Positions 1-64,000 of a stretch of 64,000 bases of DNA are shown here, in pieces (within the stretch, counting starts at the first letter, position 1; each line of letters begins with the position of its first letter). The notes beneath the pieces are model-generated. The model saw nothing but the letters and a program-made list of their open reading frames with translations. It was not told the DNA's origin and made no database searches. A program made the translations under genes and the position numbers. The stretch comes from Natronococcus sp. AD-5 (lineage in GTDB: Archaea; Halobacteriota; Halobacteria; Halobacteriales; Natrialbaceae), in assembly GCF_030734285.1 (NCBI RefSeq), contig NZ_CP132295.1:806001-870000 (forward strand). The letters are read 5' to 3'.

Positions 1-238
1 CCGATACCTGCGTCTCCCGATCCGCATTGCGGGTCGAACAGGCACAGCCCGACCGAAGCCGGAACAGGAGTCCGACGGCGCCGAGGACCGCGAAAATCAC
101 CACGCCCTGTGCGATCCCGGCCGCCAGTCCGACGGTCGTTCCGCCGGTCACGGCGGCGGTCCCGGGTCCGATACAACAGAGGCTCGCGAGCCCCGCGAGC
201 CCGAGCAGCGACCGCCGAGAGGAGGTGTCCGAATCCAT
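1..238 (-). CDS. Small Cys-containing membrane protein (3' end outside window)
   Basis: Only the N-terminal 79 residues are inside the window. The ATG at 238 begins an acidic/arginine leader, MDSDTSSRRSLLG, followed by a hydrophobic stretch with adjacent cysteines (SLCCIGPG, about residues 21-28), a Gly/Ala-rich segment, a second hydrophobic helix (about 45-62) and a CAC motif at about 66-68. The Cys pair in one helix and CxC after the next resemble small mercury or copper transport proteins of the MerT kind, but the similarity is only in layout. It is divergent from the TRASH regulator and CopA, which suggests a metal-related role. I do not recognise the family with certainty. Confidence 0.6.
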   Translation of the reverse strand, partial: MDSDTSSRRSLLGLAGLASLCCIGPGTAAVTGGTTVGLAAGIAQGVVIFAVLGAVGLLFRLRSGCACSTRNADRETQVS

Positions 239-517
239 AACTGACCTTCCGGAAGCGAGACAAATACGCATTCGGACGATTTTCCGAGCCAGCGAATGCG
301 AGCTCGAGGCACCCCGAGCGTCCGTCCCTCGCGACCGGCACGCCAGAACTCGACACGACGAAGCGGGACTGTGAGCCGCCTCGAGCGATCGTCGCCGTCC
401 GATCGCCGACGGTTCGCGGTCGTCCGACGAACCTTGCATTCGTAGCTATTCTCCGATCGCACTTTCGATTCCAAACCGAAACCGGAGATATATCCCGAAT
501 CGGGACGTACGGTACCC
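239..517. promoter_or_regulatory. Divergent intergenic region upstream of the TRASH regulator
   Basis: This 279-base region separates the minus-strand membrane protein from the Lrp/TRASH regulator. No credible gene is seen. A TATA-like stretch (agatatatcc, about 486-495) lies about 25-30 bases before the ATG at 518, which fits a leaderless haloarchaeal promoter. Confidence 0.5.
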
Positions 518-1117
518 ATGCGAGACCTCGACGAAACCGATATGGAGATTCTGCGTCTGCTCGGTGAGGACGCCAGACGACCGTTCAGCGACATCGCCGA
601 GCAGGTCGGACTCTCCGGCCCGGCCGTCTCGGATCGCGTCCAGCGACTACAAGAGGCGGGCGTCATCAATCGCTTTACCGTCGACGTCGATCACTCGCAA
701 CTCCGGGCCGGCGTCCCGGTATTCGTTCGGTTATCGGGCGCAATCGGCTCCGTCGACGACCTCAGAGATCGGATCGACGGCGCCGACGCGGTCGAACACG
801 TGTTCGTCACCGCGGACGGTGAACTCTGGTTTTACGCCCGTGTACAGGTCGGAAACGTTCGCCAGTGGCTCGACGGGCTGGTCGGCGATGGCGATGACGG
901 CGACGATATCGACTACGCGGTAACGTTGATCGACGAGGTCGAGTGGCACCCCTCGCTCGACGGAACCGAGTTCGCGCTCACCTGCGCCGAGTGCGGCAAC
1001 ACCGTCGACAACGAAGGCGAGTCGACGAGCATCGACGGGCAACTGTATCACTTCTGCTGCCCGTCGTGTTTGAGTCGGTTCGAGGATCGCTACGCCCGTC
1101 TCGAGGAGAACGCGTAA
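518..1117 (+). CDS. Lrp/AsnC-type transcriptional regulator with C-terminal TRASH metal-sensing domain
   Basis: The 199-residue protein starts MRDLDETDMEILRLLGEDAR, a classic AsnC/Lrp winged helix (about 1-60, helix-turn-helix around FSDIAEQVGLSGPAVSDRVQ). A ligand/dimerisation-like middle follows (about 65-145). The C-terminal TRASH/YHS-type finger (about 150-190) has the pattern CAECGN...YHFCCPSCLSRFEDRY. In haloarchaea such proteins sit beside CopA and act as copper-responsive regulators. Here the gene lies 87 bases upstream of copA on the same strand. I infer that it senses copper through the CxxC and CCxxC cysteines and controls copA. Confidence 0.88.
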   Translation: MRDLDETDMEILRLLGEDARRPFSDIAEQVGLSGPAVSDRVQRLQEAGVINRFTVDVDHSQLRAGVPVFVRLSGAIGSVDDLRDRIDGADAVEHVFVTADGELWFYARVQVGNVRQWLDGLVGDGDDGDDIDYAVTLIDEVEWHPSLDGTEFALTCAECGNTVDNEGESTSIDGQLYHFCCPSCLSRFEDRYARLEENA

Positions 1118-1204
1118 TTAGTTCGGATTCGAAAGAACGGTTCGCCGCCTCCTTTGAATTTCTATCAGAAATAGAGGTAAGTGGAGGCCCCTTACGAGAC
1201 GATA

Positions 1205-3829
1205 GTGACTCAACGAACCACTCGCCTCGAGATCCAGGGGATGAGCTGCGCGAACTGTTCGCAGTCGATCACCGACGCCCTCGAGGGCATTGACGGGGTC
1301 TCGGAGGCGAGCATCAACTTCGCCACGGACGAGGGCTCCGTCGAGTACGATCCGGGGGAAGTATCGCTCGGGGAGATCTACGACGCGATTGACGACGCCG
1401 GCTACCACGCCGAGTCCGCCACTGCCTCGATCGGGATCGCCGACATGACGTGTGCGAACTGCGCCGACACCAACGAGGAGGCGCTTGAGCTGGTGCCCGG
1501 CGTCATCGAGGCGGAAGCGAACTACGCGACCGACGAGGCCCAGGTCGAGTTCAACCCCGCAGACGTCTCGCGGTCGGAGCTCTACGACACGGTCGAGGAG
1601 GCGGGCTACACGCCGATCCGCGACGACGACGGCGCCGAGGAGTCGGACCAGGAACGGCGCGACGCAGCCCGTCAGGAGGAGATTGACAAACAGCTCCGCC
1701 TGACGCTCTTCGGGGCGGCGCTATCGGCGCCGTTCCTGCTCTTCCTGACCGATCGGTTCCTGCTCGGCGGGAGCGTCTTCCCCGAGACCGTCTTCGGCCT
1801 CGAGTTCGAGTGGATCGGATTCCTGCTCGCGACGCCCGTCCAGCTCGTCCTCGGCAAACCGTTCTACGAGAACTCCTACAAGGCGATCGTGAAGAACGGC
1901 CGGGCGAACATGGACGTGCTCATCGCGCTTGGCTCGTCGACGGCGTACGTCTACAGCGTCGCCGTCCTACTCGGGCTGGTCGCGGGAGAGACGTACTTTG
2001 ACACCGCGGCGCTGATCCTCGTGTTCATCACGCTCGGGAACTACCTCGAGGCCCGCTCGAAGGGGCAGGCCGGCGACGCCCTTCGGAAGCTCCTCGAGAT
2101 GGAGGCCGAGACGGCCACGATCGTCGACGAGGACGGCACCGAGCGGGAGGTCCCGCTCGAGGACGTCGACGTCGGCGACCGGATGAAGGCTCGGCCCGGC
2201 GAGAAGATCCCGACCGACGGGGTCGTCGTCGAGGGACAGTCGGCCGTCGACGAGTCGATGGTCACCGGCGAGTCCGTCCCCGTCGAGAAGGGGGTCGATG
2301 ACGAGGTGGTCGGCTCGACGATCAACGAGAACGGCGTGTTGACCGTCGAGGCGACGAAGGTCGGCTCGGACACGGCGCTTCAGCAGATCGTCCAGACGGT
2401 CAAGGAGGCCCAGTCCCGCCAGCCGGAGATTCAGAACCTCGCCGACCGGATCTCGGCGTACTTCGTCCCCGCGGTCATCGCCAACGCCCTGTTCTGGGGC
2501 ACCGTCTGGTTCCTCTTCCCCGAGGCGCTGGCCGGCTTCGTCGACTGGCTCCCGCTGTGGGGACAGGTCGCCGGCGGACCGGCTCCGTCGGGCGGCTCCG
2601 TCTCGGTCTTCGAGTTCGCGATCGTCGTGTTCGCGTCGGCGGTGCTGATCGCCTGTCCCTGCGCGCTCGGACTGGCGACGCCCGCGGCGACGATGGTCGG
2701 AACGGCCATCGGCGCGCAGAACGGCGTCCTGTTCAAGGGCGGTGACGTCCTCGAGCGCGCGAAGGACGTCGACACGGTCGTCTTCGACAAGACCGGGACG
2801 CTCACGGAGGGCGAGATGGAGCTGACCGACGTCGTCGCCTTCGACGCGGCCGACCAACCGGTTCCCGACGGCGGGGCGGCAGCGGCCGACAGCGACTCCC
2901 CCGCCACACGCGACCGATTCACCGAGGACGACGTGCTCCGACTCGCTGCAGCGGCCGAGAGCGCCAGCGAACACCCGCTCGCTCGAGCCATCGTCGAAGG
3001 CGCCGAGGAACGCGGCCTCGCGGTGTCCGATCCCGAGTCCTTCGAAAACGTCCCCGGTCACGGCGTCCGAGCCACCGTCGACGGCGACGAGGTGCTCGTC
3101 GGGAATCGGAAGCTGCTCCGGGATAACGGAATCGACCCCGCACCCGCCGAGGAGACGATGGAGCGCCTCGAGAACGAGGGGAAGACGGCGATGCTCGTCG
3201 CCCGCGTGCCGGCCGGCACGGACGAGGGCGACCTCGCGGGCGTGGTCGCCGACGCCGACACCGTCAAAGCGAGCGCCGAAGAGGCGGTCGCCGCACTCCG
3301 CGAGCGCGGCATCGACGTGATGATGCTCACGGGCGACAACGAACGGACAGCTCGCGCCGTCGCCGAACGAGTCGGCATCGATCCGGAACACGTTCGCGCG
3401 GAGGTCCTCCCCGAGGACAAGTCCGACGCGGTCGAGGCGATCCAGGCCGAGGGTCGCGAGGCGATGATGGTCGGCGACGGCGTCAACGACGCGCCCGCGC
3501 TGGCCGTCGCGCACGTCGGCACGGCGATCGGCAGCGGAACGGACGTCGCCATCGAGGCCGCCGACGTGACGCTGATGCGCGACGATCCGGTCGACGTGGT
3601 GAAGGCGATCCGCATCTCCGACGCCACGCTCCAGAAGATCAAGCAGAACCTCGTCTGGGCGCTCGGCTACAACACGACGCTCATCCCGCTGGCCTCGCTC
3701 GGGCTACTCCAGCCGGTGTTGGCCGCCGCGGCGATGGCGTTCTCGAGCGTCTCCGTGCTGTCGAACAGTCTGCTGTTCCGCCGGTACGATCCCGATCACG
3801 ACTACGAGTTGCTCGGGTTCCTGCGCTGA
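1205..3829 (+). CDS. copA: Copper-translocating P-type ATPase
   Basis: P1B-type ATPase that exports Cu(I) at the cost of ATP, in the cytoplasmic membrane. Two N-terminal heavy-metal-associated domains carry GMSCANC (about residue 12) and DMTCANC (about 81). The transmembrane core has the CPC motif ([12 protein letters not shown]), the phosphorylation motif DKTGTLTEG, the actuator motif TGES and the hinge [12 protein letters not shown]. The length (about 874 residues) is normal. I prefer the GTG at 1205 (product begins [15 protein letters not shown]), since it puts the first HMA domain at the N-terminus. An in-frame GTG at 1181 would add eight residues. An acidic insert lies in the nucleotide-binding region after the DKTG motif (around 2850-2930). 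It sits directly downstream of the TRASH regulator. Confidence 0.95.
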
Positions 3830-3915
3830 ACGGTCGCGATCCGTGCGGGAGACGCTAGTTAGCAGTTAGCGGACGACCGTGACCGAACGGCCGGTCGCTC
3901 CGCGCAGTCTCGTTT

Positions 3916-4926
3916 TCAGTCGACGTTCACGAGCAGTTCGCGGGCGTTTTTCGAGAAGATCTTTCGAGCGTCGGTTTCGGAGGCGAGGTCATCGACGGAA
4001 CGAACGGCGTCGGCGAGTTCCTCCGCGGTGCGGACCTCCAGGGGAAAATCGGTCCCGAAAAGCACCTGCGAGGAGGGGAACTCCTCGAGGGTGGCTCGCA
4101 GCGGGGCCTGATAGCCGTGGTACCCCGACATCCGGATGTAGACGCGCTCTTCGAGCTGCGTGCGGAACGCCGCCCACTCTTTGACGTGCTCGTGGTCGCC
4201 CGGCCAGCGCTCCGTCTGGAAGTGGGCCTCGAGTCGACCGAGGTTGCTCGCGACGTTTCCGCCCGTGTGGTCGTACACCAGATCGAGGTTCGGATACCGA
4301 TCGAGCACTCCCTCGTGGACGACCTTGGTCAGGCTACCCATCAACGTCACTTCTCGACCGAATATCGCGTTGTTGCGGTACTCGTCACCCAGCACGTTGT
4401 GATCGGGATCCAGAGACGACTGCGTCCGCGGATGGACCATAAGCGGTGCGCCCCGCTCGGCGGCCACTTCGAGAACCGGTTCCACGTCTCGATCTACGAG
4501 TTCGACGCCGTCGTCGTTTATCGTCCCGATCACGCCGCCGTTGAACCCCTCGTCCAGACATCGTTCGAACTCCTCGGCGGCACCGTCTCCGACGTACCCG
4601 AACGGAATCGATGCCAGCGCACCCACGAAGTGATCGTACTCCCCCGCGATCTCGAGGAGGACGTCGTTCGCCTCGCGGTGTTGCTCAAGGTCGAAGTCGC
4701 CCTCGATGTAGGGCGGTGCGACGAGGACCGTCCCGGTGATCCCGGCAGCTGACTGGGTATCGACGTACGCCTCTGGATCGTCGTAGACGGGTCCTACGAG
4801 TTCCCCGAACCGCTCGAATTGCTCGGGTCGAAACGGCACCCGATCGGAGACGAGGTGACCGCCGAAGTCGATGATTTCGGGCGTTGTGTTCGACTGAGAA
4901 TCGGATCGTTCCGAGGACAGAGCCAT
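3916..4926 (-). CDS. Amidohydrolase family 2 protein (ACMSD-like metal-dependent hydrolase)
   Basis: A 336-residue TIM-barrel protein of the amidohydrolase_2 family. It begins MALSSERSDSQSNTTPEIIDFGGHLV, where the usual metal motif DxHxH is replaced by DFGGH, so one metal ligand is changed. Later signatures are present: PLMVHPRTQ (about 200), the conserved YDHTGGN segment and FGTDFPLEV near the C-terminus, with the catalytic-type Asp. Family members decarboxylate or hydrolyse small carboxylates. The substrate cannot be told from the sequence. It is monocistronic and convergent with copA. Confidence 0.8.
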   Translation of the reverse strand: MALSSERSDSQSNTTPEIIDFGGHLVSDRVPFRPEQFERFGELVGPVYDDPEAYVDTQSAAGITGTVLVAPPYIEGDFDLEQHREANDVLLEIAGEYDHFVGALASIPFGYVGDGAAEEFERCLDEGFNGGVIGTINDDGVELVDRDVEPVLEVAAERGAPLMVHPRTQSSLDPDHNVLGDEYRNNAIFGREVTLMGSLTKVVHEGVLDRYPNLDLVYDHTGGNVASNLGRLEAHFQTERWPGDHEHVKEWAAFRTQLEERVYIRMSGYHGYQAPLRATLEEFPSSQVLFGTDFPLEVRTAEELADAVRSVDDLASETDARKIFSKNARELLVNVD

Positions 4927-5152
4927 GGAGAATCGACGTAATCAGCGTCCGTAGATTTCTCCGCTGCAATTGCAACTATCGCACGGATCCGGGCCGTACC
5001 GCGTCGAGGCTACCGGGAGCCGAGTGGAAACCATCGACCGACTTCTCCGGCATCCGACCGTGGTGGATCGGGACGGGCGGGAACGATCGGCCGCCGCGAC
5101 CTCTTCGCTCGCCTGCAAAACGAACTTTGCCGACGTAGTTGTGTGCTAAATT

Positions 5153-5641
5153 GTGAATAGAAGACAATACCTCGCGGGAACGGGCGTACTGGTATCGAGC
5201 GGAGCGATCGGTGCTACGGAGACCGGTCGCGCACACCAGAACGACGATTCCTCCGATCGGACGGGCGAGGAGACGGACGACGGGCGAGGACCGGCGACCC
5301 GGACGGTCCTTCACCTCTCGAGCGACGACGCGGCGGAGCAAGAGATGGCGCTGATGAACGCGAAGAACCTCTCGGAGGACCCGACGGTCAACAACCGCGA
5401 GATCCGATTCGTCGCCAACATGCGGGCCATCTTCGCCTACGTCGAGGGCGAAACCGAGCACGCGGACCTCGTTCGATCCCTCGCGGAGTCGGGCGTCGAG
5501 TTCAAGGCGTGTGAAAACGCCATGGCGACGCTCGACGTCTCGGAGTCCGAACTCCTTCCGGTCGTCGACACGGTCCCCTCTGCAGTCGGGGAGATCGCCA
5601 AGCGTCAGGCGGAAGGGTACGGGTATCTGAAGGTCCCGTAA
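5153..5641 (+). CDS. Exported DsrE-family protein
   Basis: The 162-residue protein begins at GTG 5153 with a Tat signal (MNRRQYLAGTGVLVSSGAIG), then an acidic linker and a DsrE/DsrF-like domain (about 50-162). The typical features are ALMNAKNLSEDP, VRSLAESGVEFKACENAM (one conserved Cys, about 118) and the tail KRQAEGYGYLKVP. DsrE-type proteins carry or relay sulfur on a cysteine. A Tat leader means this one acts outside the membrane, unlike the cytoplasmic DsrE2 at 47.9 kb. A degraded SHOCT-domain frame follows directly. Confidence 0.82.
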   Translation: MNRRQYLAGTGVLVSSGAIGATETGRAHQNDDSSDRTGEETDDGRGPATRTVLHLSSDDAAEQEMALMNAKNLSEDPTVNNREIRFVANMRAIFAYVEGETEHADLVRSLAESGVEFKACENAMATLDVSESELLPVVDTVPSAVGEIAKRQAEGYGYLKVP

Positions 5642-5678
5642 GCGGTTCCGTCGGTCGGCGGGATCGCTCCCGCCGCTC

Positions 5679-6134
5679 GGCGGTGGTTTCGCGGCTGTCG
5701 GGTCGAACAGCACCTGGTTCTGGCTTCTCCCGGCGTTCGTCGTCGGGGCCGGGGCAGCGTGGGCACTGGCCGACAGCGAATCGAACGGACGTCCCGAGGA
5801 GTACGGTGAGACCTCGAGCGGTTCGACGAACGAAGCGGCGGCTTTGGATACTCTCAAACGGCAGTACGCGGTTGGCGAGATCGACGACACGGAGTTCGAG
5901 CACCGACTGGAGACACTACTGGAGAACGAGACGCTCGACGATGTCGAGAGTCGGCTGGATGTCGATTCCGAGACAGCAGGTGAAACCGCGAGCAAGGAGA
6001 AGCGAGAGCGTGGAGAAAAGCGAACCGGCAGGAAGGAGGCCCGCGACTCCGCTCGGCGAGCCCCAACTGGCCGATACGGATGCCACCGACCTGGAAAATC
6101 CCACCACGGGATGCACTCTCGTAGACGACGCTAA
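5679..6134 (+). pseudogene. SHOCT-domain membrane protein lacking a recognisable start
   Basis: An open frame runs from the DsrE stop to 6134. It encodes one hydrophobic helix (TWFWLLPAFVVGAGAAWALA), a linker, then a clear SHOCT segment, LKRQYAVGEIDDTEFEHRLE, with LLENETLDDVESRL after it. This is the usual order for haloarchaeal SHOCT membrane proteins. No ATG or GTG lies before the helix and an in-frame TGA sits at 5628-5630, inside the preceding gene. The arginine-rich last 40 residues do not look like the family. I infer loss of the 5' end, with a possible late frameshift. Confidence 0.5.
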
Positions 6135-6324
6135 TCGCTCGATTTTCACAGTGGAAGCTTCTCTGCCAGTTCGCTACTCTCGTGTCCACGCTGCTCGCTT
6201 TTACCGCCACTTCGGACAATCGCGTTTAGTTTGATATCCGATCGAACCGGTACGGGTACTCCGCAACCCAAATAGCCGAGGGCAACGCCGTGTAGGGGAA
6301 CTCCTGCACTCGTCATCGATCTCA

Positions 6325-7530
6325 TCACGATCCTTCCCGAGAAGTATATTCCCACGCGTCGGTATAGGCGCCGTAGAAGCGCCGGAGCATTCCGGCGTCG
6401 GAGATCAGTTCGATCGCGGTCGACGGTCGACCCGCGACGCGTCTCATTACGGCCGCGGGTCGGCGCGTGATGTCGTCGATCGTCAGCCCTTCGAGCGCCT
6501 CCGCGACGGACGCCAGGAGTTCGGGGTCTTCGTGTTCGACCCACGCGCCGCACATCAGCCGGGCGAGTCGGTACTCCGACCGCATCAGTTCGTACAGTTT
6601 CCGCGGATACGCCGACTCGTTCCCGTCCGCGATCAGCTCCGCGAGGAGGTACGCCGATCTGATCCCCTGACAGATCCCCTCGCCCTGATACCGGTTGGCG
6701 ATACCGGCCGCGTCGCCGACGAGAAACACGTTCTCCTCGGGATAGTAGACGCGGGCAGGGTCGAGGCTCGGCCCTCTCGGGATGGTGGCGACGTTCACGT
6801 CCGCCCGGTCCGGGACCGGGAACGAGTTCCGCTCGGCTGCGGCCTCGAGCGCGCCAAAGTAGTCGTCGGGCCGCCGGTCGCCCGCCCAGCCGATGCCCAC
6901 GTTCGCGTGGCCGTCGGACTTGGGGAACGCCTAGGCGTAACCGACGTATCCCTCGAAAAAGATCCGCGGTCGATTCGCGTACGCCGAGAAGTCGCCCTCG
7001 ACCGTCGCGTTGAGGGCGACCATGTCGCCGGTGTACTCGCGCGTAGTTCCCCTCGCTTTGAGCGTCAGAGACGGATGACTCGACGCGTCGACGATGTAGT
7101 CGTACGAGTCCACGATGTCCGCGTAGTCGTTCGGCGAGACCGATCGCCCGGTCCGGAACTCGACGCCTCTGGTTGCCAGTTCCTCCGCCCACCGCCGTTC
7201 GACGACGGGGCGCTCGCAGATGTATCCCGGCTCGCAACGTACGTTCGATTTCGCGAGCGGCGGGGCGTCGAGCGGCCGGTCCGTCCCGTCGTACACGCGG
7301 ATCTGGAACCCGTCGACGTCGTTGACGAATCCGTTTTCGGGCGTCTTCTCGAGCGGAACCAGCGTCGAGTCGTTGATCGCCTCGCCGCAGTCGACCCGCT
7401 TCTCGTCGTACTCCTGGCGTTCGTAGACGGTCACGCGGTCGACACCGGTTCGTCGGAACAATCCGGTCGCCGCCGCGAACCCGGAGACCGAGCCGCCGAT
7501 GACCGCGGCAGTCGACTGAGTGTCGTCCAT
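6325..7530 (-). pseudogene. FAD-dependent geranylgeranyl-reductase-type oxidoreductase, interrupted by an in-frame UAG
   Basis: The frame begins MDDTQSTAAVIGGSVSGFAAATG, an N-terminal FAD-binding fold, and continues for 401 codons with one interruption: codon 200 (6933-6931) is TAG. The flanking residues read GYVGYA-stop-AFPKSDGHANVGIG. In geranylgeranyl reductase-like flavoproteins this is the conserved GYAWxFPK element, so the codon was almost certainly TGG (Trp). The second half keeps the FAD-binding motif VFLVGDAAGIANRYQGEG and a normal C-terminus. No other damage is visible, which implies a recent nonsense mutation, an error in the sequence, or readthrough. Relatives reduce isoprenoid double bonds or other hydrophobic substrates. 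Confidence 0.8.
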
Positions 7531-7775
7531 GGCTGTACGCTCCCTACCGTAGCGAATCCGTCGACCGTAATGAGACTAGTCGATGCGGCACGAAAGCCGT
7601 ATACTCGGGGTTCGAGAGCGGTCTCGGTCGACGCTTCACTCTGGGTCCGCTCCCTCGAGGGGCCGACGCGGGCCGCCGGCGAACGCCGCGTCCCGGCGAC
7701 GACCGACGCGCCCTCGGCGCGTGCTTGCGACGAAATCCGGAAGCGATTTTCGGGATGACCCCAATACTGTACACG

Positions 7776-8261
7776 ATGACGTTGCTTATCGACCCCGCGC
7801 AGATCGGCCCGGACGACATCGGTGCGAAACAGACGACCCTCGAAATGGATCACGAGGAGGCGATCGCACACGTCCGCGAAGTGTTCACCGACACGGGGTT
7901 CGGCGTCCCCGTCGAGTTCTCCCCCTCGGAGTTGCTCAACGAGAAGGTCGACAGAGAGGCGCGAAGCGCCTCAAGCAGTCGGACGCAGTCCGACGACGCC
8001 GACCGCGACCCGTATTACGTGCTCGGCGCTTGTAACCCGGCGGTAGCCGACCGAGCGCTCGATGCCACTGACGGGAAACTCGGTGCGCTGTTCCCGTGTA
8101 ACGTCGTCGTCTGGGAGGAAGAGCCCGGTCGACAGCGCGTCTACCACGTCTCGATCATGCGAATCGCGCGACTCGTCGGGATGGCACCTGACGACGACGA
8201 GATGGCGGAGATCGTCGCCGAGACCGGCAAACTCGTCGATGAAGCGTTCGAGGAACTGTAA
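7776..8261 (+). CDS. DUF302-family protein with an inserted hairpin-encoded segment
   Basis: From the ATG at 7776 the product begins MTLLIDPAQIGPDDIGAKQT, as in haloarchaeal DUF302 proteins; an ATG at 7755 is possible. The DUF302 core is seen in MDHEEAIAHVREVFTDTGFG, DPYYVLGACNPAVADRAL and ALFPCNVVVWEE, with two conserved cysteines. The function of DUF302 is unknown. Members often occur beside redox and sulfur genes. Between NEKVD and ADRDPYY lies an Arg/Ser-rich insert (REARSASSSRTQSD) encoded by two tandem perfect inverted repeats. A methyltransferase starts two bases after the stop codon, so the two are probably co-transcribed. Confidence 0.8.
   Translation: MTLLIDPAQIGPDDIGAKQTTLEMDHEEAIAHVREVFTDTGFGVPVEFSPSELLNEKVDREARSASSSRTQSDDADRDPYYVLGACNPAVADRALDATDGKLGALFPCNVVVWEEEPGRQRVYHVSIMRIARLVGMAPDDDEMAEIVAETGKLVDEAFEEL
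7956..7994 (+). repeat. Two tandem 7-bp mini-hairpins inside the DUF302 gene
   Basis: GAGGCGC-GAA-GCGCCTC occupies 7956-7972 and GTCGGAC-GCA-GTCCGAC occupies 7978-7994. Both have perfect 7-base arms and 3-base loops. The insert keeps the reading frame and codes for an Arg/Ser-rich stretch that is out of place in this fold. It looks like a small palindromic insertion element that landed in a surface loop. Confidence 0.75.
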
Positions 8262-8263
8262 CA

Positions 8264-8824
8264 ATGGGCTACCACACGTTCGACGCCGAGCGAGCGGACA
8301 AGTTAGAGGAGGCCGGGCAGCGATACCAGTTCATCTCGGCCGAGGAACTGCTGTGGGCAGTATCACTCTCACCGGACGACACCGTCGCCGACCTCGGTAG
8401 CGGGACCGGCTTCTTCACCGACGACGTCGCGCCCCACGCCGGCGAGGTCTACGCGGTCGACGTCCAAGAGGAGATGCACGAGTACTACCGCGAGAAGGGC
8501 GTTCCGGAGAACGTCGTCCTCGTGACCAGCGACGTGAGCGACCTCCCGTTCGACGACGGCGGCGTCGACGCCGCGTTCTCGACGATGACCTACCACGAGT
8601 TCGCGAGCGACGACGTGCTTGCGGAGGTTCGGCGGGTCCTCGCTTCGCACGGGCGACTCGTGATTGTCGATTGGGCGTCGACCGGGACCGGCGAGGATGG
8701 TCCGCCAGTCGACGAACGGTACAGCGCCGACGAGGCGACAGATGCCCTCCGCGACGCCGGGTTCACTATCGAGCACGAGGCAGTCCGTCCGGAGACGTTC
8801 CTGTTGATCGCGACGCTCGAGTGA
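8264..8824 (+). CDS. Class I SAM-dependent methyltransferase
   Basis: The 186-residue Rossmann-type methyltransferase has motif I VADLGSGTGFFTDDVAP (about 42-58), the acidic motif II region VYAVDVQEEM, motif III-like DVSDLPFDDGGVDAAFS and the following segment ARRVLxxxGRLVIVDW-like. It fits the UbiE/Methyltransf_11 group. The substrate is unknown. The start ATG lies two bases after the DUF302 stop codon, indicating an operon with that gene. Confidence 0.87.
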   Translation: MGYHTFDAERADKLEEAGQRYQFISAEELLWAVSLSPDDTVADLGSGTGFFTDDVAPHAGEVYAVDVQEEMHEYYREKGVPENVVLVTSDVSDLPFDDGGVDAAFSTMTYHEFASDDVLAEVRRVLASHGRLVIVDWASTGTGEDGPPVDERYSADEATDALRDAGFTIEHEAVRPETFLLIATLE

Positions 8825-8957
8825 GCTCGCGTACGGCCTGTTCGAACGCAGTCGCGGTCTCCGGCAGGTCTCGAGGTCACATTTCTCGGACACGGGTCGG
8901 GATCTGTCCGCGCTGTCATGCCCCTCCTTTTTCCCGTCGGTCGTGGGCGATTTTGTG

Positions 8958-10589
8958 ATGGACGAGAACGATCGAACCGTCCCGCGACGGCGGGCACTGC
9001 GCGTTGGCGGCGCGACGCTGTTCGGGATCGCGGGACTATCGAGCGGAATCGGATCGGCGACCCTCGAGCGTCCTGCTCAGGAGGACGACGGCGGCACACA
9101 GGAGGAAACGCTGGCCGCCTCAAGCAGGGAAGTCGACGTCGGCGCGGACGAGAGCCTCGAGACATGGCTGTACGACGAGCAGTTCCCCGGACCGGAACTC
9201 CGGGTCGAGGAGGGAGAGAACCTCCGCGTCTCACTCGAGAACGGGTTGCCCGAGGAGACGACGATTCACTGGCACGGCGTCCCCGTGCCGAACCCGATGG
9301 ACGGCGTTCCTGACGTCACGCAAGAGCCAGTCTCGACCGACGAGACGTTCGAGTACGAGTTCGAGGCGTCGCCGGCGGGAACGTACGTCTACCACAGCCA
9401 CGTCGGGTTACAACTCGACAGGGGACTCTACGGCCCCCTGATCGTAGAGGAGGAGTCCCCGCATGTCGAGTATGACCGCGAGTACACGCTACAGCTCGAC
9501 GATTACCTCCCGGAGGAACCGGCGCTGGATTCGATCGAAGCGCCGCCGGGCGACGGTGATGGCATGGGGCCTGGCGGCGGATCGGAGAGAGACGGAAACA
9601 GGACGGACCCCGGCGATGGCGACGGACGGGGCGGCGGTCGCGGACCGGGTGACGGAACGGGTCCGGGTGGAAACGGCGATGGAATGGGCCCCGGCGACGG
9701 TATGGGACCAGACGGCGACGGTGGACCTGATGGCGATGCCGGATCGGGCGGCGGGATGGGGCCCGGTGACGGCATGGAACCGGGCAGTCAGATGATGAGC
9801 CAGCGACCGCCGTACGAAGGGCTGCTCGTCAACGGACGCCTCCCGTCGGATCCGCCGGTGTTCGACGTCGACGCGGGCGAGCGCGTCCGGCTACGGTTCA
9901 TCAATCCCAGTAGTGCCACGACCTATCGCGTCGGCGTCGGCGGCCACTCGCTGACAATCACGCACGCCGACGGTCGACCGGTCGAACCCGTCGAGGTGGA
10001 CTCGTTCGTGATGAGCATGGGTGAGCGCTACGACGCGATCCTCGAGGCCGACTCGCCCGGCGAGTGGGCCGTCGCCGCGGAACCCGCCGTCGGTGACGAG
10101 GACCCCGCGGAGGCGAGACTGCGGTACGCAGACGTGGCCGAGGGTGAGTCCGCCGAGTGGCCGCAGTTCGACGGTTCGGAACTCGAGTACGGCGACCTCG
10201 TGGCGCTCGAACCACTGGATCTCGACGGGGAGCCCGACCGGACGTTCGACCTCCCGCTGTCGGGCGGGATGATGGGCGGCGCGGGCTCCGGTTCCGACGC
10301 GTGGACCATCGACGACGAGGCGTACCCGGACGCCGACCCGCTCGAGATCAGCGAGGGCGACCACGTCCGCGTACGGATGGTAAACCGCAGTCCGGCGATC
10401 CACCCGATGCACCTCCACGGCCACTTCTTTCAGGTCGGCGACGTGGTCAAAGACACCGTCCTCGTCAAACCGCACGGCGATCAGGTGACGTTCGACTTCC
10501 GCGCGGACAACCCTGGCGACTGGCTGTTTCACTGTCACAACGTCTACCACCTCGAGCGAGGGATGGCTCGCGTGTTCGAATACGACTGA
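8958..10589 (+). CDS. Tat-exported multicopper oxidase with a Gly/Asp-rich insert
   Basis: A 543-residue laccase-like enzyme that oxidises substrates at a type 1 copper and reduces oxygen at a trinuclear centre, outside the cell membrane. The ATG at 8958 (alternative GTG 8943) gives MDENDRTVPRRRALRVGGAT, a Tat signal. Copper motifs: HWHG (104-107), HSH (146-148), HPMHLHGHFF (about 485) and HCHNVYHLERGM (about 522). Domain 2 is preceded by a low-complexity stretch of Gly, Asp, Pro and Met (about 196-278) not expected in the fold. It may be a Met-rich copper-binding loop, as in CueO, or a flexible linker. No partner is in the same operon. Confidence 0.93.
   Translation: MDENDRTVPRRRALRVGGATLFGIAGLSSGIGSATLERPAQEDDGGTQEETLAASSREVDVGADESLETWLYDEQFPGPELRVEEGENLRVSLENGLPEETTIHWHGVPVPNPMDGVPDVTQEPVSTDETFEYEFEASPAGTYVYHSHVGLQLDRGLYGPLIVEEESPHVEYDREYTLQLDDYLPEEPALDSIEAPPGDGDGMGPGGGSERDGNRTDPGDGDGRGGGRGPGDGTGPGGNGDGMGPGDGMGPDGDGGPDGDAGSGGGMGPGDGMEPGSQMMSQRPPYEGLLVNGRLPSDPPVFDVDAGERVRLRFINPSSATTYRVGVGGHSLTITHADGRPVEPVEVDSFVMSMGERYDAILEADSPGEWAVAAEPAVGDEDPAEARLRYADVAEGESAEWPQFDGSELEYGDLVALEPLDLDGEPDRTFDLPLSGGMMGGAGSGSDAWTIDDEAYPDADPLEISEGDHVRVRMVNRSPAIHPMHLHGHFFQVGDVVKDTVLVKPHGDQVTFDFRADNPGDWLFHCHNVYHLERGMARVFEYD
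9543..9791 (+). repeat. Degenerate tandem repeats coding for GDGMGP-type units in the multicopper oxidase
   Basis: The 249-base stretch repeats variants of units coding GDGMGPG, PDGDGG and GPGDG. The encoded segment contains at least five methionines in GMGP or GMEP contexts and many aspartates. Copy-number change by slippage is likely between strains. Confidence 0.8.
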
Positions 10590-10629
10590 GCGGCCCCGGC
10601 GAGATCGAGAGTGTAATCCCGGACCGCGA

Positions 10630-11172
10630 TCACGTCGGGCGGTCGTCCGTCGCGCGCTCGTCTTGAGCGCCGGCGACTGATCGCCCGTCGAGTCGGATCA
10701 CGGCGTAGCCGCCGACGATGAAGACCACGCCCGACAGCAGGAAGACGACGTCCCAGAGGAGGACGCTTCCCGGGCCCTCCGGCCAGACGTGGTGGATCCC
10801 GAGGAGCTGGTGGTTCACGAGCCCCTCGAGGAGGTTGAAGACGCCCCACCCGAGGATCGTCGACCCGAGGAGCGCTCGTCCCGAGGGCGGAACGTCGGTC
10901 CGTCGCCACGCGCGAACCAGGAGGACGATCCCCGCAATCGTGAAGAGGTAGGTGCCGACGTGGAAGAGGCCGTCGGCGACCACGTTCAGCCGCAGGTCCG
11001 CAAGGACCGTCGGATCCGTCCGGGCCGACAGCATGTGATGCCACTGCAGGAGCTGGTGGAGCACGATCCCGTCGAAGAAGCCTCCCAGACCGATCCCGAG
11101 GATGATACCCGCCCGAACGAGCGGTTTCACTTGCTCGTGTAACCCGAACCATGTGCCACCGTTACTGGCCAT
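10630..11172 (-). CDS. DUF2243 integral membrane protein
   Basis: A 180-residue protein with four predicted membrane helices. The family signature is GGFFDGIVLHQLLQWHHMLS (about 30-49), with FHVGTYLF and LLEGLVNHQLLGIHH further on. The many conserved His residues in HQLLQWHH and HQLLGIHH suggest metal or heme contact, but DUF2243 has no established function. It often lies near copper and cytochrome oxidase genes. Here it is convergent with the multicopper oxidase. The acidic tail after residue 160 is cytoplasmic. Confidence 0.85.
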   Translation of the reverse strand: MASNGGTWFGLHEQVKPLVRAGIILGIGLGGFFDGIVLHQLLQWHHMLSARTDPTVLADLRLNVVADGLFHVGTYLFTIAGIVLLVRAWRRTDVPPSGRALLGSTILGWGVFNLLEGLVNHQLLGIHHVWPEGPGSVLLWDVVFLLSGVVFIVGGYAVIRLDGRSVAGAQDERATDDRPT

Positions 11173-11329
11173 ATCGGACGTTCGCGGTTACCAAAAAAGC
11201 GTACACTGCTGTCTGCTGCAAGCGCTGTCCGACGGAACCGTCGCTGCCGGCGATCGGGGTCGCCGCTCCGAGTCAGTCCGGCAGGCCATCTCATTCGAAG
11301 TACCGGGCAGCCTCGAGACACTCGTGCAG

Positions 11330-12055
11330 TTACGCGTCCTCGATCCGGTCGATCGCCTCGTCGAACCGTTCCAGTGGCTGTGCACCGACGAGCGAGCCGG
11401 CAGTCTCGGTTTCCGGATCGAAGACGACGAACGTCGGCGTCCCAGTCACGCCGATCGAACGCGCTCGGTCCACATCCGCATTTATCTCAGTCTCGAGTTC
11501 CGACCGTTGATCAGCGAGACACGGCTCGATCGCGTCCGCGTCGACGCCGGAAACGGAACGGGTGTACTCGAGGAGGTTCTCCGCGGACGCCCAGCCCGAA
11601 TTCTTCTCGCCCTGCTGCTCGAAGACCGCCGCGTGCCAGTCCCAGTAGACAGACGGCTCGTCGTCGCGAACCTGCTCCCAGACGCACTTGCTTGCGACCG
11701 CGGCAGTCATCGAGTCCGCGCCGAAGTACGGAATTGTGATCACCACGACGCGAACGTCGCCGGTGTTAACGTACTTCCGAACGAGATCCGGAAACGTCTC
11801 TCGTTCGAACTGCTCGCAGAACGGACATTGGAAGTCAGTCCAGTAGTAGAGTTCGAGCGGCGCGCCCGGCGACCCCACGATCGGCTTTCCGGCGAGATCG
11901 ACGGCCAGTGCAGATGTCTCATTGCTCGAGTGAATCGAGGGGGAGATGTCGTGTGCAGTCTCGTCGGATCGCGTGAGATAGTAGGCGCCGCCGGCGCCGA
12001 CGGTCACGACTGAGCCGGCGAGGAAGGCGCGGCGGGATGGCTGATCGAGCGACAT
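11330..12055 (-). CDS. Tat-exported DsbA-family thiol oxidoreductase
   Basis: From the ATG at 12055 the product (241 residues) begins MSLDQPSRRAFLAGSVVTVG, a Tat signal, and continues to a DsbA-like thioredoxin fold (about 70-235). The active site is FQCPFCEQFE (CxxC at about 93-96). The cis-Pro loop is in GTPTFVVFDP. It probably makes or isomerises disulfides, or handles thiols, in exported proteins. The promoter carries motif A at 12102-12126, about 47 bases upstream of the start and just before a weak TATA-like element. This places it in the same apparent regulon as the winged-helix regulator at 20.9 kb. Confidence 0.9.
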   Translation of the reverse strand: MSLDQPSRRAFLAGSVVTVGAGGAYYLTRSDETAHDISPSIHSSNETSALAVDLAGKPIVGSPGAPLELYYWTDFQCPFCEQFERETFPDLVRKYVNTGDVRVVVITIPYFGADSMTAAVASKCVWEQVRDDEPSVYWDWHAAVFEQQGEKNSGWASAENLLEYTRSVSGVDADAIEPCLADQRSELETEINADVDRARSIGVTGTPTFVVFDPETETAGSLVGAQPLERFDEAIDRIEDA

Positions 12056-12101
12056 CGAGTGTTCCCTCGAACGTTTCCGACCCACGTCCGTAACGGAACC
12101 G

Positions 12102-12126
12102 CCGATTTGCTGACCCAGCAAATCGG
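12102..12126. promoter_or_regulatory. Motif A operator, site 1 (dsbA-like promoter)
   Basis: A perfect inverted repeat with 11-base arms and a 3-base spacer; the core arms are GATTTGCTG and CAGCAAATC. It lies upstream of the DsbA-like gene, near position -50 relative to the start codon. The same palindrome recurs at 19180, 20879 and 27715. Confidence 0.8.
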
Positions 12127-12186
12127 TATCGGTCCTCGAGGCGGTACCGACGTCCGCGCTACATGGTCGTCGAGAACACGGTATCG

Positions 12187-13974
12187 CTATCGAAACGGGT
12201 TTCGACCGGCTTCGGGGAAGCGAGTTCTGGTTTGGATCAGTCGCGTTTCACAGTACGCCTCACTGTCGGCGTAATCGACGCCGGGTTGGACGTACGGGTA
12301 GGGACCGTCGGCGGGCGTATTCTGGACGTCGCCGCCGTCGTCAGGCGTCCGGACGAGTTCCGTTTCCCCGTACTCGATCGGCGCCTGCTCCTCAAGGTAG
12401 TCGACGATGACGTCGGTCGGGACAACGCCGTCTTCGACATGGACGTTCCGGAAGGGGAAGCCGCAGTTACCGAGATCCCGTTCGGGATCGCCGGGCCGGG
12501 TGAACGTCGCGACCGAGTAGCGCGCTTCGGGATCGACCGACTCCCCGTCGACGACAAGATCGACAAGCCGGCGCTCGCGTTTCGCGGTCGGATCGACGAT
12601 CGCCTCGACGTTCGACGAGTAGTTCCGGACGCGGCCGTCCTCCTGCTGGTAGACGTACGGCGTGAAGTTGTCCTCGAGGAAGGCCTCCATGTGATTCAGC
12701 AGTTGTTGACCGTACGCCTCGCCGCGAGCTACCGGCGCGGTCATCGGGAACGCTCGGTACAGGTGCTCGAGCGTGATCTCGCCCGCGGGAATCACCGGTC
12801 CATAGCGGAAGCCGTGGGTGACGGCTAGTTCGGTCCCGAAGTACTCTCGCAGCGCGTCGGCAAACAGGACGTTCCACCCGCTCTCGAGGAACGACTGGCG
12901 GTCGAGCGACGTCTCCGTTCGACCGACGACCGTATCCAGCGACCGCTCGAGGGCGCCGTCCCCTCGCTCGAAGTGGACGTTGTCGCCGAAAAACGGTGAC
13001 CGAACGCGCTCGACCGTCCGTTCGGCCGCCGGATCGGGGTCGGGCGTGTAGCTGTGGTCCTCGGCGAGACAGTAGAGGACGTGACGAAACGCGACGCCGT
13101 CGTCGTCAATGCGGAGGTCCACGCGTCCGAGTCCGTCGCCGGTCCCCGACTCGACGACCAGCGTCTCCGTCTCGTCGATCAGGATCGGATCGTGAGTGTA
13201 CTCGTGGGTGTGTGCACTGAACAGGACGTCGATACCATCGAGGTCTTTCGCCGCCTGCACCGCCCACTGAAGTCCGATCTCGGTGACCGCGAGGACGACG
13301 TCGGCACCGTCGTCGCGCGCGTTTCGAGCGGCCTCCTCGAGCAGTGCGGGATGTTTTCCGAATCGATACTTCCCTTCGTGGAACGCCGGTGCCATCCGAT
13401 CGACGTAGACGTTCGTCATCCCGACGATTCCGATATCGAGGTCTCCCGCGCGCTCGATCGTATAGGGTTTGAATAGCAACTCGTCGGAATCCGATTCGTA
13501 GAGGTTGTTCGCCAGTACCCGCGCCTCGAGTTCGTCCATCAGCTCCCGGAGGCTGCCGTCCTCGGCACCCTCGTTTCCGAAGTCCCAGTTTCCGGGGACG
13601 TACACGTCGGGCTCGACGTGCGCGTTCACCGGCTCGAGCATGGCGCTGCCCTCCGTGTACGTCGTCTCGGCGCTCCCGTGGAACGTGTCGCCGCTCATCA
13701 GCGTGAGCGTCTCGTCGGCGGCCGAGCGAATCTCCTCGAGTTTCGCCGCCAGCAGCGCGATTCCGCCGCCGCGCCGGAGGATCCGGTCGTCGTCGCCGAA
13801 GTCAAAGTCCGGGCGCGATTCGGGATTGTCGTAGTAGACGTGGTGTTCGGGGACGAGCTGGCCGTGCAGGTCGCTGACGTGGAGACAGACGAGGTCGGTC
13901 CCTCCGTCCGGATCGGCTCCGTCCGATCCGTCGAGTTGCTTCCACGAACCCAAGTGCTCTCTATCGTGGTCCAT
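12187..13974 (-). CDS. SoxB-like metallophosphoesterase / 5'-nucleotidase family protein without signal peptide
   Basis: A 595-residue two-domain protein. The N-terminal dimetal phosphoesterase (about 25-330) shows DLHGQL, RGGGIALLAAKLEEIR, SGDTFHGS, PGNWDFGNE and HTHEYTH. The C-terminal 5_nucleotid_C domain (about 345-560) includes EDNFTPYVYQQEDGRVRN. Several of these elements match SoxB thiosulfohydrolase better than UshA-type nucleotidases: SoxB has GDTWQGS, GHWEFT and a DNLFNPDPYYQQGG segment. SoxB is normally exported and works on SoxY; this protein has no leader and no SoxYZ is in the window. Function as a sulfur-ester hydrolase on another carrier is inference; a nucleotidase is the alternative. 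Confidence 0.85.
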   Translation of the reverse strand: MDHDREHLGSWKQLDGSDGADPDGGTDLVCLHVSDLHGQLVPEHHVYYDNPESRPDFDFGDDDRILRRGGGIALLAAKLEEIRSAADETLTLMSGDTFHGSAETTYTEGSAMLEPVNAHVEPDVYVPGNWDFGNEGAEDGSLRELMDELEARVLANNLYESDSDELLFKPYTIERAGDLDIGIVGMTNVYVDRMAPAFHEGKYRFGKHPALLEEAARNARDDGADVVLAVTEIGLQWAVQAAKDLDGIDVLFSAHTHEYTHDPILIDETETLVVESGTGDGLGRVDLRIDDDGVAFRHVLYCLAEDHSYTPDPDPAAERTVERVRSPFFGDNVHFERGDGALERSLDTVVGRTETSLDRQSFLESGWNVLFADALREYFGTELAVTHGFRYGPVIPAGEITLEHLYRAFPMTAPVARGEAYGQQLLNHMEAFLEDNFTPYVYQQEDGRVRNYSSNVEAIVDPTAKRERRLVDLVVDGESVDPEARYSVATFTRPGDPERDLGNCGFPFRNVHVEDGVVPTDVIVDYLEEQAPIEYGETELVRTPDDGGDVQNTPADGPYPYVQPGVDYADSEAYCETRLIQTRTRFPEAGRNPFR

Positions 13975-14473
13975 GCCGATTCCACCGTTTTACGAGCAGG
14001 CGCTCAAATCGTTTCCCTGCAGTACTCGCCGCGCCGTCGATCATCGCTTTCGGGTCCAGTTCTCGAGTAACCGTTCAATATCGTTGGATGCGGTAGCCGA
14101 GCCGGCGGACGCGCAAACGAGATCGAGGCCGTTCAGTTCATGACTCTTCATCGACCGCGTCGTCTTCCTCTCCCACGCTGTGAATCCGTTCCTCCGGCGT
14201 CCCGAGATCGCGGAGGTCGTCTTCTGGGTCGTATAGTGTACGCGAACCGCCGGATTCCGAGCATCAAAGAGATGCTACGTCGACTGGTAGCGATCGGCCA
14301 GTCGAGCGCTATCGGTTTGTGAGCCGTCCGAGCGTTCGATCGGCGACGGCTGATCGACGATATCGATCCATCTTGCCGGCGCGATGTGGTTCCAGTCGCA
14401 AACGTATCTTCCTGGTTCCTACCCGGTAGGAATCGGCTGACCCCCTATTCGACGGGCGCTCATACGGTCGCCT
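13975..14473. other. Intergenic region (499 bases), possible coding remnant
   Basis: No intact gene is seen. On the minus strand, 14262-14138 reads as an acidic tail of about 40 residues (containing YDPEDDLRDLGTPEERIHSV) that ends at a TGA. It has no start and is cut off upstream by a TGA. Its codon use looks haloarchaeal, so it may be the 3' end of a lost gene. Confidence 0.4.
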
Positions 14474-16285
14474 GTGAACGAGCGTACTGAACTAGCCCGA
14501 ACGGGTGTCTCGCGACGAAAGCTCCTCCTGGCAGCCGGCGTTTCGGGCGTCTCGGCCCTCGCGGGCTGTGCGACGGATAACACGCCGTCCAATACCGAGA
14601 CGGCGAGCGCGACGACCGTCGCGGCCCACTCGTCGCCGGACCTCGAGAAGTGGGTCGACAAGGTACCGCGTCCGAGCGTCGCGGAGCCAACCGGGACGAA
14701 GGACGGCCAGCCCTATTACGAGATCGAGATGAGTGAGGTCGAGCAAAAACTCCACAGCGACCTCCCGGCGACGACCGTCTGGGGATACGACGGTCAGTTT
14801 CCCGGACCGACCATCGAAGCCGAACAGGGGGAGCCGATCTACGTGCGGTGGCAGAACGACCTCCCGGACGAACACCTTCTCCCCGTCGACACGACGGTTC
14901 ACGAGGAGATGGTCCCGTACGGTATCGACGGCGTCCGAACCGTCACGCACCTCCACGGCGGGAACGTCGAAGCCGCGAGCGACGGTCACGCGCAGGCGTG
15001 GTTCGCTCGCGACTTCGCGAAGACGGGCCCCAGCTTCGAGAAGAAGGACTACTACTACGTCAACGACCAGCCGCCGGCGACCCTGTGGTATCACGACCAC
15101 GCGATCGGTATCACGCGGCTGAACGTCTACGCCGGCCTCGCGGGGTTCTATCTCCTGCGGAACGACCGCGAACGGGAACTCGGGTTGCCCGACGGCGAGT
15201 ACGAGATCCCGCTCGTCATTCAGGATCGGAGCGTCAACGACGACGGCTCGCTGTTCTATCCCTCGGCCGTGTCGGAGGATCGAGGCGGCGACGATTCCTA
15301 CCCCGAGACCAGCATCGTTCCGGAGTTCTACGGGGACGTGCCGGTCGTCAACGGGAAAGCTTGGCCGCGGCTTTCGGTCGACCCCGAAACGTACCGGTTC
15401 CGGCTCCTCAACGGATCCAACAGCCGGTATTACAATCTCAAGCTGCTCGAGTACGACGAGGCCTCGGGCGAGACCGGCAGCGACGGCCCGTCGTTCGTCC
15501 AGATCGGGAACGACGGCGGTCTCCTCTCGGAACCGGTCGAACTCGACGGCCGCCTCGAGATCGGGCCGGGACAGCGTGCCGACGTCGCCGTCGACTTCGC
15601 CGACTACGCGGGGGAGACGGTGCTCCTCCACAACGATGCGCCGTCGCTGTACCGCGGTTCCATCGAGGACAGCGACGAGACGAAACTACTTCCGGAAATC
15701 ATGCTCGTCGACGTCGCGGATTCGGAGACGGGCGAGAGTTCCGGGACGGTACCCGATACGTTGGCCGACGTCCCAGACCTGCCGGCCGAGTCGGTCGATC
15801 GACACCGACACCTCACGCTGGTCTCGGAAAGCGACGAATACGGACGGATGAAACACCTCCTCGGGAACCGGGACCAGCCGTCGGGATACGCGCTCGACGA
15901 CCCCGTCACCGAGGAACCGGAGCTCGGGTCGACCGAGATCTGGAGCCTCGCCAACAACACCGCCATGTCTCACCCGATGCACCTCCACCTCGTCCACTTC
16001 ACCGTGTTGGGACGAGAACCGCTGACCGACTACGATTCGGAGACGGACGGCGTCGATCCGGACGCGCTCGAGTCGCCCCAGCCGTACGAACTGGGCTGGA
16101 ACGACGTGGTTACCGTCGACCCCGGGGAGGTAGTTCACGTTCTCGTCCACTTCGGAGAGTACGAGGGACTGTTCAACGACCAGACGGGCGAGTACATGTG
16201 CCACTGCCACATGATCGAGCACGAAGATTACGACATGATGCGTCCGTTTCGGGTAGTCTCGAATACTGACGATACCGACGGCTAA
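14474..16285 (+). CDS. Lipid-anchored multicopper oxidase (CotA/bilirubin-oxidase type)
   Basis: The 603-residue protein starts at GTG 14474. Its Tat-lipoprotein leader contains SRRKLLLAAGVSG and the lipobox LAGC. Copper motifs in order: THLHGGNVEAASDGHAQAWF (about 157-176), WYHDHAIG (about 203), HPMHLHLVHF (about 503) and the C-terminal YMCHCHMIEHEDYDMMRPF (about 575), which gives the type 1 and trinuclear sites. The layout matches the CotA/PcoA-like oxidases that oxidise phenolics, metals or bilirubin-like substrates. The enzyme should sit on the outer face of the membrane. It is a different subfamily from the oxidase at 8958. Confidence 0.93.
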   Translation: MNERTELARTGVSRRKLLLAAGVSGVSALAGCATDNTPSNTETASATTVAAHSSPDLEKWVDKVPRPSVAEPTGTKDGQPYYEIEMSEVEQKLHSDLPATTVWGYDGQFPGPTIEAEQGEPIYVRWQNDLPDEHLLPVDTTVHEEMVPYGIDGVRTVTHLHGGNVEAASDGHAQAWFARDFAKTGPSFEKKDYYYVNDQPPATLWYHDHAIGITRLNVYAGLAGFYLLRNDRERELGLPDGEYEIPLVIQDRSVNDDGSLFYPSAVSEDRGGDDSYPETSIVPEFYGDVPVVNGKAWPRLSVDPETYRFRLLNGSNSRYYNLKLLEYDEASGETGSDGPSFVQIGNDGGLLSEPVELDGRLEIGPGQRADVAVDFADYAGETVLLHNDAPSLYRGSIEDSDETKLLPEIMLVDVADSETGESSGTVPDTLADVPDLPAESVDRHRHLTLVSESDEYGRMKHLLGNRDQPSGYALDDPVTEEPELGSTEIWSLANNTAMSHPMHLHLVHFTVLGREPLTDYDSETDGVDPDALESPQPYELGWNDVVTVDPGEVVHVLVHFGEYEGLFNDQTGEYMCHCHMIEHEDYDMMRPFRVVSNTDDTDG

Positions 16286-17228
16286 CGTAGGGGTACGACC
16301 TCGAGTTCGCTGTCACCCCTCGTCCGGTAACAATGGCGGAGCAGACCGAAAGGGAATCCGTTCTCCCGTGATCGATTCAAAGCCGAAACCGTACGAGACG
16401 GGAGTGCTCTTCGGTCGATATCCTCCTACGCCTGAAGACGCAGGAATCCCGAGCGGTGGAGGGTTCAGGTTTGCAACCATGAATGCCGCCACTTTACGGG
16501 AGGTCGCGTCTAACCCGGTCGTCGTGGTCGGTGACTGACTGGCCGTGTCAAGTGGCCGTTATTCCTATCCTCGGTGTCGTTGGCTCTCATCTGTTGTTTC
16601 TGCCAGCGGGGAGTCACTGACACGTCGGCAGACTCGGAGTAGTTCTCGGAACTTGAACGGTCGGGTCGGAAACTCGGATATGCTCTCGCCTGTGGTACGA
16701 AGTATCGAATGACGGCACGTATCCACGCCGTGAACGCCGTTGTACTGCGCCCGCTCCGCATATAAGAAAGCAGTGACGTAGATACAGTGTAGACGGTATC
16801 CGGCGACTCTCTCTAAACCTCGACAGGCCCTAAGAACGCGCAATACCGGACCGAAGCGGTGGGTGACGTGCCTCTGACAGAGCGCGGTGCGTTACGCTTC
16901 GATACATTCCGCACTCAGACTAGCAATATGGATCGGCACACATGAGTCTTTTCCATTATGTACAATAGGACACAATACCGAATGCGCCGATCCCGTTGAG
17001 ACGGATGTCGCCGGCGCATCCGCCGCTGGTCCGTCCGGGTTTCGGGCTGCGCCGAGACGGGAGAATACGATCCGACGTCCCGAATCGAGTCGATCGGCGA
17101 ACTCAGTGCTCTCCTGGGACTCTCGAGCAACGGCGCATTCGCGGAGTTCGACGCCGGAACCGAGACGCAGTGACGCTATTCGAGAGCCTCGTGGCAGACG
17201 GGGCGCAAGTCGTAGACTCAGGCGGTCG
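16286..17228. other. Gene-poor region (943 bases)
   Basis: Open frames here are short and lack family signatures. The base composition is less GC-biased than in the neighbours and there are several AT-rich words. A short segment at 16425-16470 resembles the end of an IS605-family element (separate entry). Nothing else can be supported. Confidence 0.5.
16425..16470 (+). mobile_element. Possible solitary right-end remnant of an IS200/IS605 (TnpB) element
   Basis: The string ggaatcccgagcggtggagg follows a cctgaagacgca segment. Haloarchaeal TnpB elements typically finish with a 'GGAATCC - short GC hairpin - GGAGG' end in which the omega-RNA scaffold lies. No tnpB frame is left upstream, since 14474-16285 is the oxidase. 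This is pattern memory only. Confidence 0.25.
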
Positions 17229-19127
17229 CTACGAGTCGACGATCTCGAGCGTCCAGTCACCGTCGGCCTCGACGTTGAGCCAGACGACCCCACCCGCCTT
17301 GTACGACCGCGAGTTGTCGAACGCGCCGGACCGGTGAACGAGTATCTCGCGACTGCCGTCGGCACCGTGACCGTCGACGACGAACTGCCCGTTGCCGTCG
17401 TGGGTCGCCACGACCCTGACGTCGCCCTCGGTCCACAGCGGGCCGACGAACGCCGAGCCCGTCCCGGACACCTGTACCGGGAGCTCCGAGAGGTCGTCGG
17501 CGCGGACCGACAGCTGGGAGAGGTCGATCGACCATGCACCGTCGGCGTCGACCTCGAGTTCGTACGTTCCGCTCTCGACTGCCGCGATCGACTCGCCGGT
17601 GGCGTTCCCGGACGTCGTCAGCAGGTTCTCGCTGCGGCCGCTCCCGCCGACGTCGGTCACGTCGACGGCGATCGCCGACCCGTCGTGAGAGACGTCTGCG
17701 ACGACGACGCCGTCGTCGAGGTCGAACGTCGTCGTGGTCTCCGCTCCGGAGCCCTCGAGCGCGTGGGACCGCCCCGCCTCGAGGACGACGCCGCTGGGCC
17801 GCTCCCAGTGCGCGGGTTCGTCGTCGCTGCCGACGCGCTCGAACTCCCCGTCGACGAGGTCCGAGGGCGTGACGACGTCGAGACCGCGGTGCTCGAGGTG
17901 ATCGAGGAGCAGTCCGAAGTCGTCGAGCGACATCCGGTTCTCGTCGACGCCCACGTCGTCCGCGTCGACGATCCGCGGGACGCGCAGGACGGTCAGCAAG
18001 TCGTACTGATCGGAGAGATTAGCGTGGCGGCGAACGCCGGTGTGAAGCGCGGGGCCCCAGATGTACGGGATCACGTGCATCTCGGTCGGCGGCACGGCGG
18101 TCGTCCCGGAGCTGTACAGGAACGCCGATTCGTGGACGTCGCGGGCGACGTCGTAGGTCTCCGCGTCCATCCGTCCGTCCGGAACGAACAGGTGGCGTGC
18201 CCCGTCCTCGAAGCCCTCGCTCGCGAGCGCGTCTCGAGCGCCCTCGAGGACCCGTCGCTGGCGGTCGGCGGGCTGTTCCGGAAGGGGCGTCGATACCTGC
18301 GGGAGCGAACAGACGTCCCACCCGCGGTCGCGGAGGTCCCGGAGTTCGTCGAGTCCCATCCGTCCCGCCTCGCCGATCCGCTCGGGAGTGACTGGAACCG
18401 CCGCCGCCCAGTCGCGCCCCGCGAGCATCTCGGCCGCGACGTCGTAGTGCGACTGATGTCCACCCTGAAACGCGAGGATCGCCGCGCCGTTGGCGGCCGA
18501 TTCTGTCCGCCGGAGGTCGTCGACCAGCAGTCTGGTTGGCCCGCCGTCGGGGCCGTGTGCGATGACGTTGACCCCGGTGACGTTCGAGAGGTCGGGATCG
18601 CCCGCCGGTTTCTGCTGGTAGCCACAGTCCAGCCGGAACCAGCCGTCGAACTCGTCCGGAACGGGTCGAACGCTCGCGAGGCGCTCGCTCCGCGTCGGCG
18701 CGAGGAACTCGACGGCGATTCGACCGACCGACTCGGGCTTGACGGCCAGCGACACGTCCCACCCCGTGAGGTCGAGTTTATCAGGGAACCGGAACTCAGC
18801 GCCGGCCGTCCCCTCGTCGCTCTCGATGACCGCCGCCTGCGATCCGATCCGCGCCTCGTCGGGTGCCGGCGCGATCTCGGCGGAGTCGGACCGGGAGGTC
18901 CACTCCTCGAGGTCCTCGAAGTCCGAGAGCACGAGGCCCGCGTCGATCCCGGGCCACTGGTCGGCGTCTTTGCTTTCGGCGAAATCGGGTCCGTCGTTGG
19001 TCCCTGAGGAGTCGCCGTCCGATAGCATATCCGTACAGCCGGCGATCGTCGTCATCGATGCAACCCCGAGTGCGGTCAGTAGTTGCCGTCGAGACCGACC
19101 ACCGTCCGCGTCACGTTCGGTTACCAT
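17229..19127 (-). CDS. Lipoprotein with polysaccharide-deacetylase-like domain
   Basis: A 632-residue protein with the Tat-lipoprotein leader SRRQLLTALGVASMTTIAGC. The acidic spacer is followed by a beta-rich N-terminal domain (about 55-210) that reads like a carbohydrate-binding or concanavalin-type module. A NodB-like barrel comes next (about 225-430; AILAFQGGHQSHYDVAAEML, CSLPQVSTPL, FVPDGRMDAETYDVARD), then a C-terminal beta domain. The canonical catalytic DD and HxxxH pattern is only partly kept, so activity is uncertain. It probably acts on cell-surface glycan. Its promoter faces that of the Cys-motif membrane proteins across motif A site 2. Confidence 0.75.
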   Translation of the reverse strand: MVTERDADGGRSRRQLLTALGVASMTTIAGCTDMLSDGDSSGTNDGPDFAESKDADQWPGIDAGLVLSDFEDLEEWTSRSDSAEIAPAPDEARIGSQAAVIESDEGTAGAEFRFPDKLDLTGWDVSLAVKPESVGRIAVEFLAPTRSERLASVRPVPDEFDGWFRLDCGYQQKPAGDPDLSNVTGVNVIAHGPDGGPTRLLVDDLRRTESAANGAAILAFQGGHQSHYDVAAEMLAGRDWAAAVPVTPERIGEAGRMGLDELRDLRDRGWDVCSLPQVSTPLPEQPADRQRRVLEGARDALASEGFEDGARHLFVPDGRMDAETYDVARDVHESAFLYSSGTTAVPPTEMHVIPYIWGPALHTGVRRHANLSDQYDLLTVLRVPRIVDADDVGVDENRMSLDDFGLLLDHLEHRGLDVVTPSDLVDGEFERVGSDDEPAHWERPSGVVLEAGRSHALEGSGAETTTTFDLDDGVVVADVSHDGSAIAVDVTDVGGSGRSENLLTTSGNATGESIAAVESGTYELEVDADGAWSIDLSQLSVRADDLSELPVQVSGTGSAFVGPLWTEGDVRVVATHDGNGQFVVDGHGADGSREILVHRSGAFDNSRSYKAGGVVWLNVEADGDWTLEIVDS

Positions 19128-19179
19128 CGACCGAGAGGTTTCATGCTACCCCCGTCATTATTGTGTAGATAAGCCAATT

Positions 19180-19204
19180 CCGTTTTGCTGAGCCAGCAAA
19201 TCGG
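19180..19204. promoter_or_regulatory. Motif A operator, site 2, in a divergent promoter
   Basis: 11-base arms with a single mismatch around a 3-base spacer (core TTTGCTG and CAGCAAA). TATA-like boxes flank it on both sides: ATTTTAG at 19213-19219, about 27 bases before the start at 19244, and CTTATCT on the minus strand around 19166-19172. One protein could therefore control both directions. Confidence 0.78.
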
Positions 19205-19243
19205 AGTTGGAGATTTTAGTCGTCCCCGCGTCGGTTCGACCGA

Positions 19244-19792
19244 ATGTTCACGCGCGACTCGCTCAGGAGGTACCTGACGAACCTCTTCGAAGCGGCCTCG
19301 TACCCGTTCGAGACGTGGCGAGGGACGATCGGACTGGTGCTGGTGACGGTCGCCACCTACGTCCTCCTGATTGTGAGTACGATGCCGGAGTTCTCGCTCC
19401 AGATGCTCGGCGACGGTCTCCACTGGTTCGAGTACGTCGTCGTTTCGCTCACGGAGACGGTGTACCGCACCGACGGCTGGACCGGACTCGGAATCATCGT
19501 TCTCTACGCGCTGCTGTCGGGGATCGCGGTCGTCAACGTCGTCGCACAACTGCGAATCGTTGGCCTCTCGAGCCTCGCCGATCTCTCCGGGGTCGTCCCC
19601 GGACTCCTCGCATCGGGGTGTGCGAGCTGTGGCGCCGGTCTCCTCGGCTTTCTCGGGTTCGCCGGAGGGCTCGTGGCGCTCCCGTACGATGGCGCGCTGC
19701 TTCGCGTCGGCGGTCTCGCGCTGTTGCTGTTCTTTCTCGGACGGGCGGGCCATCCCGAACGGTGTGCGATCGCGACGGAGGGGACGAAATGA
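19244..19792 (+). CDS. Membrane protein with GCASCG motif (first of a pair)
   Basis: The 182-residue protein has about five hydrophobic segments. Its C-terminal part carries SGCASCGAGLLGFLGFAG (about 122-139), a Cys-x-x-Cys in a membrane-near position, followed by a helix ending in a cytoplasmic tail. The stop codon overlaps the start of the next gene (ATGA), so the two are translationally coupled. The partner has a comparable Cys-x-x-Cys module, so they may form a heterodimer. I do not know a named family. A redox or metal-transport role is inferred from the motif and the neighbouring copper/thiol genes. Confidence 0.75.
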   Translation: MFTRDSLRRYLTNLFEAASYPFETWRGTIGLVLVTVATYVLLIVSTMPEFSLQMLGDGLHWFEYVVVSLTETVYRTDGWTGLGIIVLYALLSGIAVVNVVAQLRIVGLSSLADLSGVVPGLLASGCASCGAGLLGFLGFAGGLVALPYDGALLRVGGLALLLFFLGRAGHPERCAIATEGTK

Positions 19793-20283
19793 CGGCGCGT
19801 GACGTCCTCCGATCGATCCGGTCGGATCCGCGCGCAATGGCCTCGGGTGGGGTGGCCGGCGCCGGCGTGTTCCTGCTGTTCGGACTCGTCACCGGCCTCA
19901 TTCCGAATCCGCTGTACGTCCGGATGGTCCCGCGGACGCCCGTCGACTACCTGTTCCTGACGCTGACCGCGCTGCTGGCGGGCGTCTACGTCGCCCAGCG
20001 GCTGGCGACCGAGGTGGTCGATCCCGCCATCGGAGACGCCGAGGGAAGCGGTACCGACGACGCGAAGGGTGAGGACCGCTGGATGCTCGGCGGTCTCGTC
20101 GGCGGATTCCTGGCAGTCGGCTGTCCGGTCTGTAACGTCGCCCTGCTCACACTGTTCGGTTCGTCCGCACTCATGACGTACTTCGATCCGCTACGGCCCC
20201 TCCTCGGCCTGCTCTCCGTCGCGATTCTGGCGGGGCTAATCTACGTCCGTCACGGCCGATCGTGTCCGACTTGTGCGACGTGA
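19789..20283 (+). CDS. Membrane protein with GCPVCN and CPTC motifs (second of a pair)
   Basis: A 164-residue membrane protein whose ATG overlaps the previous stop codon. Helices lie at about 17-36 and 46-66; an acidic loop follows, then a helix with LAVGCPVCNVALLTLFGSSA (about 104-123). After it comes YFDPLRPLLGLLSVAILAGL and a terminal CPTC. The Cys module and the following helix align in pattern with the upstream protein's GCASCGAGLLGFLGFAG region. This suggests gene duplication and joint function. The specific activity is unknown. Confidence 0.75.
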   Translation: MTARDVLRSIRSDPRAMASGGVAGAGVFLLFGLVTGLIPNPLYVRMVPRTPVDYLFLTLTALLAGVYVAQRLATEVVDPAIGDAEGSGTDDAKGEDRWMLGGLVGGFLAVGCPVCNVALLTLFGSSALMTYFDPLRPLLGLLSVAILAGLIYVRHGRSCPTCAT

Positions 20284-20377
20284 TGAATTCCATTGCCGGT
20301 TGCCATCAGAACGGTCAAGCGATTGCAGATAGTACCCACTTCAACGCAACACTCTTGCAAACCACTGGTGCAAGCCA

Positions 20378-20839
20378 ATGATCGACCGACCACCTATCGA
20401 AGCGCTCATCATCGATCCGAACGGCGAGGATGTTCAGCTTTTTCTCGAGACGCTCGAGGACATGACGAGCGCGAACGCCGTTTCGACCGCTGCCAGCGGC
20501 GCCGAAGCGCTCGAATTCGTTCGGCAGTGTACCTTGGACCCTGACCGGTCCCGTCCGAACCTCGTGGTGCTCGATATCGACCTCCCGAAGATGGACTGGC
20601 GAACGCTTCTCGAGACGTTCGATACCGACCCCGAGTGGACGGGTGTCCCCGTCGTCATCTTCACTGCAGTAGACCAGCGGAAATCCATCGCCCAATCGTA
20701 CGCGAATCACGCGAACGCGTACGTCCGGAAGCCGGCCGACCGGGACAGGTTCGTCGACGTCGTCCGCACGCCCGGGGAATTCTGGTTCGACGTCGTCTGG
20801 CTACCACCGAGAGACGAACCGAACGGCGAACGCCACTAG
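20378..20839 (+). CDS. Single-domain response regulator (halobacterial CheY-like)
   Basis: A 153-residue receiver domain. The phospho-acceptor Asp is in VVLDIDLPKMDW (about 64), Thr is in VVIFTAVD (about 91) and Lys is in AYVRKPADRDRF (about 113). The N-terminal acidic pair is weak (IIDPNGED has Asp but only one acidic residue at the usual site). There is no output domain. Stand-alone receivers like this work with the many cytoplasmic histidine kinases of haloarchaea, and no kinase is nearby. It ends about 40 bases before motif A site 3. Confidence 0.87.
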   Translation: MIDRPPIEALIIDPNGEDVQLFLETLEDMTSANAVSTAASGAEALEFVRQCTLDPDRSRPNLVVLDIDLPKMDWRTLLETFDTDPEWTGVPVVIFTAVDQRKSIAQSYANHANAYVRKPADRDRFVDVVRTPGEFWFDVVWLPPRDEPNGERH

Positions 20840-20878
20840 TATGGATGGCCCACGAGAGGGGTACAAGACAGTAACGGT

Positions 20879-20899
20879 GATTTGCTGGACTGGCAAATC
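20879..20899. promoter_or_regulatory. Motif A operator, site 3 (winged-helix regulator promoter)
   Basis: GATTTGC and GCAAATC arms, 7 bases each and perfect, with a 7-base centre; relative to the other sites the inner bases are less symmetric. A TATA-like CTATTTG sits at 20905-20911, six bases downstream. The GTG start at 20936 is at the leaderless distance. This suggests that the regulator controls its own gene. Confidence 0.75.
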
Positions 20900-20935
20900 G
20901 CGGCCTATTTGTCGCCCAACGACGGGGTTCATCGT

Positions 20936-21298
20936 GTGCAACACGGAGGCTCCTCGAACTCGGCGGAAATCTTCCAGATCCTCGCCGACGAGTACGCGCG
21001 GAAGATCCTCCTCGCCGCGGATCGAGACGGGCCAAAGACCGCGAAAACCCTCAGTGAGGAGTGTGACGCCTCGCTCACGACGATCTACCGTCGCGTCTCG
21101 ACGCTGCAGGAACACGGCCTCATCGAAGAACGTCGAACCGTCGACTCGGACGGTTCCCACCGGAGCGAGTTCCAGACGGCGCTCGAGGAGCTCCACGTCG
21201 ACATCACCGACGGTCAGCTCTCGCTGACGATGGAGACCCGCGACGAACTCGCGGACAACTTCACGGCGCTCTGGAGCGGACTCCGAGGTGACGAGTGA
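20936..21298 (+). CDS. Small winged-helix (ArsR-like) transcriptional regulator
   Basis: I choose the GTG at 20936 because the TATA-like box at 20905-20911 sits 25-31 bases upstream; the frame stays open to 20882. The product (120 residues) has a winged helix: FQILADEYARKILLAADRDG, then KTLSEECDASLTTIYRRVST as the helix-turn-helix and a basic wing ERRTVDSDGS. A C-terminal helix (DITDGQLSLTMETRD...) may dimerise. It overlaps the next gene by one base (TGATG). Since motif A abuts its own promoter, it is the best candidate in the window for the motif A-binding protein. Confidence 0.82.
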   Translation: MQHGGSSNSAEIFQILADEYARKILLAADRDGPKTAKTLSEECDASLTTIYRRVSTLQEHGLIEERRTVDSDGSHRSEFQTALEELHVDITDGQLSLTMETRDELADNFTALWSGLRGDE

Positions 21299-21561
21299 TG
21301 GAAGCGTCTTTCCTGCTCGCCAAATTGATCACGCTCGTCCTGAGTCTCGTCGTCGCGTATCTGGCGTACCACGGCTATCGCCGGAGCGGACAGACGCCGA
21401 TGCTGTACGTCTCGGGCGGGTTCATCTTCATCGGCGCCGGCGCGATCTGCGAGGGACTCATCTACCACGCGTTCGGAACGACCATCGCGTCCGCCGCGCT
21501 CGTACAGGCGGCCATCGTCTCGAGCGGGATGGTGCTCGTCCTCATCTCGCTGACGAAGTGA
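21298..21561 (+). CDS. Small three-helix membrane protein coupled to the regulator
   Basis: An 87-residue, almost entirely hydrophobic protein: MEASFLLAKLITLVLSLVVA, a short basic loop (YHGYRRSG), then two further helices. Its ATG overlaps the regulator's stop codon. Haloarchaeal genomes often pair a small winged-helix regulator with such a membrane protein; the role of the partner is not known to me. It might tether or sense for the regulator. Confidence 0.75.
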   Translation: MEASFLLAKLITLVLSLVVAYLAYHGYRRSGQTPMLYVSGGFIFIGAGAICEGLIYHAFGTTIASAALVQAAIVSSGMVLVLISLTK

Positions 21562-21673
21562 TTCCGCGTCCCCTCGGGCCCACCGCCGTCCCGTTTTTCC
21601 TTCACCGCTGGTACTTTTTCCGACTCGGGGAATCGACGTCCCGGATATAGGCGTGGCGCCGAAACGCCCACCT

Positions 21674-22360
21674 ATGAACCGACGGCTGTATCTCCGGTCG
21701 CTCGCCGCCTCGAGCGTCGCCGCTACTGCGGGTTGTCTGGACGTCCTCTCCCGCGGGGGGAGCGACGACGGACTGGTCCTCGAGCCGCCGGAGAACGATC
21801 TGAGCGAGGCGACGCATCCGAGTTACGGCGACGAATTTCCCGCGACGAGCGTTCCGGATCCCCTGACCGGTGAGACCGTTTCGACCGACCAGTTCGAGGG
21901 TGAGCGGGCGATGCTGGTGACGTTCTTCTACACGTCGTGTCCCGACGGCGTCTGTCCCGCGCTGATACTGCGGTTGCGACGCGCACAGGAGGTCGCGGCC
22001 CAAGAGGGGTACGGCGACGGCGCCGCGTTCCTCGCGATGACGTTCGACCCCGAACGCGACACCGAAGACGCGTTGCGAACGTACGCCGGCCAGCAGGGCG
22101 TCGACCTCGAGGCCGGAAACTGGCACTTCTTGCGGCCCGAACGCTACGAGGACGCGAAATCGATCGTCGACGACCGCTACGGACTCCCGATCGAGAAGCG
22201 CGACGCCGACGAGTACGAGAACTTAGAATACATGTTCCCACATTTCTCGTACATCTTCCTCATCAACGAGCGCGGGCTGGTCGAACGCGTGTATCCGGAC
22301 GGGGCGACCATCGCGACGTCGAAGGTGGTCGAGGACTTCGAAACGGTGGTGACCGCGTAG
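21674..22360 (+). CDS. SCO1/SenC-family lipoprotein with CX4C motif
   Basis: From the ATG at 21674 the product (228 residues) begins MNRRLYLRSLAASSVAATAGC, a Tat-type lipoprotein leader. The thioredoxin-like SCO domain has TFFYTSCPDGVCPALILRLR and a distal His in MFPHFSYIFLI. SCO proteins deliver copper to the CuA site of cytochrome oxidase or act as thiol reductants. The usual CxxxC is CxxxxC here (C-P-D-G-V-C), one residue longer. TlpA-like and CcdA genes follow without gaps, so this is a thiol/copper maturation operon. An earlier GTG (21653) is less likely. Confidence 0.88.
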   Translation: MNRRLYLRSLAASSVAATAGCLDVLSRGGSDDGLVLEPPENDLSEATHPSYGDEFPATSVPDPLTGETVSTDQFEGERAMLVTFFYTSCPDGVCPALILRLRRAQEVAAQEGYGDGAAFLAMTFDPERDTEDALRTYAGQQGVDLEAGNWHFLRPERYEDAKSIVDDRYGLPIEKRDADEYENLEYMFPHFSYIFLINERGLVERVYPDGATIATSKVVEDFETVVTA

Positions 22361-22939
22361 ATGCGGCGACGGGACGTCCTCGCCGGCATCGGAAGCCTGA
22401 GCGTCATTGGGACCGCGGGCGTGCTGGCGATTCGCGGCCCGCCGTCGTTCGACGGAACCGACGACCCGGAGAACTCGAACGGCTCAGCATCGACGGCTAC
22501 CGATTCGATCACGATCGAAACGGTCGACGCGCCGGGGAGCGAGGCCGGTGAGGTCCGCATTCCGGCGCCCGACCGGGCGACGTTCGTCGATTTCTTCGGC
22601 ACGTGGTGTCCGCCGTGTATCGAACAGATGCCGGCGCTCGCCGAGGCAAACGACCGTACCGGTGACGACGTGTTGTTCCTCTCGGTCACGAGCGAGGCGG
22701 TCGGCTCGTCCGTGACTGAGGAGGAGCTGGTCGGCTGGTGGGACGAACACGGCGGCAACTGGCTCCTCGGGCTGGATCCGACCGCCGAACTGACTGCGCG
22801 GTACCTCGCGGGCGGCTATCCCTCCGCCGTTGTGATCGACGCGGACGGGCGTGTCCAGTGGTCCAATTCCGGCGTCAAGACCGCCGACGAGCTCGTGGCG
22901 GGGATCGAACGAGCGCTCGAGGCGGAGGCCGACGCGTGA
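22361..22939 (+). CDS. TlpA/ResA-like membrane-anchored thioredoxin
   Basis: A 192-residue protein starting at the base after the SCO stop codon. The signal/anchor is MRRRDVLAGIGSLSVIGTAG. The thioredoxin-like domain (about 65-190) has the active site FFGTWCPPCIEQMPAL and a cis-Pro loop in GGYPSAVVIDADGR. It should reduce disulfides or apo-cytochrome and SCO cysteines on the outer face, fed with electrons by CcdA, whose GTG start overlaps this stop codon. Confidence 0.9.
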   Translation: MRRRDVLAGIGSLSVIGTAGVLAIRGPPSFDGTDDPENSNGSASTATDSITIETVDAPGSEAGEVRIPAPDRATFVDFFGTWCPPCIEQMPALAEANDRTGDDVLFLSVTSEAVGSSVTEEELVGWWDEHGGNWLLGLDPTAELTARYLAGGYPSAVVIDADGRVQWSNSGVKTADELVAGIERALEAEADA

Positions 22940-23601
22940 TCGAGGCAACGGACCTGTCGACGGTCGGCTTCGCGCTCACCGCCGGCATCGCGACCTTCTT
23001 CAGCCCCTGCGCGTATCCGCTGTTGCCGGGATACGTCGGATTCTACGTGAGTCGAACGGACGGAGATAACGCGTCGCTCGGCGGCGCGACCCTCCGTGGC
23101 GTCGTCGCCGGTATTGGCGTCCTAGGAACGTTCGCGGCCCTCATCGGCGCAACATTCTGGCTCGGTCGGTCGACGCTGTCGAATCTCACGATCTTTGAGT
23201 CGCTCGTCGGCGGACTGCTGGTGGTCTTCGGTGCTCTCGTCGTCGCCGGTCGCGCCCCCTCGCTGTCGATTCCGCTTCCCAAGCGGCGCTCGAGCGTCCT
23301 CGGATTCGGGGTCTTCGGTGCGGGATACGCGCTCGCGGGAGCCGGGTGCGTCGCACCGGTCTTCCTCGCGGTCGTCGCCCGTTCGCTGTCCCTGCCGACC
23401 GATGCAGCGGCGCTCGTCCTCGCGACCTACGTCGGTAGCGTCGTCGTCCTGATGATCGCGGTGACGGTCGCGACCGGGATGGGGCTGGTCGCGAGCGCGG
23501 GTCGGTTCGCGGCCTACTCGGAACACCTGAAGCGACTCGCCGGCGGCGTGATGCTCCTCGCGGGGATCGGACAGCTCTATCTGGCGCTGATCGTTTACTA
23601 G
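22936..23601 (+). CDS. ccdA: Cytochrome c biogenesis protein CcdA (thiol electron transporter)
   Basis: A 221-residue, six-helix protein beginning at GTG 22936 (GTGA overlap with the tlpA-like stop codon). The first conserved Cys is in TFFSPCAYPLLPGYVGFYV and the second in YALAGAGCVAPVFLAVV. This is the DsbD-gamma/CcdA layout, which passes electrons from cytoplasmic thioredoxin across the membrane. Third gene of the SCO-TlpA-CcdA operon. Convergent with the broken TauE/SafE gene, overlapping it by four bases. Confidence 0.92.
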   Translation: MIEATDLSTVGFALTAGIATFFSPCAYPLLPGYVGFYVSRTDGDNASLGGATLRGVVAGIGVLGTFAALIGATFWLGRSTLSNLTIFESLVGGLLVVFGALVVAGRAPSLSIPLPKRRSSVLGFGVFGAGYALAGAGCVAPVFLAVVARSLSLPTDAAALVLATYVGSVVVLMIAVTVATGMGLVASAGRFAAYSEHLKRLAGGVMLLAGIGQLYLALIVY

Positions 23602-24520
23602 AAGAACAGCGCCGGCACGGTGTTCCGGAAGATATTGAGCGAGATCACGAACAGGAGTCCGACGACGAACCAGTTGAACGTCCGCTCGTCGAACTCGAGG
23701 CGCCGGAGGTACGTGCCGAGTAGCAGGCCGACGATCGTGACCACTGCGATGACCGAACCGAGCCAGAGCCGGTAGGTCGTCAGGAGGTCGGTGAACAGCG
23801 CCATCTGCACGATCCGGACCGTGAAGATCGTCCCGAGTACCATCGCCAATCCGCCGATGTATCGCTCCGTGTCCCGTTCGAAGGTGTGGAAGTACGCCGG
23901 AAGCAGCGGTCCGAGATTGGCGAACGCGAGCAGGAAGCCCTGAGAGAACCCGGCGGCGCCGAGGGCGAACGGGTGATGTGCCTCCTCGACCGTGACGAAG
24001 TTCTGGACGACCTGGAAGGCCACGTAGCCGAGGAGGACGAGGCCGATCACGAACGCGACGATCGGGCTGGCGCTGAACGTCGCCAGCGCCGCGACGCCGA
24101 TGACAGTCCCGATGACAGCGAGCAACAGGAGCGACCACTCCTCGCGAACGAACGCTCGTCCCGTCCGGTTTCGGCGATCTGGAACATGTTGAGCATCCAC
24201 GGCGGAATCGCCAGGACGACGACGGCGACGGTCGGATCGATTACCGTAGCGACGATCGGCGTCATGATGAGCGAGTAGCCGAAGCCAGTCATCCCCTTCA
24301 CGACGCCGGCGACGATCGCGACCAGGCTCAGCACGGCGAGCAAGCCGATCGAGAGATTGGACTGGACGCCGTCTCCGACGTTCTCGAACCCGGGGAAGAA
24401 CGCGATCGAGGCGACGAGGACGGCCAGCGTCGCGCCGACCATCGTCACCTCGCGGTAGCGAAACTCAAGGAGGTTGGTGAGGAACTGTTCGACGTCGACT
24501 CTGGATTCGGGGGCACTCAT
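23598..24520 (-). pseudogene. TauE/SafE-family permease, frameshifted
   Basis: The first half (start ATG 24520) reads MSAPESRVDVEQFLTNLLEF, then the TSUP motif VVKGMTGFGYSLIMTPIVAT and NMFQIAETGRDER. The second half, in another frame, continues AFVREEWSLLLLAVIGTV through to IFRNTVPALFF. The two join at about 24150-24180, where one base has been lost (or two gained). Both halves are otherwise intact, so the lesion is recent, a sequencing error, or a programmed -1 shift. TSUP proteins move sulfite, sulfonates or related anions. It faces the ccdA operon. Confidence 0.8.
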
Positions 24521-24861
24521 GTAGTTCGAACGAGAGGAGGGGCGACGCGGCGTCGCCGTTTCGATGCCCTTGTGGCGGCGCCCGTATTTCAGTACGTGAT
24601 TCGGCGAGAATCATCCCGGCTCGAGTCACCCGTAAGTCGGAGTATCGGCGATTGAGGACCGCTCACGACACTCGAGGGGTTTAGATCGTAAAACAGACAC
24701 GTCACAGATAGCAGTAATAGCGGCCGGTATGCGCCACAGTGACGTGATAGCAGTTCGTACACGACGTTTCATTCGATCGCGGTCGCCCGATCGGTGTAGC
24801 AGTCGTATTCAGCGGGCGTTTCGTTTCGAATCGTCATCGTCGCAGTCGGATCTCGTCGGCG
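24521..24861. other. Intergenic region with a 7-bp hairpin
   Basis: No gene is seen in 341 bases. A perfect inverted repeat GGCGACG-CGG-CGTCGCC occupies 24541-24557, about 20 bases upstream of the TauE/SafE start on the minus strand. It could be an operator or a mini-hairpin of the same 7-3-7 shape as those in the DUF302 gene. Confidence 0.45.
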
Positions 24862-25353
24862 TTACCAGTCGAACTCGCAGTGGAGCCGGCGACACTCCTC
24901 GTTCAGTACGGGGCCGGTGACATCGCTGACGCCGTCGAGAATCTTCCTCGATCGGACTGACGGCTCGCGGCCGGTGAACTCCGCGAGTTCGTCGCTGCCC
25001 ACGCCGTAGACGACCCGTTCGAACCCGGCTTCGACCATCCCGCCGGCGCACATCGGACACGGTTCCGTGCTCGTGTACATGACGGTCTCGGCGCGATCGT
25101 CCGGCTCGAGCTCGCGACACGCCCGATACGCGAGGTGGAGTTCCGGATGGCGACGGATGTCGTTCTCCGTGATCACCCGATTCGAATCGGCCATGATGAC
25201 CGTATCGTCACGGACAAGCACCGTTCCGAACGGGCGGTCACCGCGGTCGGCAGCCTCGCGAGCGAGTTCGACGGCCCGTCGCATGTGCGTCTCGTGATCG
25301 AAATCGTCGACGGTGGGTGCGGACACGTCCGTACGTGATTCGAGTAGCCCCAT
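24862..25353 (-). CDS. CMP/dCMP-type nucleoside deaminase (guanine/tRNA-adenosine deaminase family)
   Basis: A 163-residue cytidine-deaminase-like protein. The ATG at 25353 gives MGLLESRTDVSAPTVDDFDH. The zinc site is formed by HPELHLA (about 90; usual form HAE) and EPCPMCAGGMVEAG (about 118). The family removes amino groups from guanine, cytosine or adenosine in tRNA. With DRPFGTVLVRDD and the C-terminal ECRRLHCEFDW, it is closest to guanine-deaminase-type members. Divergent from the thioredoxin gene. Confidence 0.85.
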   Translation of the reverse strand: MGLLESRTDVSAPTVDDFDHETHMRRAVELAREAADRGDRPFGTVLVRDDTVIMADSNRVITENDIRRHPELHLAYRACRELEPDDRAETVMYTSTEPCPMCAGGMVEAGFERVVYGVGSDELAEFTGREPSVRSRKILDGVSDVTGPVLNEECRRLHCEFDW

Positions 25354-25426
25354 AAACCGTAGTGCAACGACGCGTGAGACCGGCTGGAGAGCCGTCATCG
25401 CGTCCGCCGATCGACCGCGAACAAGG

Positions 25427-25438
25427 AATATTGTACAA
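25427..25438. promoter_or_regulatory. Motif B site (thioredoxin promoter)
   Basis: AATATTGTACAA, identical over 12 bases to the site in the HTH-regulator promoter (31222-31233). It lies 44 bases before the thioredoxin ATG. Sites of this kind precede the sulfur genes elsewhere in the window. Confidence 0.6.
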
Positions 25439-25481
25439 CCCACACAAAACACTCAAATGCGCTCGAGCCCTATCGACGATA

Positions 25482-25850
25482 ATGACCGAAACGACCGCTT
25501 CGGAGCCGACCGACGGCCAGCCGCCGCGAAAACCCGTTCAGTTGAACGACGTCGACGACTACGAGGACCTGATCGCGAGCCACGACCTCGTCCTGCTCGA
25601 GTTCGTCACGTCCGGCTGTGGCATCTGCGGGTCGATGGAGCCGGTACTCGGCGTCGTCGCTCGCAGCGCTCCGGGCGTCGTCGCGACGGTGAACGCCAGT
25701 CTCGTCCCCGACCTCGCCGCCGAGTTCGACGTCCGGAGCGTCCCGACGCTCGTCGTCCTGCGAGACGGCGAGGAGGTCGCCCGCTTCAACGACGGCTTCC
25801 AGCCCGCCGAAACGCTCGTGGACGCGCTCGAGACGCACGCGTCGCGGTAA
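25482..25850 (+). CDS. Thioredoxin-like protein with CGIC active site
   Basis: The 122-residue protein has an acidic lead (about 20 residues) and then a thioredoxin fold. The active site is FVTSGCGICGSME, where CGIC replaces the usual CGPC. The cis-Pro is in VRSVPTLVVLRDG. The change at the third position alters redox potential and substrate choice in this family. A motif B site upstream ties it to the sulfur genes, so it may reduce persulfides or serve a sulfur-relay partner. Confidence 0.85.
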   Translation: MTETTASEPTDGQPPRKPVQLNDVDDYEDLIASHDLVLLEFVTSGCGICGSMEPVLGVVARSAPGVVATVNASLVPDLAAEFDVRSVPTLVVLRDGEEVARFNDGFQPAETLVDALETHASR

Positions 25851-25865
25851 GTTCGTCGTTTCGCG

Positions 25866-27659
25866 CTATTCCAGCCCCGCAGTCGCCACGTCGCGCTCTT
25901 CGAACGCCAGTTTCGAATCGCGATCGGTCTTCGTCGCTCCCTTTTCGAGCACGAGATCCTCGAGCACGAGCACGTCGAGTCCCATCCCGTAGAAGTCCTT
26001 GATCGCCTGCGTCGGCGTTCGGACGATCGGTTCGGCGTGATCGTTAAACGAGGTGTTCAACACGACGGGGACGCCGGTGAGGTCGGCGAACTCGGAGATG
26101 AGTCGGTGGTAGCGCGGGTGCTGGTCCTCGCGGACGGTCTGGGGACGCGTCGAGTCGTCGGCCGGGTGCAGGACGGCCTCGAGATCCGCGGTCTTCTCGG
26201 GCCGGACGTCGTAGGCGTCGATCATGAACGGCGCCGAACCGCCGTCGATCAGGTACTCCTCGGCGGCCGACTCGAGCATCGACGGCGCGAACGGGCGCCA
26301 CTCCTCGCGGTGTTTGACGAATCGATTGACTCGATCGCGGGACGCGGCGGTACGGGGATCGGCGAGGATGCTCCTGGCCCCGAGCGCCCGCGGCCCCATC
26401 TCCATGCGTCCCTGGAACCCCTGGAACCAGCCCACCAGGTCGCCGTCGGCGAGCCGTTCGGCCACGTACCGTTCGAGGTCGTCCGGCTCCGCGTACGGAA
26501 GCTTGTTCGTCTCGAGAATCGATCGGATCTCGTCGGTCTCGTACTCGGGGCCGAGGTAGACGTCGGTCTGGCGATCGACGGCCGCCGGCCGCTGCTGAGC
26601 GCACCCCGCACCGAGCGCGAGCCCCGCGTCGTGGGCCACCGGCTGGACGAAGACGTCGTCGACCGCTGGCGACTCGCGAACGCGCTTGTTCAGCTTGCAG
26701 TTCAGCGCGACGCCGCCCGCGATCGCGACGTTGGCCGTGTCCAGTTGTTCGACGGCCGTCTCCGCGATGTTGACGACCGTCTCCTCGAGTAGCTTTTGGG
26801 CGGTGTGGGCGAGGTCCTTCTCCCACTGGTCGAACTCGCCGGGCGTCTCCGACCGCGGGCGGCCGAACGCGTCCTCGAGCGTTTCGACGCCGTGACCGGT
26901 TCCCCAGCGCTTCGTCAGTTCGGTGACGTCGTAGTCGGCGCCCGTGTCGATCAACTCGCGCAGGACGTCCTCGATCTCGGGATTGTCCTCGCCGTAGGGT
27001 GCCAGCCCCATCACCTTCCCCTCGCCGTTGAACATCCGGTAGCCGAGGTACTCCGTGACGACCGCGAAAAAGAGGCCGAGACTGTTCGGGTGTTCGTACG
27101 TGTGCGCCCGCGTCAGCCCGTCCTCGTCGGCGCGCCAGACGACCGTCGAATCGTACTCGCCTTTCGCGTCGACCGTGAGGACGATACCCTCGTCGAATCC
27201 CGACGGGTGGAACGCACTCGCGGCGTGACAGCGGTGGTGGGGAATCGTCTCGATCGGCGGCACCGGCGCGCCGATCGACTCGAGGCGGTGCTCGATCTGT
27301 CGGGTCGGGACGACCCGACTCCGGACCTGCGTGACGAGCGCGTTCTCGAGCGCGGAGAGTTTCCGCGCGACGCCGGGCGCCCGGAGCGCGTCGGTGACGT
27401 AGTGAGAGGCGATCTCGCTTCGCAGTCGCGGCTCGTACGGGAGGAGGACTCGATCGATATCCGAAAGCGTCAGGTCGCGGTGATCGAGACAGGCTCGAAT
27501 CGCGCGTTCGGGGAAGGTGTCCGTCGCGTGTTTCTCCCGCGTGTATCGCTCCTCTTCGACGCCGAAGACGGGCGTCCCGTCTTCGAAGAGGACGGCGCTC
27601 GGATCGTGCTGGCCGTAGAGTCCGATCGCGGGTTTGAACGCGAGTCGATAGTCAGTCAT
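25866..27659 (-). CDS. Carbamoyltransferase of the NodU/CmcH/TobZ family
   Basis: A 597-residue enzyme. The N-terminal Kae1-like ATPase domain (about 10-370) includes PHHRCHAASAFHPSGFDEG and VAIAGGVALNCKLN. The C-terminal YrdC-like part contains GWFQGFQGRMEMGPRALGAR and the final VVLNTSFNDHAEPIV. Members transfer carbamoyl from carbamoyl phosphate, via carbamoyl-AMP, to hydroxyls of sugars or antibiotics. The substrate here is unknown. It is monocistronic. Motif A site 4, with the longest perfect arms, lies 56 bases upstream, so it belongs to the motif A regulon. A cell-surface glycan modification would fit with the deacetylase-like protein. Confidence 0.92.
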   Translation of the reverse strand: MTDYRLAFKPAIGLYGQHDPSAVLFEDGTPVFGVEEERYTREKHATDTFPERAIRACLDHRDLTLSDIDRVLLPYEPRLRSEIASHYVTDALRAPGVARKLSALENALVTQVRSRVVPTRQIEHRLESIGAPVPPIETIPHHRCHAASAFHPSGFDEGIVLTVDAKGEYDSTVVWRADEDGLTRAHTYEHPNSLGLFFAVVTEYLGYRMFNGEGKVMGLAPYGEDNPEIEDVLRELIDTGADYDVTELTKRWGTGHGVETLEDAFGRPRSETPGEFDQWEKDLAHTAQKLLEETVVNIAETAVEQLDTANVAIAGGVALNCKLNKRVRESPAVDDVFVQPVAHDAGLALGAGCAQQRPAAVDRQTDVYLGPEYETDEIRSILETNKLPYAEPDDLERYVAERLADGDLVGWFQGFQGRMEMGPRALGARSILADPRTAASRDRVNRFVKHREEWRPFAPSMLESAAEEYLIDGGSAPFMIDAYDVRPEKTADLEAVLHPADDSTRPQTVREDQHPRYHRLISEFADLTGVPVVLNTSFNDHAEPIVRTPTQAIKDFYGMGLDVLVLEDLVLEKGATKTDRDSKLAFEERDVATAGLE

Positions 27660-27714
27660 GGCTCGTGAAAGTAACGTACCGTAATCCGAATCCGGGAGAC
27701 GGCAAAACGACGCT

Positions 27715-27741
27715 GACGATTTGCTGGGTCAGCAAATCGTC
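27715..27741. promoter_or_regulatory. Motif A operator, site 4 (carbamoyltransferase promoter)
   Basis: Perfect 12-base arms around a 3-base spacer, with core arms GATTTGCTG and CAGCAAATC. A weak TATA-like GTTTTGC on the minus strand (about 27701-27708) follows at the same spacing as at the other sites. Upstream of the minus-strand carbamoyltransferase. Confidence 0.8.
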
Positions 27742-27833
27742 GGCGACGTCACCGCGCGGCCGCTCGATCCATCGCATCCGAGCGCGATTCGTTTCCGAGG
27801 GGGAACGGAACCATCGAGCGAACGCCGCTCTCG

Positions 27834-29330
27834 TTACTCGTGGCTGTGACCGTGCTCGTGGTCGTGATGATGGTGATGCTCGTGTGCGCCCGCGCCGCGG
27901 CGCGTGAACTGTCCGGAGAACGCCCGATCGACCACCTCCGACAGCGCGGGATGGACGTGGACCGACTCGCGGATGTCCCAGACGGTTCCCGTGCCCGCCT
28001 TCATCGCGACGACGACCTCTTCGATCAGGTTCGACGCGTCGGGGCCGACGATGTGACAGCCGAGGATCTCGCCGTCCGGTTCGATGATGACCTTCACGAA
28101 CCCCTCCGCTTTCATCGCCTTGCCGCGAGCCGTGTCCTCGTACCGGTAGGTCGCCGTGGCGTACTCCCGATCCGTTTCGCGGAGTTCTTGTTCCCGCGTG
28201 CCGACGCCGGCGACCTCCGGCGACCCGAAGACGGCGAACGGCATCGCGGTGTAGTCGACCGGTTCGAGGTCGTCGCCGAGCAGGTTCCGGACGACGGTTC
28301 GCGCCTCGTGGTTCGCGTTGTGTTTCAGCAGGTATTCGCCGACGATGTCCCCGAGCGCCCAGATCCCGTCGGCCGTCGTGCGCAGGTACTCGTCGGTCTC
28401 GACGAATCCCCGCTCGTCGGTCTCGACGCCGGTGGCCTCGAGGTTCAGGAGATCGGAGTTCGGTCGCCGGCCCGCCGCGACGAGCAGGATATCGCCGGCC
28501 ACGGTTAGGTCGTCGCCCGCACCCTCGTCCCCGCGTCCGGACGCGTCGTCCCACGCGGGCGGATACGACCGAGCCTCGACGGCCACTTCACCGTCGGACT
28601 CCGAGACCGCGACGGCCTCGTAGCCCGTGTAGACGTCGAACCGATCGGCGTAGCGCTCGGTGAACGCGGCGGCGACGTCCTCGTCGGCCGTCGGGAGGAG
28701 GTGTCGCCGACGGCCCACGATCGTCACGTCGCTGCCGAACGTCCCGAAGAAGTGCGCCAGTTCGGCCGCGATGTAGCCGCCGCCGACGATCACGAGGTCG
28801 TCCGGCGGCGTTTCTAACTGGAGCGCCTCCCTGCTGGTGAGGTAGTCGACGGTCTCGGTGCCGTCGATCGGCGGAATCGCCGGCCGCGTCCCCGCCGCCA
28901 CGAGGACGGTGTCGGCCCGGGCCCGCTTGCCGGCATCGAGGCCGTCGACGACCTCGACCGTTCGATCGTCGATGAACCGGCCCTCCCCTTCGAGCAGCGT
29001 GTGCTGACCCGACGTGCGTAACCCGTGGTGGATCGAGTCGGAACTGCTCGAGACGTCGTCGTTCACCTCGCGAACGATGTCGGCGAAGTCGACGCCGGTC
29101 ACGTCGGCGTGGATGCCGAACTCGTCTGCGCGCTCGACGGTCTCCATCACCTCCGCGTGGTACAGCAGTTGCTTCGACGGAATACAGCCGCGGTTGAGAC
29201 AGGTCCCACCGAGCGGCCCCTTCTCAACGACCGCGACCGATTGGCCGCGGTTCGCGAGGGCGCTCGCCACGTCGAGTCCCGATCCCGAGCCGATAACGAG
29301 GAAGTCGAATTCCGCAGTGCCTGCGTCCAT
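27834..29330 (-). CDS. Dihydrolipoamide dehydrogenase-like flavoprotein disulfide reductase with His-rich tail
   Basis: From the ATG at 29330 (498 residues). Domains: FAD fold (FLVIGSGSGLDVASALANRG), redox disulfide GGTCLNRGCIPSKQ (CxxxxC about 41-46), NAD fold (DLVIVGGGYIAAELAHFFG) and dimer domain with the catalytic His in SVHVHPALSEVV. After the normal end comes HEHHHHHDHEHGHSHE, a metal-binding tail not usual for lipoamide dehydrogenases. Mercuric-reductase-like enzymes share this core, but the N-terminal HMA and C-terminal Cys pair of MerA are missing. Substrate uncertain: lipoamide, a low-molecular thiol such as bis-gamma-glutamylcystine, or a persulfide. Confidence 0.88.
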   Translation of the reverse strand: MDAGTAEFDFLVIGSGSGLDVASALANRGQSVAVVEKGPLGGTCLNRGCIPSKQLLYHAEVMETVERADEFGIHADVTGVDFADIVREVNDDVSSSSDSIHHGLRTSGQHTLLEGEGRFIDDRTVEVVDGLDAGKRARADTVLVAAGTRPAIPPIDGTETVDYLTSREALQLETPPDDLVIVGGGYIAAELAHFFGTFGSDVTIVGRRRHLLPTADEDVAAAFTERYADRFDVYTGYEAVAVSESDGEVAVEARSYPPAWDDASGRGDEGAGDDLTVAGDILLVAAGRRPNSDLLNLEATGVETDERGFVETDEYLRTTADGIWALGDIVGEYLLKHNANHEARTVVRNLLGDDLEPVDYTAMPFAVFGSPEVAGVGTREQELRETDREYATATYRYEDTARGKAMKAEGFVKVIIEPDGEILGCHIVGPDASNLIEEVVVAMKAGTGTVWDIRESVHVHPALSEVVDRAFSGQFTRRGAGAHEHHHHHDHEHGHSHE

Positions 29331-29462
29331 GCATCGATCGACCACGTCGGGGTCGATTAAACCCTCACCGGCTCGAGCGGGATCCACTAGCGCCGGTACC
29401 AGCACGAACGCGTCTCGCTCGTCGCCGACCTGACGCCGCTTCGTTCGCGACGGACCGCCGCG

Positions 29463-30593
29463 TTAGTTGGCAGCGCAGTTGTTCGGCCCGAGCTCGAGCG
29501 CCTCGACGTCGCCGCCCGGCTGCTCCTTGCCCCAGTTGATCTGCTTGATCTCGTTGTAGTTGGCCGGTTCGTCCGCGAGGCTCTCGACGATGGTCTCGAC
29601 GAACGCGTTCTCGTCGCCGTCCTCGACGTAACTCAGGAGTTCGTTAGTTGTCTCCTCCCGGAGTTCACCGAGTTCGGTCGCGAGCGGACGAATCGACTCG
29701 TCGCTGAAGTGACCCGGAAGGACGACGGTCTCGTCCTCGAGGTCCGTCAGCCGCTCGAGGCTGTCGAACAGCTGGCTCGCGGCGGTCCGAACGGCCTCCT
29801 CCGCGCCGTCCTCGAGGTCGGGACGGCCGACGCTGCGGAGGAACAGCGTGTCTCCGGAGAGGAGCGCGTCACCGAACCGGAACGAGACGCTGCCGGGGGT
29901 GTGTCCCGGCGTGTGGAGCACCTCGAGGTCGCGGTCGCCGACGGGAATCGTCTCGCCGTCCTCGAGTGTCGTGACGTTCTCGAGGTCGCCGGCGTCGTCC
30001 CCGTGGAGGTAGTACGGGACGTCGAGTTCGCCGGCGAGTCGGCGGGCGCCCGAGACGTGGTCGGCGTGGGCGTGGCTGTCCGCGACGCCGACGATCTCGA
30101 GGTCGCGCTCGTCGGCCGCGTTTAGGTACTGATCGATGTACTGACTCGGGTCGACGACGACGGCCGCCTCGCCGTCGTGGGTGAGATACGAGACACAGCC
30201 CGTCCCGGGACGGACGACCTGTACGACCCCTTCGACGCCGTCTGCGTCCTCGAGATCGTACTGGCGGTGGACGCGACCCCAGCCATTCATGCCGTCGTCG
30301 ATCGATCTCGCGTCGAACCCGTGTTCGCGGAGGAACTCCGCCGCTCGCGCGGACGTGATGCCGGCAACGCAGACGACCGCAATCTCCGTATCCTTCGGGA
30401 GCTCGTCGAGGTGCTCCTCGAGCGTGGAGTAGTCGTACTCCAGCAGTTCGTCGTAGATCGGGACGTTCGTGCTCCCGTCGATCCGCCACTCCTCGTAGTC
30501 GTCTTCGTTCCTGACGTCGAGGACGAAGAGGTCCTCCTCGTCCTCGTCGATGCGTCGTGCGACTTCCGCCGGATCGAAGTTGGTATTGCTCAT
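29463..30593 (-). CDS. Rhodanese - metallo-beta-lactamase fusion (persulfide dioxygenase-like)
   Basis: A 376-residue cytoplasmic protein from ATG 30593. The rhodanese domain (about 1-115) has its catalytic Cys in IAVVCVAGITSARA and the tail GFDARSIDDGMNGWG. The metallo-beta-lactamase domain (about 120-310) has the metal motif DSHAHADHVSG, then HTPGHTPGS, LLSGDTLF and LPGHFSD. The protein ends in ELGPNNCAAN. Such fusions handle sulfane sulfur: ETHE1-like oxidation of persulfides coupled to sulfur transfer. A second copy lies at 46173-47366. A minus-strand TATA-like ACTTAAGG precedes the gene. An HTH regulator gene lies upstream on the same strand. Confidence 0.9.
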   Translation of the reverse strand: MSNTNFDPAEVARRIDEDEEDLFVLDVRNEDDYEEWRIDGSTNVPIYDELLEYDYSTLEEHLDELPKDTEIAVVCVAGITSARAAEFLREHGFDARSIDDGMNGWGRVHRQYDLEDADGVEGVVQVVRPGTGCVSYLTHDGEAAVVVDPSQYIDQYLNAADERDLEIVGVADSHAHADHVSGARRLAGELDVPYYLHGDDAGDLENVTTLEDGETIPVGDRDLEVLHTPGHTPGSVSFRFGDALLSGDTLFLRSVGRPDLEDGAEEAVRTAASQLFDSLERLTDLEDETVVLPGHFSDESIRPLATELGELREETTNELLSYVEDGDENAFVETIVESLADEPANYNEIKQINWGKEQPGGDVEALELGPNNCAAN

Positions 30594-30771
30594 CACACCC
30601 AATTCTATACGATACTATTCCTTAAGTCCGTTGCCGGACTGTGCGTCGGTGGATGTCTCCGTTGGAACTGAGGACTGGACGAGAGAAGAGACACTGAGAC
30701 GGGAACACCGTCGAACCCCACTTCGCAGCGGAGACTCGAGGGTCGCCCGAGGGGTCCGACACCGATTCCAG

Positions 30772-31176
30772 TTACTGGGCGGGGACTTCGGTGCCGGCGT
30801 CGGCGTGTTCGTACTTGTCCTCGAACTCCTGTATGAGCTGGCCCATCTTCGCGTACCAGTCGTTTAACATCCGCTGCATGTCGTTCGTGATCTGGGTCGG
30901 ATCCGTCGGATAGTAGACGTGGTAGTAGCCGCCCTGCTCGTAGTTGATCTGCTCCTTCTGGATGAAGCCGCTCTGGAGCAGTCGCTGGATCGATCGGTAC
31001 GCGGTTGAGCGCTCGCGGTCGACCTGGTCGGCGACCTCGTCGATCGTCAGCGCTTCCTCGCTCTCGACCATCACGCGGAAGCAGTCCTTGTCCAGTTGCT
31101 TAAGTCCGTGAATACACTCCAGCAGCCCCTCGCATTCCATGTCCTGCTGTAGTTGCTCTGCCATCGAGTTAGCCAT
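30772..31176 (-). CDS. TrmB-like winged-helix regulator, candidate controller of the sulfur genes
   Basis: A 134-residue protein from ATG 31176 (MANSMAEQLQQDMECEG). Its helix-turn-helix is TIDEVADQVDRERSTAYRSI (about 48-67) with the recognition helix running into QRLLQSGFIQKEQ, then a wing (YEQGGYYHVYY) and a coiled-coil C-terminus (MQRMLNDWYAKMGQLIQEF) for dimerisation. Cysteines at about 14, 20 and 35 could sense thiol state. The promoter has TATA-like CTTATAG at 31206-31212 and a motif B site ten bases upstream of that. It sits between the rhodanese/MBL and TauE genes. Confidence 0.85.
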   Translation of the reverse strand: MANSMAEQLQQDMECEGLLECIHGLKQLDKDCFRVMVESEEALTIDEVADQVDRERSTAYRSIQRLLQSGFIQKEQINYEQGGYYHVYYPTDPTQITNDMQRMLNDWYAKMGQLIQEFEDKYEHADAGTEVPAQ

Positions 31177-31221
31177 CGTACTATCGCGTGATAGGGACCG
31201 CATCGCTATAAGGGTTGTGTG

Positions 31222-31233
31222 AATATTGTACAA
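31222..31233. promoter_or_regulatory. Motif B site (HTH regulator promoter)
   Basis: AATATTGTACAA, placed ten bases upstream of the minus-strand TATA-like box at 31206-31212, which itself is about 30 bases from the start codon. The position suits an activator or autoregulation. Confidence 0.68.
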
Positions 31234-31280
31234 ATTCGATGAACCGTGAACGGGACCAAATGAGCGGCGTGGAGGCGTTC

Positions 31281-32321
31281 TCAGTCCGCTGACGGTGCGG
31301 ACGCGTTCGCCTGCGCTCGCATCGTTGTTATCGTGCTGTAGATCACGGCCCCGCTGACCATGAACGCCGAGAGCAGGATCAGCGCGAAACTGATCGTACT
31401 CAGGACCTCCATCCCGAGGTAGTCGCCGGCCTGACGGAACGCGACGGCGATCGAGCCACCGAGCAGCATCAGCCCGAAGTAGATCTTGATGTCGGCCTCG
31501 TCGACGATACCGGTCGCGGCCGACCCGATGCGAGCGCCGAGTGCGCTCCCCGCGAGCAAGGGCGCGACGATCGAGAGGTCGACGCCGCCCTCCATCCCGT
31601 ATAGGAACGAGCCGATCCCGCCCGAGAAGACGATCTCGAACAGGTCGGTGCCGACCGCCACCGGAACGGGGACCCCGATGAGGTAGAACATCGCGGGCAT
31701 CCGGATGAAGCCGCCGCCGACGCCGAGGAAGCCCGACAGCAGCCCCGTCGCGAACGCGACGCCCAGGACCATCCACAGCGAGACCTGAATGCCGCCCGCG
31801 ATCGTCATCATCGGTGGGACGCGATACGACTGGATCTTCTTCGCGATATCGGGGATCGCGTCCGGATCGATCTCCTCGTCGGCGCCGTCGTGGTGGCCGC
31901 CGCCCGAACCGCCTTCACCGTCGTTCGTGAGCGCGTTCCGGGTAACGAACAGCCCGATCGCGCCCAGCAGGACGACATACGTGACGCCGATAATCCCGCT
32001 GGCGAGACCGAGTTCCTCGAGGTAGAACACCCCGATTCGTCCGATCTCGATGCCGATGGACGTTCCGACGATCATCAACCCGCCGAGTTTGTAATCGACC
32101 TGTCCAAGGTCATGGTGTTTCAGCGTCGCGATCACGGCCGTCCCGAAGACGAAGGCCATGCCGCTTCCGACTGCGACTCTGGCGGGATACCCCATCACGA
32201 GTAACGCGGGCGTGACGAGGAACGACCCGCCCATCCCGAAGAAACCGAACAGCACGCCGACCATGAAGCCGAAGCTCACGAACAGCGCGAGCGTCGTCAG
32301 TGCGATTCCAAACGGTTCCAT
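31281..32321 (-). CDS. TauE/SafE-family sulfite/sulfonate exporter
   Basis: A 346-residue permease with two homologous halves, marked by GVLFGFFGMGGSFLVTPALL (about 24-43) and GLLSGFLGVGGGFIRMPAMF (about 195-214). A His/Gly/acidic loop (GGHHDGADEEIDPDA) lies between them. The long halo-type C-terminus has two more helices. TSUP permeases move sulfite, thiosulfate, sulfide or sulfonates. Its ATG overlaps by one base the stop codon of a 59-residue membrane protein, and a motif B site lies upstream of both. I infer removal of sulfite made by the rhodanese/MBL enzymes. Confidence 0.92.
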   Translation of the reverse strand: MEPFGIALTTLALFVSFGFMVGVLFGFFGMGGSFLVTPALLVMGYPARVAVGSGMAFVFGTAVIATLKHHDLGQVDYKLGGLMIVGTSIGIEIGRIGVFYLEELGLASGIIGVTYVVLLGAIGLFVTRNALTNDGEGGSGGGHHDGADEEIDPDAIPDIAKKIQSYRVPPMMTIAGGIQVSLWMVLGVAFATGLLSGFLGVGGGFIRMPAMFYLIGVPVPVAVGTDLFEIVFSGGIGSFLYGMEGGVDLSIVAPLLAGSALGARIGSAATGIVDEADIKIYFGLMLLGGSIAVAFRQAGDYLGMEVLSTISFALILLSAFMVSGAVIYSTITTMRAQANASAPSAD

Positions 32322-32500
32322 TATGTGTGTTTGATCTGCTCGACGACCGGCATTGCGACTCGCTCGAGTGCGCCGTACCCGACGTAGAGGACGATCGCCT
32401 CGAGGAGGACGGCGCCGACGAGGGCACCTGCCTGTACCGCTGACGAAGACGCGGCGAGGTCGATCATCGCGATCGACCACCAGCGTTCGGTTGTGTGCAT
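32321..32500 (-). CDS. Small single-helix membrane protein coupled to TauE/SafE
   Basis: A 59-residue protein, ATG 32500: MHTTERWWSIAMIDLAASSS, then one long helix AVQAGALVGAVLLEAIVLYV, GYGALERV and a short basic end. An internal ATG at 32467 is also possible. Stop and the next start overlap (TAATG), so it is translated with the TauE/SafE permease and probably assembles with it. Such small partners recur next to haloarchaeal TauE genes. Its function is unknown. Confidence 0.75.
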   Translation of the reverse strand: MHTTERWWSIAMIDLAASSSAVQAGALVGAVLLEAIVLYVGYGALERVAMPVVEQIKHT

Positions 32501-32831
32501 CCCATGGTTTTCTGCTCACTATCGTCTACCCGGAGGACGGCTATAACACTTTTGGGAATTGCGTACAATATTACTGCAGTCAATCTCACGGCTATCCTAC
32601 GGAGATATTCGAATAACTTATACAGATATGCAGGTCGTGCCGCGAACCGTCTGCGCAGTTCGCGCGCGGTCGAGGCGACTTCCTCGCGCGGTTCTATCGG
32701 TCACGTCGGTGACGCCTGCTCGGCTGACGGTCGCCGGTGTCCGGATTATAGTCCGCATCGTCCGCGATCGATCGGCCGGTTACGGTATTGGCCACCGGAA
32801 ACAATATCATCCCGTCGGCCCTACGAGTAGT
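32501..32831. promoter_or_regulatory. Divergent promoter region with motif B site
   Basis: No gene in 331 bases. GTACAATATT (32563-32572) is a motif B half plus centre. A minus-strand TATA-like GTTATAG lies at 32541-32547, about 16 bases closer to the TauE operon. The plus side serves the universal stress gene at 32832. Confidence 0.62.
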
Positions 32832-33677
32832 ATGAAAGCGATCTGGGCGACCGACCTCTCCGCCGCCAGCGAGGCGACGATCGAGAGCGAGACCTGCCTC
32901 GAGTGCCTCGGGCGAATCGGTATCGAGGAGATCCGCCTGGTGACGGTAATCCCGTCGAACGTCCACGCGGGCATGCCCGGGATGGACTTCGAGGGACGAC
33001 GCGAGCGGGCGCTCGAGCGCTATCGCCGCGTCATCGAAGATGCGGGCTTCGACGTCGAGGTCCACGTCGTCCGCGGCACGCCCCACCGTCGAATCAACGG
33101 CGTCGCCGAGGCGATCGGCGCCAGCCTCACGGTCGTCGGCTCGCGGGGGAAGAGTCCGCTCGAGAACCGCGTTATCGGCTCGACGGCGCGCAACCTCGCG
33201 CGGACGACGGTCGTCCCGCTGCTGGTCAATCGGATCGAACGCGAAACGGACGATCCGGACGTCCTCCGCGAACACCTGTTCCGGCGGATGCTGTACGCGA
33301 CGGACTTCTCGGAGAACGCCGAACAGGCGTTCGAGGCGTTCTCGTACCTCCGTCACGCGACGCGGGAGGCGACGCTGGTTCACGTCGAGACGCCGAAGGA
33401 TCCAGCGCTTCCGGAGGACGCCGACCCCGAAGCGCGATTGGCGGAGCTGGCGATCCAGCTTGAGGACTGGGGGATCGAGACGCGAACCGCTGTCCGGCGG
33501 GGCGATCCCGCCGACGAGATCCTCGCCGTGGAGGCGGAGTACGAACCGACGACGATCCTCGTCGGCTCGCGCGGCCACAGCAGGCTCCGCCGACTGTTGC
33601 TCGGCAGCGTCTCCGAAGACGTCGTCGCACGGGCGAACGGGAACGTGATGCTCGTCCCGCCGGATCGGTTGGCCTGA
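32832..33677 (+). CDS. Tandem universal stress protein (two UspA domains)
   Basis: A 281-residue cytoplasmic protein. Domain 1 (about 1-135) opens MKAIWATDLSAASEATIESE and carries the nucleotide-binding-type signature VVGSRGKSPLENRVIGSTAR. Domain 2 (about 145-281) opens MLYATDFSENAEQAFEAFSY and carries ILVGSRGHSRLRRLLLGSVSE. Both G-x-x-G-x(9)-G-S patterns are kept, so ATP binding is likely. Such tandem proteins dimerise and respond to energy or oxygen stress. Confidence 0.9.
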   Translation: MKAIWATDLSAASEATIESETCLECLGRIGIEEIRLVTVIPSNVHAGMPGMDFEGRRERALERYRRVIEDAGFDVEVHVVRGTPHRRINGVAEAIGASLTVVGSRGKSPLENRVIGSTARNLARTTVVPLLVNRIERETDDPDVLREHLFRRMLYATDFSENAEQAFEAFSYLRHATREATLVHVETPKDPALPEDADPEARLAELAIQLEDWGIETRTAVRRGDPADEILAVEAEYEPTTILVGSRGHSRLRRLLLGSVSEDVVARANGNVMLVPPDRLA

Positions 33678-33741
33678 CGGCGGCGATCCGGAACCGAAGC
33701 GGTACCGAAACCGACCCGACCCGCCGCGAGTTAGCGAGCGT

Positions 33742-34398
33742 TCATCGGGCGCGCGCACGAGAGCCGACGTATTCATCCGCGAACCAGCGGAGGATCGCGC
33801 TCTCCGCGCGGTGTAAGACGTCGCTACAGGTCGACTTCGTCACGTCGAGCGCCGCCGCGACGTCCGTCAGCGTCGCGTCGCGGGGCACGTCGTAGTATCC
33901 GGCGTCGAGCGCGGTCAGGAAGACCTCGAGCTGGCGATTCGTCATCAGATCCTCCGCGCGGTCCGCATCGACGGCGCGGACGTACTCGAGGCGATAGTCG
34001 ATACCCCGCTCGTCGAACGCGTCGCCGAGCGCGGACAACCGATCCGCGCTCGTCGTCAGTTCCCAGGTTACCACGCCGTCCTCGACCGCGAACGGCGTTT
34101 CCATCGAAACGCCGGCCCGCTGTATCGGAACGAGCAGCGACGGGTCCGTCGTCTCGATATGTAGGAGCGCCGTCTCGTCGTGCTTCCAGAGCAACTCGAG
34201 GTCCCGGACGTCGCTCCGGTCGTCGATAGCGGCGAGTATCGGGACCGGGTTCGATGCCGCCAGTTCGACGACGCCGATCGCGACGTCCGCTCCCGGCAGC
34301 ACCGAACTGACGCGAAACGTGGCGTCGGGATAGGCCGTCGAGATCTCGCGGATCCAGAGCGATTCGGGGAGGTGGACGGTGAGTTTGGCCCGTGGCAT
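33742..34398 (-). CDS. Bat-type helix-turn-helix regulator (HTH_10)
   Basis: A 218-residue protein. The N-terminal sensor part (about 1-150) is without a clear motif. The C-terminal haloarchaeal HTH_10 domain contains LTNRQLEVFLTALDAGYYDV-like sequence (written here MTNRQLEVFLTALDAGYYDV) and the helix-turn-helix LTDVAAALDVTKSTCSDVLH. Regulators of this class control bacterioopsin, redox and energy genes. It is divergent from the damaged heme-copper-type membrane protein at 34509, its possible former target. Confidence 0.88.
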   Translation of the reverse strand: MPRAKLTVHLPESLWIREISTAYPDATFRVSSVLPGADVAIGVVELAASNPVPILAAIDDRSDVRDLELLWKHDETALLHIETTDPSLLVPIQRAGVSMETPFAVEDGVVTWELTTSADRLSALGDAFDERGIDYRLEYVRAVDADRAEDLMTNRQLEVFLTALDAGYYDVPRDATLTDVAAALDVTKSTCSDVLHRAESAILRWFADEYVGSRARAR

Positions 34399-34508
34399 CG
34401 GTATCGTCGATCAGGGCTCGAACGTCGTAGCGTGGACTTCGAACATGTTCGAATCGATCTCCGATGTTCGCGATAACCGATACGCGACGGCCGAGCGAAC
34501 GAACGTGT

Positions 34509-35875
34509 ATGACCGATACGACCGAGCGTAGTTCGCTTCCGCCCGATGTCAAACACCGGCCCGCTCGACGGCCCACCGGCGGACGTCCGCTCTCGATGAC
34601 GCCGTTTCACGCCGCCGGCATCGCGTTCCTGTTCGTCGGGTTCGCGCTCGCCTGTTATCAGGGCCTCCAGCAGTTCGGACTCGTTCCGCGAGTGTCGTGG
34701 GTCACGTGGACGCACATCCACTTCGTCACGATCGGCGCATTCACGCAGTTGGTCTTCGGCACGCTGCCCCAGCTGATGGCGCAGAAACTCGAGCGTCCGG
34801 CCCCGTCGACCTCGGCTCTCGGCGCCGCGTTCCTCGGACTGAACGGGGGCCTGCTGCTCGCCTGGTACGGCCGCGCCTTCGGCGAACCGCTGTGGTTCGA
34901 TGTCGGGCTCGGGGCGATCTGGCTCCTAACGCTCTGGCTGTTCGCCGTCGTGCTCGCGATGGTGCTCCGAGCGTTCGGCGACGACGGTGCTCGGATGCGC
35001 GACCCGACCGTCGGCTTCTACCTGCTCTCGCCGCTCGTCTACCTGATCGGACTGACGTTTGCGTTCGGGCTGTACAGCCACGGCTGGGACGTTCCCGGCG
35101 GCTGGTACGGACTCCGAGAGGCGCACGTCCACGCCAACGCGTAGGGGTTTCTGGGCCTCGAGGCGATCGGCACGCTGTACGATCTCTTCCCGCGGCTGGT
35201 TGACGCGGAGCTCTATAGCGACCGTCTGCGACGCTACTCCCTCCCGCTGTTCGCGTTCGGTATCGTCCCGCTCGTCCTCGGGCCGGTGCTCGACATGGGG
35301 AAGACCGTAACCGCGGCCGGACTGGTCCTGTACGCCTCGGGGTACGTCCTGTACGTCTATACGCTCGCCCAGACCTACCGCACCGGCACGCCGAACGGGA
35401 CGGCGCTCTCAGTGCTCGCCGCACAGGCATGGATCCTCGGTCCGGCCGGCTTCGCGCCGTTCATCCTGTTCGGCGTCCCGCTGGGAGTCCCGGAGTCGTG
35501 GATCGAGACTGGCGCGCTGCATTTCTTCTTCCTCGGCTGGGCGCTCCCCATCGCGCTCGCGGGTGCGCTGCTGGTCGCCCGTTCGCTCGAGTGGACTCCC
35601 GATGCCGGACGAAGCGACGCCGGTGACGGCGGCGGCGGTCGAGGGCTCGTTCCGGCGTCGGCTCTACCGTCGGCCCGCGGTCCGTCCTCGCCTGGAACCT
35701 CGCGGTGCTCGCGGTCGGAGTCGGGTTCTTCTTTCAGGATCAGCCGTGGTCGGCGCTACTGCACGGCTCGGGATACGCGATCATCCTCTCGCTCTGGGGC
35801 TTCTCCCTGCTCGAGATCGTAGCACAGCGGCGAAACGTCCGCACACCGCGTCAGGAACGTTCCTCGACCGACTGA
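34509..35875 (+). pseudogene. Heme-copper-oxidase-I-like (NorB/CcoN-type) membrane protein, broken by UAG and a frameshift
   Basis: A roughly 12-helix protein whose first part has WVTWTHIHFVTIGAFTQLVFG and the His-rich EAHVHANA. Codon 212 (35142-35144) is TAG, directly followed by GFLGLEAIGTLYDLFPRLVD in the same frame; the family has a Trp here (HVHANAWGFLG pattern). The frame then stays open through ALHFFFLGWALPIALAGALL. Between about 35600 and 35690 a frameshift occurs in a linker, and the last segment (VLAWNLAVLAVGVGFFFQDQ, ending 35875) is in another frame. With two lesions the gene is probably dead. The His pattern suggests b-type heme binding. Confidence 0.8.
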
Positions 35876-36171
35876 GGTCCGTCCGCGGCGTCGGACCGTA
35901 GCTGACGGACGAGGTTCAGGTGCATGAGATGCAGATGCATCCCGATCCCGTACAATATCAGTCCCAGACCGACGAAAATGAGCGGGAGCAGTATCGATTC
36001 AATCGCCTGAGAGACGCTCCCGAGATTCGCTGGAAGGACGCCCCCGACCGCCAGGAGGAATGCACTCAGGATGACGAGAAACCCTGTGCGAACCGCGCGG
36101 GAGTAGGTTCCGACCTTCCGAATTCGATCCTCGATTTCGTCTTCAGTGGGGTGAGATTTCTCTGTCGTCAT
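35851..36171 (-). CDS. Two-helix membrane protein
   Basis: A 106-residue protein. The ATG at 36171 gives MTTEKSHPTEDEIEDRIRKVG. Helices lie at about 32-50 (FLVILSAFLLAVGGVLPANL) and 62-80 (LLPLIFVGLGLILYGIGMHL), followed by His-containing HLHLMHLNLVRQL. It overlaps by 25 bases the 3' end of the broken heme-copper-like gene (convergent). No family is recognised. Confidence 0.65.
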   Translation of the reverse strand: MTTEKSHPTEDEIEDRIRKVGTYSRAVRTGFLVILSAFLLAVGGVLPANLGSVSQAIESILLPLIFVGLGLILYGIGMHLHLMHLNLVRQLRSDAADGPQSVEERS

Positions 36172-36289
36172 AGCCGCATGTACGCTACTAGCGGGAGTCG
36201 GACGGATAATCGTCCAACTTGCAGTCGTACCGCTAACTGTGCCGGGACCTGACATACGGATCCGAACTCGTCCCGTCAATTTCGATCGC

Positions 36290-36918
36290 GCGCCGGCCCG
36301 CGGACGGCTCCTGGTGGGTCGAAAGGAAGCTCGCGCCGACGGTCGTCGGGACCGGACTCGCCTTCGTGTTCTGGACTCGCTCGTTGCGACGGCGCCCCAT
36401 CGCGATCTCGATTACATCGATTACCGCCTCGGGCTGCTGCTGATTCTCGGAATGACCGTCGGCATCGAAATCGGGAAGCGAACGTTGCTGGCGCTGACGA
36501 CTGTCGAGCTCACGGACCTCGTCGTCAGTCTCCCCTACGTCCTCCTCGCGGCGGTCGGGCTGTACGTCGTCTACAACGGACAACACCCCGCGATCGAGAC
36601 TGGTGGAGCGTCGGTGCTCAATCCTCGGGTTCCGTCCATCTCGAGCGAGTCCGCACGCCACCGACCATGTTGCTCCGGGACCGCGGCGAGGTATCGAGAT
36701 GAGTCGTTCTCGCGATCGGAGTGACGATCGGAACGCTCTCCGGATTCCTCGGCGTCGGTGGCGGATTCCTGATGGTTCCCGCGCTCATGTGCGGGTTGAC
36801 GGTGTTACACACGCTCAGCCTGGTCCTTCTCCTCGGCGGGGCACTGACGATGAGCGCGGTAATACTCTATCCCGGGATGCGAAACCCACGCGAAGAGCGG
36901 CCATCGGCAAAACGCTAG
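36290..36918 (+). pseudogene. TauE/SafE permease remnant
   Basis: Pieces of the haloarchaeal TauE subfamily appear in different frames. First VVGTGLAFVFW, then (shifted) SLVATAPHRDLDYIDYRLGL with LGMTVGIEIGKR, then (from 36721) GTLSGFLGVGGGFLMVPALM joined prematurely to a C-terminal helix LSLVLLLGGALTMSAVILY. The N-terminal motif and about 100 residues of the second half are missing. At least two frameshifts and an internal deletion make this a clear pseudogene related to the intact gene at 31281. Confidence 0.82.
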
Positions 36919-36958
36919 GACCAGACGCGTTCGCAGATCGGTCGGCCGAACGGGCTAG

Positions 36959-37546
36959 TTAGATCGATGGGCCCAGAGATACCGCAACCGGGCCAGCCCC
37001 TCACTCGGGAGTCTGCCCTCGATGTACTGGTTTCCGAGGCTCGTTATCCGGTACTTTCCGCGCTCGACCTTCGCGAACGAAGCCTCGAGACTCGAGTTCG
37101 ACCAACCGACGGTTCACCTCCTCGCGGCTGTAGTCGATGTTGTACGCGATGATCGCCGGCGTCAGCACCAGTTCTTTCGAGTGGAAGAGCTCGAGGATCG
37201 CGTCGTCGACGGGGAGCATCCACTCGTCCGACTGCCGGACCCGTTCCGGATTCCGGAGGAGGACGTCGGCCCACGCGTCTTGCCGAAGCTCGCTCGTCAC
37301 CGGACTGTAGAGACCGATCACGACGAGTACCGACGCGGTACCGTGGACCCAGTGGACCAGCGACGGGACCAGCAGTTCCGTCAGCGGCCCGCCAACGAGG
37401 AACAGCAGTATGCCCGAGACCGTAAACAGCAAATGGCGGTGGTAGTCGACGACGGTCGGCCTGAAGAAGAGGAAGTACAGCAGTCCGACGCCCGTTACCG
37501 CTCCGATCGCGAGGTTGTAGACGGCGAACGTGGGGAACTCGAGCAC
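36959..37546 (-). pseudogene. Membrane protein with C-terminal winged helix, frameshifted near the end
   Basis: From ATG 37546: four hydrophobic helices (MLEFPTFAVYNLAIGAVTGV ... VHGTASVLVVIGLY) and then a winged-helix part, LTPAIIAYNIDYSREEVNRR with LVELESRGFV. The reading then has to switch frame at about 37079-37090 to continue KVERGKYRITSLGNQYIEGR ... LRYLWAHRS, ending at 36959. Without the switch the protein ends in an unrelated tail at 37001. The paired gene at 37553-37855 is also interrupted. I infer a decaying membrane sensor/regulator pair. Confidence 0.72.
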
Positions 37547-37552
37547 TCCTCG

Positions 37553-37855
37553 TCACCCCTCCGAGACGTTCCGTTGGATCTGCTCGTGGGTGGCGATCAC
37601 CAACCAGAGGAAGATCGCGACGACGGTGTGCATCGCGCTCCGGAGCGTCTCGAGGAACACCGATTCGCCGCCGCCGACGAACAGGACGACGTGATAGCAG
37701 ATCACCCCCGACAGCGTCAGGGAGAGCAGTGCGACCACCGTACCGAACGGCGTTTCGCGGAGGACGTTCTAAAGGAGGAGGGACAGGACGCCGGCCACCG
37801 TCCCCCCGATGATGGCGAACAGGATGCTCGCCGTCTGCAGCGGTGTATCGATCAT
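37553..37855 (-). pseudogene. Small three-helix membrane protein interrupted by an in-frame UAG
   Basis: From ATG 37855 the frame reads MIDTPLQTASILFAIIGGTV ... LSLLL, then TAG at codon 29 (37771-37769), then NVLRETPFGTVVALLSLTLS and two more helices to the stop at 37553. The interruption falls at the end of the first helix, where an aromatic residue would suit (Trp, TGG, is my guess). The frame before and after is intact, 100 codons in all. It precedes the membrane/winged-helix gene by six bases. Confidence 0.65.
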
Positions 37856-38114
37856 ACAATTCCGAACGATCGAGAACGTCTTCAACGCCGCTGCTTTCAG
37901 CCGAAAGCAACCGTGGTACTAGACGCGATATTCGGGGATCACCCAACCAAAACACGATGGGGTCCGGGCTCCGTTTCGAGCGGATAATACTATATTAGCC
38001 CCCTCTCATTTGTTATCCGCGTGCGGTCAACCACTGTTACCGCCATCTCACCGATTATTCTCGGCAATTGGGGGACTGATAACAAAGTCGGTTCCGATCG
38101 ATCACGGATACGCA

Positions 38115-38462
38115 ATGGCACTGACCCAGATCGACCACCTGAGCGACGAGATGGCGGAGTGTACGGACAACTGCTTCGAGGCGGCACAGGCCTGCGAGTG
38201 GTGTGCCGACGAGTGTCTCGACCACGGCGAAAAGATGGCTCGCTGCGTCCGCCTCTGTCGGGACGTCGCCGATCTCACGACGATGCATGCCCGCTTCATG
38301 GCCCGAAACTCCGCGTACCATAGCGGACTCGCGGAGCAGTGTGCAGACGCGTGTGAAGAATGCGCCGACGAATGCGAGCAGTTCGATCACGAGCACTGTC
38401 AGGTGTGTGCCGACGTGCTGCGCGAGTGCGCGGAGTCCTGTCGGAACATGGCGTCGGCCTGA
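38115..38462 (+). CDS. Four-helix-bundle copper-storage-type protein (Csp/DUF326)
   Basis: A 115-residue protein beginning MALTQIDHLSDEMAECTDNC. It has at least 15 cysteines spaced as CxxC, CxxxC or heptad-like pairs along predicted helices (CEWCADECLDH, CVRLCRDV, CADACEECADECEQF, CQVCADVLRECAESC). This is the pattern of the Csp family, which stores many Cu(I) ions inside a four-helix bundle. No signal peptide is present, so it is of the cytosolic (Csp3-like) type. It fits with CopA and the multicopper oxidases as a copper sink. Confidence 0.9.
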   Translation: MALTQIDHLSDEMAECTDNCFEAAQACEWCADECLDHGEKMARCVRLCRDVADLTTMHARFMARNSAYHSGLAEQCADACEECADECEQFDHEHCQVCADVLRECAESCRNMASA

Positions 38463-38524
38463 TACGCCAGCGACCGCGTAAGAAACGGAGCACGAGGAGT
38501 ACCGACTGATTCTTTATCGCCTCA

Positions 38525-38905
38525 ATGATGTTACCCAGAACCGTTTCGGCGGCCACGGCGGTCCTCGGGATCTGGATGATCGCCGCGCAGGTCGTTCTCG
38601 GCGCATCGGCCACGTTCCAGTGGACTGTCGCCGTCACCGGTGCCCTGATCGGAACGCTGTCGGGTTGCGCTCACCGGCTTGAGCGGGGCGACCGGTCGGT
38701 CGTTCGGCCCGCCGCGGCAGCGACGACCCTCTTCGGGATCTGGCTGCTGATCGCCCCGTTCCTCTTCCGGGTCGACGGGATACAACGGTGGAACGCCGTG
38801 ATCGTCGGCGTCCTCGTCACGTCGCTGGCCGGGTACAACGTCTATATCACTGCGCGACTGCGCGACGAGGGACCGCCCGTCGGGTCGGGTACGAAGAACC
38901 CGTAA
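38525..38905 (+). CDS. Four-helix membrane protein with SPW-like repeats
   Basis: A 126-residue protein made of two similar halves. Each half has a helix ending in GIWMIAAQVVLG or GIWLLIAPFLFR, then QWTVAVTGALIGTLSG or RWNAVIVGVLVTSLAG. This is the SPW repeat layout of small bacterial and archaeal membrane proteins of unknown function. The basic/acidic loop between halves is short. It lies between the Csp gene and the channel-like gene on the same strand. Confidence 0.75.
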   Translation: MMLPRTVSAATAVLGIWMIAAQVVLGASATFQWTVAVTGALIGTLSGCAHRLERGDRSVVRPAAAATTLFGIWLLIAPFLFRVDGIQRWNAVIVGVLVTSLAGYNVYITARLRDEGPPVGSGTKNP

Positions 38906-38931
38906 TCAGAATACGCTATCGAAGAACGGCA

Positions 38932-39942
38932 ATGAACGCTATATATCTCGCACTCGGCGTCGGTCTCCTCGCGTGCGCAGTCGTCGTCCTCCTCTGGACG
39001 ACGCTCTGGATCGAGGGCGGTGCCGGCCCGCTCACGTCACGGCTGCTGAGCGGAACGTGGCGAACGCTCCGGCGGTTCGGAAACCGGAACCCGCTGCTGC
39101 TCAGCCTCTCCGGACCGTTGCTCTTCGTCCTGAGTCTCAGCGCGTGGATCGTGCTGCTCTGGGGCGGCTGGGCACTCGTCTTCGCCGGGGCCGAGACCGT
39201 CCTCATCGATACGCTAAATCGCGGAACTGTCTCGTGGTCGGATCGAATCTACTTCGCCGGCTACACGCTTTTCACGCTGGGAATCGGTGATTTCGCTCCG
39301 CGCACGGGGATCTGGCAAATCGTCACGGTACTCGCGACCGGAAGTGGCCTGCTCTTCGTCACGCTGAGCGTCACCTACACGCTCTCGGTCCTCGAGGCGG
39401 TCACGTAGAAGCGCGCGTTCGCCAGTACCGCGAGCGGGTTCGGAGCGCACGGCGCGGAGATCGTCCGAACGAGTTGGACCGGCGACGAGTTCCGCGGGCT
39501 CGAGCTGCCGTTGAACACGGTCGTCACCCAGCTCGCGACCCTCACCGAGAATCACAAGGCCTACCCAGTCCTCCATTACTTCCACAGCGCGCGGGCGGAC
39601 CACTCGCCTATCGTGGAAATCGTCGTCCTCGACGAGGCGCTGACGCTCCTCCGTTTCGGCGTCCCGGAGCGGCATCGGCCGAACGGGATCGTCCTCCAAA
39701 ACGCGCGGGCAAGCGTCGAGACCTACCTCGAGACGCTCCACGAGGGATTCGTCGATCCTGCGGACGGTTCGCCTCCGCCGCCGGACCTCGCCGCGTTACG
39801 CGAGGCGGGTATCCCCACCGCGTCGGACGACGAGTTCGAAGCGACCCTCGACGAACTGGAGACCCGACGGCGACTGCTGTACGGACTCGTCGAATCGGAC
39901 GCCCGCGAGTGGCCCTCGAAGGGGACGGACCGATCCCGCTGA
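38932..39942 (+). pseudogene. Two-helix ion channel with cytoplasmic domain, interrupted by an in-frame UAG
   Basis: From ATG 38932: helices, a pore loop YTLFTLGIGDFAPRTGIWQ (filter TLGIGD in place of TVGYGD) and a second pore helix ending VTYTLSVLEAVT. Codon 159 (39406-39408) is TAG. The same frame continues KRAFASTASGFGAHGAEIV and on for another 178 codons, ending in an Arg/Glu tail. The later part is the usual cytosolic domain of haloarchaeal ion-channel proteins, so the gene was one unit of 336 codons. Gln (CAG) is the most likely original codon. The N-terminal half alone could still form a channel. Confidence 0.78.
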
Positions 39943-40016
39943 CGCGGACCGCGAGCAGTTGCCGGTAATCGGTATCCCCCATATCGTTCAATACTCTGGC
40001 GATCGAACGTCGACGT

Positions 40017-40373
40017 ATGGCGACCGAGGATTCACTGACACGGGCGTTGTTGATAGTTATCGCCACGATCCTCCTGCTCCCGGTACTCGTGATGGCGCTC
40101 GCGATGCCGATGATGGGCGTCTGGGGCGGGGGCCACATGTGGAACGGCGGCGCGTGGGACGGTACCGGCGCGACGTGGATGTGGTTGCTCATGTCGGTGA
40201 TTCCGTTACTAGTGATTCTCGGGCTCGGATATCTCCTGTACAGCGCGGTTCGGCAGTCGGGGACACGGGAGACGGACCCTGCTCTCGAGGAACTGCGAGC
40301 CGCCTACGCTCGTGGCGATCTCACCGACGAGGAGTTCGAGGAGCGCCGCGAGCGCCTGCGAAGGGAACGGTAG
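40017..40373 (+). CDS. SHOCT-domain membrane protein
   Basis: A 118-residue protein. An N-terminal helix (RALLIVIATILLLPVLVMAL) leads to a Gly/Trp/Met/His loop (GVWGGGHMWNGGAWDG). A second helix (MWLLMSVIPLLVILGLGYLL) and the C-terminal SHOCT module LEELRAAYARGDLTDEEFEE follow. SHOCT segments mediate oligomerisation and often mark small membrane stress proteins. The His/Met loop outside the membrane could bind copper. It is convergent with a similar protein. Confidence 0.85.
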   Translation: MATEDSLTRALLIVIATILLLPVLVMALAMPMMGVWGGGHMWNGGAWDGTGATWMWLLMSVIPLLVILGLGYLLYSAVRQSGTRETDPALEELRAAYARGDLTDEEFEERRERLRRER

Positions 40374-40413
40374 CGACGATCGCGAGTCGATCGTCACGTC
40401 CGAATTGCGTGTG

Positions 40414-40782
40414 TCAGTCATTGGTATATGATTGCAGGTTACGTCGTCGTCGCTCGAACTCTTCGTCCGAGAACTCACCGCGTGCGTAGCGCTCGCGGAG
40501 TTGCTCGAGTGTTCGGTCGCCGTGGTCGGATCGATCGATATGCACGGTGCGGTCGCCTCGGCGCCGGCTGCCGGCCCAGACGACCAGTAGCGCAAGCAGG
40601 CCGAGCAGGAGGATCGGCCAGAGGAACATCCAGCCGCCGAAGCCGTCCCAGCCGCCCATTGGTCCGCCACCGCCGCCGTGAGTCTGTGCGGACGCCGTCG
40701 CGGTCGCGGCGACGAGGAAGACGGCGCCGGACACCGTCGCTCGCCCCGCAGACCGTCCGAGTGCATCGCGTAGTTCAATCAT
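40414..40782 (-). CDS. SHOCT-domain membrane protein
   Basis: A 122-residue protein. The signal-like first helix (VSGAVFLVAATATASA) is followed by a Gly-rich His/Met loop (HGGGGGPMGGWDGFGGW), a second helix (MFLWPILLLGLLALLVVWAG) and SHOCT (LEQLRERYARGEFSDEEFER). Paralogue of the protein at 40017, in the opposite orientation. Confidence 0.83.
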   Translation of the reverse strand: MIELRDALGRSAGRATVSGAVFLVAATATASAQTHGGGGGPMGGWDGFGGWMFLWPILLLGLLALLVVWAGSRRRGDRTVHIDRSDHGDRTLEQLRERYARGEFSDEEFERRRRNLQSYTND

Positions 40783-41133
40783 CGTTCGATCACACCCGGG
40801 AATTAGTCTTGTGTAGTGAATACACTATTAAGAAATTCTCAGCTCAGGAACCGGCGATGGATATTTACGAGAGCGGTCCGTCCCAAGTCGCTTCACCGTC
40901 CTCTGACCTCTCGTGTCGTCATCTCGCTGACCGACAAAGTCCGCCATTCACCACCGTAGCATTCGTTCGTTGCGGATTTTGTATCGGCACTGGTCGAACA
41001 GCCCGTCGCGACCGACGTGAGTAGTGATCGTTCGGTCCCGTCGCTCTCGACGACGAGTCGAGACTGAGTCGCCAATCAATATTGGGATAGGAACACACAA
41101 TCGTTATAATCGTGGACTCCGTACGACCGCACG
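40783..41133. other. Intergenic region with a short palindrome
   Basis: No gene is supported in 351 bases. TAGTG-AATA-CACTA at 40814-40827 is a small inverted repeat upstream of the minus-strand SHOCT gene. A TATA-like GTTATAAT near 41104-41111 lies about 25 bases before the thioredoxin start at 41134. Confidence 0.5.
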
Positions 41134-41574
41134 ATGAGTGACACCATGGACGACGAACGGCAGCGGATACGCGAGCAGAAGAAACGAGAGCTACAAGAAC
41201 GCCTCGAGAACGGCGGGAGCCTCGAGGCGGTCCAGGCTGACGACAAGAGCGAGGCGCCCGACGAGCCGATCGCGATTACGGGGCAGGGTCACCTCGACGA
41301 GGTCGTCGCGGAGTACGACGTCGTTCTCGTTGACTGTTACGCCGACTGGTGTGGCCCCTGTCAAATGATGGAACCGACGATCGAGGCCCTCGCCGCGGAG
41401 ACCAACGCCGCCGTCGCGAAGGTCGACGTCGATCGACACCAGCGGATTGCCCAGCAACTGGGTGCTCGCGGCGTCCCGACGCTGGTCCTCTACGCCGACG
41501 GCCAGCCGGTCGATCGCACGGTCGGCGCTCAGGACCGCGGAACGCTGGAGGGCCTGATCGAGCAACACGCGTAG
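41134..41574 (+). CDS. Thioredoxin with N-terminal helical extension
   Basis: A 146-residue protein. A charged helix (MDDERQRIREQKKRELQERL) and an acidic linker occupy the first 48 residues. A standard thioredoxin domain follows with active site ADWCGPCQMMEP (about 71-82) and cis-Pro in ARGVPTLVLYADG. General cytosolic disulfide reductase; the helix may mediate dimerisation or target binding. Leaderless-type promoter. Confidence 0.93.
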   Translation: MSDTMDDERQRIREQKKRELQERLENGGSLEAVQADDKSEAPDEPIAITGQGHLDEVVAEYDVVLVDCYADWCGPCQMMEPTIEALAAETNAAVAKVDVDRHQRIAQQLGARGVPTLVLYADGQPVDRTVGAQDRGTLEGLIEQHA

Positions 41575-41686
41575 CGACGCGCCTGGCGAGACCGCGGCGG
41601 TCGATAGCGACCACCAGAACAGCACACCCGGGTCGACCCCCGACACGGGGGCCGGCGTCACGACTGCGACACCCTGTCATTCAGCC

Positions 41687-42247
41687 ATGTCCACCGATTG
41701 GCGGCGAGCGATCGAAACGCAACGGGAAGAGAAAGACCGGTACTTCGGCGGCGATCCGCACTCGCCGATCCCGGACGCGGAACGCGAATCGTTCGACGGC
41801 CTCGAGTACTACCCGATCGACGAGGAGTATCGGTTCGAACTCCCGCTCGGCGAGTACGACGACCCCGAACGGATCACCGTCGGGACGAGTACCGACGGAG
41901 AACAGGAGTACCTGCGCTGGGGCGAGTTCCACTTTACCGTCGACGGCGAAGACGTCACGCTTCGGGCCTACAAGGCGGACTCGGACGACGAACGGCTCTG
42001 GGTCCCGTTCCGCGACGCGACCAGCGGCGACGAGACCTACGGTGCCGGCCGCTACCTCGATCTCGAGTCCGATAGTCACCAAACGGACGATGGACGCTGG
42101 ATCCTCGACTTCAACGAGGCGTACAACCCGACGTGCGCCTACTCGGACCGGTACGAGTGTCCGCTTCCGCCGATGGCGAACTGGCTCGAGGTGCCGATCG
42201 AGGCCGGCGAAAAGGCGTACAATGACGATCACTCCGCGCCGATCTGA
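41687..42247 (+). CDS. DUF1684 family protein
   Basis: A 186-residue soluble protein. It begins DWRRAIETQREEKDRYFGGD and carries the family signatures SPIPDAERESFDGLEYYP, DETYGAGRYLDL and the C-terminal LDFNEAYNPTCAYSDRYECP with PPMANWLEVPIEAGEK. The NPxCAYS...CPLPP segment is highly conserved in DUF1684, whose function is not established. No signal peptide. Confidence 0.88.
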   Translation: MSTDWRRAIETQREEKDRYFGGDPHSPIPDAERESFDGLEYYPIDEEYRFELPLGEYDDPERITVGTSTDGEQEYLRWGEFHFTVDGEDVTLRAYKADSDDERLWVPFRDATSGDETYGAGRYLDLESDSHQTDDGRWILDFNEAYNPTCAYSDRYECPLPPMANWLEVPIEAGEKAYNDDHSAPI

Positions 42248-42587
42248 TCGCCTCGCCGCGGCCTCGCCGCTTTTCGAACGGTATCGACTCGACCGGGCCA
42301 CTACCGAGCCATCGACCGTGCGAGCCCGTATCGATTTCAGTCATCAGTACCCCCGGGAGCAGCCAGTGACGACCACCGAAGACGAATCCGGACGACTCAC
42401 CTCGGTAGCCTTTCAGGGCCTCGAGCGCGTCGCCGACGCGGCCGACGATTCGACCCCGATCGTCGCCGTGCCCGACTGCGGGTTCGGGACGCAGGCCGGC
42501 CTCGGCATGGTCCACCCCGAGATCGCGTGGGCCAAACTCGAGGCGCTCGTCAAGGGCGCCGAGATCGCGACCGAGCGCATCTACTGA
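42222..42587 (+). pseudogene. C-terminal remnant of a MetE-type methionine synthase
   Basis: From the ATG at 42222, overlapping the DUF1684 3' end, the frame encodes 121 residues. Only the last 60 or so are recognisable: VAFQGLERVADAADD, PIVAVPDCGFGTQAGLGMVH and EIAWAKLEALVKGAEIATER. This matches the end of archaeal cobalamin-independent methionine synthase, with its last zinc ligand (DCGFG). The other ligands and the barrel are absent. The first 60 residues look random. I read it as the 3' stump of a deleted gene. Confidence 0.65.
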
Positions 42588-42632
42588 CCGACCACCGGCG
42601 ACGACCGTCGCAGCGCGGGACTCGCGGGACCG

Positions 42633-43151
42633 TCACGGACAGTCGCGCTCGCCGAACGAGTCCGGCTTCGATCCCTGATCTGTAGCCCGCGTCTCGCCCG
42701 ACTGGAGCGCGACAAGCATCGCCCGTCCTCCGTAGCCGTGTGTCTCGTCGTGACCGCGGACGACGACACACGAGACGTCGTCGGGCACCTCGACGCGCTC
42801 GGAACGAGTGAACGGCTGTTCGGAGTGGGGATGTGTCAAGTCGCGCCGACCGAGGTGCGTCCCGTCGAGGCGTTCGACCTGCCACCAGTTCGCGTAGCCG
42901 TCCTCGCCGTCGTCGTCGTGGTGAAGCGTCACGTCGAACGCGTACGCGCCTCCGTCGTCGTCGACGCTCACCTCGACGACGTTCGCCTCACGGAGGTCGA
43001 GGTCGTCGCCGTCGGTCACGTCTCCGCTGTCGTTCTCGTCGCTCGAGTCCGTGTTCCCACCGAGGTCGCTACAGCCGGACAGCGCCGCGATCGCGAGCGT
43101 TCCCGCCGTACGCTCGAGCAGTCGCCGTCGGGACGGATCGGGTCCGGTTAT
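42633..43151 (-). CDS. Acidic lipoprotein whose natural start codon appears to be AUA
   Basis: The frame contains a clear Tat-lipoprotein leader (PSRRRLLERTAGTLAIAALS, then the lipobox Cys) followed by an acidic Ser/Asp linker and a beta-rich domain (VVEVSVDDDGGAYAFDVTLH, YANWWQVERLDGTHLGRRDL, VEVPDDVSCVVVRGHDETHG). Upstream of the leader there is no ATG, GTG or TTG. The triplet where ATG is expected, seven codons before the twin Arg, is ATA (43151-43149), and a TAG lies two codons earlier. Either AUA is used, or the start was lost; a GTG at 43019 would give a leaderless protein. Family unknown; haloarchaea-type. Confidence 0.6.
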   Translation of the reverse strand: MTGPDPSRRRLLERTAGTLAIAALSGCSDLGGNTDSSDENDSGDVTDGDDLDLREANVVEVSVDDDGGAYAFDVTLHHDDDGEDGYANWWQVERLDGTHLGRRDLTHPHSEQPFTRSERVEVPDDVSCVVVRGHDETHGYGGRAMLVALQSGETRATDQGSKPDSFGERDCP

Positions 43152-43160
43152 CCGCTACAG

Positions 43161-43433
43161 CTAGATCGTCTCGGCGGGATCGTGTTCCTCTGCCATGCGC
43201 GTCGCCTCGGCGGCGTACCGTTCTCGCTCGTCCGGGTCCGCCACGCTCGATAGGTCGTCGGGAGAGACGTCCTCGGCGGCGGTCACCGAGTCCAGATCGA
43301 CCGCCTGTGCCGCGAGCTCCCGCCGGAACGCCCGAATCCCGTCGGGCGTCGCGTACGTCAGGACGATGAGGTCGCGATTGTTGTAGTCGCGCTCAACGAG
43401 CCACACGCGCACGTGGTCCGACTCCGATGGCAT
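43161..43433 (-). CDS. Conserved small haloarchaeal protein
   Basis: A 90-residue acidic protein from ATG 43433: MPSESDHVRVWLVERDYNNR, then DLIVLTYATPDGIRAFRREL and a helical tail ending EATRMAEEHDPAETI. The coding bias is good and the fold looks alpha/beta. No family function is recognised. It ends ten bases before the ATA start of the lipoprotein gene on the same strand, so they may be co-transcribed. Confidence 0.7.
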   Translation of the reverse strand: MPSESDHVRVWLVERDYNNRDLIVLTYATPDGIRAFRRELAAQAVDLDSVTAAEDVSPDDLSSVADPDERERYAAEATRMAEEHDPAETI

Positions 43434-43523
43434 GAGAACGCGAACGAGAACCGCGAGGATAATCGTTTGGGAGCGTGATTTTAGTGCGTTCGGAGCCTCA
43501 CTACACACGCCTTCGCCTCGAGA

Positions 43524-43877
43524 ATGCCCCCATTAGGTCCACCGACGCTCGTTTACGACGACGACTGCGGCGTCTGCACGCGGGCGGCGCGGTTCGTGGA
43601 CCGCCGCGCGGTGATCGATATCGTCGGCTTTTCGGAACTCACAGGCGAGCTGCGAGCGCGCTTGCCGGCCGACTACGAGGACTGCGCCCACTTCGTCACC
43701 GACGAGGCCACTTATTCCTGTGGCGAAGCGATGGAACGCGCTTACGAACAGACCAACCTCTTCCCGTCGCAGCTGTTTCCGCTGTTCCGTCGCGTTCCGG
43801 GATACGAACTCGTCCGTGAGTACGTGTACCGCATCATCGCGTCGAATCGGCCGTTGATCAGTCGACTGCTCCCGTGA
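43524..43877 (+). CDS. DCC-family thiol-disulfide oxidoreductase-like protein
   Basis: A 117-residue protein with the defining DCC motif near the N-terminus: LVYDDDCGVCTRAARFVDRR (about 8-27, CxxC). HFVTDEATYSCGEAMERAYE and the C-terminal YVYRIIASNRPLISRLLP follow. DCC (DUF393) proteins adopt a thioredoxin-like fold and are predicted thiol reductases. Convergent with the PiT permease. Confidence 0.9.
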   Translation: MPPLGPPTLVYDDDCGVCTRAARFVDRRAVIDIVGFSELTGELRARLPADYEDCAHFVTDEATYSCGEAMERAYEQTNLFPSQLFPLFRRVPGYELVREYVYRIIASNRPLISRLLP

Positions 43878-43965
43878 AGCGCCTCGGGAGTAAGCACTCT
43901 GGGATAGCTCGCTCGAGGCAGGACGGCCATTCGACCGTCGACAGCGACCGCGTCCGCCCGCGGCC

Positions 43966-45138
43966 TCAGAGACCCAAGAGAACCATCGACCCGTAGCCGA
44001 GCCCGAACGCGAGTGCGAACGATCCGACCCAGGCGGCGACGGTGAATCCCAGCTTTCGGGGGCTGACGCCGGCTCCGCCGGCGACCGCGAGACCGCTGCC
44101 GACGATGGCGCTCACGATGATCTCGTTGAACGAGACCGGCACTCCGAGCAGGACCGCGCTTTGAGCGATGAGAAACGACGGGACGAGCGTCGCGATCGAG
44201 CGGCGCGGCCCCAGCGACGCGTACTCCTGGGAGATCGACTTGATCATCCGCGGCGCGCTCGTCCACGAGCCGACCAGAATGCCGAGCCCACCGCCGAGCA
44301 GGACCGCGACCGGTGATATCATCGGCAGCTCCTCGAGCAGCGGGAACAGCGGTCCGACGGCCAGGCCGACCTGGCTGGCACCCGCCGAGAACGCCACGAG
44401 CGCGCCCAGCGAGAGCAGGAACCGTCGCAGGCCGCCCGCCTGATCGCGTCGGATATCCCAGCGGACGACGGCTGCGGCGACGACGCCCAGCCCGAGCGAA
44501 ACCGCGGCCGTCGCGGCGGTGCCGTCGACCGGAATCGCCGAGATTCCGGCGACCGCGAGCGTCCCACCGACCGGCGAGAGGACCGCGAGCTCGAGGTTCG
44601 CGACGACGGCGCCGACGAGGCCGGCGAGTATCGGCACGCTCGCGTCCTCGGGAACGTCCGGTCGCGGAAGAACGCTCGCGATACCGTAGGCGATTCCTCC
44701 GCCGACGAACGGCGTGAGGACCCACACCGCGCCGATTTCGGCGTACTTCCCCCAGGCCGGATCGCCGCCGAGCGCGAAGCCGACGCCGATGACCGATCCG
44801 GTCACGGTGAACGCGGTCGCGATCGGATACCCCGTGTAGATGCCGATCGCCATCAGGCCGGCGCCGATCAGCAGGACGACAATGACGGCGCTGACCGGCA
44901 GGGTAACGCCCTTGACGAGACCGGTACCGACGGCTTCGGAGACGCTTCCACCCTGTGTTACCGCGCCGGCGAAGCCGAGGATCCCGACGAGAAATGCCGC
45001 CTTCATCGTCGAGATCGCGTTCGCACCGACGGCCGGTGCGAAGGGCGTCGCACCACTCGAGCCGGCGCCGATGACCCACGCCATGAAGAGGCTCGTGAGG
45101 GCGGCCGCTGCGAACAGGAGTAGCGTTGCGGGTTCCAT
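43966..45138 (-). CDS. PiT-family permease (phosphate, or sulfate/thiosulfate as CysP)
   Basis: A 390-residue permease with about ten helices in two inverted halves. The signatures are FAPAVGANAISTMKAAFLVG (about 33-52; family form GANDxxN) and VPVSFNEIIVSAIVGSGLAV near the C-terminus. PiT proteins are H+ or Na+ symporters of phosphate, and a branch (CysP) carries sulfate. It is the last gene after the two YeeE/YedE genes, 54 bases downstream on the same strand. The sulfur context makes a sulfur oxyanion plausible; phosphate remains possible. Confidence 0.88.
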   Translation of the reverse strand: MEPATLLLFAAAALTSLFMAWVIGAGSSGATPFAPAVGANAISTMKAAFLVGILGFAGAVTQGGSVSEAVGTGLVKGVTLPVSAVIVVLLIGAGLMAIGIYTGYPIATAFTVTGSVIGVGFALGGDPAWGKYAEIGAVWVLTPFVGGGIAYGIASVLPRPDVPEDASVPILAGLVGAVVANLELAVLSPVGGTLAVAGISAIPVDGTAATAAVSLGLGVVAAAVVRWDIRRDQAGGLRRFLLSLGALVAFSAGASQVGLAVGPLFPLLEELPMISPVAVLLGGGLGILVGSWTSAPRMIKSISQEYASLGPRRSIATLVPSFLIAQSAVLLGVPVSFNEIIVSAIVGSGLAVAGGAGVSPRKLGFTVAAWVGSFALAFGLGYGSMVLLGL

Positions 45139-45191
45139 CAGTGTACGAAAATCCTCCGTTTGAGTTCACGAAACACGAAACTCGGACGGCG

Positions 45192-45653
45192 TTAGTCGGC
45201 ACCCGCCGGAGCCATGTCGGCCGCTGCGCGCTTGCTGCGCCAGACCCCCTGCAGGTAGGCGCCGGCGAACATGCCGACGACCGCCCAGAGGATCGTGACG
45301 TTGCCGATCCCGAGGCTGGCGTAGGCCGCTCCGGGACAGATCCCCGACAGCCCCCAGCCGACGCCGAAGATTCCGCCGCCGATCAGGACGTTCCGGTCGA
45401 ACGGCTTCAGCCGACGTCCGTACTTGTCGCCGGTCAGCGGAGCGCTGTCGCGTATCCGGGGCATCACCGCGAAGGCGATCCCGGAGACGATCGCTGCGCC
45501 GAACATGACGAACGGCAGGCCGAAGTCGTCGAACTGGAGGAAGTCCAGCACGATTTCTGGGCGGGCCATGTGGCTGTAGGCCAATCCGAATCCGAAGATC
45601 AGGCCGCCGACGAGGATCAGCGGCATGAACAGGGGATGACGATTCCGGCTCAT
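45192..45653 (-). CDS. YeeE/YedE family thiosulfate transporter, half B
   Basis: A 153-residue protein with four helices, from ATG 45653. The signature GVGWGLSGICPGAAYASLGI (about 103-122) has the conserved Cys of the second YeeE/YedE repeat. In bacterial YeeE the two repeats are in one protein and move thiosulfate by passing it along cysteines. Here they are separate proteins. The start follows the stop codon of half A by one base. Confidence 0.93.
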   Translation of the reverse strand: MSRNRHPLFMPLILVGGLIFGFGLAYSHMARPEIVLDFLQFDDFGLPFVMFGAAIVSGIAFAVMPRIRDSAPLTGDKYGRRLKPFDRNVLIGGGIFGVGWGLSGICPGAAYASLGIGNVTILWAVVGMFAGAYLQGVWRSKRAAADMAPAGAD

Positions 45654-45654
45654 G

Positions 45655-46167
45655 TTACGGACTCACCCCCAGTGCAGCGACGATCTGGGCAGTCACGATC
45701 GCGACCGTCAGGAACGTTATCACTCCGACGATCGACGTCCGGGAAGCCGAGCCGACGCCGCAGACGCCGTGACCCGACGTGCAGCCCTTGCCGATGCGCG
45801 TGCCGATCCCGACGAGGACGCCGCCGACCAGCAGCCGCCAGGGCTGGACGTCCGTCGTCCACGTCCCGCCCTGCCAGAAGACGGCGTAGACCGCCGCTCC
45901 GAGGACGATCCCCAGCGTGAACACGATCCGCCAGTCTCGAGAGGCGCGGTACTGCTTGAACCGCGACTGATCCGAGACGTACGACAGCGTCGACTCGAGG
46001 AACGTGCTCGCGCCGGCGGCGATCCCCGTCCCGAGGTAGATGACGACCGCGCCAAGGCCCACGAGCAGTCCCCCGATCGCGTACCGGGAGATGCCGTTGG
46101 GAAACGGCTCGGCGGGTACGACCTGACCCGGGGCGGCGAGTTCGGCGAGCATTGCGATCTCGAGCAC
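45655..46167 (-). CDS. YeeE/YedE family thiosulfate transporter, half A
   Basis: A 170-residue protein. Its first 30 residues are unusual, then four helices with the signature VGIGTRIGKGCTSGHGVCGV (about 120-139), the first-repeat motif with the conserved thiosulfate-relay cysteines. I use the GTG at 46167, only five bases after the rhodanese/MBL stop codon; an ATG at 46152 is the alternative. The order rhodanese/MBL, half A, half B, PiT gives one operon for uptake and processing of thiosulfate. Confidence 0.92.
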   Translation of the reverse strand: MLEIAMLAELAAPGQVVPAEPFPNGISRYAIGGLLVGLGAVVIYLGTGIAAGASTFLESTLSYVSDQSRFKQYRASRDWRIVFTLGIVLGAAVYAVFWQGGTWTTDVQPWRLLVGGVLVGIGTRIGKGCTSGHGVCGVGSASRTSIVGVITFLTVAIVTAQIVAALGVSP

Positions 46168-46172
46168 GGTGA

Positions 46173-47366
46173 TCAGTCACCCGCCAGCGATTCCTGGCTG
46201 GCCGCGCAGTTGTTCGGGCCGAGCTCGAGCTCGAACGCCTCCTCGTCGTCGGCCTCCTGCTGTCCGAGATTGGTGGGAATGATGTCCTCGTAGTTGGCCG
46301 GACGGGGCGGCATGTCCGAGAGGATCAGCTCGACGAACTCGTCCTCGTCCATCGTCAGCGCGTCCATCTCGTCGACGAGTTGGCCGATCGGTGCCGTGTA
46401 GGTGCCGTCGGCGGCGGGCTCGGCGGCGTCGCTGAAGTGCGCGCCGCCGATCAGGGTATCGTCGGGCAGGGTCAGCACGCGCTCCTGCAGGGACTCGTAG
46501 AGCTGTCGCGCGGCGTCTTCCGCGCCCTCGTCTCCCTCCTCCAGGTCGGGACGGGCGACACTCTCGACGAACAGGCCGTCGCCGGTTGCGAGCAGCGAGT
46601 CATCAATCAGGTACGAGGTCATCCCGGAAGTGTGGCCGGGCGTGTAGACCGTCTCGATCGTCGCATCGCCGACCGCGAACTCGTCGCCGTCCGCCGCGAG
46701 GGTCGTTTCGTCGGCGTAGGTGACGCCGCGGTCGACCGACGCTTCGGGGATGATGCCCTCGACACCGGCGTCGTCGAACGCGCGGACGCCCGAGATGTGA
46801 TCCGCGTGAATGTGCGTATCGATCGCGTACTGCAGGTCGGCGCCGAGTTCCGCGGCGTCCTCAAGGTACCGACTCGTGAACGCGCGCAGCGGATCGATCA
46901 CGGCCGCCTCGTTGCCGGCGACGAGGAAGTAGCCGAGACAGCCGCTCGAGGGGCGCTGGTACTGGTAGAGCGTCCCCACGCCGTCGTAGCGCTCGACCTC
47001 GACGCGCTCGTAGATGCGGGCCCAGCCGTTCATTCCGTCCTCGAGGTGGTCGACGTCGTAACCGCGCTCTTTCAGCGTCCCGGCGACGTACTCGCTCGAG
47101 CCACCCTTCGCACAGAGGACCGTTATTTCACGATCCTCGGGGATCTGTGCAAGCACGTCGTCGTCGATCTCCTCGTCGAGGAACTCGAAGTAGGGCACGT
47201 TGATCGACTCGACGTTCTCGCCGTCGATGCTCCACTCTTCGAAGTCCGACTCCATGCGGGTGTCGAGGAGCGTAACGTCCTCTCCCGCGTCAATTCGTCC
47301 CTTCAGCTTCTCGGGACTGACCGATTCGATCTCGATGTCCGGCGTTGGAAAGTCCATGTCGTCCAT
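46173..47366 (-). CDS. Rhodanese - metallo-beta-lactamase fusion, sulfur operon copy
   Basis: A 397-residue protein from ATG 47366 (MDDMDFPTPDIEIESVSPEK). Rhodanese part (about 12-125): catalytic Cys in REITVLCAKGGSSEYVAGTL. MBL part (about 140-340): metal motif DTHIHADHISGVRA, YTPGHTSGMT, LLATGDGLF and GGAHFSDA. It ends ELGPNNCAASQESLAGD, sharing ELGPNNCAA with the copy at 29463. Probably oxidises or transfers sulfane sulfur delivered by TusA/DsrE2 or taken up by YeeE/YedE. Motif B repeats lie 55-70 bases upstream and a TATA-like CTTAAGTG at about 47396-47404. Confidence 0.93.
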   Translation of the reverse strand: MDDMDFPTPDIEIESVSPEKLKGRIDAGEDVTLLDTRMESDFEEWSIDGENVESINVPYFEFLDEEIDDDVLAQIPEDREITVLCAKGGSSEYVAGTLKERGYDVDHLEDGMNGWARIYERVEVERYDGVGTLYQYQRPSSGCLGYFLVAGNEAAVIDPLRAFTSRYLEDAAELGADLQYAIDTHIHADHISGVRAFDDAGVEGIIPEASVDRGVTYADETTLAADGDEFAVGDATIETVYTPGHTSGMTSYLIDDSLLATGDGLFVESVARPDLEEGDEGAEDAARQLYESLQERVLTLPDDTLIGGAHFSDAAEPAADGTYTAPIGQLVDEMDALTMDEDEFVELILSDMPPRPANYEDIIPTNLGQQEADDEEAFELELGPNNCAASQESLAGD

Positions 47367-47419
47367 GTTGTACAGGTTCCAGTATCGGCTACTGACACTT
47401 AAGGGTTTGCATAGTATTT

Positions 47420-47436
47420 TACAATATCTACAATAT
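47420..47436. promoter_or_regulatory. Motif B half-sites, direct repeat (rhodanese/MBL operon promoter)
   Basis: TACAATAT occurs twice, nine bases apart (47420-47427 and 47429-47436), about 16 bases upstream of the minus-strand TATA-like box. It is related to the complete palindrome in front of tusA. Confidence 0.6.
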
Positions 47437-47553
47437 ACTGGCCGAAGTGTGGCGAAGTAGATCAAAGATAGATACTGTTATTTGCGCGTGTACGGGCGAT
47501 AAAGTGGATATTACAGCTTACATCCCGTTTCGGTAGTCGTTGAGGTGTTCGCG

Positions 47554-47605
47554 TATTGTACAATATTCGATGCCCTTATGAGGGAGCGGCCAATATTGTA
47601 CGATA
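47554..47605. promoter_or_regulatory. tusA promoter with two motif B sites flanking the TATA box
   Basis: Site one is GTATTGTACAATATTC (47553-47568), the most complete palindrome in the window. TATA-like CCCTTATG follows at 47573-47580. Site two, CAATATTGTACGATAG (47591-47606), overlaps the expected transcription start. Two sites around one promoter suggest both activation and repression, or cooperative binding. Confidence 0.75.
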
Positions 47606-47630
47606 GCTCCAATACGGGGCACAGAAAACA

Positions 47631-47876
47631 ATGAGTTCGGAATACCAGACCGCGGAGACGCTGGACGTGAAAGGACAGTCGTGCCCGATGCCCATCGTGA
47701 AGACCAAGCAAGCGATCGATGACCTCGAGGCCGGCGACGTCCTCGAGGTCGTCGCGACCGACTCGGGCAGCATGAGCGACATTCAGGGGTGGGCCGACGG
47801 CACCGACGGCGTCGAGCTCCTCGAGCAGGTCGAAGGGGACGACATCTACACCCACTACGTGAAGAAGACGGAATAA
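47631..47876 (+). CDS. tusA: TusA-family sulfur carrier
   Basis: An 81-residue protein with the family core LDVKGQSCPMPIVKTKQAID (about 11-30). Its single Cys in CPMP takes a persulfide and passes it on. The following GDVLEVVATDSGSMSDIQGW fits the two-layer TusA fold. It overlaps the dsrE2 start by one base (TAATG). The combination TusA-DsrE2-rhodanese is known from sulfur-oxidising archaea and bacteria as a cytoplasmic sulfane-sulfur relay. Confidence 0.95.
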   Translation: MSSEYQTAETLDVKGQSCPMPIVKTKQAIDDLEAGDVLEVVATDSGSMSDIQGWADGTDGVELLEQVEGDDIYTHYVKKTE

Positions 47877-48472
47877 TGAGTACGGACAACCAAACGACGT
47901 CGGTCGATGAACCGGACGCTGAATCCGAGTTCGACGCCGCCGAACTGCAGGCGCTGCGCGAGCGCGTCGAGGAATTAGAGGAGTCACTCGCGGAGGCGGA
48001 CGCGGGCGACGACCAGAAGAAGATGACCATCGTCGCGACGCAGGGCAGTTTCGACATGGCGTACCCGCCGTTAATCCTCGCGAGCACGGCGGCCGCCTTC
48101 GACTGGGAGGTCGTCGTCTTCCACACGTTCTGGGGGCTCGACATCCTCCACGAGGAGCACTCGAAGGACCTCAAGCTGAGTGCCGTCGGCAACCCGAATA
48201 TGCCGGTGCCGAACGCTGTCGCCGCGCTCCCCGGCATGGACACGATGGCCACGAAGATGATGCAGAAGAAGATCGACGAGAACGGGACCGCCACCATCGA
48301 AGAGTTGATCGATCTCTCGCTCGAGAGCGGCGTCGACCTCCAGGCCTGCCAGATGACGATCGAGCTGATGGACTACGACGAGGACGACTTCTACGACGGC
48401 GTCACCACCGGCGTCGGTGCGGCCACCGCGCTGCAACACATGGCCGAATCCGACATTCAGCTCCTCGTCTAA
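47876..48472 (+). CDS. DsrE2-type (DsrE/DsrF/DrsH-like) sulfur relay protein
   Basis: A 198-residue protein. The acidic N-terminus includes a short coiled coil (LRERVEELEESLAEADAG). The DsrE2 domain begins MTIVATQGSFDMAYPPLILA and contains VVFHTFWGLDIL, a Met-rich LPGMDTMATKMMQKKI, GVDLQACQMTIELM (the conserved Cys, about 158) and GVGAATALQHM. Members of this group carry thiosulfonate or persulfide for TusA and the downstream sulfur oxidation system. In one operon with TusA. Confidence 0.93.
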   Translation: MSTDNQTTSVDEPDAESEFDAAELQALRERVEELEESLAEADAGDDQKKMTIVATQGSFDMAYPPLILASTAAAFDWEVVVFHTFWGLDILHEEHSKDLKLSAVGNPNMPVPNAVAALPGMDTMATKMMQKKIDENGTATIEELIDLSLESGVDLQACQMTIELMDYDEDDFYDGVTTGVGAATALQHMAESDIQLLV

Positions 48473-48475
48473 TCC

Positions 48476-48721
48476 ATGAGCGCCACCGAGTCAACGCGCT
48501 CAAAGCCGAGACTACACGTCCTCGAAGCGATTGTCGACGCGGAAGATGTCTCTCCGACTGCCCTCGAGCCACCGCTCAACGACGTTGTGGATCCTGCTGC
48601 GCTAGACCGATTGTTTGAACCGACCGCTGCTGACGACTCGGTCCGAGGCGGACACGTTTCGTTCCGGTACCGAGGGTGTGACGTGACAATCTCTTCGGAT
48701 GGCAACATCAAACTGTCGTAA
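48476..48721 (+). CDS. HalOD1 output-domain protein
   Basis: An 81-residue protein. Its features (LHVLEAIVDAEDVSPTALEP, PLNDVVDPAALDRLFEPT, HVSFRYRGCDVTISSDGNIK) are those of the halobacterial output domain 1, usually found as a small stand-alone protein or after receiver domains. Its function is unknown, but a regulatory role is assumed. The start is three bases after the dsrE2 stop codon, so it is co-transcribed with the sulfur relay genes. Confidence 0.88.
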   Translation: MSATESTRSKPRLHVLEAIVDAEDVSPTALEPPLNDVVDPAALDRLFEPTAADDSVRGGHVSFRYRGCDVTISSDGNIKLS

Positions 48722-49440
48722 GAAGAGTTTGGGATTCGCTTCTACTACCCCGTCGAATAGATTTTCTGAACCATGAGAGGGAGAGAAAACTACAGCATAG
48801 ACAATTCGTTTAGTGGTCATCGGTAGCGTACTTTTCTGACCCTGTAGCAAGAATGAAGATTGGTTTCTGAGATTTTACTCTTTAATCTCTGATTCGTGGT
48901 CATAACACACCCACCCCGACGCAATACCCCTATTCAACAGAGCAACTTCTACGACCCCTCGGCTATTGTCATTTTCATGTACCATTACATCCTGCGGTTG
49001 AATCACGCGACGCAGAAGGTCTGGAATCGATTAGTTACTGATCGATTCGCACTCCTACTTGCTGTCAGTTTCTCTTCTGGCTAAGGGGAAACAAAGCCAC
49101 GCATCAAAATCATCCTCCGAGGTTGTGGACGATAAGACTACAGGGTGCCGAGCAGAGTCAGACTGTGCGGTTTCAACAGGATCGGTTATCGTGATCTGAT
49201 AGACATATCTCACAGTATCGATTTGTGTTATTTGTTATCAACAGGGATCCGATGCTAAATAGTGGGCGCCGCTGCTGTTCACTCCGACCGTGCAACTCCT
49301 ATATCGGCAACTGCAGAAGTATAGAGAAGAGCGTTGCAGGTTCAGATAGCCGAACAGCCACCGAAAGATCACGCACCAACTCCACCCAAACAATCATTGA
49401 TTCACGACGCGTACATGATCTGGGAACGCACCCTGATTCG
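48722..49440. other. AT-richer gene-free stretch (719 bases)
   Basis: The base composition drops clearly compared with the region before. A short frame at 48896-49084 (MVITHPPRRNTPIQQSNFYD start) has no haloarchaeal codon bias, and I do not call it. No tRNA, repeat or transposase is recognised. It separates the sulfur locus from the stress cluster and may mark an old insertion boundary. Confidence 0.55.
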
Positions 49441-49872
49441 ATGAGTTACACTATTCTTGATCATCCGGCCGACGTTAAATTCAGAACGACTGGAACAACC
49501 CTCGAAGAGGCATTTGCTAACGTTGTGTGCGCGGTGGCGAACATCGTCGAGAGCGAAAACATAATCGATCAACGTGATGAATCCAGTCTACAGCGTGAGA
49601 TACAGATCGAGGCGGAGTCGAGAGAAGCGCTCTTGTTCGATTTTCTCGATCAACTGATCTTATTACAAGATCTGGAGGACGCTGTCGTCTCCCACGCCGA
49701 AGATCTCACGATTGTCGAAACGGAAAATAATACGTACACGTTATTGGCGACGATCGTCATTCGGCCTATTCCGTCTGGGAAAGCGTTCCTCGACGTTAAG
49801 GCGCCGACGTACAGCGAGATGCGCATTGAATCGAACGACGAATGGATTCTCGATGCAGTGCTCGATATCTAA
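49441..49872 (+). CDS. Archease
   Basis: A 143-residue protein. The N-terminal YTILDHPADVKFRTTGTTLE (the archease HxAD pattern), then EALLFDFLDQLILLQD and the C-terminal KAPTYSEMRIESNDEWILDA, identify it. Archease activates the RtcB RNA ligase by promoting guanylylation and broadens its NTP use. No rtcB is in the window. The sequence is more diverged and less GC-rich than usual, for example HPADVKF where HTADI is common. Possibly a second copy specialised for stress. Confidence 0.87.
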   Translation: MSYTILDHPADVKFRTTGTTLEEAFANVVCAVANIVESENIIDQRDESSLQREIQIEAESREALLFDFLDQLILLQDLEDAVVSHAEDLTIVETENNTYTLLATIVIRPIPSGKAFLDVKAPTYSEMRIESNDEWILDAVLDI

Positions 49873-50160
49873 TTGATCGCCTGCGCTCATAGAGTCGAGT
49901 AGTCACAGAGAAGAAACCGATTGAAGGGACAATCGAGAGCAATAAGCAGTGCTACAGCGATAGATGTTTGGCCACGTTTGATCAGCAATCGTATTTTATG
50001 ACTGCGAATGGTACGTCGAGTGGTGTTTTAATGACTAACCAGCACAATATTTCACAATCACTTGTAAGGATAGAGAATCTCAAACTACCGGATAGCTCCC
50101 CGATCGAACAAGTTGATCTCGATTCGATCGAGACATACCGAAACCGCAGGGGTGATGTCT
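49873..50160. other. Intergenic region before the phosphoribosyltransferase
   Basis: AT-rich leader region. It contains a short frame (separate entry). The string ggggtgat at 50149-50156 matches a haloarchaeal Shine-Dalgarno and sits four bases before the ATG at 50161, which decides that start. Confidence 0.5.
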
Positions 50161-50171
50161 ATGTTCGATGA
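49998..50171 (+). CDS. Possible small protein upstream of the phosphoribosyltransferase
   Basis: A 57-codon frame, MTANGTSSGVLMTNQHNISQ to ETYRNRRGDVYVR, ending 11 bases inside the next gene. The overlap would allow translational coupling through the Shine-Dalgarno-like sequence. There are no recognisable features and codon bias is weak, so it may not be real. Confidence 0.3.
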   Translation: MTANGTSSGVLMTNQHNISQSLVRIENLKLPDSSPIEQVDLDSIETYRNRRGDVYVR

Positions 50172-50802
50172 TCGAACCGACGCCGGAGAACAACTTGCGG
50201 CAGCGGTATCTGAACAAAATATCGATGCGGACGTTGCCCTCGCAATTCCTCGAGGTGGACTCCCGCTCGGAAGAATCGTTGCCGACGAGCTTGGCATCCC
50301 GCTCGACGTCGTCGTGGCGAAGAAGATCGGCGCACCGGGGAATCCCGAGCTGGCGATCGGTTCAGTGGCGAGCGACGGTTCCGTCTGGCTCAACGACGAT
50401 TTGATTAGTCAGCTCTCGGTCGATGAAGAGTACGTCAAAACACAGCGAGAGGAAGTAGCGATGGCTGCGAGAGCGAAAGCGGACCAGTACCGGGCGGGTC
50501 GAGACGCGATCGATCTCGAGGGAAGGCGCGTAATCGTCGTCGACGACGGTGTTGCGACCGGTGCGACGACTCGAGGGTGTCTCCGACGCGTCCACAACGC
50601 CGGTGCCGCACACGTGACGCTCGCCGTCCCCGTCGGGCCGCCGGAGGAGATCGAACGCCTGCGCGACGAGGCCGACGCCGTCGTCTGCGTCGAAACGCCG
50701 GCTTGGTTCGGCGCCGTCGGCCGGTTCTACCGTACGTTCGGACAGGTATCGGATACGGAGGCAATGCGATATCTCGATGTCAACGAATCGGGCTCCGAGT
50801 AG
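50161..50802 (+). CDS. Phosphoribosyltransferase family protein
   Basis: A 213-residue protein starting MFDDRTDAGEQLAAAVSEQN. The type I PRTase fold shows ALAIPRGGLPLGRIVADELG and the PRPP-binding loop RRVIVVDDGVATGATTRGCL. The hood segment and VWLNDDLISQLSVDEEYV are as in the stress-linked PRTases that occur together with dienelactone hydrolases and universal stress proteins in bacteria. The base it accepts is unknown. An ATG at 50155 is the alternative start. Confidence 0.9.
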   Translation: MFDDRTDAGEQLAAAVSEQNIDADVALAIPRGGLPLGRIVADELGIPLDVVVAKKIGAPGNPELAIGSVASDGSVWLNDDLISQLSVDEEYVKTQREEVAMAARAKADQYRAGRDAIDLEGRRVIVVDDGVATGATTRGCLRRVHNAGAAHVTLAVPVGPPEEIERLRDEADAVVCVETPAWFGAVGRFYRTFGQVSDTEAMRYLDVNESGSE

Positions 50803-50944
50803 GTTTCTTGACCTGGTTCGTGATCGACGAACCATGGGTAGGTCGTCTCTGTAACGACGGTGTAGTATTACTCTGGAAGCTTGCGGAACTGTTACGGCCT
50901 TCGAGGCTCTTTGATGCTGAAAACCGCTCGAGCACCCCACGAGA

Positions 50945-51385
50945 TCATTCTTCCGGTTCGACTTGAGACGCTCGTGCCACCAGAACCGACACAGAGGCGC
51001 CGTGTACCACTCGTTCAGCGACACTTCCGAGCAAGAACCGGTTGAGGCCACGGCGGCCGTGTGTGCCCATCACGATGAGATCAGCGTCGTGCTCGTCGGC
51101 GTATTCGAGGATCCGCTCGTGGGGCGATCCTTCCTCGACTGCGGTGATCACATCGACCCCGTCCGGTGCGCGGTTCGCCGCCGTCTCTGTCACGGTCTCG
51201 CCTTCGGCCTTGAACGCTTCGACCATTCGATCGATAGATAGGTCGAACGGATAGCGCTGCTCGATATCCATCACATACAGCACGTGTACTGTCGCAGTGA
51301 ACCGTTCAGCTATTTCGTAGGCTTGTTTCACGGCGCTGTTGGCGGCGTCGCTTCCGTCGGTCGGAACCAATATCGTGTGGTACAT
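50945..51385 (-). CDS. Universal stress protein (UspA family)
   Basis: A 146-residue single-domain protein. It begins MYHTILVPTDGSDAANSAVK and carries ADLIVMGTHGRRGLNRFLLG with SVAERVVHGASVSVLVARA (ATP-type signature G-x-x-G-x(9)-G-S). Followed on the same strand by the large P-type ATPase. Confidence 0.92.
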   Translation of the reverse strand: MYHTILVPTDGSDAANSAVKQAYEIAERFTATVHVLYVMDIEQRYPFDLSIDRMVEAFKAEGETVTETAANRAPDGVDVITAVEEGSPHERILEYADEHDADLIVMGTHGRRGLNRFLLGSVAERVVHGASVSVLVARASQVEPEE

Positions 51386-51487
51386 ACGCCGAATTATACC
51401 GCCCCCTACATCATCCTCTCTAGCGTGTTCTTGAACAGTCTCCCTATCAGACGTTTCGAAGATACGCTTGACGCTAGTTTGAAACGG

Positions 51488-54196
51488 TCAGTATCGCTCG
51501 AATATCCGATCCTGAATCTGCACGAAGACCGCCATCAACACGATGAACGCGGCCACTGCGACGCCGATTTGTAACCAATGAACGATTCCGAGCGGTGTCA
51601 CTCCGAATAGAACATCGATCGGAGTATAGAGGATCACCAGTTGTAGCGAAAGCGTGACGACTACCGCAACTACCAGCCACGGGTTCGACAGGAGACTCAG
51701 ATTGTACCGCCAGCGAATCGCCTGAATGCGGACGCCCTCGAAGACGATAAGCGACGTGAATACCATGGTCTGTGCGAGCGCGAGATTCGAACGATGGAGG
51801 TAGAACAGCGGCAGAATCGTGGCCAGCATAAAGACCGCAATTCCGACGATCGACGTCAGAATACGATCGGTTATCACACCCTCGTCGATCGGACGCGGCG
51901 GCCGCTCCATGACGTCGTCCGCTTCGGGATCGATACCCATCGTCAGCGCCGGCGCGCTTTCCGTGACGAGATTGATCCAGAGGATCTGGATCGGCGTGAT
52001 GATGAGGCCGACCCCGGCCACTGAACCAGTGAAAATCGACAGGACGAGGCCCGCGTTTCCGGAGAGGAGATAGTTGACGAACTTCCGAACGTTGTCGAAG
52101 ATGCGCCGTCCCTCGCGGACCGCATCGTGAATGGTTGCAAAGTTATCGTCCAGCAGGACGATGTCCGACGCTTGTTCGGTCACGTCCGTCCCGCGAATCC
52201 CCATTGCGACACCTACGTCGGCGTTTTTCACCGCCGGCGCATCGTTGACGCCGTCGCCTGTCATCGCGACGGTGTGGCCCGACTCCTGTAGCGTCTGTAG
52301 GATTCGAACTTTGTGTTCCGGAGTGGTACGCGCGAAAATCGCGGTGCTGGTGACAGCTTCCCGAAGATCGTCGTCGTCCATTGTCTCGACGTCTGAACCC
52401 GTCGAGACCGTCTGCGTCGTGAGGCCGATCTGTTCGCCAATCGCACGCGCGGTTATCGCGTTATCGCCTGTAACCATAACCACGGAGATTCCGGCAGTCT
52501 GGCAGCCGTCGATCGCCGCTGGTACCTCCGAACGGGGCGGATCGAGCATCCCTTGCAGTCCGAGGAACACGAGGTCATTCTCGATCGTCTCAGCGGTCGG
52601 TGATGAGACGTCTGCTACTGGTCGGTACGCAAACCCCATTACGCGCAGCGCGTCTTCTGCGAACGCCTCGACATGTTCGGTGATCTCTGCGCGGCGCTCC
52701 GCGGACAGGTGACGTATTTCACCGTCGATCAATTCTCGAGTACACCGCTCGAGTACGATTTCGGGAGCCCCCTTCACGTGCGCGACCGTCTCATCGTCTG
52801 GAGTGCGATGAAGCGTCGTCATACGCTTTCGCGTCGACGTGAACCCGATTTCGTCGATCCGGGGATACGATGCTCGACAGTCGATTGGATCTAACCCTGC
52901 CTTCGACGCGGCAGCGAATAACGCGGCTTCGGTCGGGTCACCGAGGAACGATCGCTCGCCGTTCTCCCGCCACCCGATATCTGCGTTATTACACAACAGC
53001 CCGCATTTGAGGACTTCGCGTACGCAATGCGAGTCTATCGGTTCATCGTCGAGTGGGATCATTTCCTCGGTCTCGCGGTCCCCGCCTAGCACCTCGTATA
53101 CGTCGCCGCCTGCGTACAATCGCTGGACAGTCATCTCTTCTTCAGTGAGCGTCCCGGTTTTGTCCGTACAGATGACGTCCACTGAACCAAGGGCCTCGGC
53201 AATCGGCAGTCGCCTCACGAGAGCGTTCTTTGCGACCATCCGGCGTGCCCCCAGTGCGAGCGAGAGCGTGACGACCGCGGGCATCCCTTCCGGGACGGCG
53301 GCGACGGCGATACTGACGGCCGTCAGGAAGACCGTCAGTAAATCCGTCTCGCCGACGAGTGTCTCCACGGCGGCGACGATACCGACCGTCAGCGCGACGC
53401 CGAGCGCGATCGTCTTCGCGAGTCGATCCATTTCGACCTGGAAGGGCGTTCGTCGCACCTCCGCAGCCTCGAGTGCGCCGGCAATTGATCCGACTTCGGT
53501 ACTCATTCCGGTCTCGACGACGACGACCGTCGCCGAGCCTCGCGTCACGGTCGTGTCTTTGTACGCCATGTTTCGCCGCTCGGCGAGTGGCGCGTCTTCG
53601 GCAACCGTTGCCGTTGATTTCGGTACGGCAACGCTCTCACCGGTGAGCGGCGACTCGTCAACGTACAGATTCGACTCGGAAACGACCCGTCCGTCCGCCG
53701 GGACGATGTCTCCGGCAGATATGGTCGCGAGGTCGCCGGGAACCACATTCCGTGAATCGAGCTCTACCCTCTCTCCGCCTCGTATAACGGTCGCCTCGGG
53801 AGGAGACAGGTCCCGGAGCGCGGCGATGCTCTGCTCTGCCCGGTAGTCTTGCATAAATCCGAAGAAGGTGATGAGAACGACGACCGCCAGGATCAAGCCT
53901 GCATCCAGGTACTGGCTGACGACAAGCATCACCGCCGCCGCGAGAAGTAACAGCCAGATGAGCGCCGACGCGAACTGTTCGAGAAAGACGCGGAACGGTG
54001 AGACCTCCTCTTCGAGCTCGAGTTCGTTCTGACCATACCACTCGAGCCGATGCTTCGCTTCTGCTTTGTCGAGGCCGTCCGTCGTCGTCTCGAGTCGCTC
54101 GTAGACACGCTCGATCGGCATCGCGTGCCACGGAGAGTCCGTGGTCGCCACTGGTCGCATATCGGACGGTCGTTCGGTACTCGATCGGTGGTCCAT
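51488..54196 (-). CDS. P-type cation-transporting ATPase (Ca2+/Na+ type, P2)
   Basis: A 902-residue pump from ATG 54196 (an ATG at 54160 is possible). Order: cation-ATPase N-domain ([20 protein letters not shown]), actuator loop [26 protein letters not shown] phosphorylation site, nucleotide domain with [13 protein letters not shown], hinge [20 protein letters not shown] and a C-terminal membrane domain of six helices. [20 protein letters not shown] in the fourth helix is as in PMR1/SERCA-type Ca2+ pumps. In bacteria and methanogens related pumps lie in stress clusters with universal stress proteins, as here. Confidence 0.93.
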
Positions 54197-54398
54197 ACGG
54201 TTTCGGTGGTTGAGCCGCCCGCTATCACGGGCTTTGGTTCGTGGATCTGCTCTCCGTCCGCCGGTGTCCGTCTCACCGACCGCCGCCCAGCGGCCGTTCC
54301 AGATCGGCGCGATCCGGGCCTGCGTGGATCGCCGGAAAGAGCGAAGACGAGATAGGAACGGTGGCAGACGGTCCACTTCGTGCGATCGGTCGACCGAT

Positions 54399-54587
54399 TC
54401 ACTCCGTCCAGACGGGAGATTGGCCGAGACAGTAGATAAAGGACACCCATCCGATGAAAAGACCGGCGATGATCAAGAGAAAGTCCAGGAGGGACGTTCC
54501 GAGTAATACATCGACTCCGACTCCGAGAGTCAACAGCGTGAGGCTGATGAATATTCCGGCGTGGCAAATTCGCTCCGACTCTGTCAT
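54399..54587 (-). CDS. Small two-helix membrane protein
   Basis: A 62-residue protein: MTESERICHAGIFISLTLLT, a first helix running to VDVLLGTS, then LLDFLLIIAGLFIGWVSFIY and a short tail. It is encoded between the TauE/SafE and ATPase genes on the same strand. The small size and position suggest an accessory subunit. No known family. Confidence 0.7.
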   Translation of the reverse strand: MTESERICHAGIFISLTLLTLGVGVDVLLGTSLLDFLLIIAGLFIGWVSFIYCLGQSPVWTE

Positions 54588-54761
54588 ATGGTGACGTATG
54601 ATGACAACGTATTAATCGCTTGGCGGGTAGATGGAGTAGAATTTCGGAGAACTGTACCGAATCAGGTCGTGCTGCTCTCGAGACGGCCGTGCCGTTCCTC
54701 CAATTATGACTGAGCGTCGGGATCGCGAGCCAAAATCCGCGCCTTCCGGCGGTGACCGGAC

Positions 54762-55775
54762 TCAAATGTCTAAGCCGAACAGCAGTCCGATGAAACCTAT
54801 TCCGAACGCGTAAATCGGAATGAGGTAGCGCCAGACCGCGTTCGGGATGACGCGGACCAGGTAGGGCGCGACGATCGCGGCGAGAAACCCGCCCGCGAAG
54901 ATAGATGGAAGGAGCTGCAGATCGACCGGCACACCGTAGCGGAACAGGAGAATGAACGCAAACACACCGATAAGCGACACCATTCCTTCCGCGAGCGTGG
55001 TGATCGCAACCGCGCTCTTTTCGTAGACGCCGGAGAAAATCTGTCCCAACGTGACTACGGGTCCGTACCCTCCGCCGCCGATTCCCTTGTTCACGCCCGC
55101 TAACAATGCGAACGTAACGAGTCGGTGAGGCCGATACGTGATTCTCGTCCGCAATTTTGCGCGCAACAGTCCGATCGCACCCATCGCCAGGACGAGAACG
55201 GAGACGTACGCTTGTATAATAACGTCCGAGAGGCCGAGCGCAAAATACGTGAGGACGACGGAACCGAGCACGGCGACGGAACCGGTACCGACGAGCAAGA
55301 GGAGCAGCTTCATCTCGTCGTTGAGCGGTCGCACCGAGAACGTGATGTTGTCAACCTCATTGTGGACGACGCCGGCGACGAGTCCGGTGAGCGTTTCGGA
55401 CAACAGGAGGACGGGGACGATCTGAAGGGGATCGTACCCGAGAACAAACAGAAGCGGAGCGAGCCCCGTTCCGAACCCCATTCCCGCCGCGGAATCCGTC
55501 GTCTCGAAGACGAACGCGATGAGGATGATGACCGGGAGAAGGGGAAGATTCCGCGTTTCACCGTCGAAAACGACGGTCAAACCAGCTAATAGAGCAAGGT
55601 ACATTATACCGAGTAGCACGATCCGTCGAAGTGCCGAGCCCGGCAACCGCATCCGTTCTACCGTCGTCTGCGTTCGGTCTAGCGCTTCCGCTTCGATGCC
55701 GATCCGCCGTGGCGGTGCTTCGGGTGGAATCTGTTCGGCCCTCGGTCCCGTATCCGCTTCGTCAGGTACTTCCAC
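54762..55775 (-). CDS. TauE/SafE-family permease
   Basis: A 337-residue permease starting at GTG 55775, with an acidic/basic cytoplasmic extension (about 45 residues). It has eight helices and the motifs TDSAAGMGFGTGLAPLLFVL (about 92-111) and GVNKGIGGGGYGPVVTLGQI (about 229-248). The extension and GxGGGGYGP pattern set it apart from the TauE gene at 31281. The substrate is probably a small anion or carboxylate. It lies 36 bases downstream of acetyl-CoA synthetase on the same strand, so organic-anion export or uptake linked to acetate metabolism is possible. Confidence 0.88.
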   Translation of the reverse strand: MEVPDEADTGPRAEQIPPEAPPRRIGIEAEALDRTQTTVERMRLPGSALRRIVLLGIMYLALLAGLTVVFDGETRNLPLLPVIILIAFVFETTDSAAGMGFGTGLAPLLFVLGYDPLQIVPVLLLSETLTGLVAGVVHNEVDNITFSVRPLNDEMKLLLLLVGTGSVAVLGSVVLTYFALGLSDVIIQAYVSVLVLAMGAIGLLRAKLRTRITYRPHRLVTFALLAGVNKGIGGGGYGPVVTLGQIFSGVYEKSAVAITTLAEGMVSLIGVFAFILLFRYGVPVDLQLLPSIFAGGFLAAIVAPYLVRVIPNAVWRYLIPIYAFGIGFIGLLFGLDI

Positions 55776-55811
55776 GATTTCTTCGAAAACGGTGATCGTT
55801 TCGTTGTTCGA

Positions 55812-57803
55812 TCAGGATACGTGGACTTGCTCGCGTATCCGTTCCGGGACGTCGGGATCTTCGAGCGTGGTCGTATCGCTGAGGGATCTATCGTTGCTGA
55901 TCTCCCCGAGGAGACGGCGCATGATCTTTCCGCTTCGCGTGTACGGGAGCGCGTTGACGAATTCGACGTTTTCGGGCCGAGCGAACTTTCCGATCTCCGT
56001 TTCGACGGCGCTTACCACCTCCTCGCGAATCGACTCGCTCGGTTCGATCCCTTCCATCAACACGGCGTAGACGTCCGGAACTTCTCCTTTCTGGGGATGA
56101 TCCCGCGCGGCGACGGCAGCTTCGGATACTTCCGGGACTTCGACGATGACGCTCTCGAGTTCCATGCTGCCCAGCCGGTGGCCGGCGACATTCATCACGT
56201 CGTCGACCCGGCCCATGACCCGATAGTACCCGTCGGCGGCTTGAACCGCGCTATCGCCGGCCTTGTACACCCAGTCTCTCCAGTCGTCGCTCTCCGTATC
56301 GGAGAACTCCTCCCAGTACTCGCTGATGTATCGCTCGTCGTCGCCGTAGAGCGTCTGCAGTATCCCCGGCCACGGTCGAGTGAGGACCAGATAGCCAGCG
56401 TTTCCACTTCCCGCCTCGATTTCGTTCCCCTCTTCGTCGAAGATTGCGGGTTTGATCCCCGGCATCGCACGTCCAACGCTTCCCGGCTTCATGTCGTCTA
56501 GGGCCGGGAGATTACTGATCACCACGCCGCCGGTTTCGGTCTGCCACCACGTGTCGACGATGACCGCGGTTTCGTGTCCGACGTACGTGTAGTACCAGCG
56601 CCACACCTCGGGCTGGATCGGTTCGCCGACCGTTGTCATGTGTTTGAAGTTGAAGTCGTACGGCTCGAGGTACTCCTCACCCCATCGCATGAACATCCGA
56701 ACGGCGGTCGGTGACGTGTGGAAGATATCGACGTCGTACCGCTCGGCGATTTCCCAGACTCGTCCTTTGTGAGGGTGGTCGGGTGCACCTTCGTACATAA
56801 CCGATGAAGTACCGATCGCGAGCGGGCCGTACACGATGTACGAGTGACCGGTGATCCAGCCGATATCCGCGAAACACCAGTACGTATCGGTGGGGTGGAT
56901 ATCGAAGAGGTACTTCGAGGTCCCGGCGACGTAACTGAGGTAGCCGCCAGTCCCGTGCTGGGCACCCTTCGGTTTCCCGGTGGTGCCGCTCGTGTACATG
57001 AGAAAGAGGGTATCCGAAGCGTTCCGCGAGACGGGGTCGATATGATCTCCTCTGTGATCGTCGAGCAGATCCGCGACGAGCACGTCGCGCCCATCTACCA
57101 TATTGGTGTCCGGATGTAGTTCGTCTTCTCGAGTCCAGACGAGCACCGTGTCGACGTCGCCCTCGAGTTCTTCGACCGCCGCGTCGGCTTTTCGTTTGTG
57201 ATCCAAAAATTCCCCTCGCCGGTAGTAGCCGTCGATCGTCACGAGATACCGGCTGTTCGCGTCCTCGAGTCGGTTGGCGAGCGCGGGTGCGGTGAACCCG
57301 CCGAACACTTCGCTGTGCGGAGCGCCGATACGAGCGCACGCCAGCATCGTGATCGGTAATTCCGGCACCATCGGGAGGTGAAGTGTGACGACGTCGTCCT
57401 CTTCGACCCCGACGCTTTGCAGAACTGCAGCTACTTCGTTGACGCGGTGATAGAGGTCTTGATACGCAATCCGTCGAGTGTCTCCCGGTTCGCCTTCCCA
57501 GACGAACGCCGTTTTGTCGCCGTATTCCTCTAGGTGCCTGTCCACGCAGTTGTACGAGGCGTTGAGCTTTCCGCCACCGAACCACGAGAAGAACGGCGGA
57601 TCGCTCGCGTCGAGAATCGTATCCCAGCGCTCGTCCCAGTCCACTAGCTCCGCATATTCTTCGAATCCTTCGGGATATTCGTCAAACCGGTTGTAAATGT
57701 CCGGATCACTCACGTTTGCCTGCCCGATGAACGCTGGCGGCGGTCGGTAATACTCCTGTTCAGATAGTCTGGCCTCGAAGGTGGGAGATTCTTCTTGTGA
57801 CAT
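55812..57803 (-). CDS. acs: AMP-forming acetyl-CoA synthetase
   Basis: A 663-residue enzyme from ATG 57803 (MSQEESPTFEARLSEQEYYR). The acetyl-CoA synthetase N-domain has the SWFGGGKLNASYNCVDRHLE signature. The P-loop-type adenylation motif is FLMYTSGTTGKPKGAQHGTG, followed by VDTWWQTETGGVVISNLPAL and the C-terminal lysine in YTRSGKIMRRLLGEI. It converts acetate, ATP and CoA to acetyl-CoA, AMP and PPi. It faces the phosphotransacetylase-like gene, which points to acetate activation under energy stress. Confidence 0.95.
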   Translation of the reverse strand: MSQEESPTFEARLSEQEYYRPPPAFIGQANVSDPDIYNRFDEYPEGFEEYAELVDWDERWDTILDASDPPFFSWFGGGKLNASYNCVDRHLEEYGDKTAFVWEGEPGDTRRIAYQDLYHRVNEVAAVLQSVGVEEDDVVTLHLPMVPELPITMLACARIGAPHSEVFGGFTAPALANRLEDANSRYLVTIDGYYRRGEFLDHKRKADAAVEELEGDVDTVLVWTREDELHPDTNMVDGRDVLVADLLDDHRGDHIDPVSRNASDTLFLMYTSGTTGKPKGAQHGTGGYLSYVAGTSKYLFDIHPTDTYWCFADIGWITGHSYIVYGPLAIGTSSVMYEGAPDHPHKGRVWEIAERYDVDIFHTSPTAVRMFMRWGEEYLEPYDFNFKHMTTVGEPIQPEVWRWYYTYVGHETAVIVDTWWQTETGGVVISNLPALDDMKPGSVGRAMPGIKPAIFDEEGNEIEAGSGNAGYLVLTRPWPGILQTLYGDDERYISEYWEEFSDTESDDWRDWVYKAGDSAVQAADGYYRVMGRVDDVMNVAGHRLGSMELESVIVEVPEVSEAAVAARDHPQKGEVPDVYAVLMEGIEPSESIREEVVSAVETEIGKFARPENVEFVNALPYTRSGKIMRRLLGEISNDRSLSDTTTLEDPDVPERIREQVHVS

Positions 57804-58135
57804 GCTAACACTACCTCGGTCTTTGCTACGTGACGTGATAAAGAATAGACGCACGAAAATAGACTATCCATGCGCGCGATAACTGAGACAAATCTCACCT
57901 TCTACCGAATCCAACGCACTTTCTACGGATTGTCGAAAATTATCCTCTCTCCTAATATTGATATTTGATAGCTTCTCGATAGCTAATCCGTATTATGTGT
58001 CCCACTATAACGTTTGAATATTGTGGCCTTTGAGCAAACCTTCAGTGATAGAAGATAGAAATCGTTTTCAAACCTTTCGGGGTTTCCGAGTTGGGTACTT
58101 TGGGCAGAGACACCTTTGTCTGCAGTGTGTAGACG
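57804..58135. promoter_or_regulatory. Divergent AT-rich promoter region
   Basis: 332 bases between acetyl-CoA synthetase and the phosphotransacetylase-like gene, with no gene. The GATAGCT word is repeated (around 57966-57982, gatagcttctcgatagct) and AT-rich TATA-like stretches are present on both strands. This probably controls both genes. Confidence 0.5.
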
Positions 58136-59218
58136 ATGAACCCGTTACTTATCGCAGCAACCGAAGAAGGCTCAGGAAAAACGGCGATCGCTCTGGCACT
58201 GGGATCGATCGCAAAAGATCGAAGCCACACCGTCGGTTACATGAAGCCGAAGGGCACCCACCTCGGAAGTAGAGCTGGCAAAGCACTCGACGAAGACCCC
58301 TTATTCGCACGCAAATTGTTGGAACTCCCCGACGAAATACGAGATTTGGAACCGATCGTATACTCGGAAACCTTCGCGAAGCAGAGCATACGGACCTACA
58401 ACGACGTGGACGAACTTCACCGCACGGTGCAGGAGTCGTATGAGGATCTCGCGTCCGATCGCGACCTCATGTTTCTGGAAGGCGGGAGCAGGTTCACGGT
58501 AGGGGGGATTATTCGACTCACCGATCCCGATATCGCCGACTTGCTCGACGCGAGAGTGGTGCTGGTCGCACCGTATACATCCGTTTTTGATCTCGACGAA
58601 GTGGTCGGGCCGGTGGATCAATTTAACGATCGGCTAGTGGGTGTTCTTTTCAATATTGTTGGGGACGTTCATTTCGATCACGTCGTGAACGACGTTGTTC
58701 CGTACCTTCGCACGCGGAACGTGCCCGTTCTCGGGGTGTTGCCTCACACGAAAGTGATGGCTGGCGTAACGATCACAGACCTGGCCAAGGAATTGGGCGC
58801 GGATATGTTAACTCATGACGCAACACGGGACGCGTTCGTCGAACGCTTTCTCGTCGGTGCGATGGGAAGCGAAACGGCGTTACATTACTTCCGCATGACG
58901 AAGGATGCGGCAATTATCACTGGCGGCGATCGGTCTGATTTACAAACAACAGCCCTTCGTGCATCAGGTATCAAATGTCTCATCCTGACCGGTGGATATC
59001 GACCGTCGTCCATGGTGATAGGACAAGCTGAGCAACGTAATATTCCCATCCTTCTCGTTTCGACGGATACCCGGACGACGATCGACCGAGTCGGATCGAT
59101 GATCCCCGGTCGGACGCGAGATGAACGAACGGTGAATCGGACGCGGACACTCCTCGAGGAGTACGCCGATCTCGAGACGATCCTTGGAGTAGATTCGGAT
59201 GAGAAAGTGGACAAGTGA
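58136..59218 (+). CDS. Phosphotransacetylase N-terminal-like protein (BioD-like plus DRTGG domain)
   Basis: A 360-residue protein. The N-terminal P-loop NTPase domain, BioD-like (about 1-210), has LIAATEEGSGKTAIALALGS and the Walker B-like LMFLEGGSRFTVGG. A DRTGG domain (about 215-330) contains AAIITGGDRSDLQTTALRAS and the Thr/Asp-rich ILLVSTDTRTTIDRVGSM. This is the regulatory half of long phosphotransacetylases without the catalytic PTA_PTB domain. Stand-alone versions occur next to acetyl-CoA synthetase genes and probably sense nucleotides. The neighbour is acs, divergent. Confidence 0.87.
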   Translation: MNPLLIAATEEGSGKTAIALALGSIAKDRSHTVGYMKPKGTHLGSRAGKALDEDPLFARKLLELPDEIRDLEPIVYSETFAKQSIRTYNDVDELHRTVQESYEDLASDRDLMFLEGGSRFTVGGIIRLTDPDIADLLDARVVLVAPYTSVFDLDEVVGPVDQFNDRLVGVLFNIVGDVHFDHVVNDVVPYLRTRNVPVLGVLPHTKVMAGVTITDLAKELGADMLTHDATRDAFVERFLVGAMGSETALHYFRMTKDAAIITGGDRSDLQTTALRASGIKCLILTGGYRPSSMVIGQAEQRNIPILLVSTDTRTTIDRVGSMIPGRTRDERTVNRTRTLLEEYADLETILGVDSDEKVDK

Positions 59219-59284
59219 AACTCCTCCCGGATGAACGGATCGTTCAACCGCTGCACAGCTATTCCTTCTCGTGAACCTGTACCG

Positions 59285-59926
59285 TCATCGCAGTTTTTCC
59301 GCGAACCACTCGCCTGCGTAATCGGCAACCGTCTCGAGCGCGCCCGGTTCTTCGAAGAGATGCGACGCGCCTTCAACGACCTCGAGCGACTTTTCACCCG
59401 CCAGCAGTTCGAACGCTTCCTCGTTCCACTCGAGGACGGGATGATCGTTACCACCGACGATGAACAGCGTCGCTGCCGACACGCGATCGAGGACGTCTTG
59501 CGCCATATCGACGCGGCCGCCGCGCGAGACGACGGCCGCGACGTCGGTTTCGGGCCGCGCCGCAGCTCGAAGCGCGGCCGCGGAGCCGGTGCTCGAGCCG
59601 AAGTAGCCAACGTTCAAGCCGGCGGTGTCGTCCCGGCTTCGGACCCACTGCGTCGCACCGACCAGTCGGTCGGTCAACAGTGAAATGTCGAACCGCGTTT
59701 CGTACGTTCGATCCTCGGCTTCGGTGAGCAGGTCGAACAGCAACGTTCCGACGCCGCGCGCACGAACGCGCTCGGCGACGAAGTTGTTTCGCGGGCTGTG
59801 TCGGCTGCTACCACTTCCGTGCGCAAACAGGACGAGACCGGTTGCGTCGTCCGGGACGATCAGCTCTCCCTCGAGTTCGATATCGTCGACGGTGACCCTG
59901 ACGATCGAGTTATTGTTCGCTCCCAT
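59285..59926 (-). CDS. Alpha/beta hydrolase of the dienelactone-hydrolase type
   Basis: A 213-residue protein from ATG 59926. The features are LVLFAHGSGSSRHSPRNNFV (oxyanion-hole region), VGYFGSSTGSAAALRAAARP (nucleophile in G-S-S-T-G, Ser by position), the late acid in VGGNDHPVLEWNEEA and the final His in VVEGASHLFEEPGALE. Single-domain relatives accompany stress phosphoribosyltransferases and sometimes are fused to them. The substrate is unknown. Convergent with the phosphotransacetylase-like gene. Confidence 0.9.
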   Translation of the reverse strand: MGANNNSIVRVTVDDIELEGELIVPDDATGLVLFAHGSGSSRHSPRNNFVAERVRARGVGTLLFDLLTEAEDRTYETRFDISLLTDRLVGATQWVRSRDDTAGLNVGYFGSSTGSAAALRAAARPETDVAAVVSRGGRVDMAQDVLDRVSAATLFIVGGNDHPVLEWNEEAFELLAGEKSLEVVEGASHLFEEPGALETVADYAGEWFAEKLR

Positions 59927-60105
59927 CGTGGATGGTTCGACAGCCAGGCTATTGAGTCTGGAGGGCGATGCGAATGGCGACTGGTTTCGGTCTCCTGTAA
60001 CGGTCCAACGACGCTCTATCCGAAGTATCCCCTTTCGCAGTCGCTGCGAGATCACGGTAACAAACTTGGCGCTCGGAATCGAACGTCTAAGCGACGGCTC
60101 GTCCC

Positions 60106-60924
60106 ATGGAGATCATCGTTACGCCCACCGCAGAGCATCTCGAGCTTGATGCGAGGCAGCTCGATCCACACCCGCGGAACGAGTCGCGACAATTCCCCGA
60201 CGGAGAGGTGTACGTCCAGCTCGAGTCGGTGGACGAGATCGAAACCGCGCTCGTCGTCCACTCGGGCCAGCCGCACCCGAACCGGGGGCTTGCGTACCTG
60301 TACGGACTGCTCGACCTGCTCACGGAGCGCGACGTGCTGATCACGCTCTGTTTCACCTACGCACCGTACGGGATGCAGGACAAGCAATTCTATTCCGGGG
60401 CGGTCAACTACGCCCGTGCCATTTTGAAACACGTTTCTCAATATCCCGTTCGCCAAGTGTACGCGGTCGATCCGCACTTCAGCCACCGGGATTGGGTTAC
60501 GGAGTATCCATTGACCCCCTTGCAAGCCTTCTCGCTCGTCCAGAAGCAAGTGGACGACGATCTCGACGACTACGTCATTGTCGGCCCCGATCTCGGCGCA
60601 GTTGATCGATTCGGGATCCCGAGCTTCGAAAAAACCCGAAAGGGCGCGTACGACGTCGAACTCGAGGGCGAACTCGATGTCGAGGGGAGAAACGTGCTGG
60701 TGTTCGACGACCTCATCGAGACCGGCGGCACGATGGTCGCGGCCTATGAGCGGCTCAAAGACCAGGGTGCGGAAACGGTAGTTGCCGCGGCGGTACACGG
60801 TGTGCTTGATGAAGGTATACAGCGTATCAAGGACACATACGACGGGCTCTACCTGACGAACACCGTCGCAACGGATGCGGCGACCGTTTCCATCGAACCC
60901 CTCGTACGAACCATCCTCGAGTGA
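60106..60924 (+). CDS. prs: Ribose-phosphate pyrophosphokinase (PRPP synthetase) family protein
   Basis: A 272-residue protein. It begins MEIIVTPTAEHLELDARQLD and contains FPDGEVYVQLESVDEIETAL, the flexible-loop segment TLCFTYAPYGMQDKQFYSGA and the PRPP-binding site RNVLVFDDLIETGGTMVAAY. It makes PRPP from ribose 5-phosphate and ATP. It is shorter and more diverged than the housekeeping enzyme, and the ATP-binding RQDK-type loop reads YGMQDKQF. It may supply PRPP to the stress phosphoribosyltransferase in the same cluster. Confidence 0.88.
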   Translation: MEIIVTPTAEHLELDARQLDPHPRNESRQFPDGEVYVQLESVDEIETALVVHSGQPHPNRGLAYLYGLLDLLTERDVLITLCFTYAPYGMQDKQFYSGAVNYARAILKHVSQYPVRQVYAVDPHFSHRDWVTEYPLTPLQAFSLVQKQVDDDLDDYVIVGPDLGAVDRFGIPSFEKTRKGAYDVELEGELDVEGRNVLVFDDLIETGGTMVAAYERLKDQGAETVVAAAVHGVLDEGIQRIKDTYDGLYLTNTVATDAATVSIEPLVRTILE

Positions 60925-61158
60925 CAACAGAAAGTGACGTTTTCCCGCGGAACGTTTCTCCATTTCTTTCAGAGCACGCCGCTGAATACGGCTTCGTTTA
61001 CATCACAGAAAGCGATCTCGTCTCAGTGTTCAAAGACGAGATGGGCCTCCGTCGAGGGGCGCACAACTCGTTACGGTCGTCCTCGAAATCGCCTTCCGTT
61101 ACTTTCCGACGTAACGCCGTTCAGAAACGGGGTTTGTCACTTAAGCGTCGGTTACTAC

Positions 61159-62034
61159 TCAACCAACCGTCAGTATCGGACGGGTCGTTCGCCGAATGAC
61201 GCGGGCGGTCGTACTTCCAAGAAAGCTCTCCGTCGCACCGCCTCGTCCTCTAACTCCCATTACGACGAGATCCGCATCGATTCCGTCTGTGTACTCGATA
61301 ATCTCCTCGTCGGGGACGCCTCGAAGAACGTCAGTCTCTACCGAAAGTTCGCGCCCACGTCCATCGGCGGTGATCGCTTCCACCGCGTTCTTCCCTCCTT
61401 CTTTTAGCAAGCCGACAATGCTCCGCGGCGCGTCTTTGAGGTCGTACGTCGTCGTATCGATGACGTAGGTGACGTATACGTCCGCATCGTACGACTCAGC
61501 AATTTCGAGACCTCGTTCTGCGGCGCGTTCCGCGGCGTCGCTTCCGTCCGTGGCGATCACAATTCGGTCGTAATCAACCGTAGCAACGTCGACTCTTTCC
61601 TCGTCGGTTAACGGAACAGCTACTACCGGGGAATCCGCGAGCGTGATCACGCGTTCGGTTGTGCTCCCGAGCCTGACTCGTTCAGCCCTGGTCCGACCGT
61701 GGGTTCCCATGGCGATTAGATTGATGCCGTGCTCGTCCGCATACTCTAGGATGATTCGGTAGGGAACTCCTTCGCGGACGGATCGCGTCACGTCGAGACT
61801 GAGTTCGGTAGCTTGTTCGTGGGCTCGAGCGGTCGCTTGCCGTCCTCGTTTTTCCGACGGGCGCCGGAGCTCGTTGTGTTGTTCGCGACTAATCTCAACG
61901 GGTTCACTCTCGGTTTCGGCGACATAAAGAACGTGTATCGAGGCACTGAACGTCAGTGCGAGGTCGAACGCCCGGCTAACCGCATTCTCGGCACCGTCAC
62001 TACCATCGATAGGAACGAGTATTGTATCGTACAT
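61159..62034 (-). CDS. Tandem universal stress protein (two UspA domains)
   Basis: A 291-residue protein from ATG 62034. Domain 1 opens MYDTILVPIDGSDGAENAVS, with LIAMGTHGRTRAERVRLGST. Domain 2 opens YDRIVIATDGSDAAERAAER, with LVVMGVRGRGGATESFLGST. Both ATP-type signatures are present. A GTG at 62043 could extend it by three residues. Next to another universal stress gene on the same strand. Confidence 0.92.
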   Translation of the reverse strand: MYDTILVPIDGSDGAENAVSRAFDLALTFSASIHVLYVAETESEPVEISREQHNELRRPSEKRGRQATARAHEQATELSLDVTRSVREGVPYRIILEYADEHGINLIAMGTHGRTRAERVRLGSTTERVITLADSPVVAVPLTDEERVDVATVDYDRIVIATDGSDAAERAAERGLEIAESYDADVYVTYVIDTTTYDLKDAPRSIVGLLKEGGKNAVEAITADGRGRELSVETDVLRGVPDEEIIEYTDGIDADLVVMGVRGRGGATESFLGSTTARVIRRTTRPILTVG

Positions 62035-62221
62035 CGAACTCACAGTCTTCTACTTCGCGCAGGCTCAAGAAACGATCACGGAGGATTACTGTGACTCGTC
62101 TGTCGACCAAGAGCGGCCGGAATGTGTCTAACTGAGTCCTACAAATCGACCGCTTCTCGAGACGGGTGTCGGATCGATTGTCGTACTGTGGGCCGAACGC
62201 CGACCGAAACAACTCGAGACC

Positions 62222-62671
62222 CTACGTCTCCTGCTCCGGTTGTTCCTCGCGGATGATAGTCACGGATCCTGGTGAGCGCCGAGCTACTCGTTCAGCGACG
62301 CTTCCAAGTAAGAATCGCGACAGGCCGCGACGGCTGTGACTCCCGAGAACGATGTGATCGACGTCGTTCCCCTCCGCGTACCGTACGATGGCTGACGACG
62401 TCTTTCCGACCGTCGTGTCCGTTGTTATCTCCGCGTCGTACTCCCGTGCAATCTCGGTCGCTTCGTCGAGGAGTCGTTCGGCGGACTCCTGCGACCGTTT
62501 GTAGGCTTCCTCCGAATAGAATCCGTTCATGCCAACCGTGCTGGACCACTCTCGAGGGTCGTTCACGTGAAGGACGTCTACTTCGGCATCGGGATACGTC
62601 GAGAGAGCGTGACGCAATGCAGCATACGCCTGGGGCGATTCGTCGAAAGCGACCAAGACTCGGGGTGCCAT
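62222..62671 (-). CDS. Universal stress protein (UspA family)
   Basis: A 149-residue protein. MAPRVLVAFDESPQAYAALR begins the domain; HIVLGSHSRRGLSRFLLGSV is the nucleotide-type signature and RRSPGSVTIIREEQPEQE the tail. It lies between the PEP synthase and tandem stress genes on the same strand, suggesting shared control. Confidence 0.92.
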   Translation of the reverse strand: MAPRVLVAFDESPQAYAALRHALSTYPDAEVDVLHVNDPREWSSTVGMNGFYSEEAYKRSQESAERLLDEATEIAREYDAEITTDTTVGKTSSAIVRYAEGNDVDHIVLGSHSRRGLSRFLLGSVAERVARRSPGSVTIIREEQPEQET

Positions 62672-62728
62672 GCTCTTCCAATGGTCGACCAGCGATAAAT
62701 CGATACGGGGTCGACCGCTACGGCCAAC

Positions 62729-64000
62729 TCACTCCAGTTCGGCCACCGTTAGAATCGTCTCCACTGCGACGTCGGGAGAGACGGAAATCGAATCGATGCC
62801 CGCCTCGAGGAGAAATTCGGTGTACCCCGGGATCGTCGATGGAGCGTCGCCACAGATCCCGACCGGACGCTCGTGGCGGTGGGCGTCCTCGATCAACGAG
62901 TGGATCGATCGCGTGATCGCGTCGTCGTTCTCGTCGAAGAGCGAGGCGAGTCGTTCCGAATTACGGTCGACGCCGAGCGTCAACTGCGTGAGATCGTTCG
63001 AGCCGATTGAGAATCCATCGAATATCTTCGCGAACCGATCCGCGAGGACGATATTCGAGGGCAGCTCCGCCATCACGTAGACGTTGAGCTCGTCCCGAGG
63101 CAGCCCGAATTCGTCCATGACTTCGAGCACCTGCTTGCCCTCGGCCGGCGTTCGGCAGAACGGGACCATCACGATGATGTTATCGAGACCGACGTCCTCG
63201 CGGACGCGCCGAAGCGCATCGCACTCGAGTCGAAACGCGTCTCGAAAGTCTTCGTCGTAATACCGTGCAGCTCCTCGCCAGCCGATCATCGGGTTGTCCT
63301 CGTCGGGCTCGTACTTCCAGCCACCCTCGAGATTTCGATACTCGTTCGTTTTGAAGTCGCTCAATCGAACGATAACCCGGTTCGGGTAGAACGCGGCAGC
63401 GATCTTCGCGATTCCCGTCTGCAGTGCGTCAACGAACGTCTCCTCCTCGCCACGGGCGATCAGCTCGAGTGGATGGGAACCGATGTGGGAGGTGACGATG
63501 AACTCCTCGCGAGCGAGTCCGACGCCGTCGACCGGTAAGTTAGCTAATGAAAACGCCTGATCGGGATCACCGAGTATGAGCAAGACGTCGGTACTGGTTT
63601 CAGGAACGTCGCCCAACGTCTGCTCGTCGATTGTAAAGTCGAGACGACCGCCGTACACTCGGCCTGTTTCTCGAGTGCAGTCGACTGTGATTTCGTCGCC
63701 GTCTCGAAGCTCCTTCGTCGCTCGGTCTGTTCCGACGATCGCCGGAACGCCGAGTTCCCGCGAGACGATCGCCGCGTGCGACGTTTTTCCGCCTCGCTCG
63801 GTGACGATCGCGCTCGCTCGTTTCATTACGGGCACCCAGTCGGGATCCGTCATCTCGGTAACGAGAACGTCACCCTCCGCAAGTCGGTCCATTTCTCGCA
63901 AGTCGTCGAGGATTCGTGTTCGACCGGCTCCGATCGCATTTCCGATCGAGACTCCCTCAAGGAGTTCTTCCCCGCATTCCTCGAGTCGGTACGTCCGAAC
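62729..64000 (-). CDS. ppsA: Phosphoenolpyruvate synthase, C-terminal part (5' end outside window)
   Basis: The 423 residues in view cover the swivelling phosphohistidine domain and the PEP/pyruvate barrel. The catalytic His is in ERGGKTSHAAIVSRELGVPA. The barrel has VGLAREEFIVTSHIGSHPLE, VIVRLSDFKTNEYRNLEGGW, the active-site FSIGSNDLTQLTLGVDRNSE and the Cys motif GICGDAPST near the C-terminus. It makes PEP from pyruvate, ATP and water. The N-terminal ATP-grasp part lies beyond the window edge. With acetyl-CoA synthetase it fits acetate or pyruvate use for gluconeogenesis. Confidence 0.94.
   Translation of the reverse strand, partial: VRTYRLEECGEELLEGVSIGNAIGAGRTRILDDLREMDRLAEGDVLVTEMTDPDWVPVMKRASAIVTERGGKTSHAAIVSRELGVPAIVGTDRATKELRDGDEITVDCTRETGRVYGGRLDFTIDEQTLGDVPETSTDVLLILGDPDQAFSLANLPVDGVGLAREEFIVTSHIGSHPLELIARGEEETFVDALQTGIAKIAAAFYPNRVIVRLSDFKTNEYRNLEGGWKYEPDEDNPMIGWRGAARYYDEDFRDAFRLECDALRRVREDVGLDNIIVMVPFCRTPAEGKQVLEVMDEFGLPRDELNVYVMAELPSNIVLADRFAKIFDGFSIGSNDLTQLTLGVDRNSERLASLFDENDDAITRSIHSLIEDAHRHERPVGICGDAPSTIPGYTEFLLEAGIDSISVSPDVAVETILTVAELE

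Follow-up and report, generated by a model that had tools for sequence, protein, structure and literature searches.

Two perfect palindromes in a haloarchaeal DUF302 gene: a probable copy of a dispersed family of coding repeats

A DUF302 family gene of Natronococcus sp. AD-5 carries, in frame and in its interior, two perfect palindromes that are only five bases apart, and the question is what such a sequence is and how it came to be part of a protein. The gene lies in the window, i.e., the whole stretch of 64,000 nucleotides that was analysed (contig NZ_CP132295.1, positions 806,001 to 870,000), and the positions below are those of the window. An earlier reading of the letters, which we call the sequence-only reading, described the two palindromes, and both the sequence and a script agree with it. 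It also proposed a small palindromic element of haloarchaea that is tolerated as a protein insert, and this proposal has stood up, because the unit recurs, its hosts are unrelated and there are orthologues without it. We consider it likely that positions 7953-7997 are one copy of a dispersed and apparently non-autonomous family of two-hairpin palindromic units, haloarchaeal in distribution, whose members lie both between and inside genes. The unit is 45 bp long and is arranged head to tail in places. The features are as follows.

7776..8261, + strand: host gene for a DUF302 family protein, 161 amino acids with the insert and 146 in close insert-free relatives.
7953..7997, + strand: 45-bp palindromic unit of 15 codons (REARSASSSRTQSDD), seen as a gap relative to empty orthologues and as a match of 72.9 bits to the covariance model R1 described below.
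7956..7972, no strand: hairpin 1, arms GAGGCGC/GCGCCTC and loop GAA, seen in the sequence and by script; the arms covary among copies.
7978..7994, no strand: hairpin 2, arms GTCGGAC/GTCCGAC and loop GCA; genome G049 has TGC in its copy at this site.

The product of the ORF at 7776-8261 matches DUF302 in Pfam (E 4.5e-14). The borders of the unit are uncertain by a few bases, GAC being present at both sides. Structure prediction for the protein with its insert gave a mean pLDDT of 56.8, and the sole use made of this low-confidence model is that the insert is predicted to sit between a helix and a strand.

Perfect hairpins with seven-base arms and a three-base loop (7-3-7) number 18 in the window versus 10.5 ± 3.4 expected from 100 order-2 Markov simulations, and a lone hairpin of this kind means little here. 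A pair with no more than 12 bases between its members occurs once in the window and five times over the 100 simulated windows, i.e., about 0.05 such pairs are expected per window. Chance statistics alone make a weak case; the real evidence is comparative and consists of the 45-bp gap in orthologues and the recurrence elsewhere. The hairpin at 24541-24557, which the sequence-only reading set beside the pair, does have the same 7-3-7 shape, but it is not a relative of the unit: none of the 25 window matches that R1 lists up to E 10 lies there. A different palindrome, TTTGCTG-N3-CAGCAAA, is also repeated in the window, with exact copies at 12106-12122, 19184-19200 and 27720-27736, all three at or near the starts of long ORFs, and a weaker copy with two mismatches at 20881-20897 (four matches versus 0.03 expected); it is possibly the operator of a regulator.

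The DUF302 family itself offers the first comparison. A DUF302 protein match was present in 93 of the 100 related genomes searched. One relative (L002), 95% identical to the window gene, is without exactly 45 bp in the DNA alignment. Only two of the 30 DUF302 loci fetched by protein similarity, L001 and L009, contain the insert, or 6/34 once four filled loci found via the element itself were added, and the solved homologue 1j3m aligns on either side of the site without it, so the loop is not common to all DUF302 orthologues. The L009 gene is about 75% identical and has its insert at the same place as the window gene; its first stem is GAGGCAC/GTGCCTC, altered on both sides relative to GAGGCGC/GCGCCTC, and the loop of its hairpin 2 is TGC, the reverse complement of GCA. 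Haloterrigena salina JCM 13891 has a further copy in its DUF302 gene, as the pattern search of named genomes showed, and G277, a genome of another family, is filled at the same DUF302 place. On a DUF302 tree built with the insert columns removed, from a set that element searches had enriched in filled genes, five changes between filled and empty are needed and monophyly of the filled genes is rejected (p-AU 0.0002). The insert is thus scattered over the tree, which cannot separate gain from loss. The filled DUF302 copies share an AGA start, and this favours, as far as sequences can tell, common descent or transfer over repeated insertion at the DUF302 site; because of it, the transfer of occupied alleles by recombination would be as likely as repeated DUF302 insertion.

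The second comparison is with other genes and genomes. Pattern searches of the window's family and of named genomes yielded copies in other genes. A search by pattern with three mismatches was rejected as sole evidence, since the counts of its reversed control were of the same order. Covariance model R1 was built from twelve hand-picked copies, and the mirror-image control R2 from the same copies written backwards, which keeps hairpins and composition. At E ≤ 0.001, with 50 candidates scored per genome, R1 gave at least 563 matches in 113 of the 125 genomes of the window's family, versus one match in one of the 125 for R2. At E ≤ 1e-5 it matched 150 of the 243 genomes of the order. In a phylum sample (21 candidates scored per genome) R1 matched 37 of 294 genomes, all 37 belonging to the window's family or order; 16 of the 20 itemized among the 257 genomes with no match belong there as well, the other 237 not being itemized, so that their kinship is not shown. 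The palindrome pair that the sequence-only reading suggested looking for is therefore widespread in haloarchaeal genomes, in unrelated genes and absent from many orthologues, and the objection that it might never occur elsewhere falls away.

The window's own genome has six R1 matches at E ≤ 1e-4, including 7953-7997; two of the others are coding in phase 0 (L109 and L111), one seems antisense (L110) and two are without a clear gene call (L108 and L112). Two genomes of another family, G165 and G277, have 35 and 40 matches, respectively, at E ≤ 0.001, and at five places in G165 the copies have identical scores and near-identical sequence. Phage records contained no R1 match. Four plasmid records did (H1-H4, including a Deinococcus record, H2, and a Halocatena record, H4); the copies in H1 and H3 lie inside annotated haloarchaeal genes, the annotation running across the copy. 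An ordinary stretch of protein loop with codons that are palindromic by chance would be in keeping with the abundance of single 7-3-7 hairpins in this GC-rich window, but such a loop is hardly conceivable in view of the recurrence in unrelated proteins, the mirror control, the empty sites and a covariation of the arms that goes together with amino acid change.

The hosts are diverse. The 94 in-frame copies (one of 95 was dropped) fall into about 45 host groups, an approximate number because the clustering joined a few doubtful pairs (L107; L137/L163). Pfam domains were found in 28 of the 30 host representatives searched out of these 45, and they comprise CBS, Pyr_redox_2, Aldedh, Peripla_BP_2, Beta-Casp, PolX-type domains, DUF2249, PCC, GARS, EthD, histidine kinases, M20, M32, PGA_cap, DUF87, FlpD, a YGR210-like GTPase, sulfatase, GH3, GH68, E1-E2 ATPase, aconitase, molybdopterin oxidoreductase, PPDK_N and adenylosuccinate synthetase. 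PurA, PurD, aconitase, aldehyde dehydrogenase and PolX are among the conserved hosts. At several host sites the insert is present in many species, and many other sites were seen in one genome only.

Empty sites are also found in host genes other than DUF302. For the host genes of G165 and G277, 60 regions from 39 genomes were fetched from a longer match list and 59 were aligned. Three of these genes were each compared within one related genus: the L160 gene is filled in one and empty in 13 of 14 loci, the insert being exactly 45 bp; PurA is filled in three and empty in 17 of 20 loci; and the Pyr_redox_2 gene of L157 is filled in three and empty in seven of ten. With DUF302, this makes four genes in which filled and empty orthologues coexist. 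For L175 and for L158 all three aligned loci are filled, and the L158 gene carries a tandem pair of units in one genome and a single unit in the others; the L163 kinase is filled in nine of nine. Tentative labels, given by reading, for the hosts of L158, L175 and L160 are FTHF ligase, CHY zinc finger and RPA-associated. Beyond the ambiguous GAC, the aligned filled and empty sites show no consistent target duplication, a mark of MITEs that the unit therefore lacks. GAC precedes the unit at 26 of 47 sites and a purine stands at position -3 at 47 of 47, a pattern that as a target site is indistinguishable from codon usage. In L251 and L252, hairpin 2 has three additional base pairs on either side as compared with L250, and the frame is kept; the hairpin is perfect in L251 and has one mismatch in L252.

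It is possible that the family has no present mobility and consists of old inherited insertions that have undergone many losses and been exchanged among species through homologous recombination. The filled DUF302 copies are of one sub-type, several host sites are filled in many species and the tree leaves gain and loss undistinguished, all of which would fit. We nevertheless hold this reading to be somewhat unlikely, since near-identical, equal-scoring copies lie at five places in G165, the copy at L154 is out of phase, 13 of the 14 orthologues around L227 are empty and many sites are occupied in a single genome only.

What allows such a unit to persist inside conserved genes? For the 70 best family matches, the codon usage of the flanks was scored in six frames, with usage trained on this window only. 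Of the 70, 69 had phase 0 of the + strand as their best frame, and this frame was open (66 pass the margin and four are unclear); the sole exception, L269, shares its host site with L098 and L102. The usual phase-0 reading, S-E-x-x-x-x-S-S-S-R-T-x-S-D-D, is a hydrophilic stretch of Ser, Arg and Asp. Counted over 83 copies, the forward frames have stop codons in 1, 0 and 15 of them and the reverse frames in 14, 1 and 1; because in each of four frames no more than one of the 83 copies has a stop, stops alone do not explain the frame bias. The bias, read from the sequences, points to selection on the peptide. It leans, as the pair counts given below do, on picking, because R1 came from hand-picked copies and A2 was chosen with R1. 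Coding copies outside phase 0 include L154 (phase +1) and two weaker matches that seem antisense (L110 and L169).

In genus g33, perhaps Halorubrum, where many copies are intergenic and stand in hairpin arrays, 30 copies of 75 matches were read in two genomes. The 11 copies taken as coding are all 45 bp long, whereas 12 of the 19 not clearly coding ones are 47 or 49 bp, so that a length not divisible by three is seen in 0/11 versus 12/19 (Fisher p 0.0006); ten of the 11 coding calls were made by score and that of L175 via protein orthologues, and the antisense L169 and phase +1 L154 are included. The longer intergenic multi-hairpin arrays of g33 (L138, L149-L151, L153, L155, L167, L170 and L171) contain units of the 45-bp type, and their outer sequences are alike.

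Stem symmetry tends to be kept. Among 83 copies, 75 of them distinct, 99.1% of the stem cells of the alignment are paired, and both stems are perfect in 71 of the 83. The 75 distinct copies have 1050 such cells, with both-sided changes in 138 (versus 42 in shuffles), three G-U cells and nine unpaired ones; eight stem pairs show both-sided changes. Nine copies that entered via protein similarity and not via the model served as a check set for picking bias: 14 of their 18 stems are perfect, versus 17 of 70,527 background positions, and in two of them (L209 and L252), which are decaying, neither stem is free of mismatches. Where copies share a host site, comparison gives 46 stem differences that are both-sided and paired, 20 that are one-sided and one that is unpaired on both sides, the numbers being counts over pairs of copies and not independent events. 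With a paired stem change, two protein residues may change at once.

Loops are found inverted at several host sites. Exact inversions of the three-base loop at one site were found in five host groups (CBS, FAD oxidoreductase, DUF302, PolX and PurD), and a sixth host site has loops GAC and GTC, where one substitution would give the same change. Three hairpin-2 loops match GCA at none of their bases; all of them are its reverse complement TGC, and they are in three different genes. On the other side of the balance, seven same-site pairs of hairpin 1 differ at all three loop bases without inversion, versus seven scored as inverted, one of which is the GAC/GTC pair obtainable by a single substitution. 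A 48-bp variant (L292, L293, L296 and L298) has an 8-bp stem and a four-base loop that is CGAC in three copies and GTCG in L293; to judge from these letters, this loop also appears to have been inverted between genomes.

The symmetry may be explained in two ways. The first is that the hairpins are kept as RNA, where they would slow translation, stabilize the mRNA or bind a protein. Strong stem covariation is what this would produce, and the same units occur in the intergenic arrays of g33. Yet G-U pairs, the usual intermediates in RNA, are rare (3/1050 cells), the loops vary and invert, and relatives manage without the insert in four genes. Nor does any Rfam family reach its gathering score in the stretches tested, i.e., window positions 7700-8300 (one sub-threshold match lies outside the unit) and eight loci, the tested g33 arrays included. 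We give this reading a slight chance. Alternatively, the arms may be kept complementary at the level of DNA. Template switching is reported, in the consulted parts of the sources, to homogenize the arms of inverted repeats in yeast coding DNA, whose spacers it inverts, and to preserve the hairpins of RNA genes (PMC8604942, PMC8794818), and it predicts both the scarcity of G-U intermediates and the inversion of loops. The published cases described there differ from the present unit, which is a repeated family of archaeal elements. We read the symmetry as upheld by DNA template switching in haloarchaeal coding palindromes that resemble the Rickettsia palindromic elements (RPEs).

A likeness to RPEs had been part of the sequence-only reading. 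Compared by description, it holds for the way the element works and not for descent. Like the unit, RPEs are repeated palindromes that lie between genes and are also fused in frame in conserved protein genes (PMC2229807, PMC2996958, as far as consulted). The haloarchaeal family has many copies dispersed in its clade, as the mirror control confirms, and these stand in frame in conserved genes that are empty in relatives and also outside genes, as in the g33 arrays and at L108 of the window's own genome, which is not in a clear gene. RPEs, however, are described as 105-146 bp long with long stem-loops (PMC2229807), whereas the unit has 45 bp and two 7-bp hairpins and is sometimes in tandem, a size and layout that set it apart from RPEs proper. 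Protein-coding palindromes are also reported from Wolbachia and from Methanocaldococcus jannaschii (PMC2229807, PMC2996958), and, to judge by the consulted parts of these papers, they are known from a few intracellular bacteria and one methanogen.

The nearest known elements are, among those whose descriptions were consulted in part, the PATEs and SMRs by host and the CGTC REPs by form. CGTC REPs are likewise short palindromes; they include RPE-4, RPE-6 and intragenic units and, according to the consulted parts of PMC3733652, are without an associated transposase. The reverse strand of hairpin 2 often begins with (C)GTC, a point of likeness to the GTAG/CGTC-tagged REPs. The unit does not belong to the CGTC REPs: theirs are stems of 8-9 bp, loops of 4-5 bases and mostly CCA tails (PMC3733652), in contrast to stems of seven, loops of three and a C that depends on the flank. 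PATEs and SMRs of Haloquadratum walsbyi are, like the unit, transposase-free haloarchaeal repeats without target duplication, and PATEs have near-terminal palindromes (PMC3119063). SMRs, in contrast, are about 80-110 bp long with terminal inverted repeats and PATEs have IS605-type ends, and the consulted parts of the same source describe neither as a coding insert in frame. The open-access literature, covered mostly as titles and the starts of abstracts, with subscription papers mostly outside it, gave no earlier description of such haloarchaeal coding elements.

The PATEs suggest another origin, i.e., that the unit is a terminal-only relic of an IS605/IS200-type element or a REP mobilized by a Y1 tyrosine transposase, its hairpins being fused near-terminal palindromes. 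The two hairpins without a clear target duplication would suit this origin, as would the 52-bp terminal-only PATE forms, which may be mobile (PMC3119063, in the parts consulted), and a weak R1 match of 19.7 bits adjoins the Y1_Tnp match of L311. It is, however, unlikely. Three of the six element-bearing genomes (G165, G064 and G108) have no Y1_Tnp match at E ≤ 0.001, a strong copy accompanies only one of six Y1_Tnp loci, L313, at a distance of about 1 kb, and no transposon bearing such ends came to notice in an unsystematic look.

For the palindromic family as we understand it, the analysis turned up neither a transposase nor a consistent target duplication nor active insertion. New copies would land at many places and in many frames, and within genes selection would retain chiefly the copies with a length divisible by three that read as a soluble loop. 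Template switching during DNA replication would then keep the arms complementary and flip the loops, so that the peptide would change in pairs of residues without selection for RNA structure. Occupied alleles may also pass between species by homologous recombination, and tandem copies may arise through slippage.

An order-wide family in free-living archaea that offers hundreds of copies, empty sites and, at fixed sites, paired changes of the stems makes it testable how short elements spread, and whether DNA template switching or selection on RNA is the keeper of palindrome symmetry. A more far-reaching speculation, with a small chance of being right, is that the coding palindromes flip and rewrite themselves throughout the order, template switching turning the loop and recoding both arms, and that conserved enzymes thereby gain a reversible surface loop with two or many states. 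If this were true, the element would act as a selfish repeat and, at the same time, as a lasting source of paired amino acid changes in housekeeping proteins. For annotators, the family is a warning that the insert alone may produce matches between unrelated haloarchaeal proteins. A weak DUF302 match at G036:C4:209878-210054 overlaps an exact match of the element pattern; it is probably an unrelated protein matched via the inserted peptide, a source of false homology.
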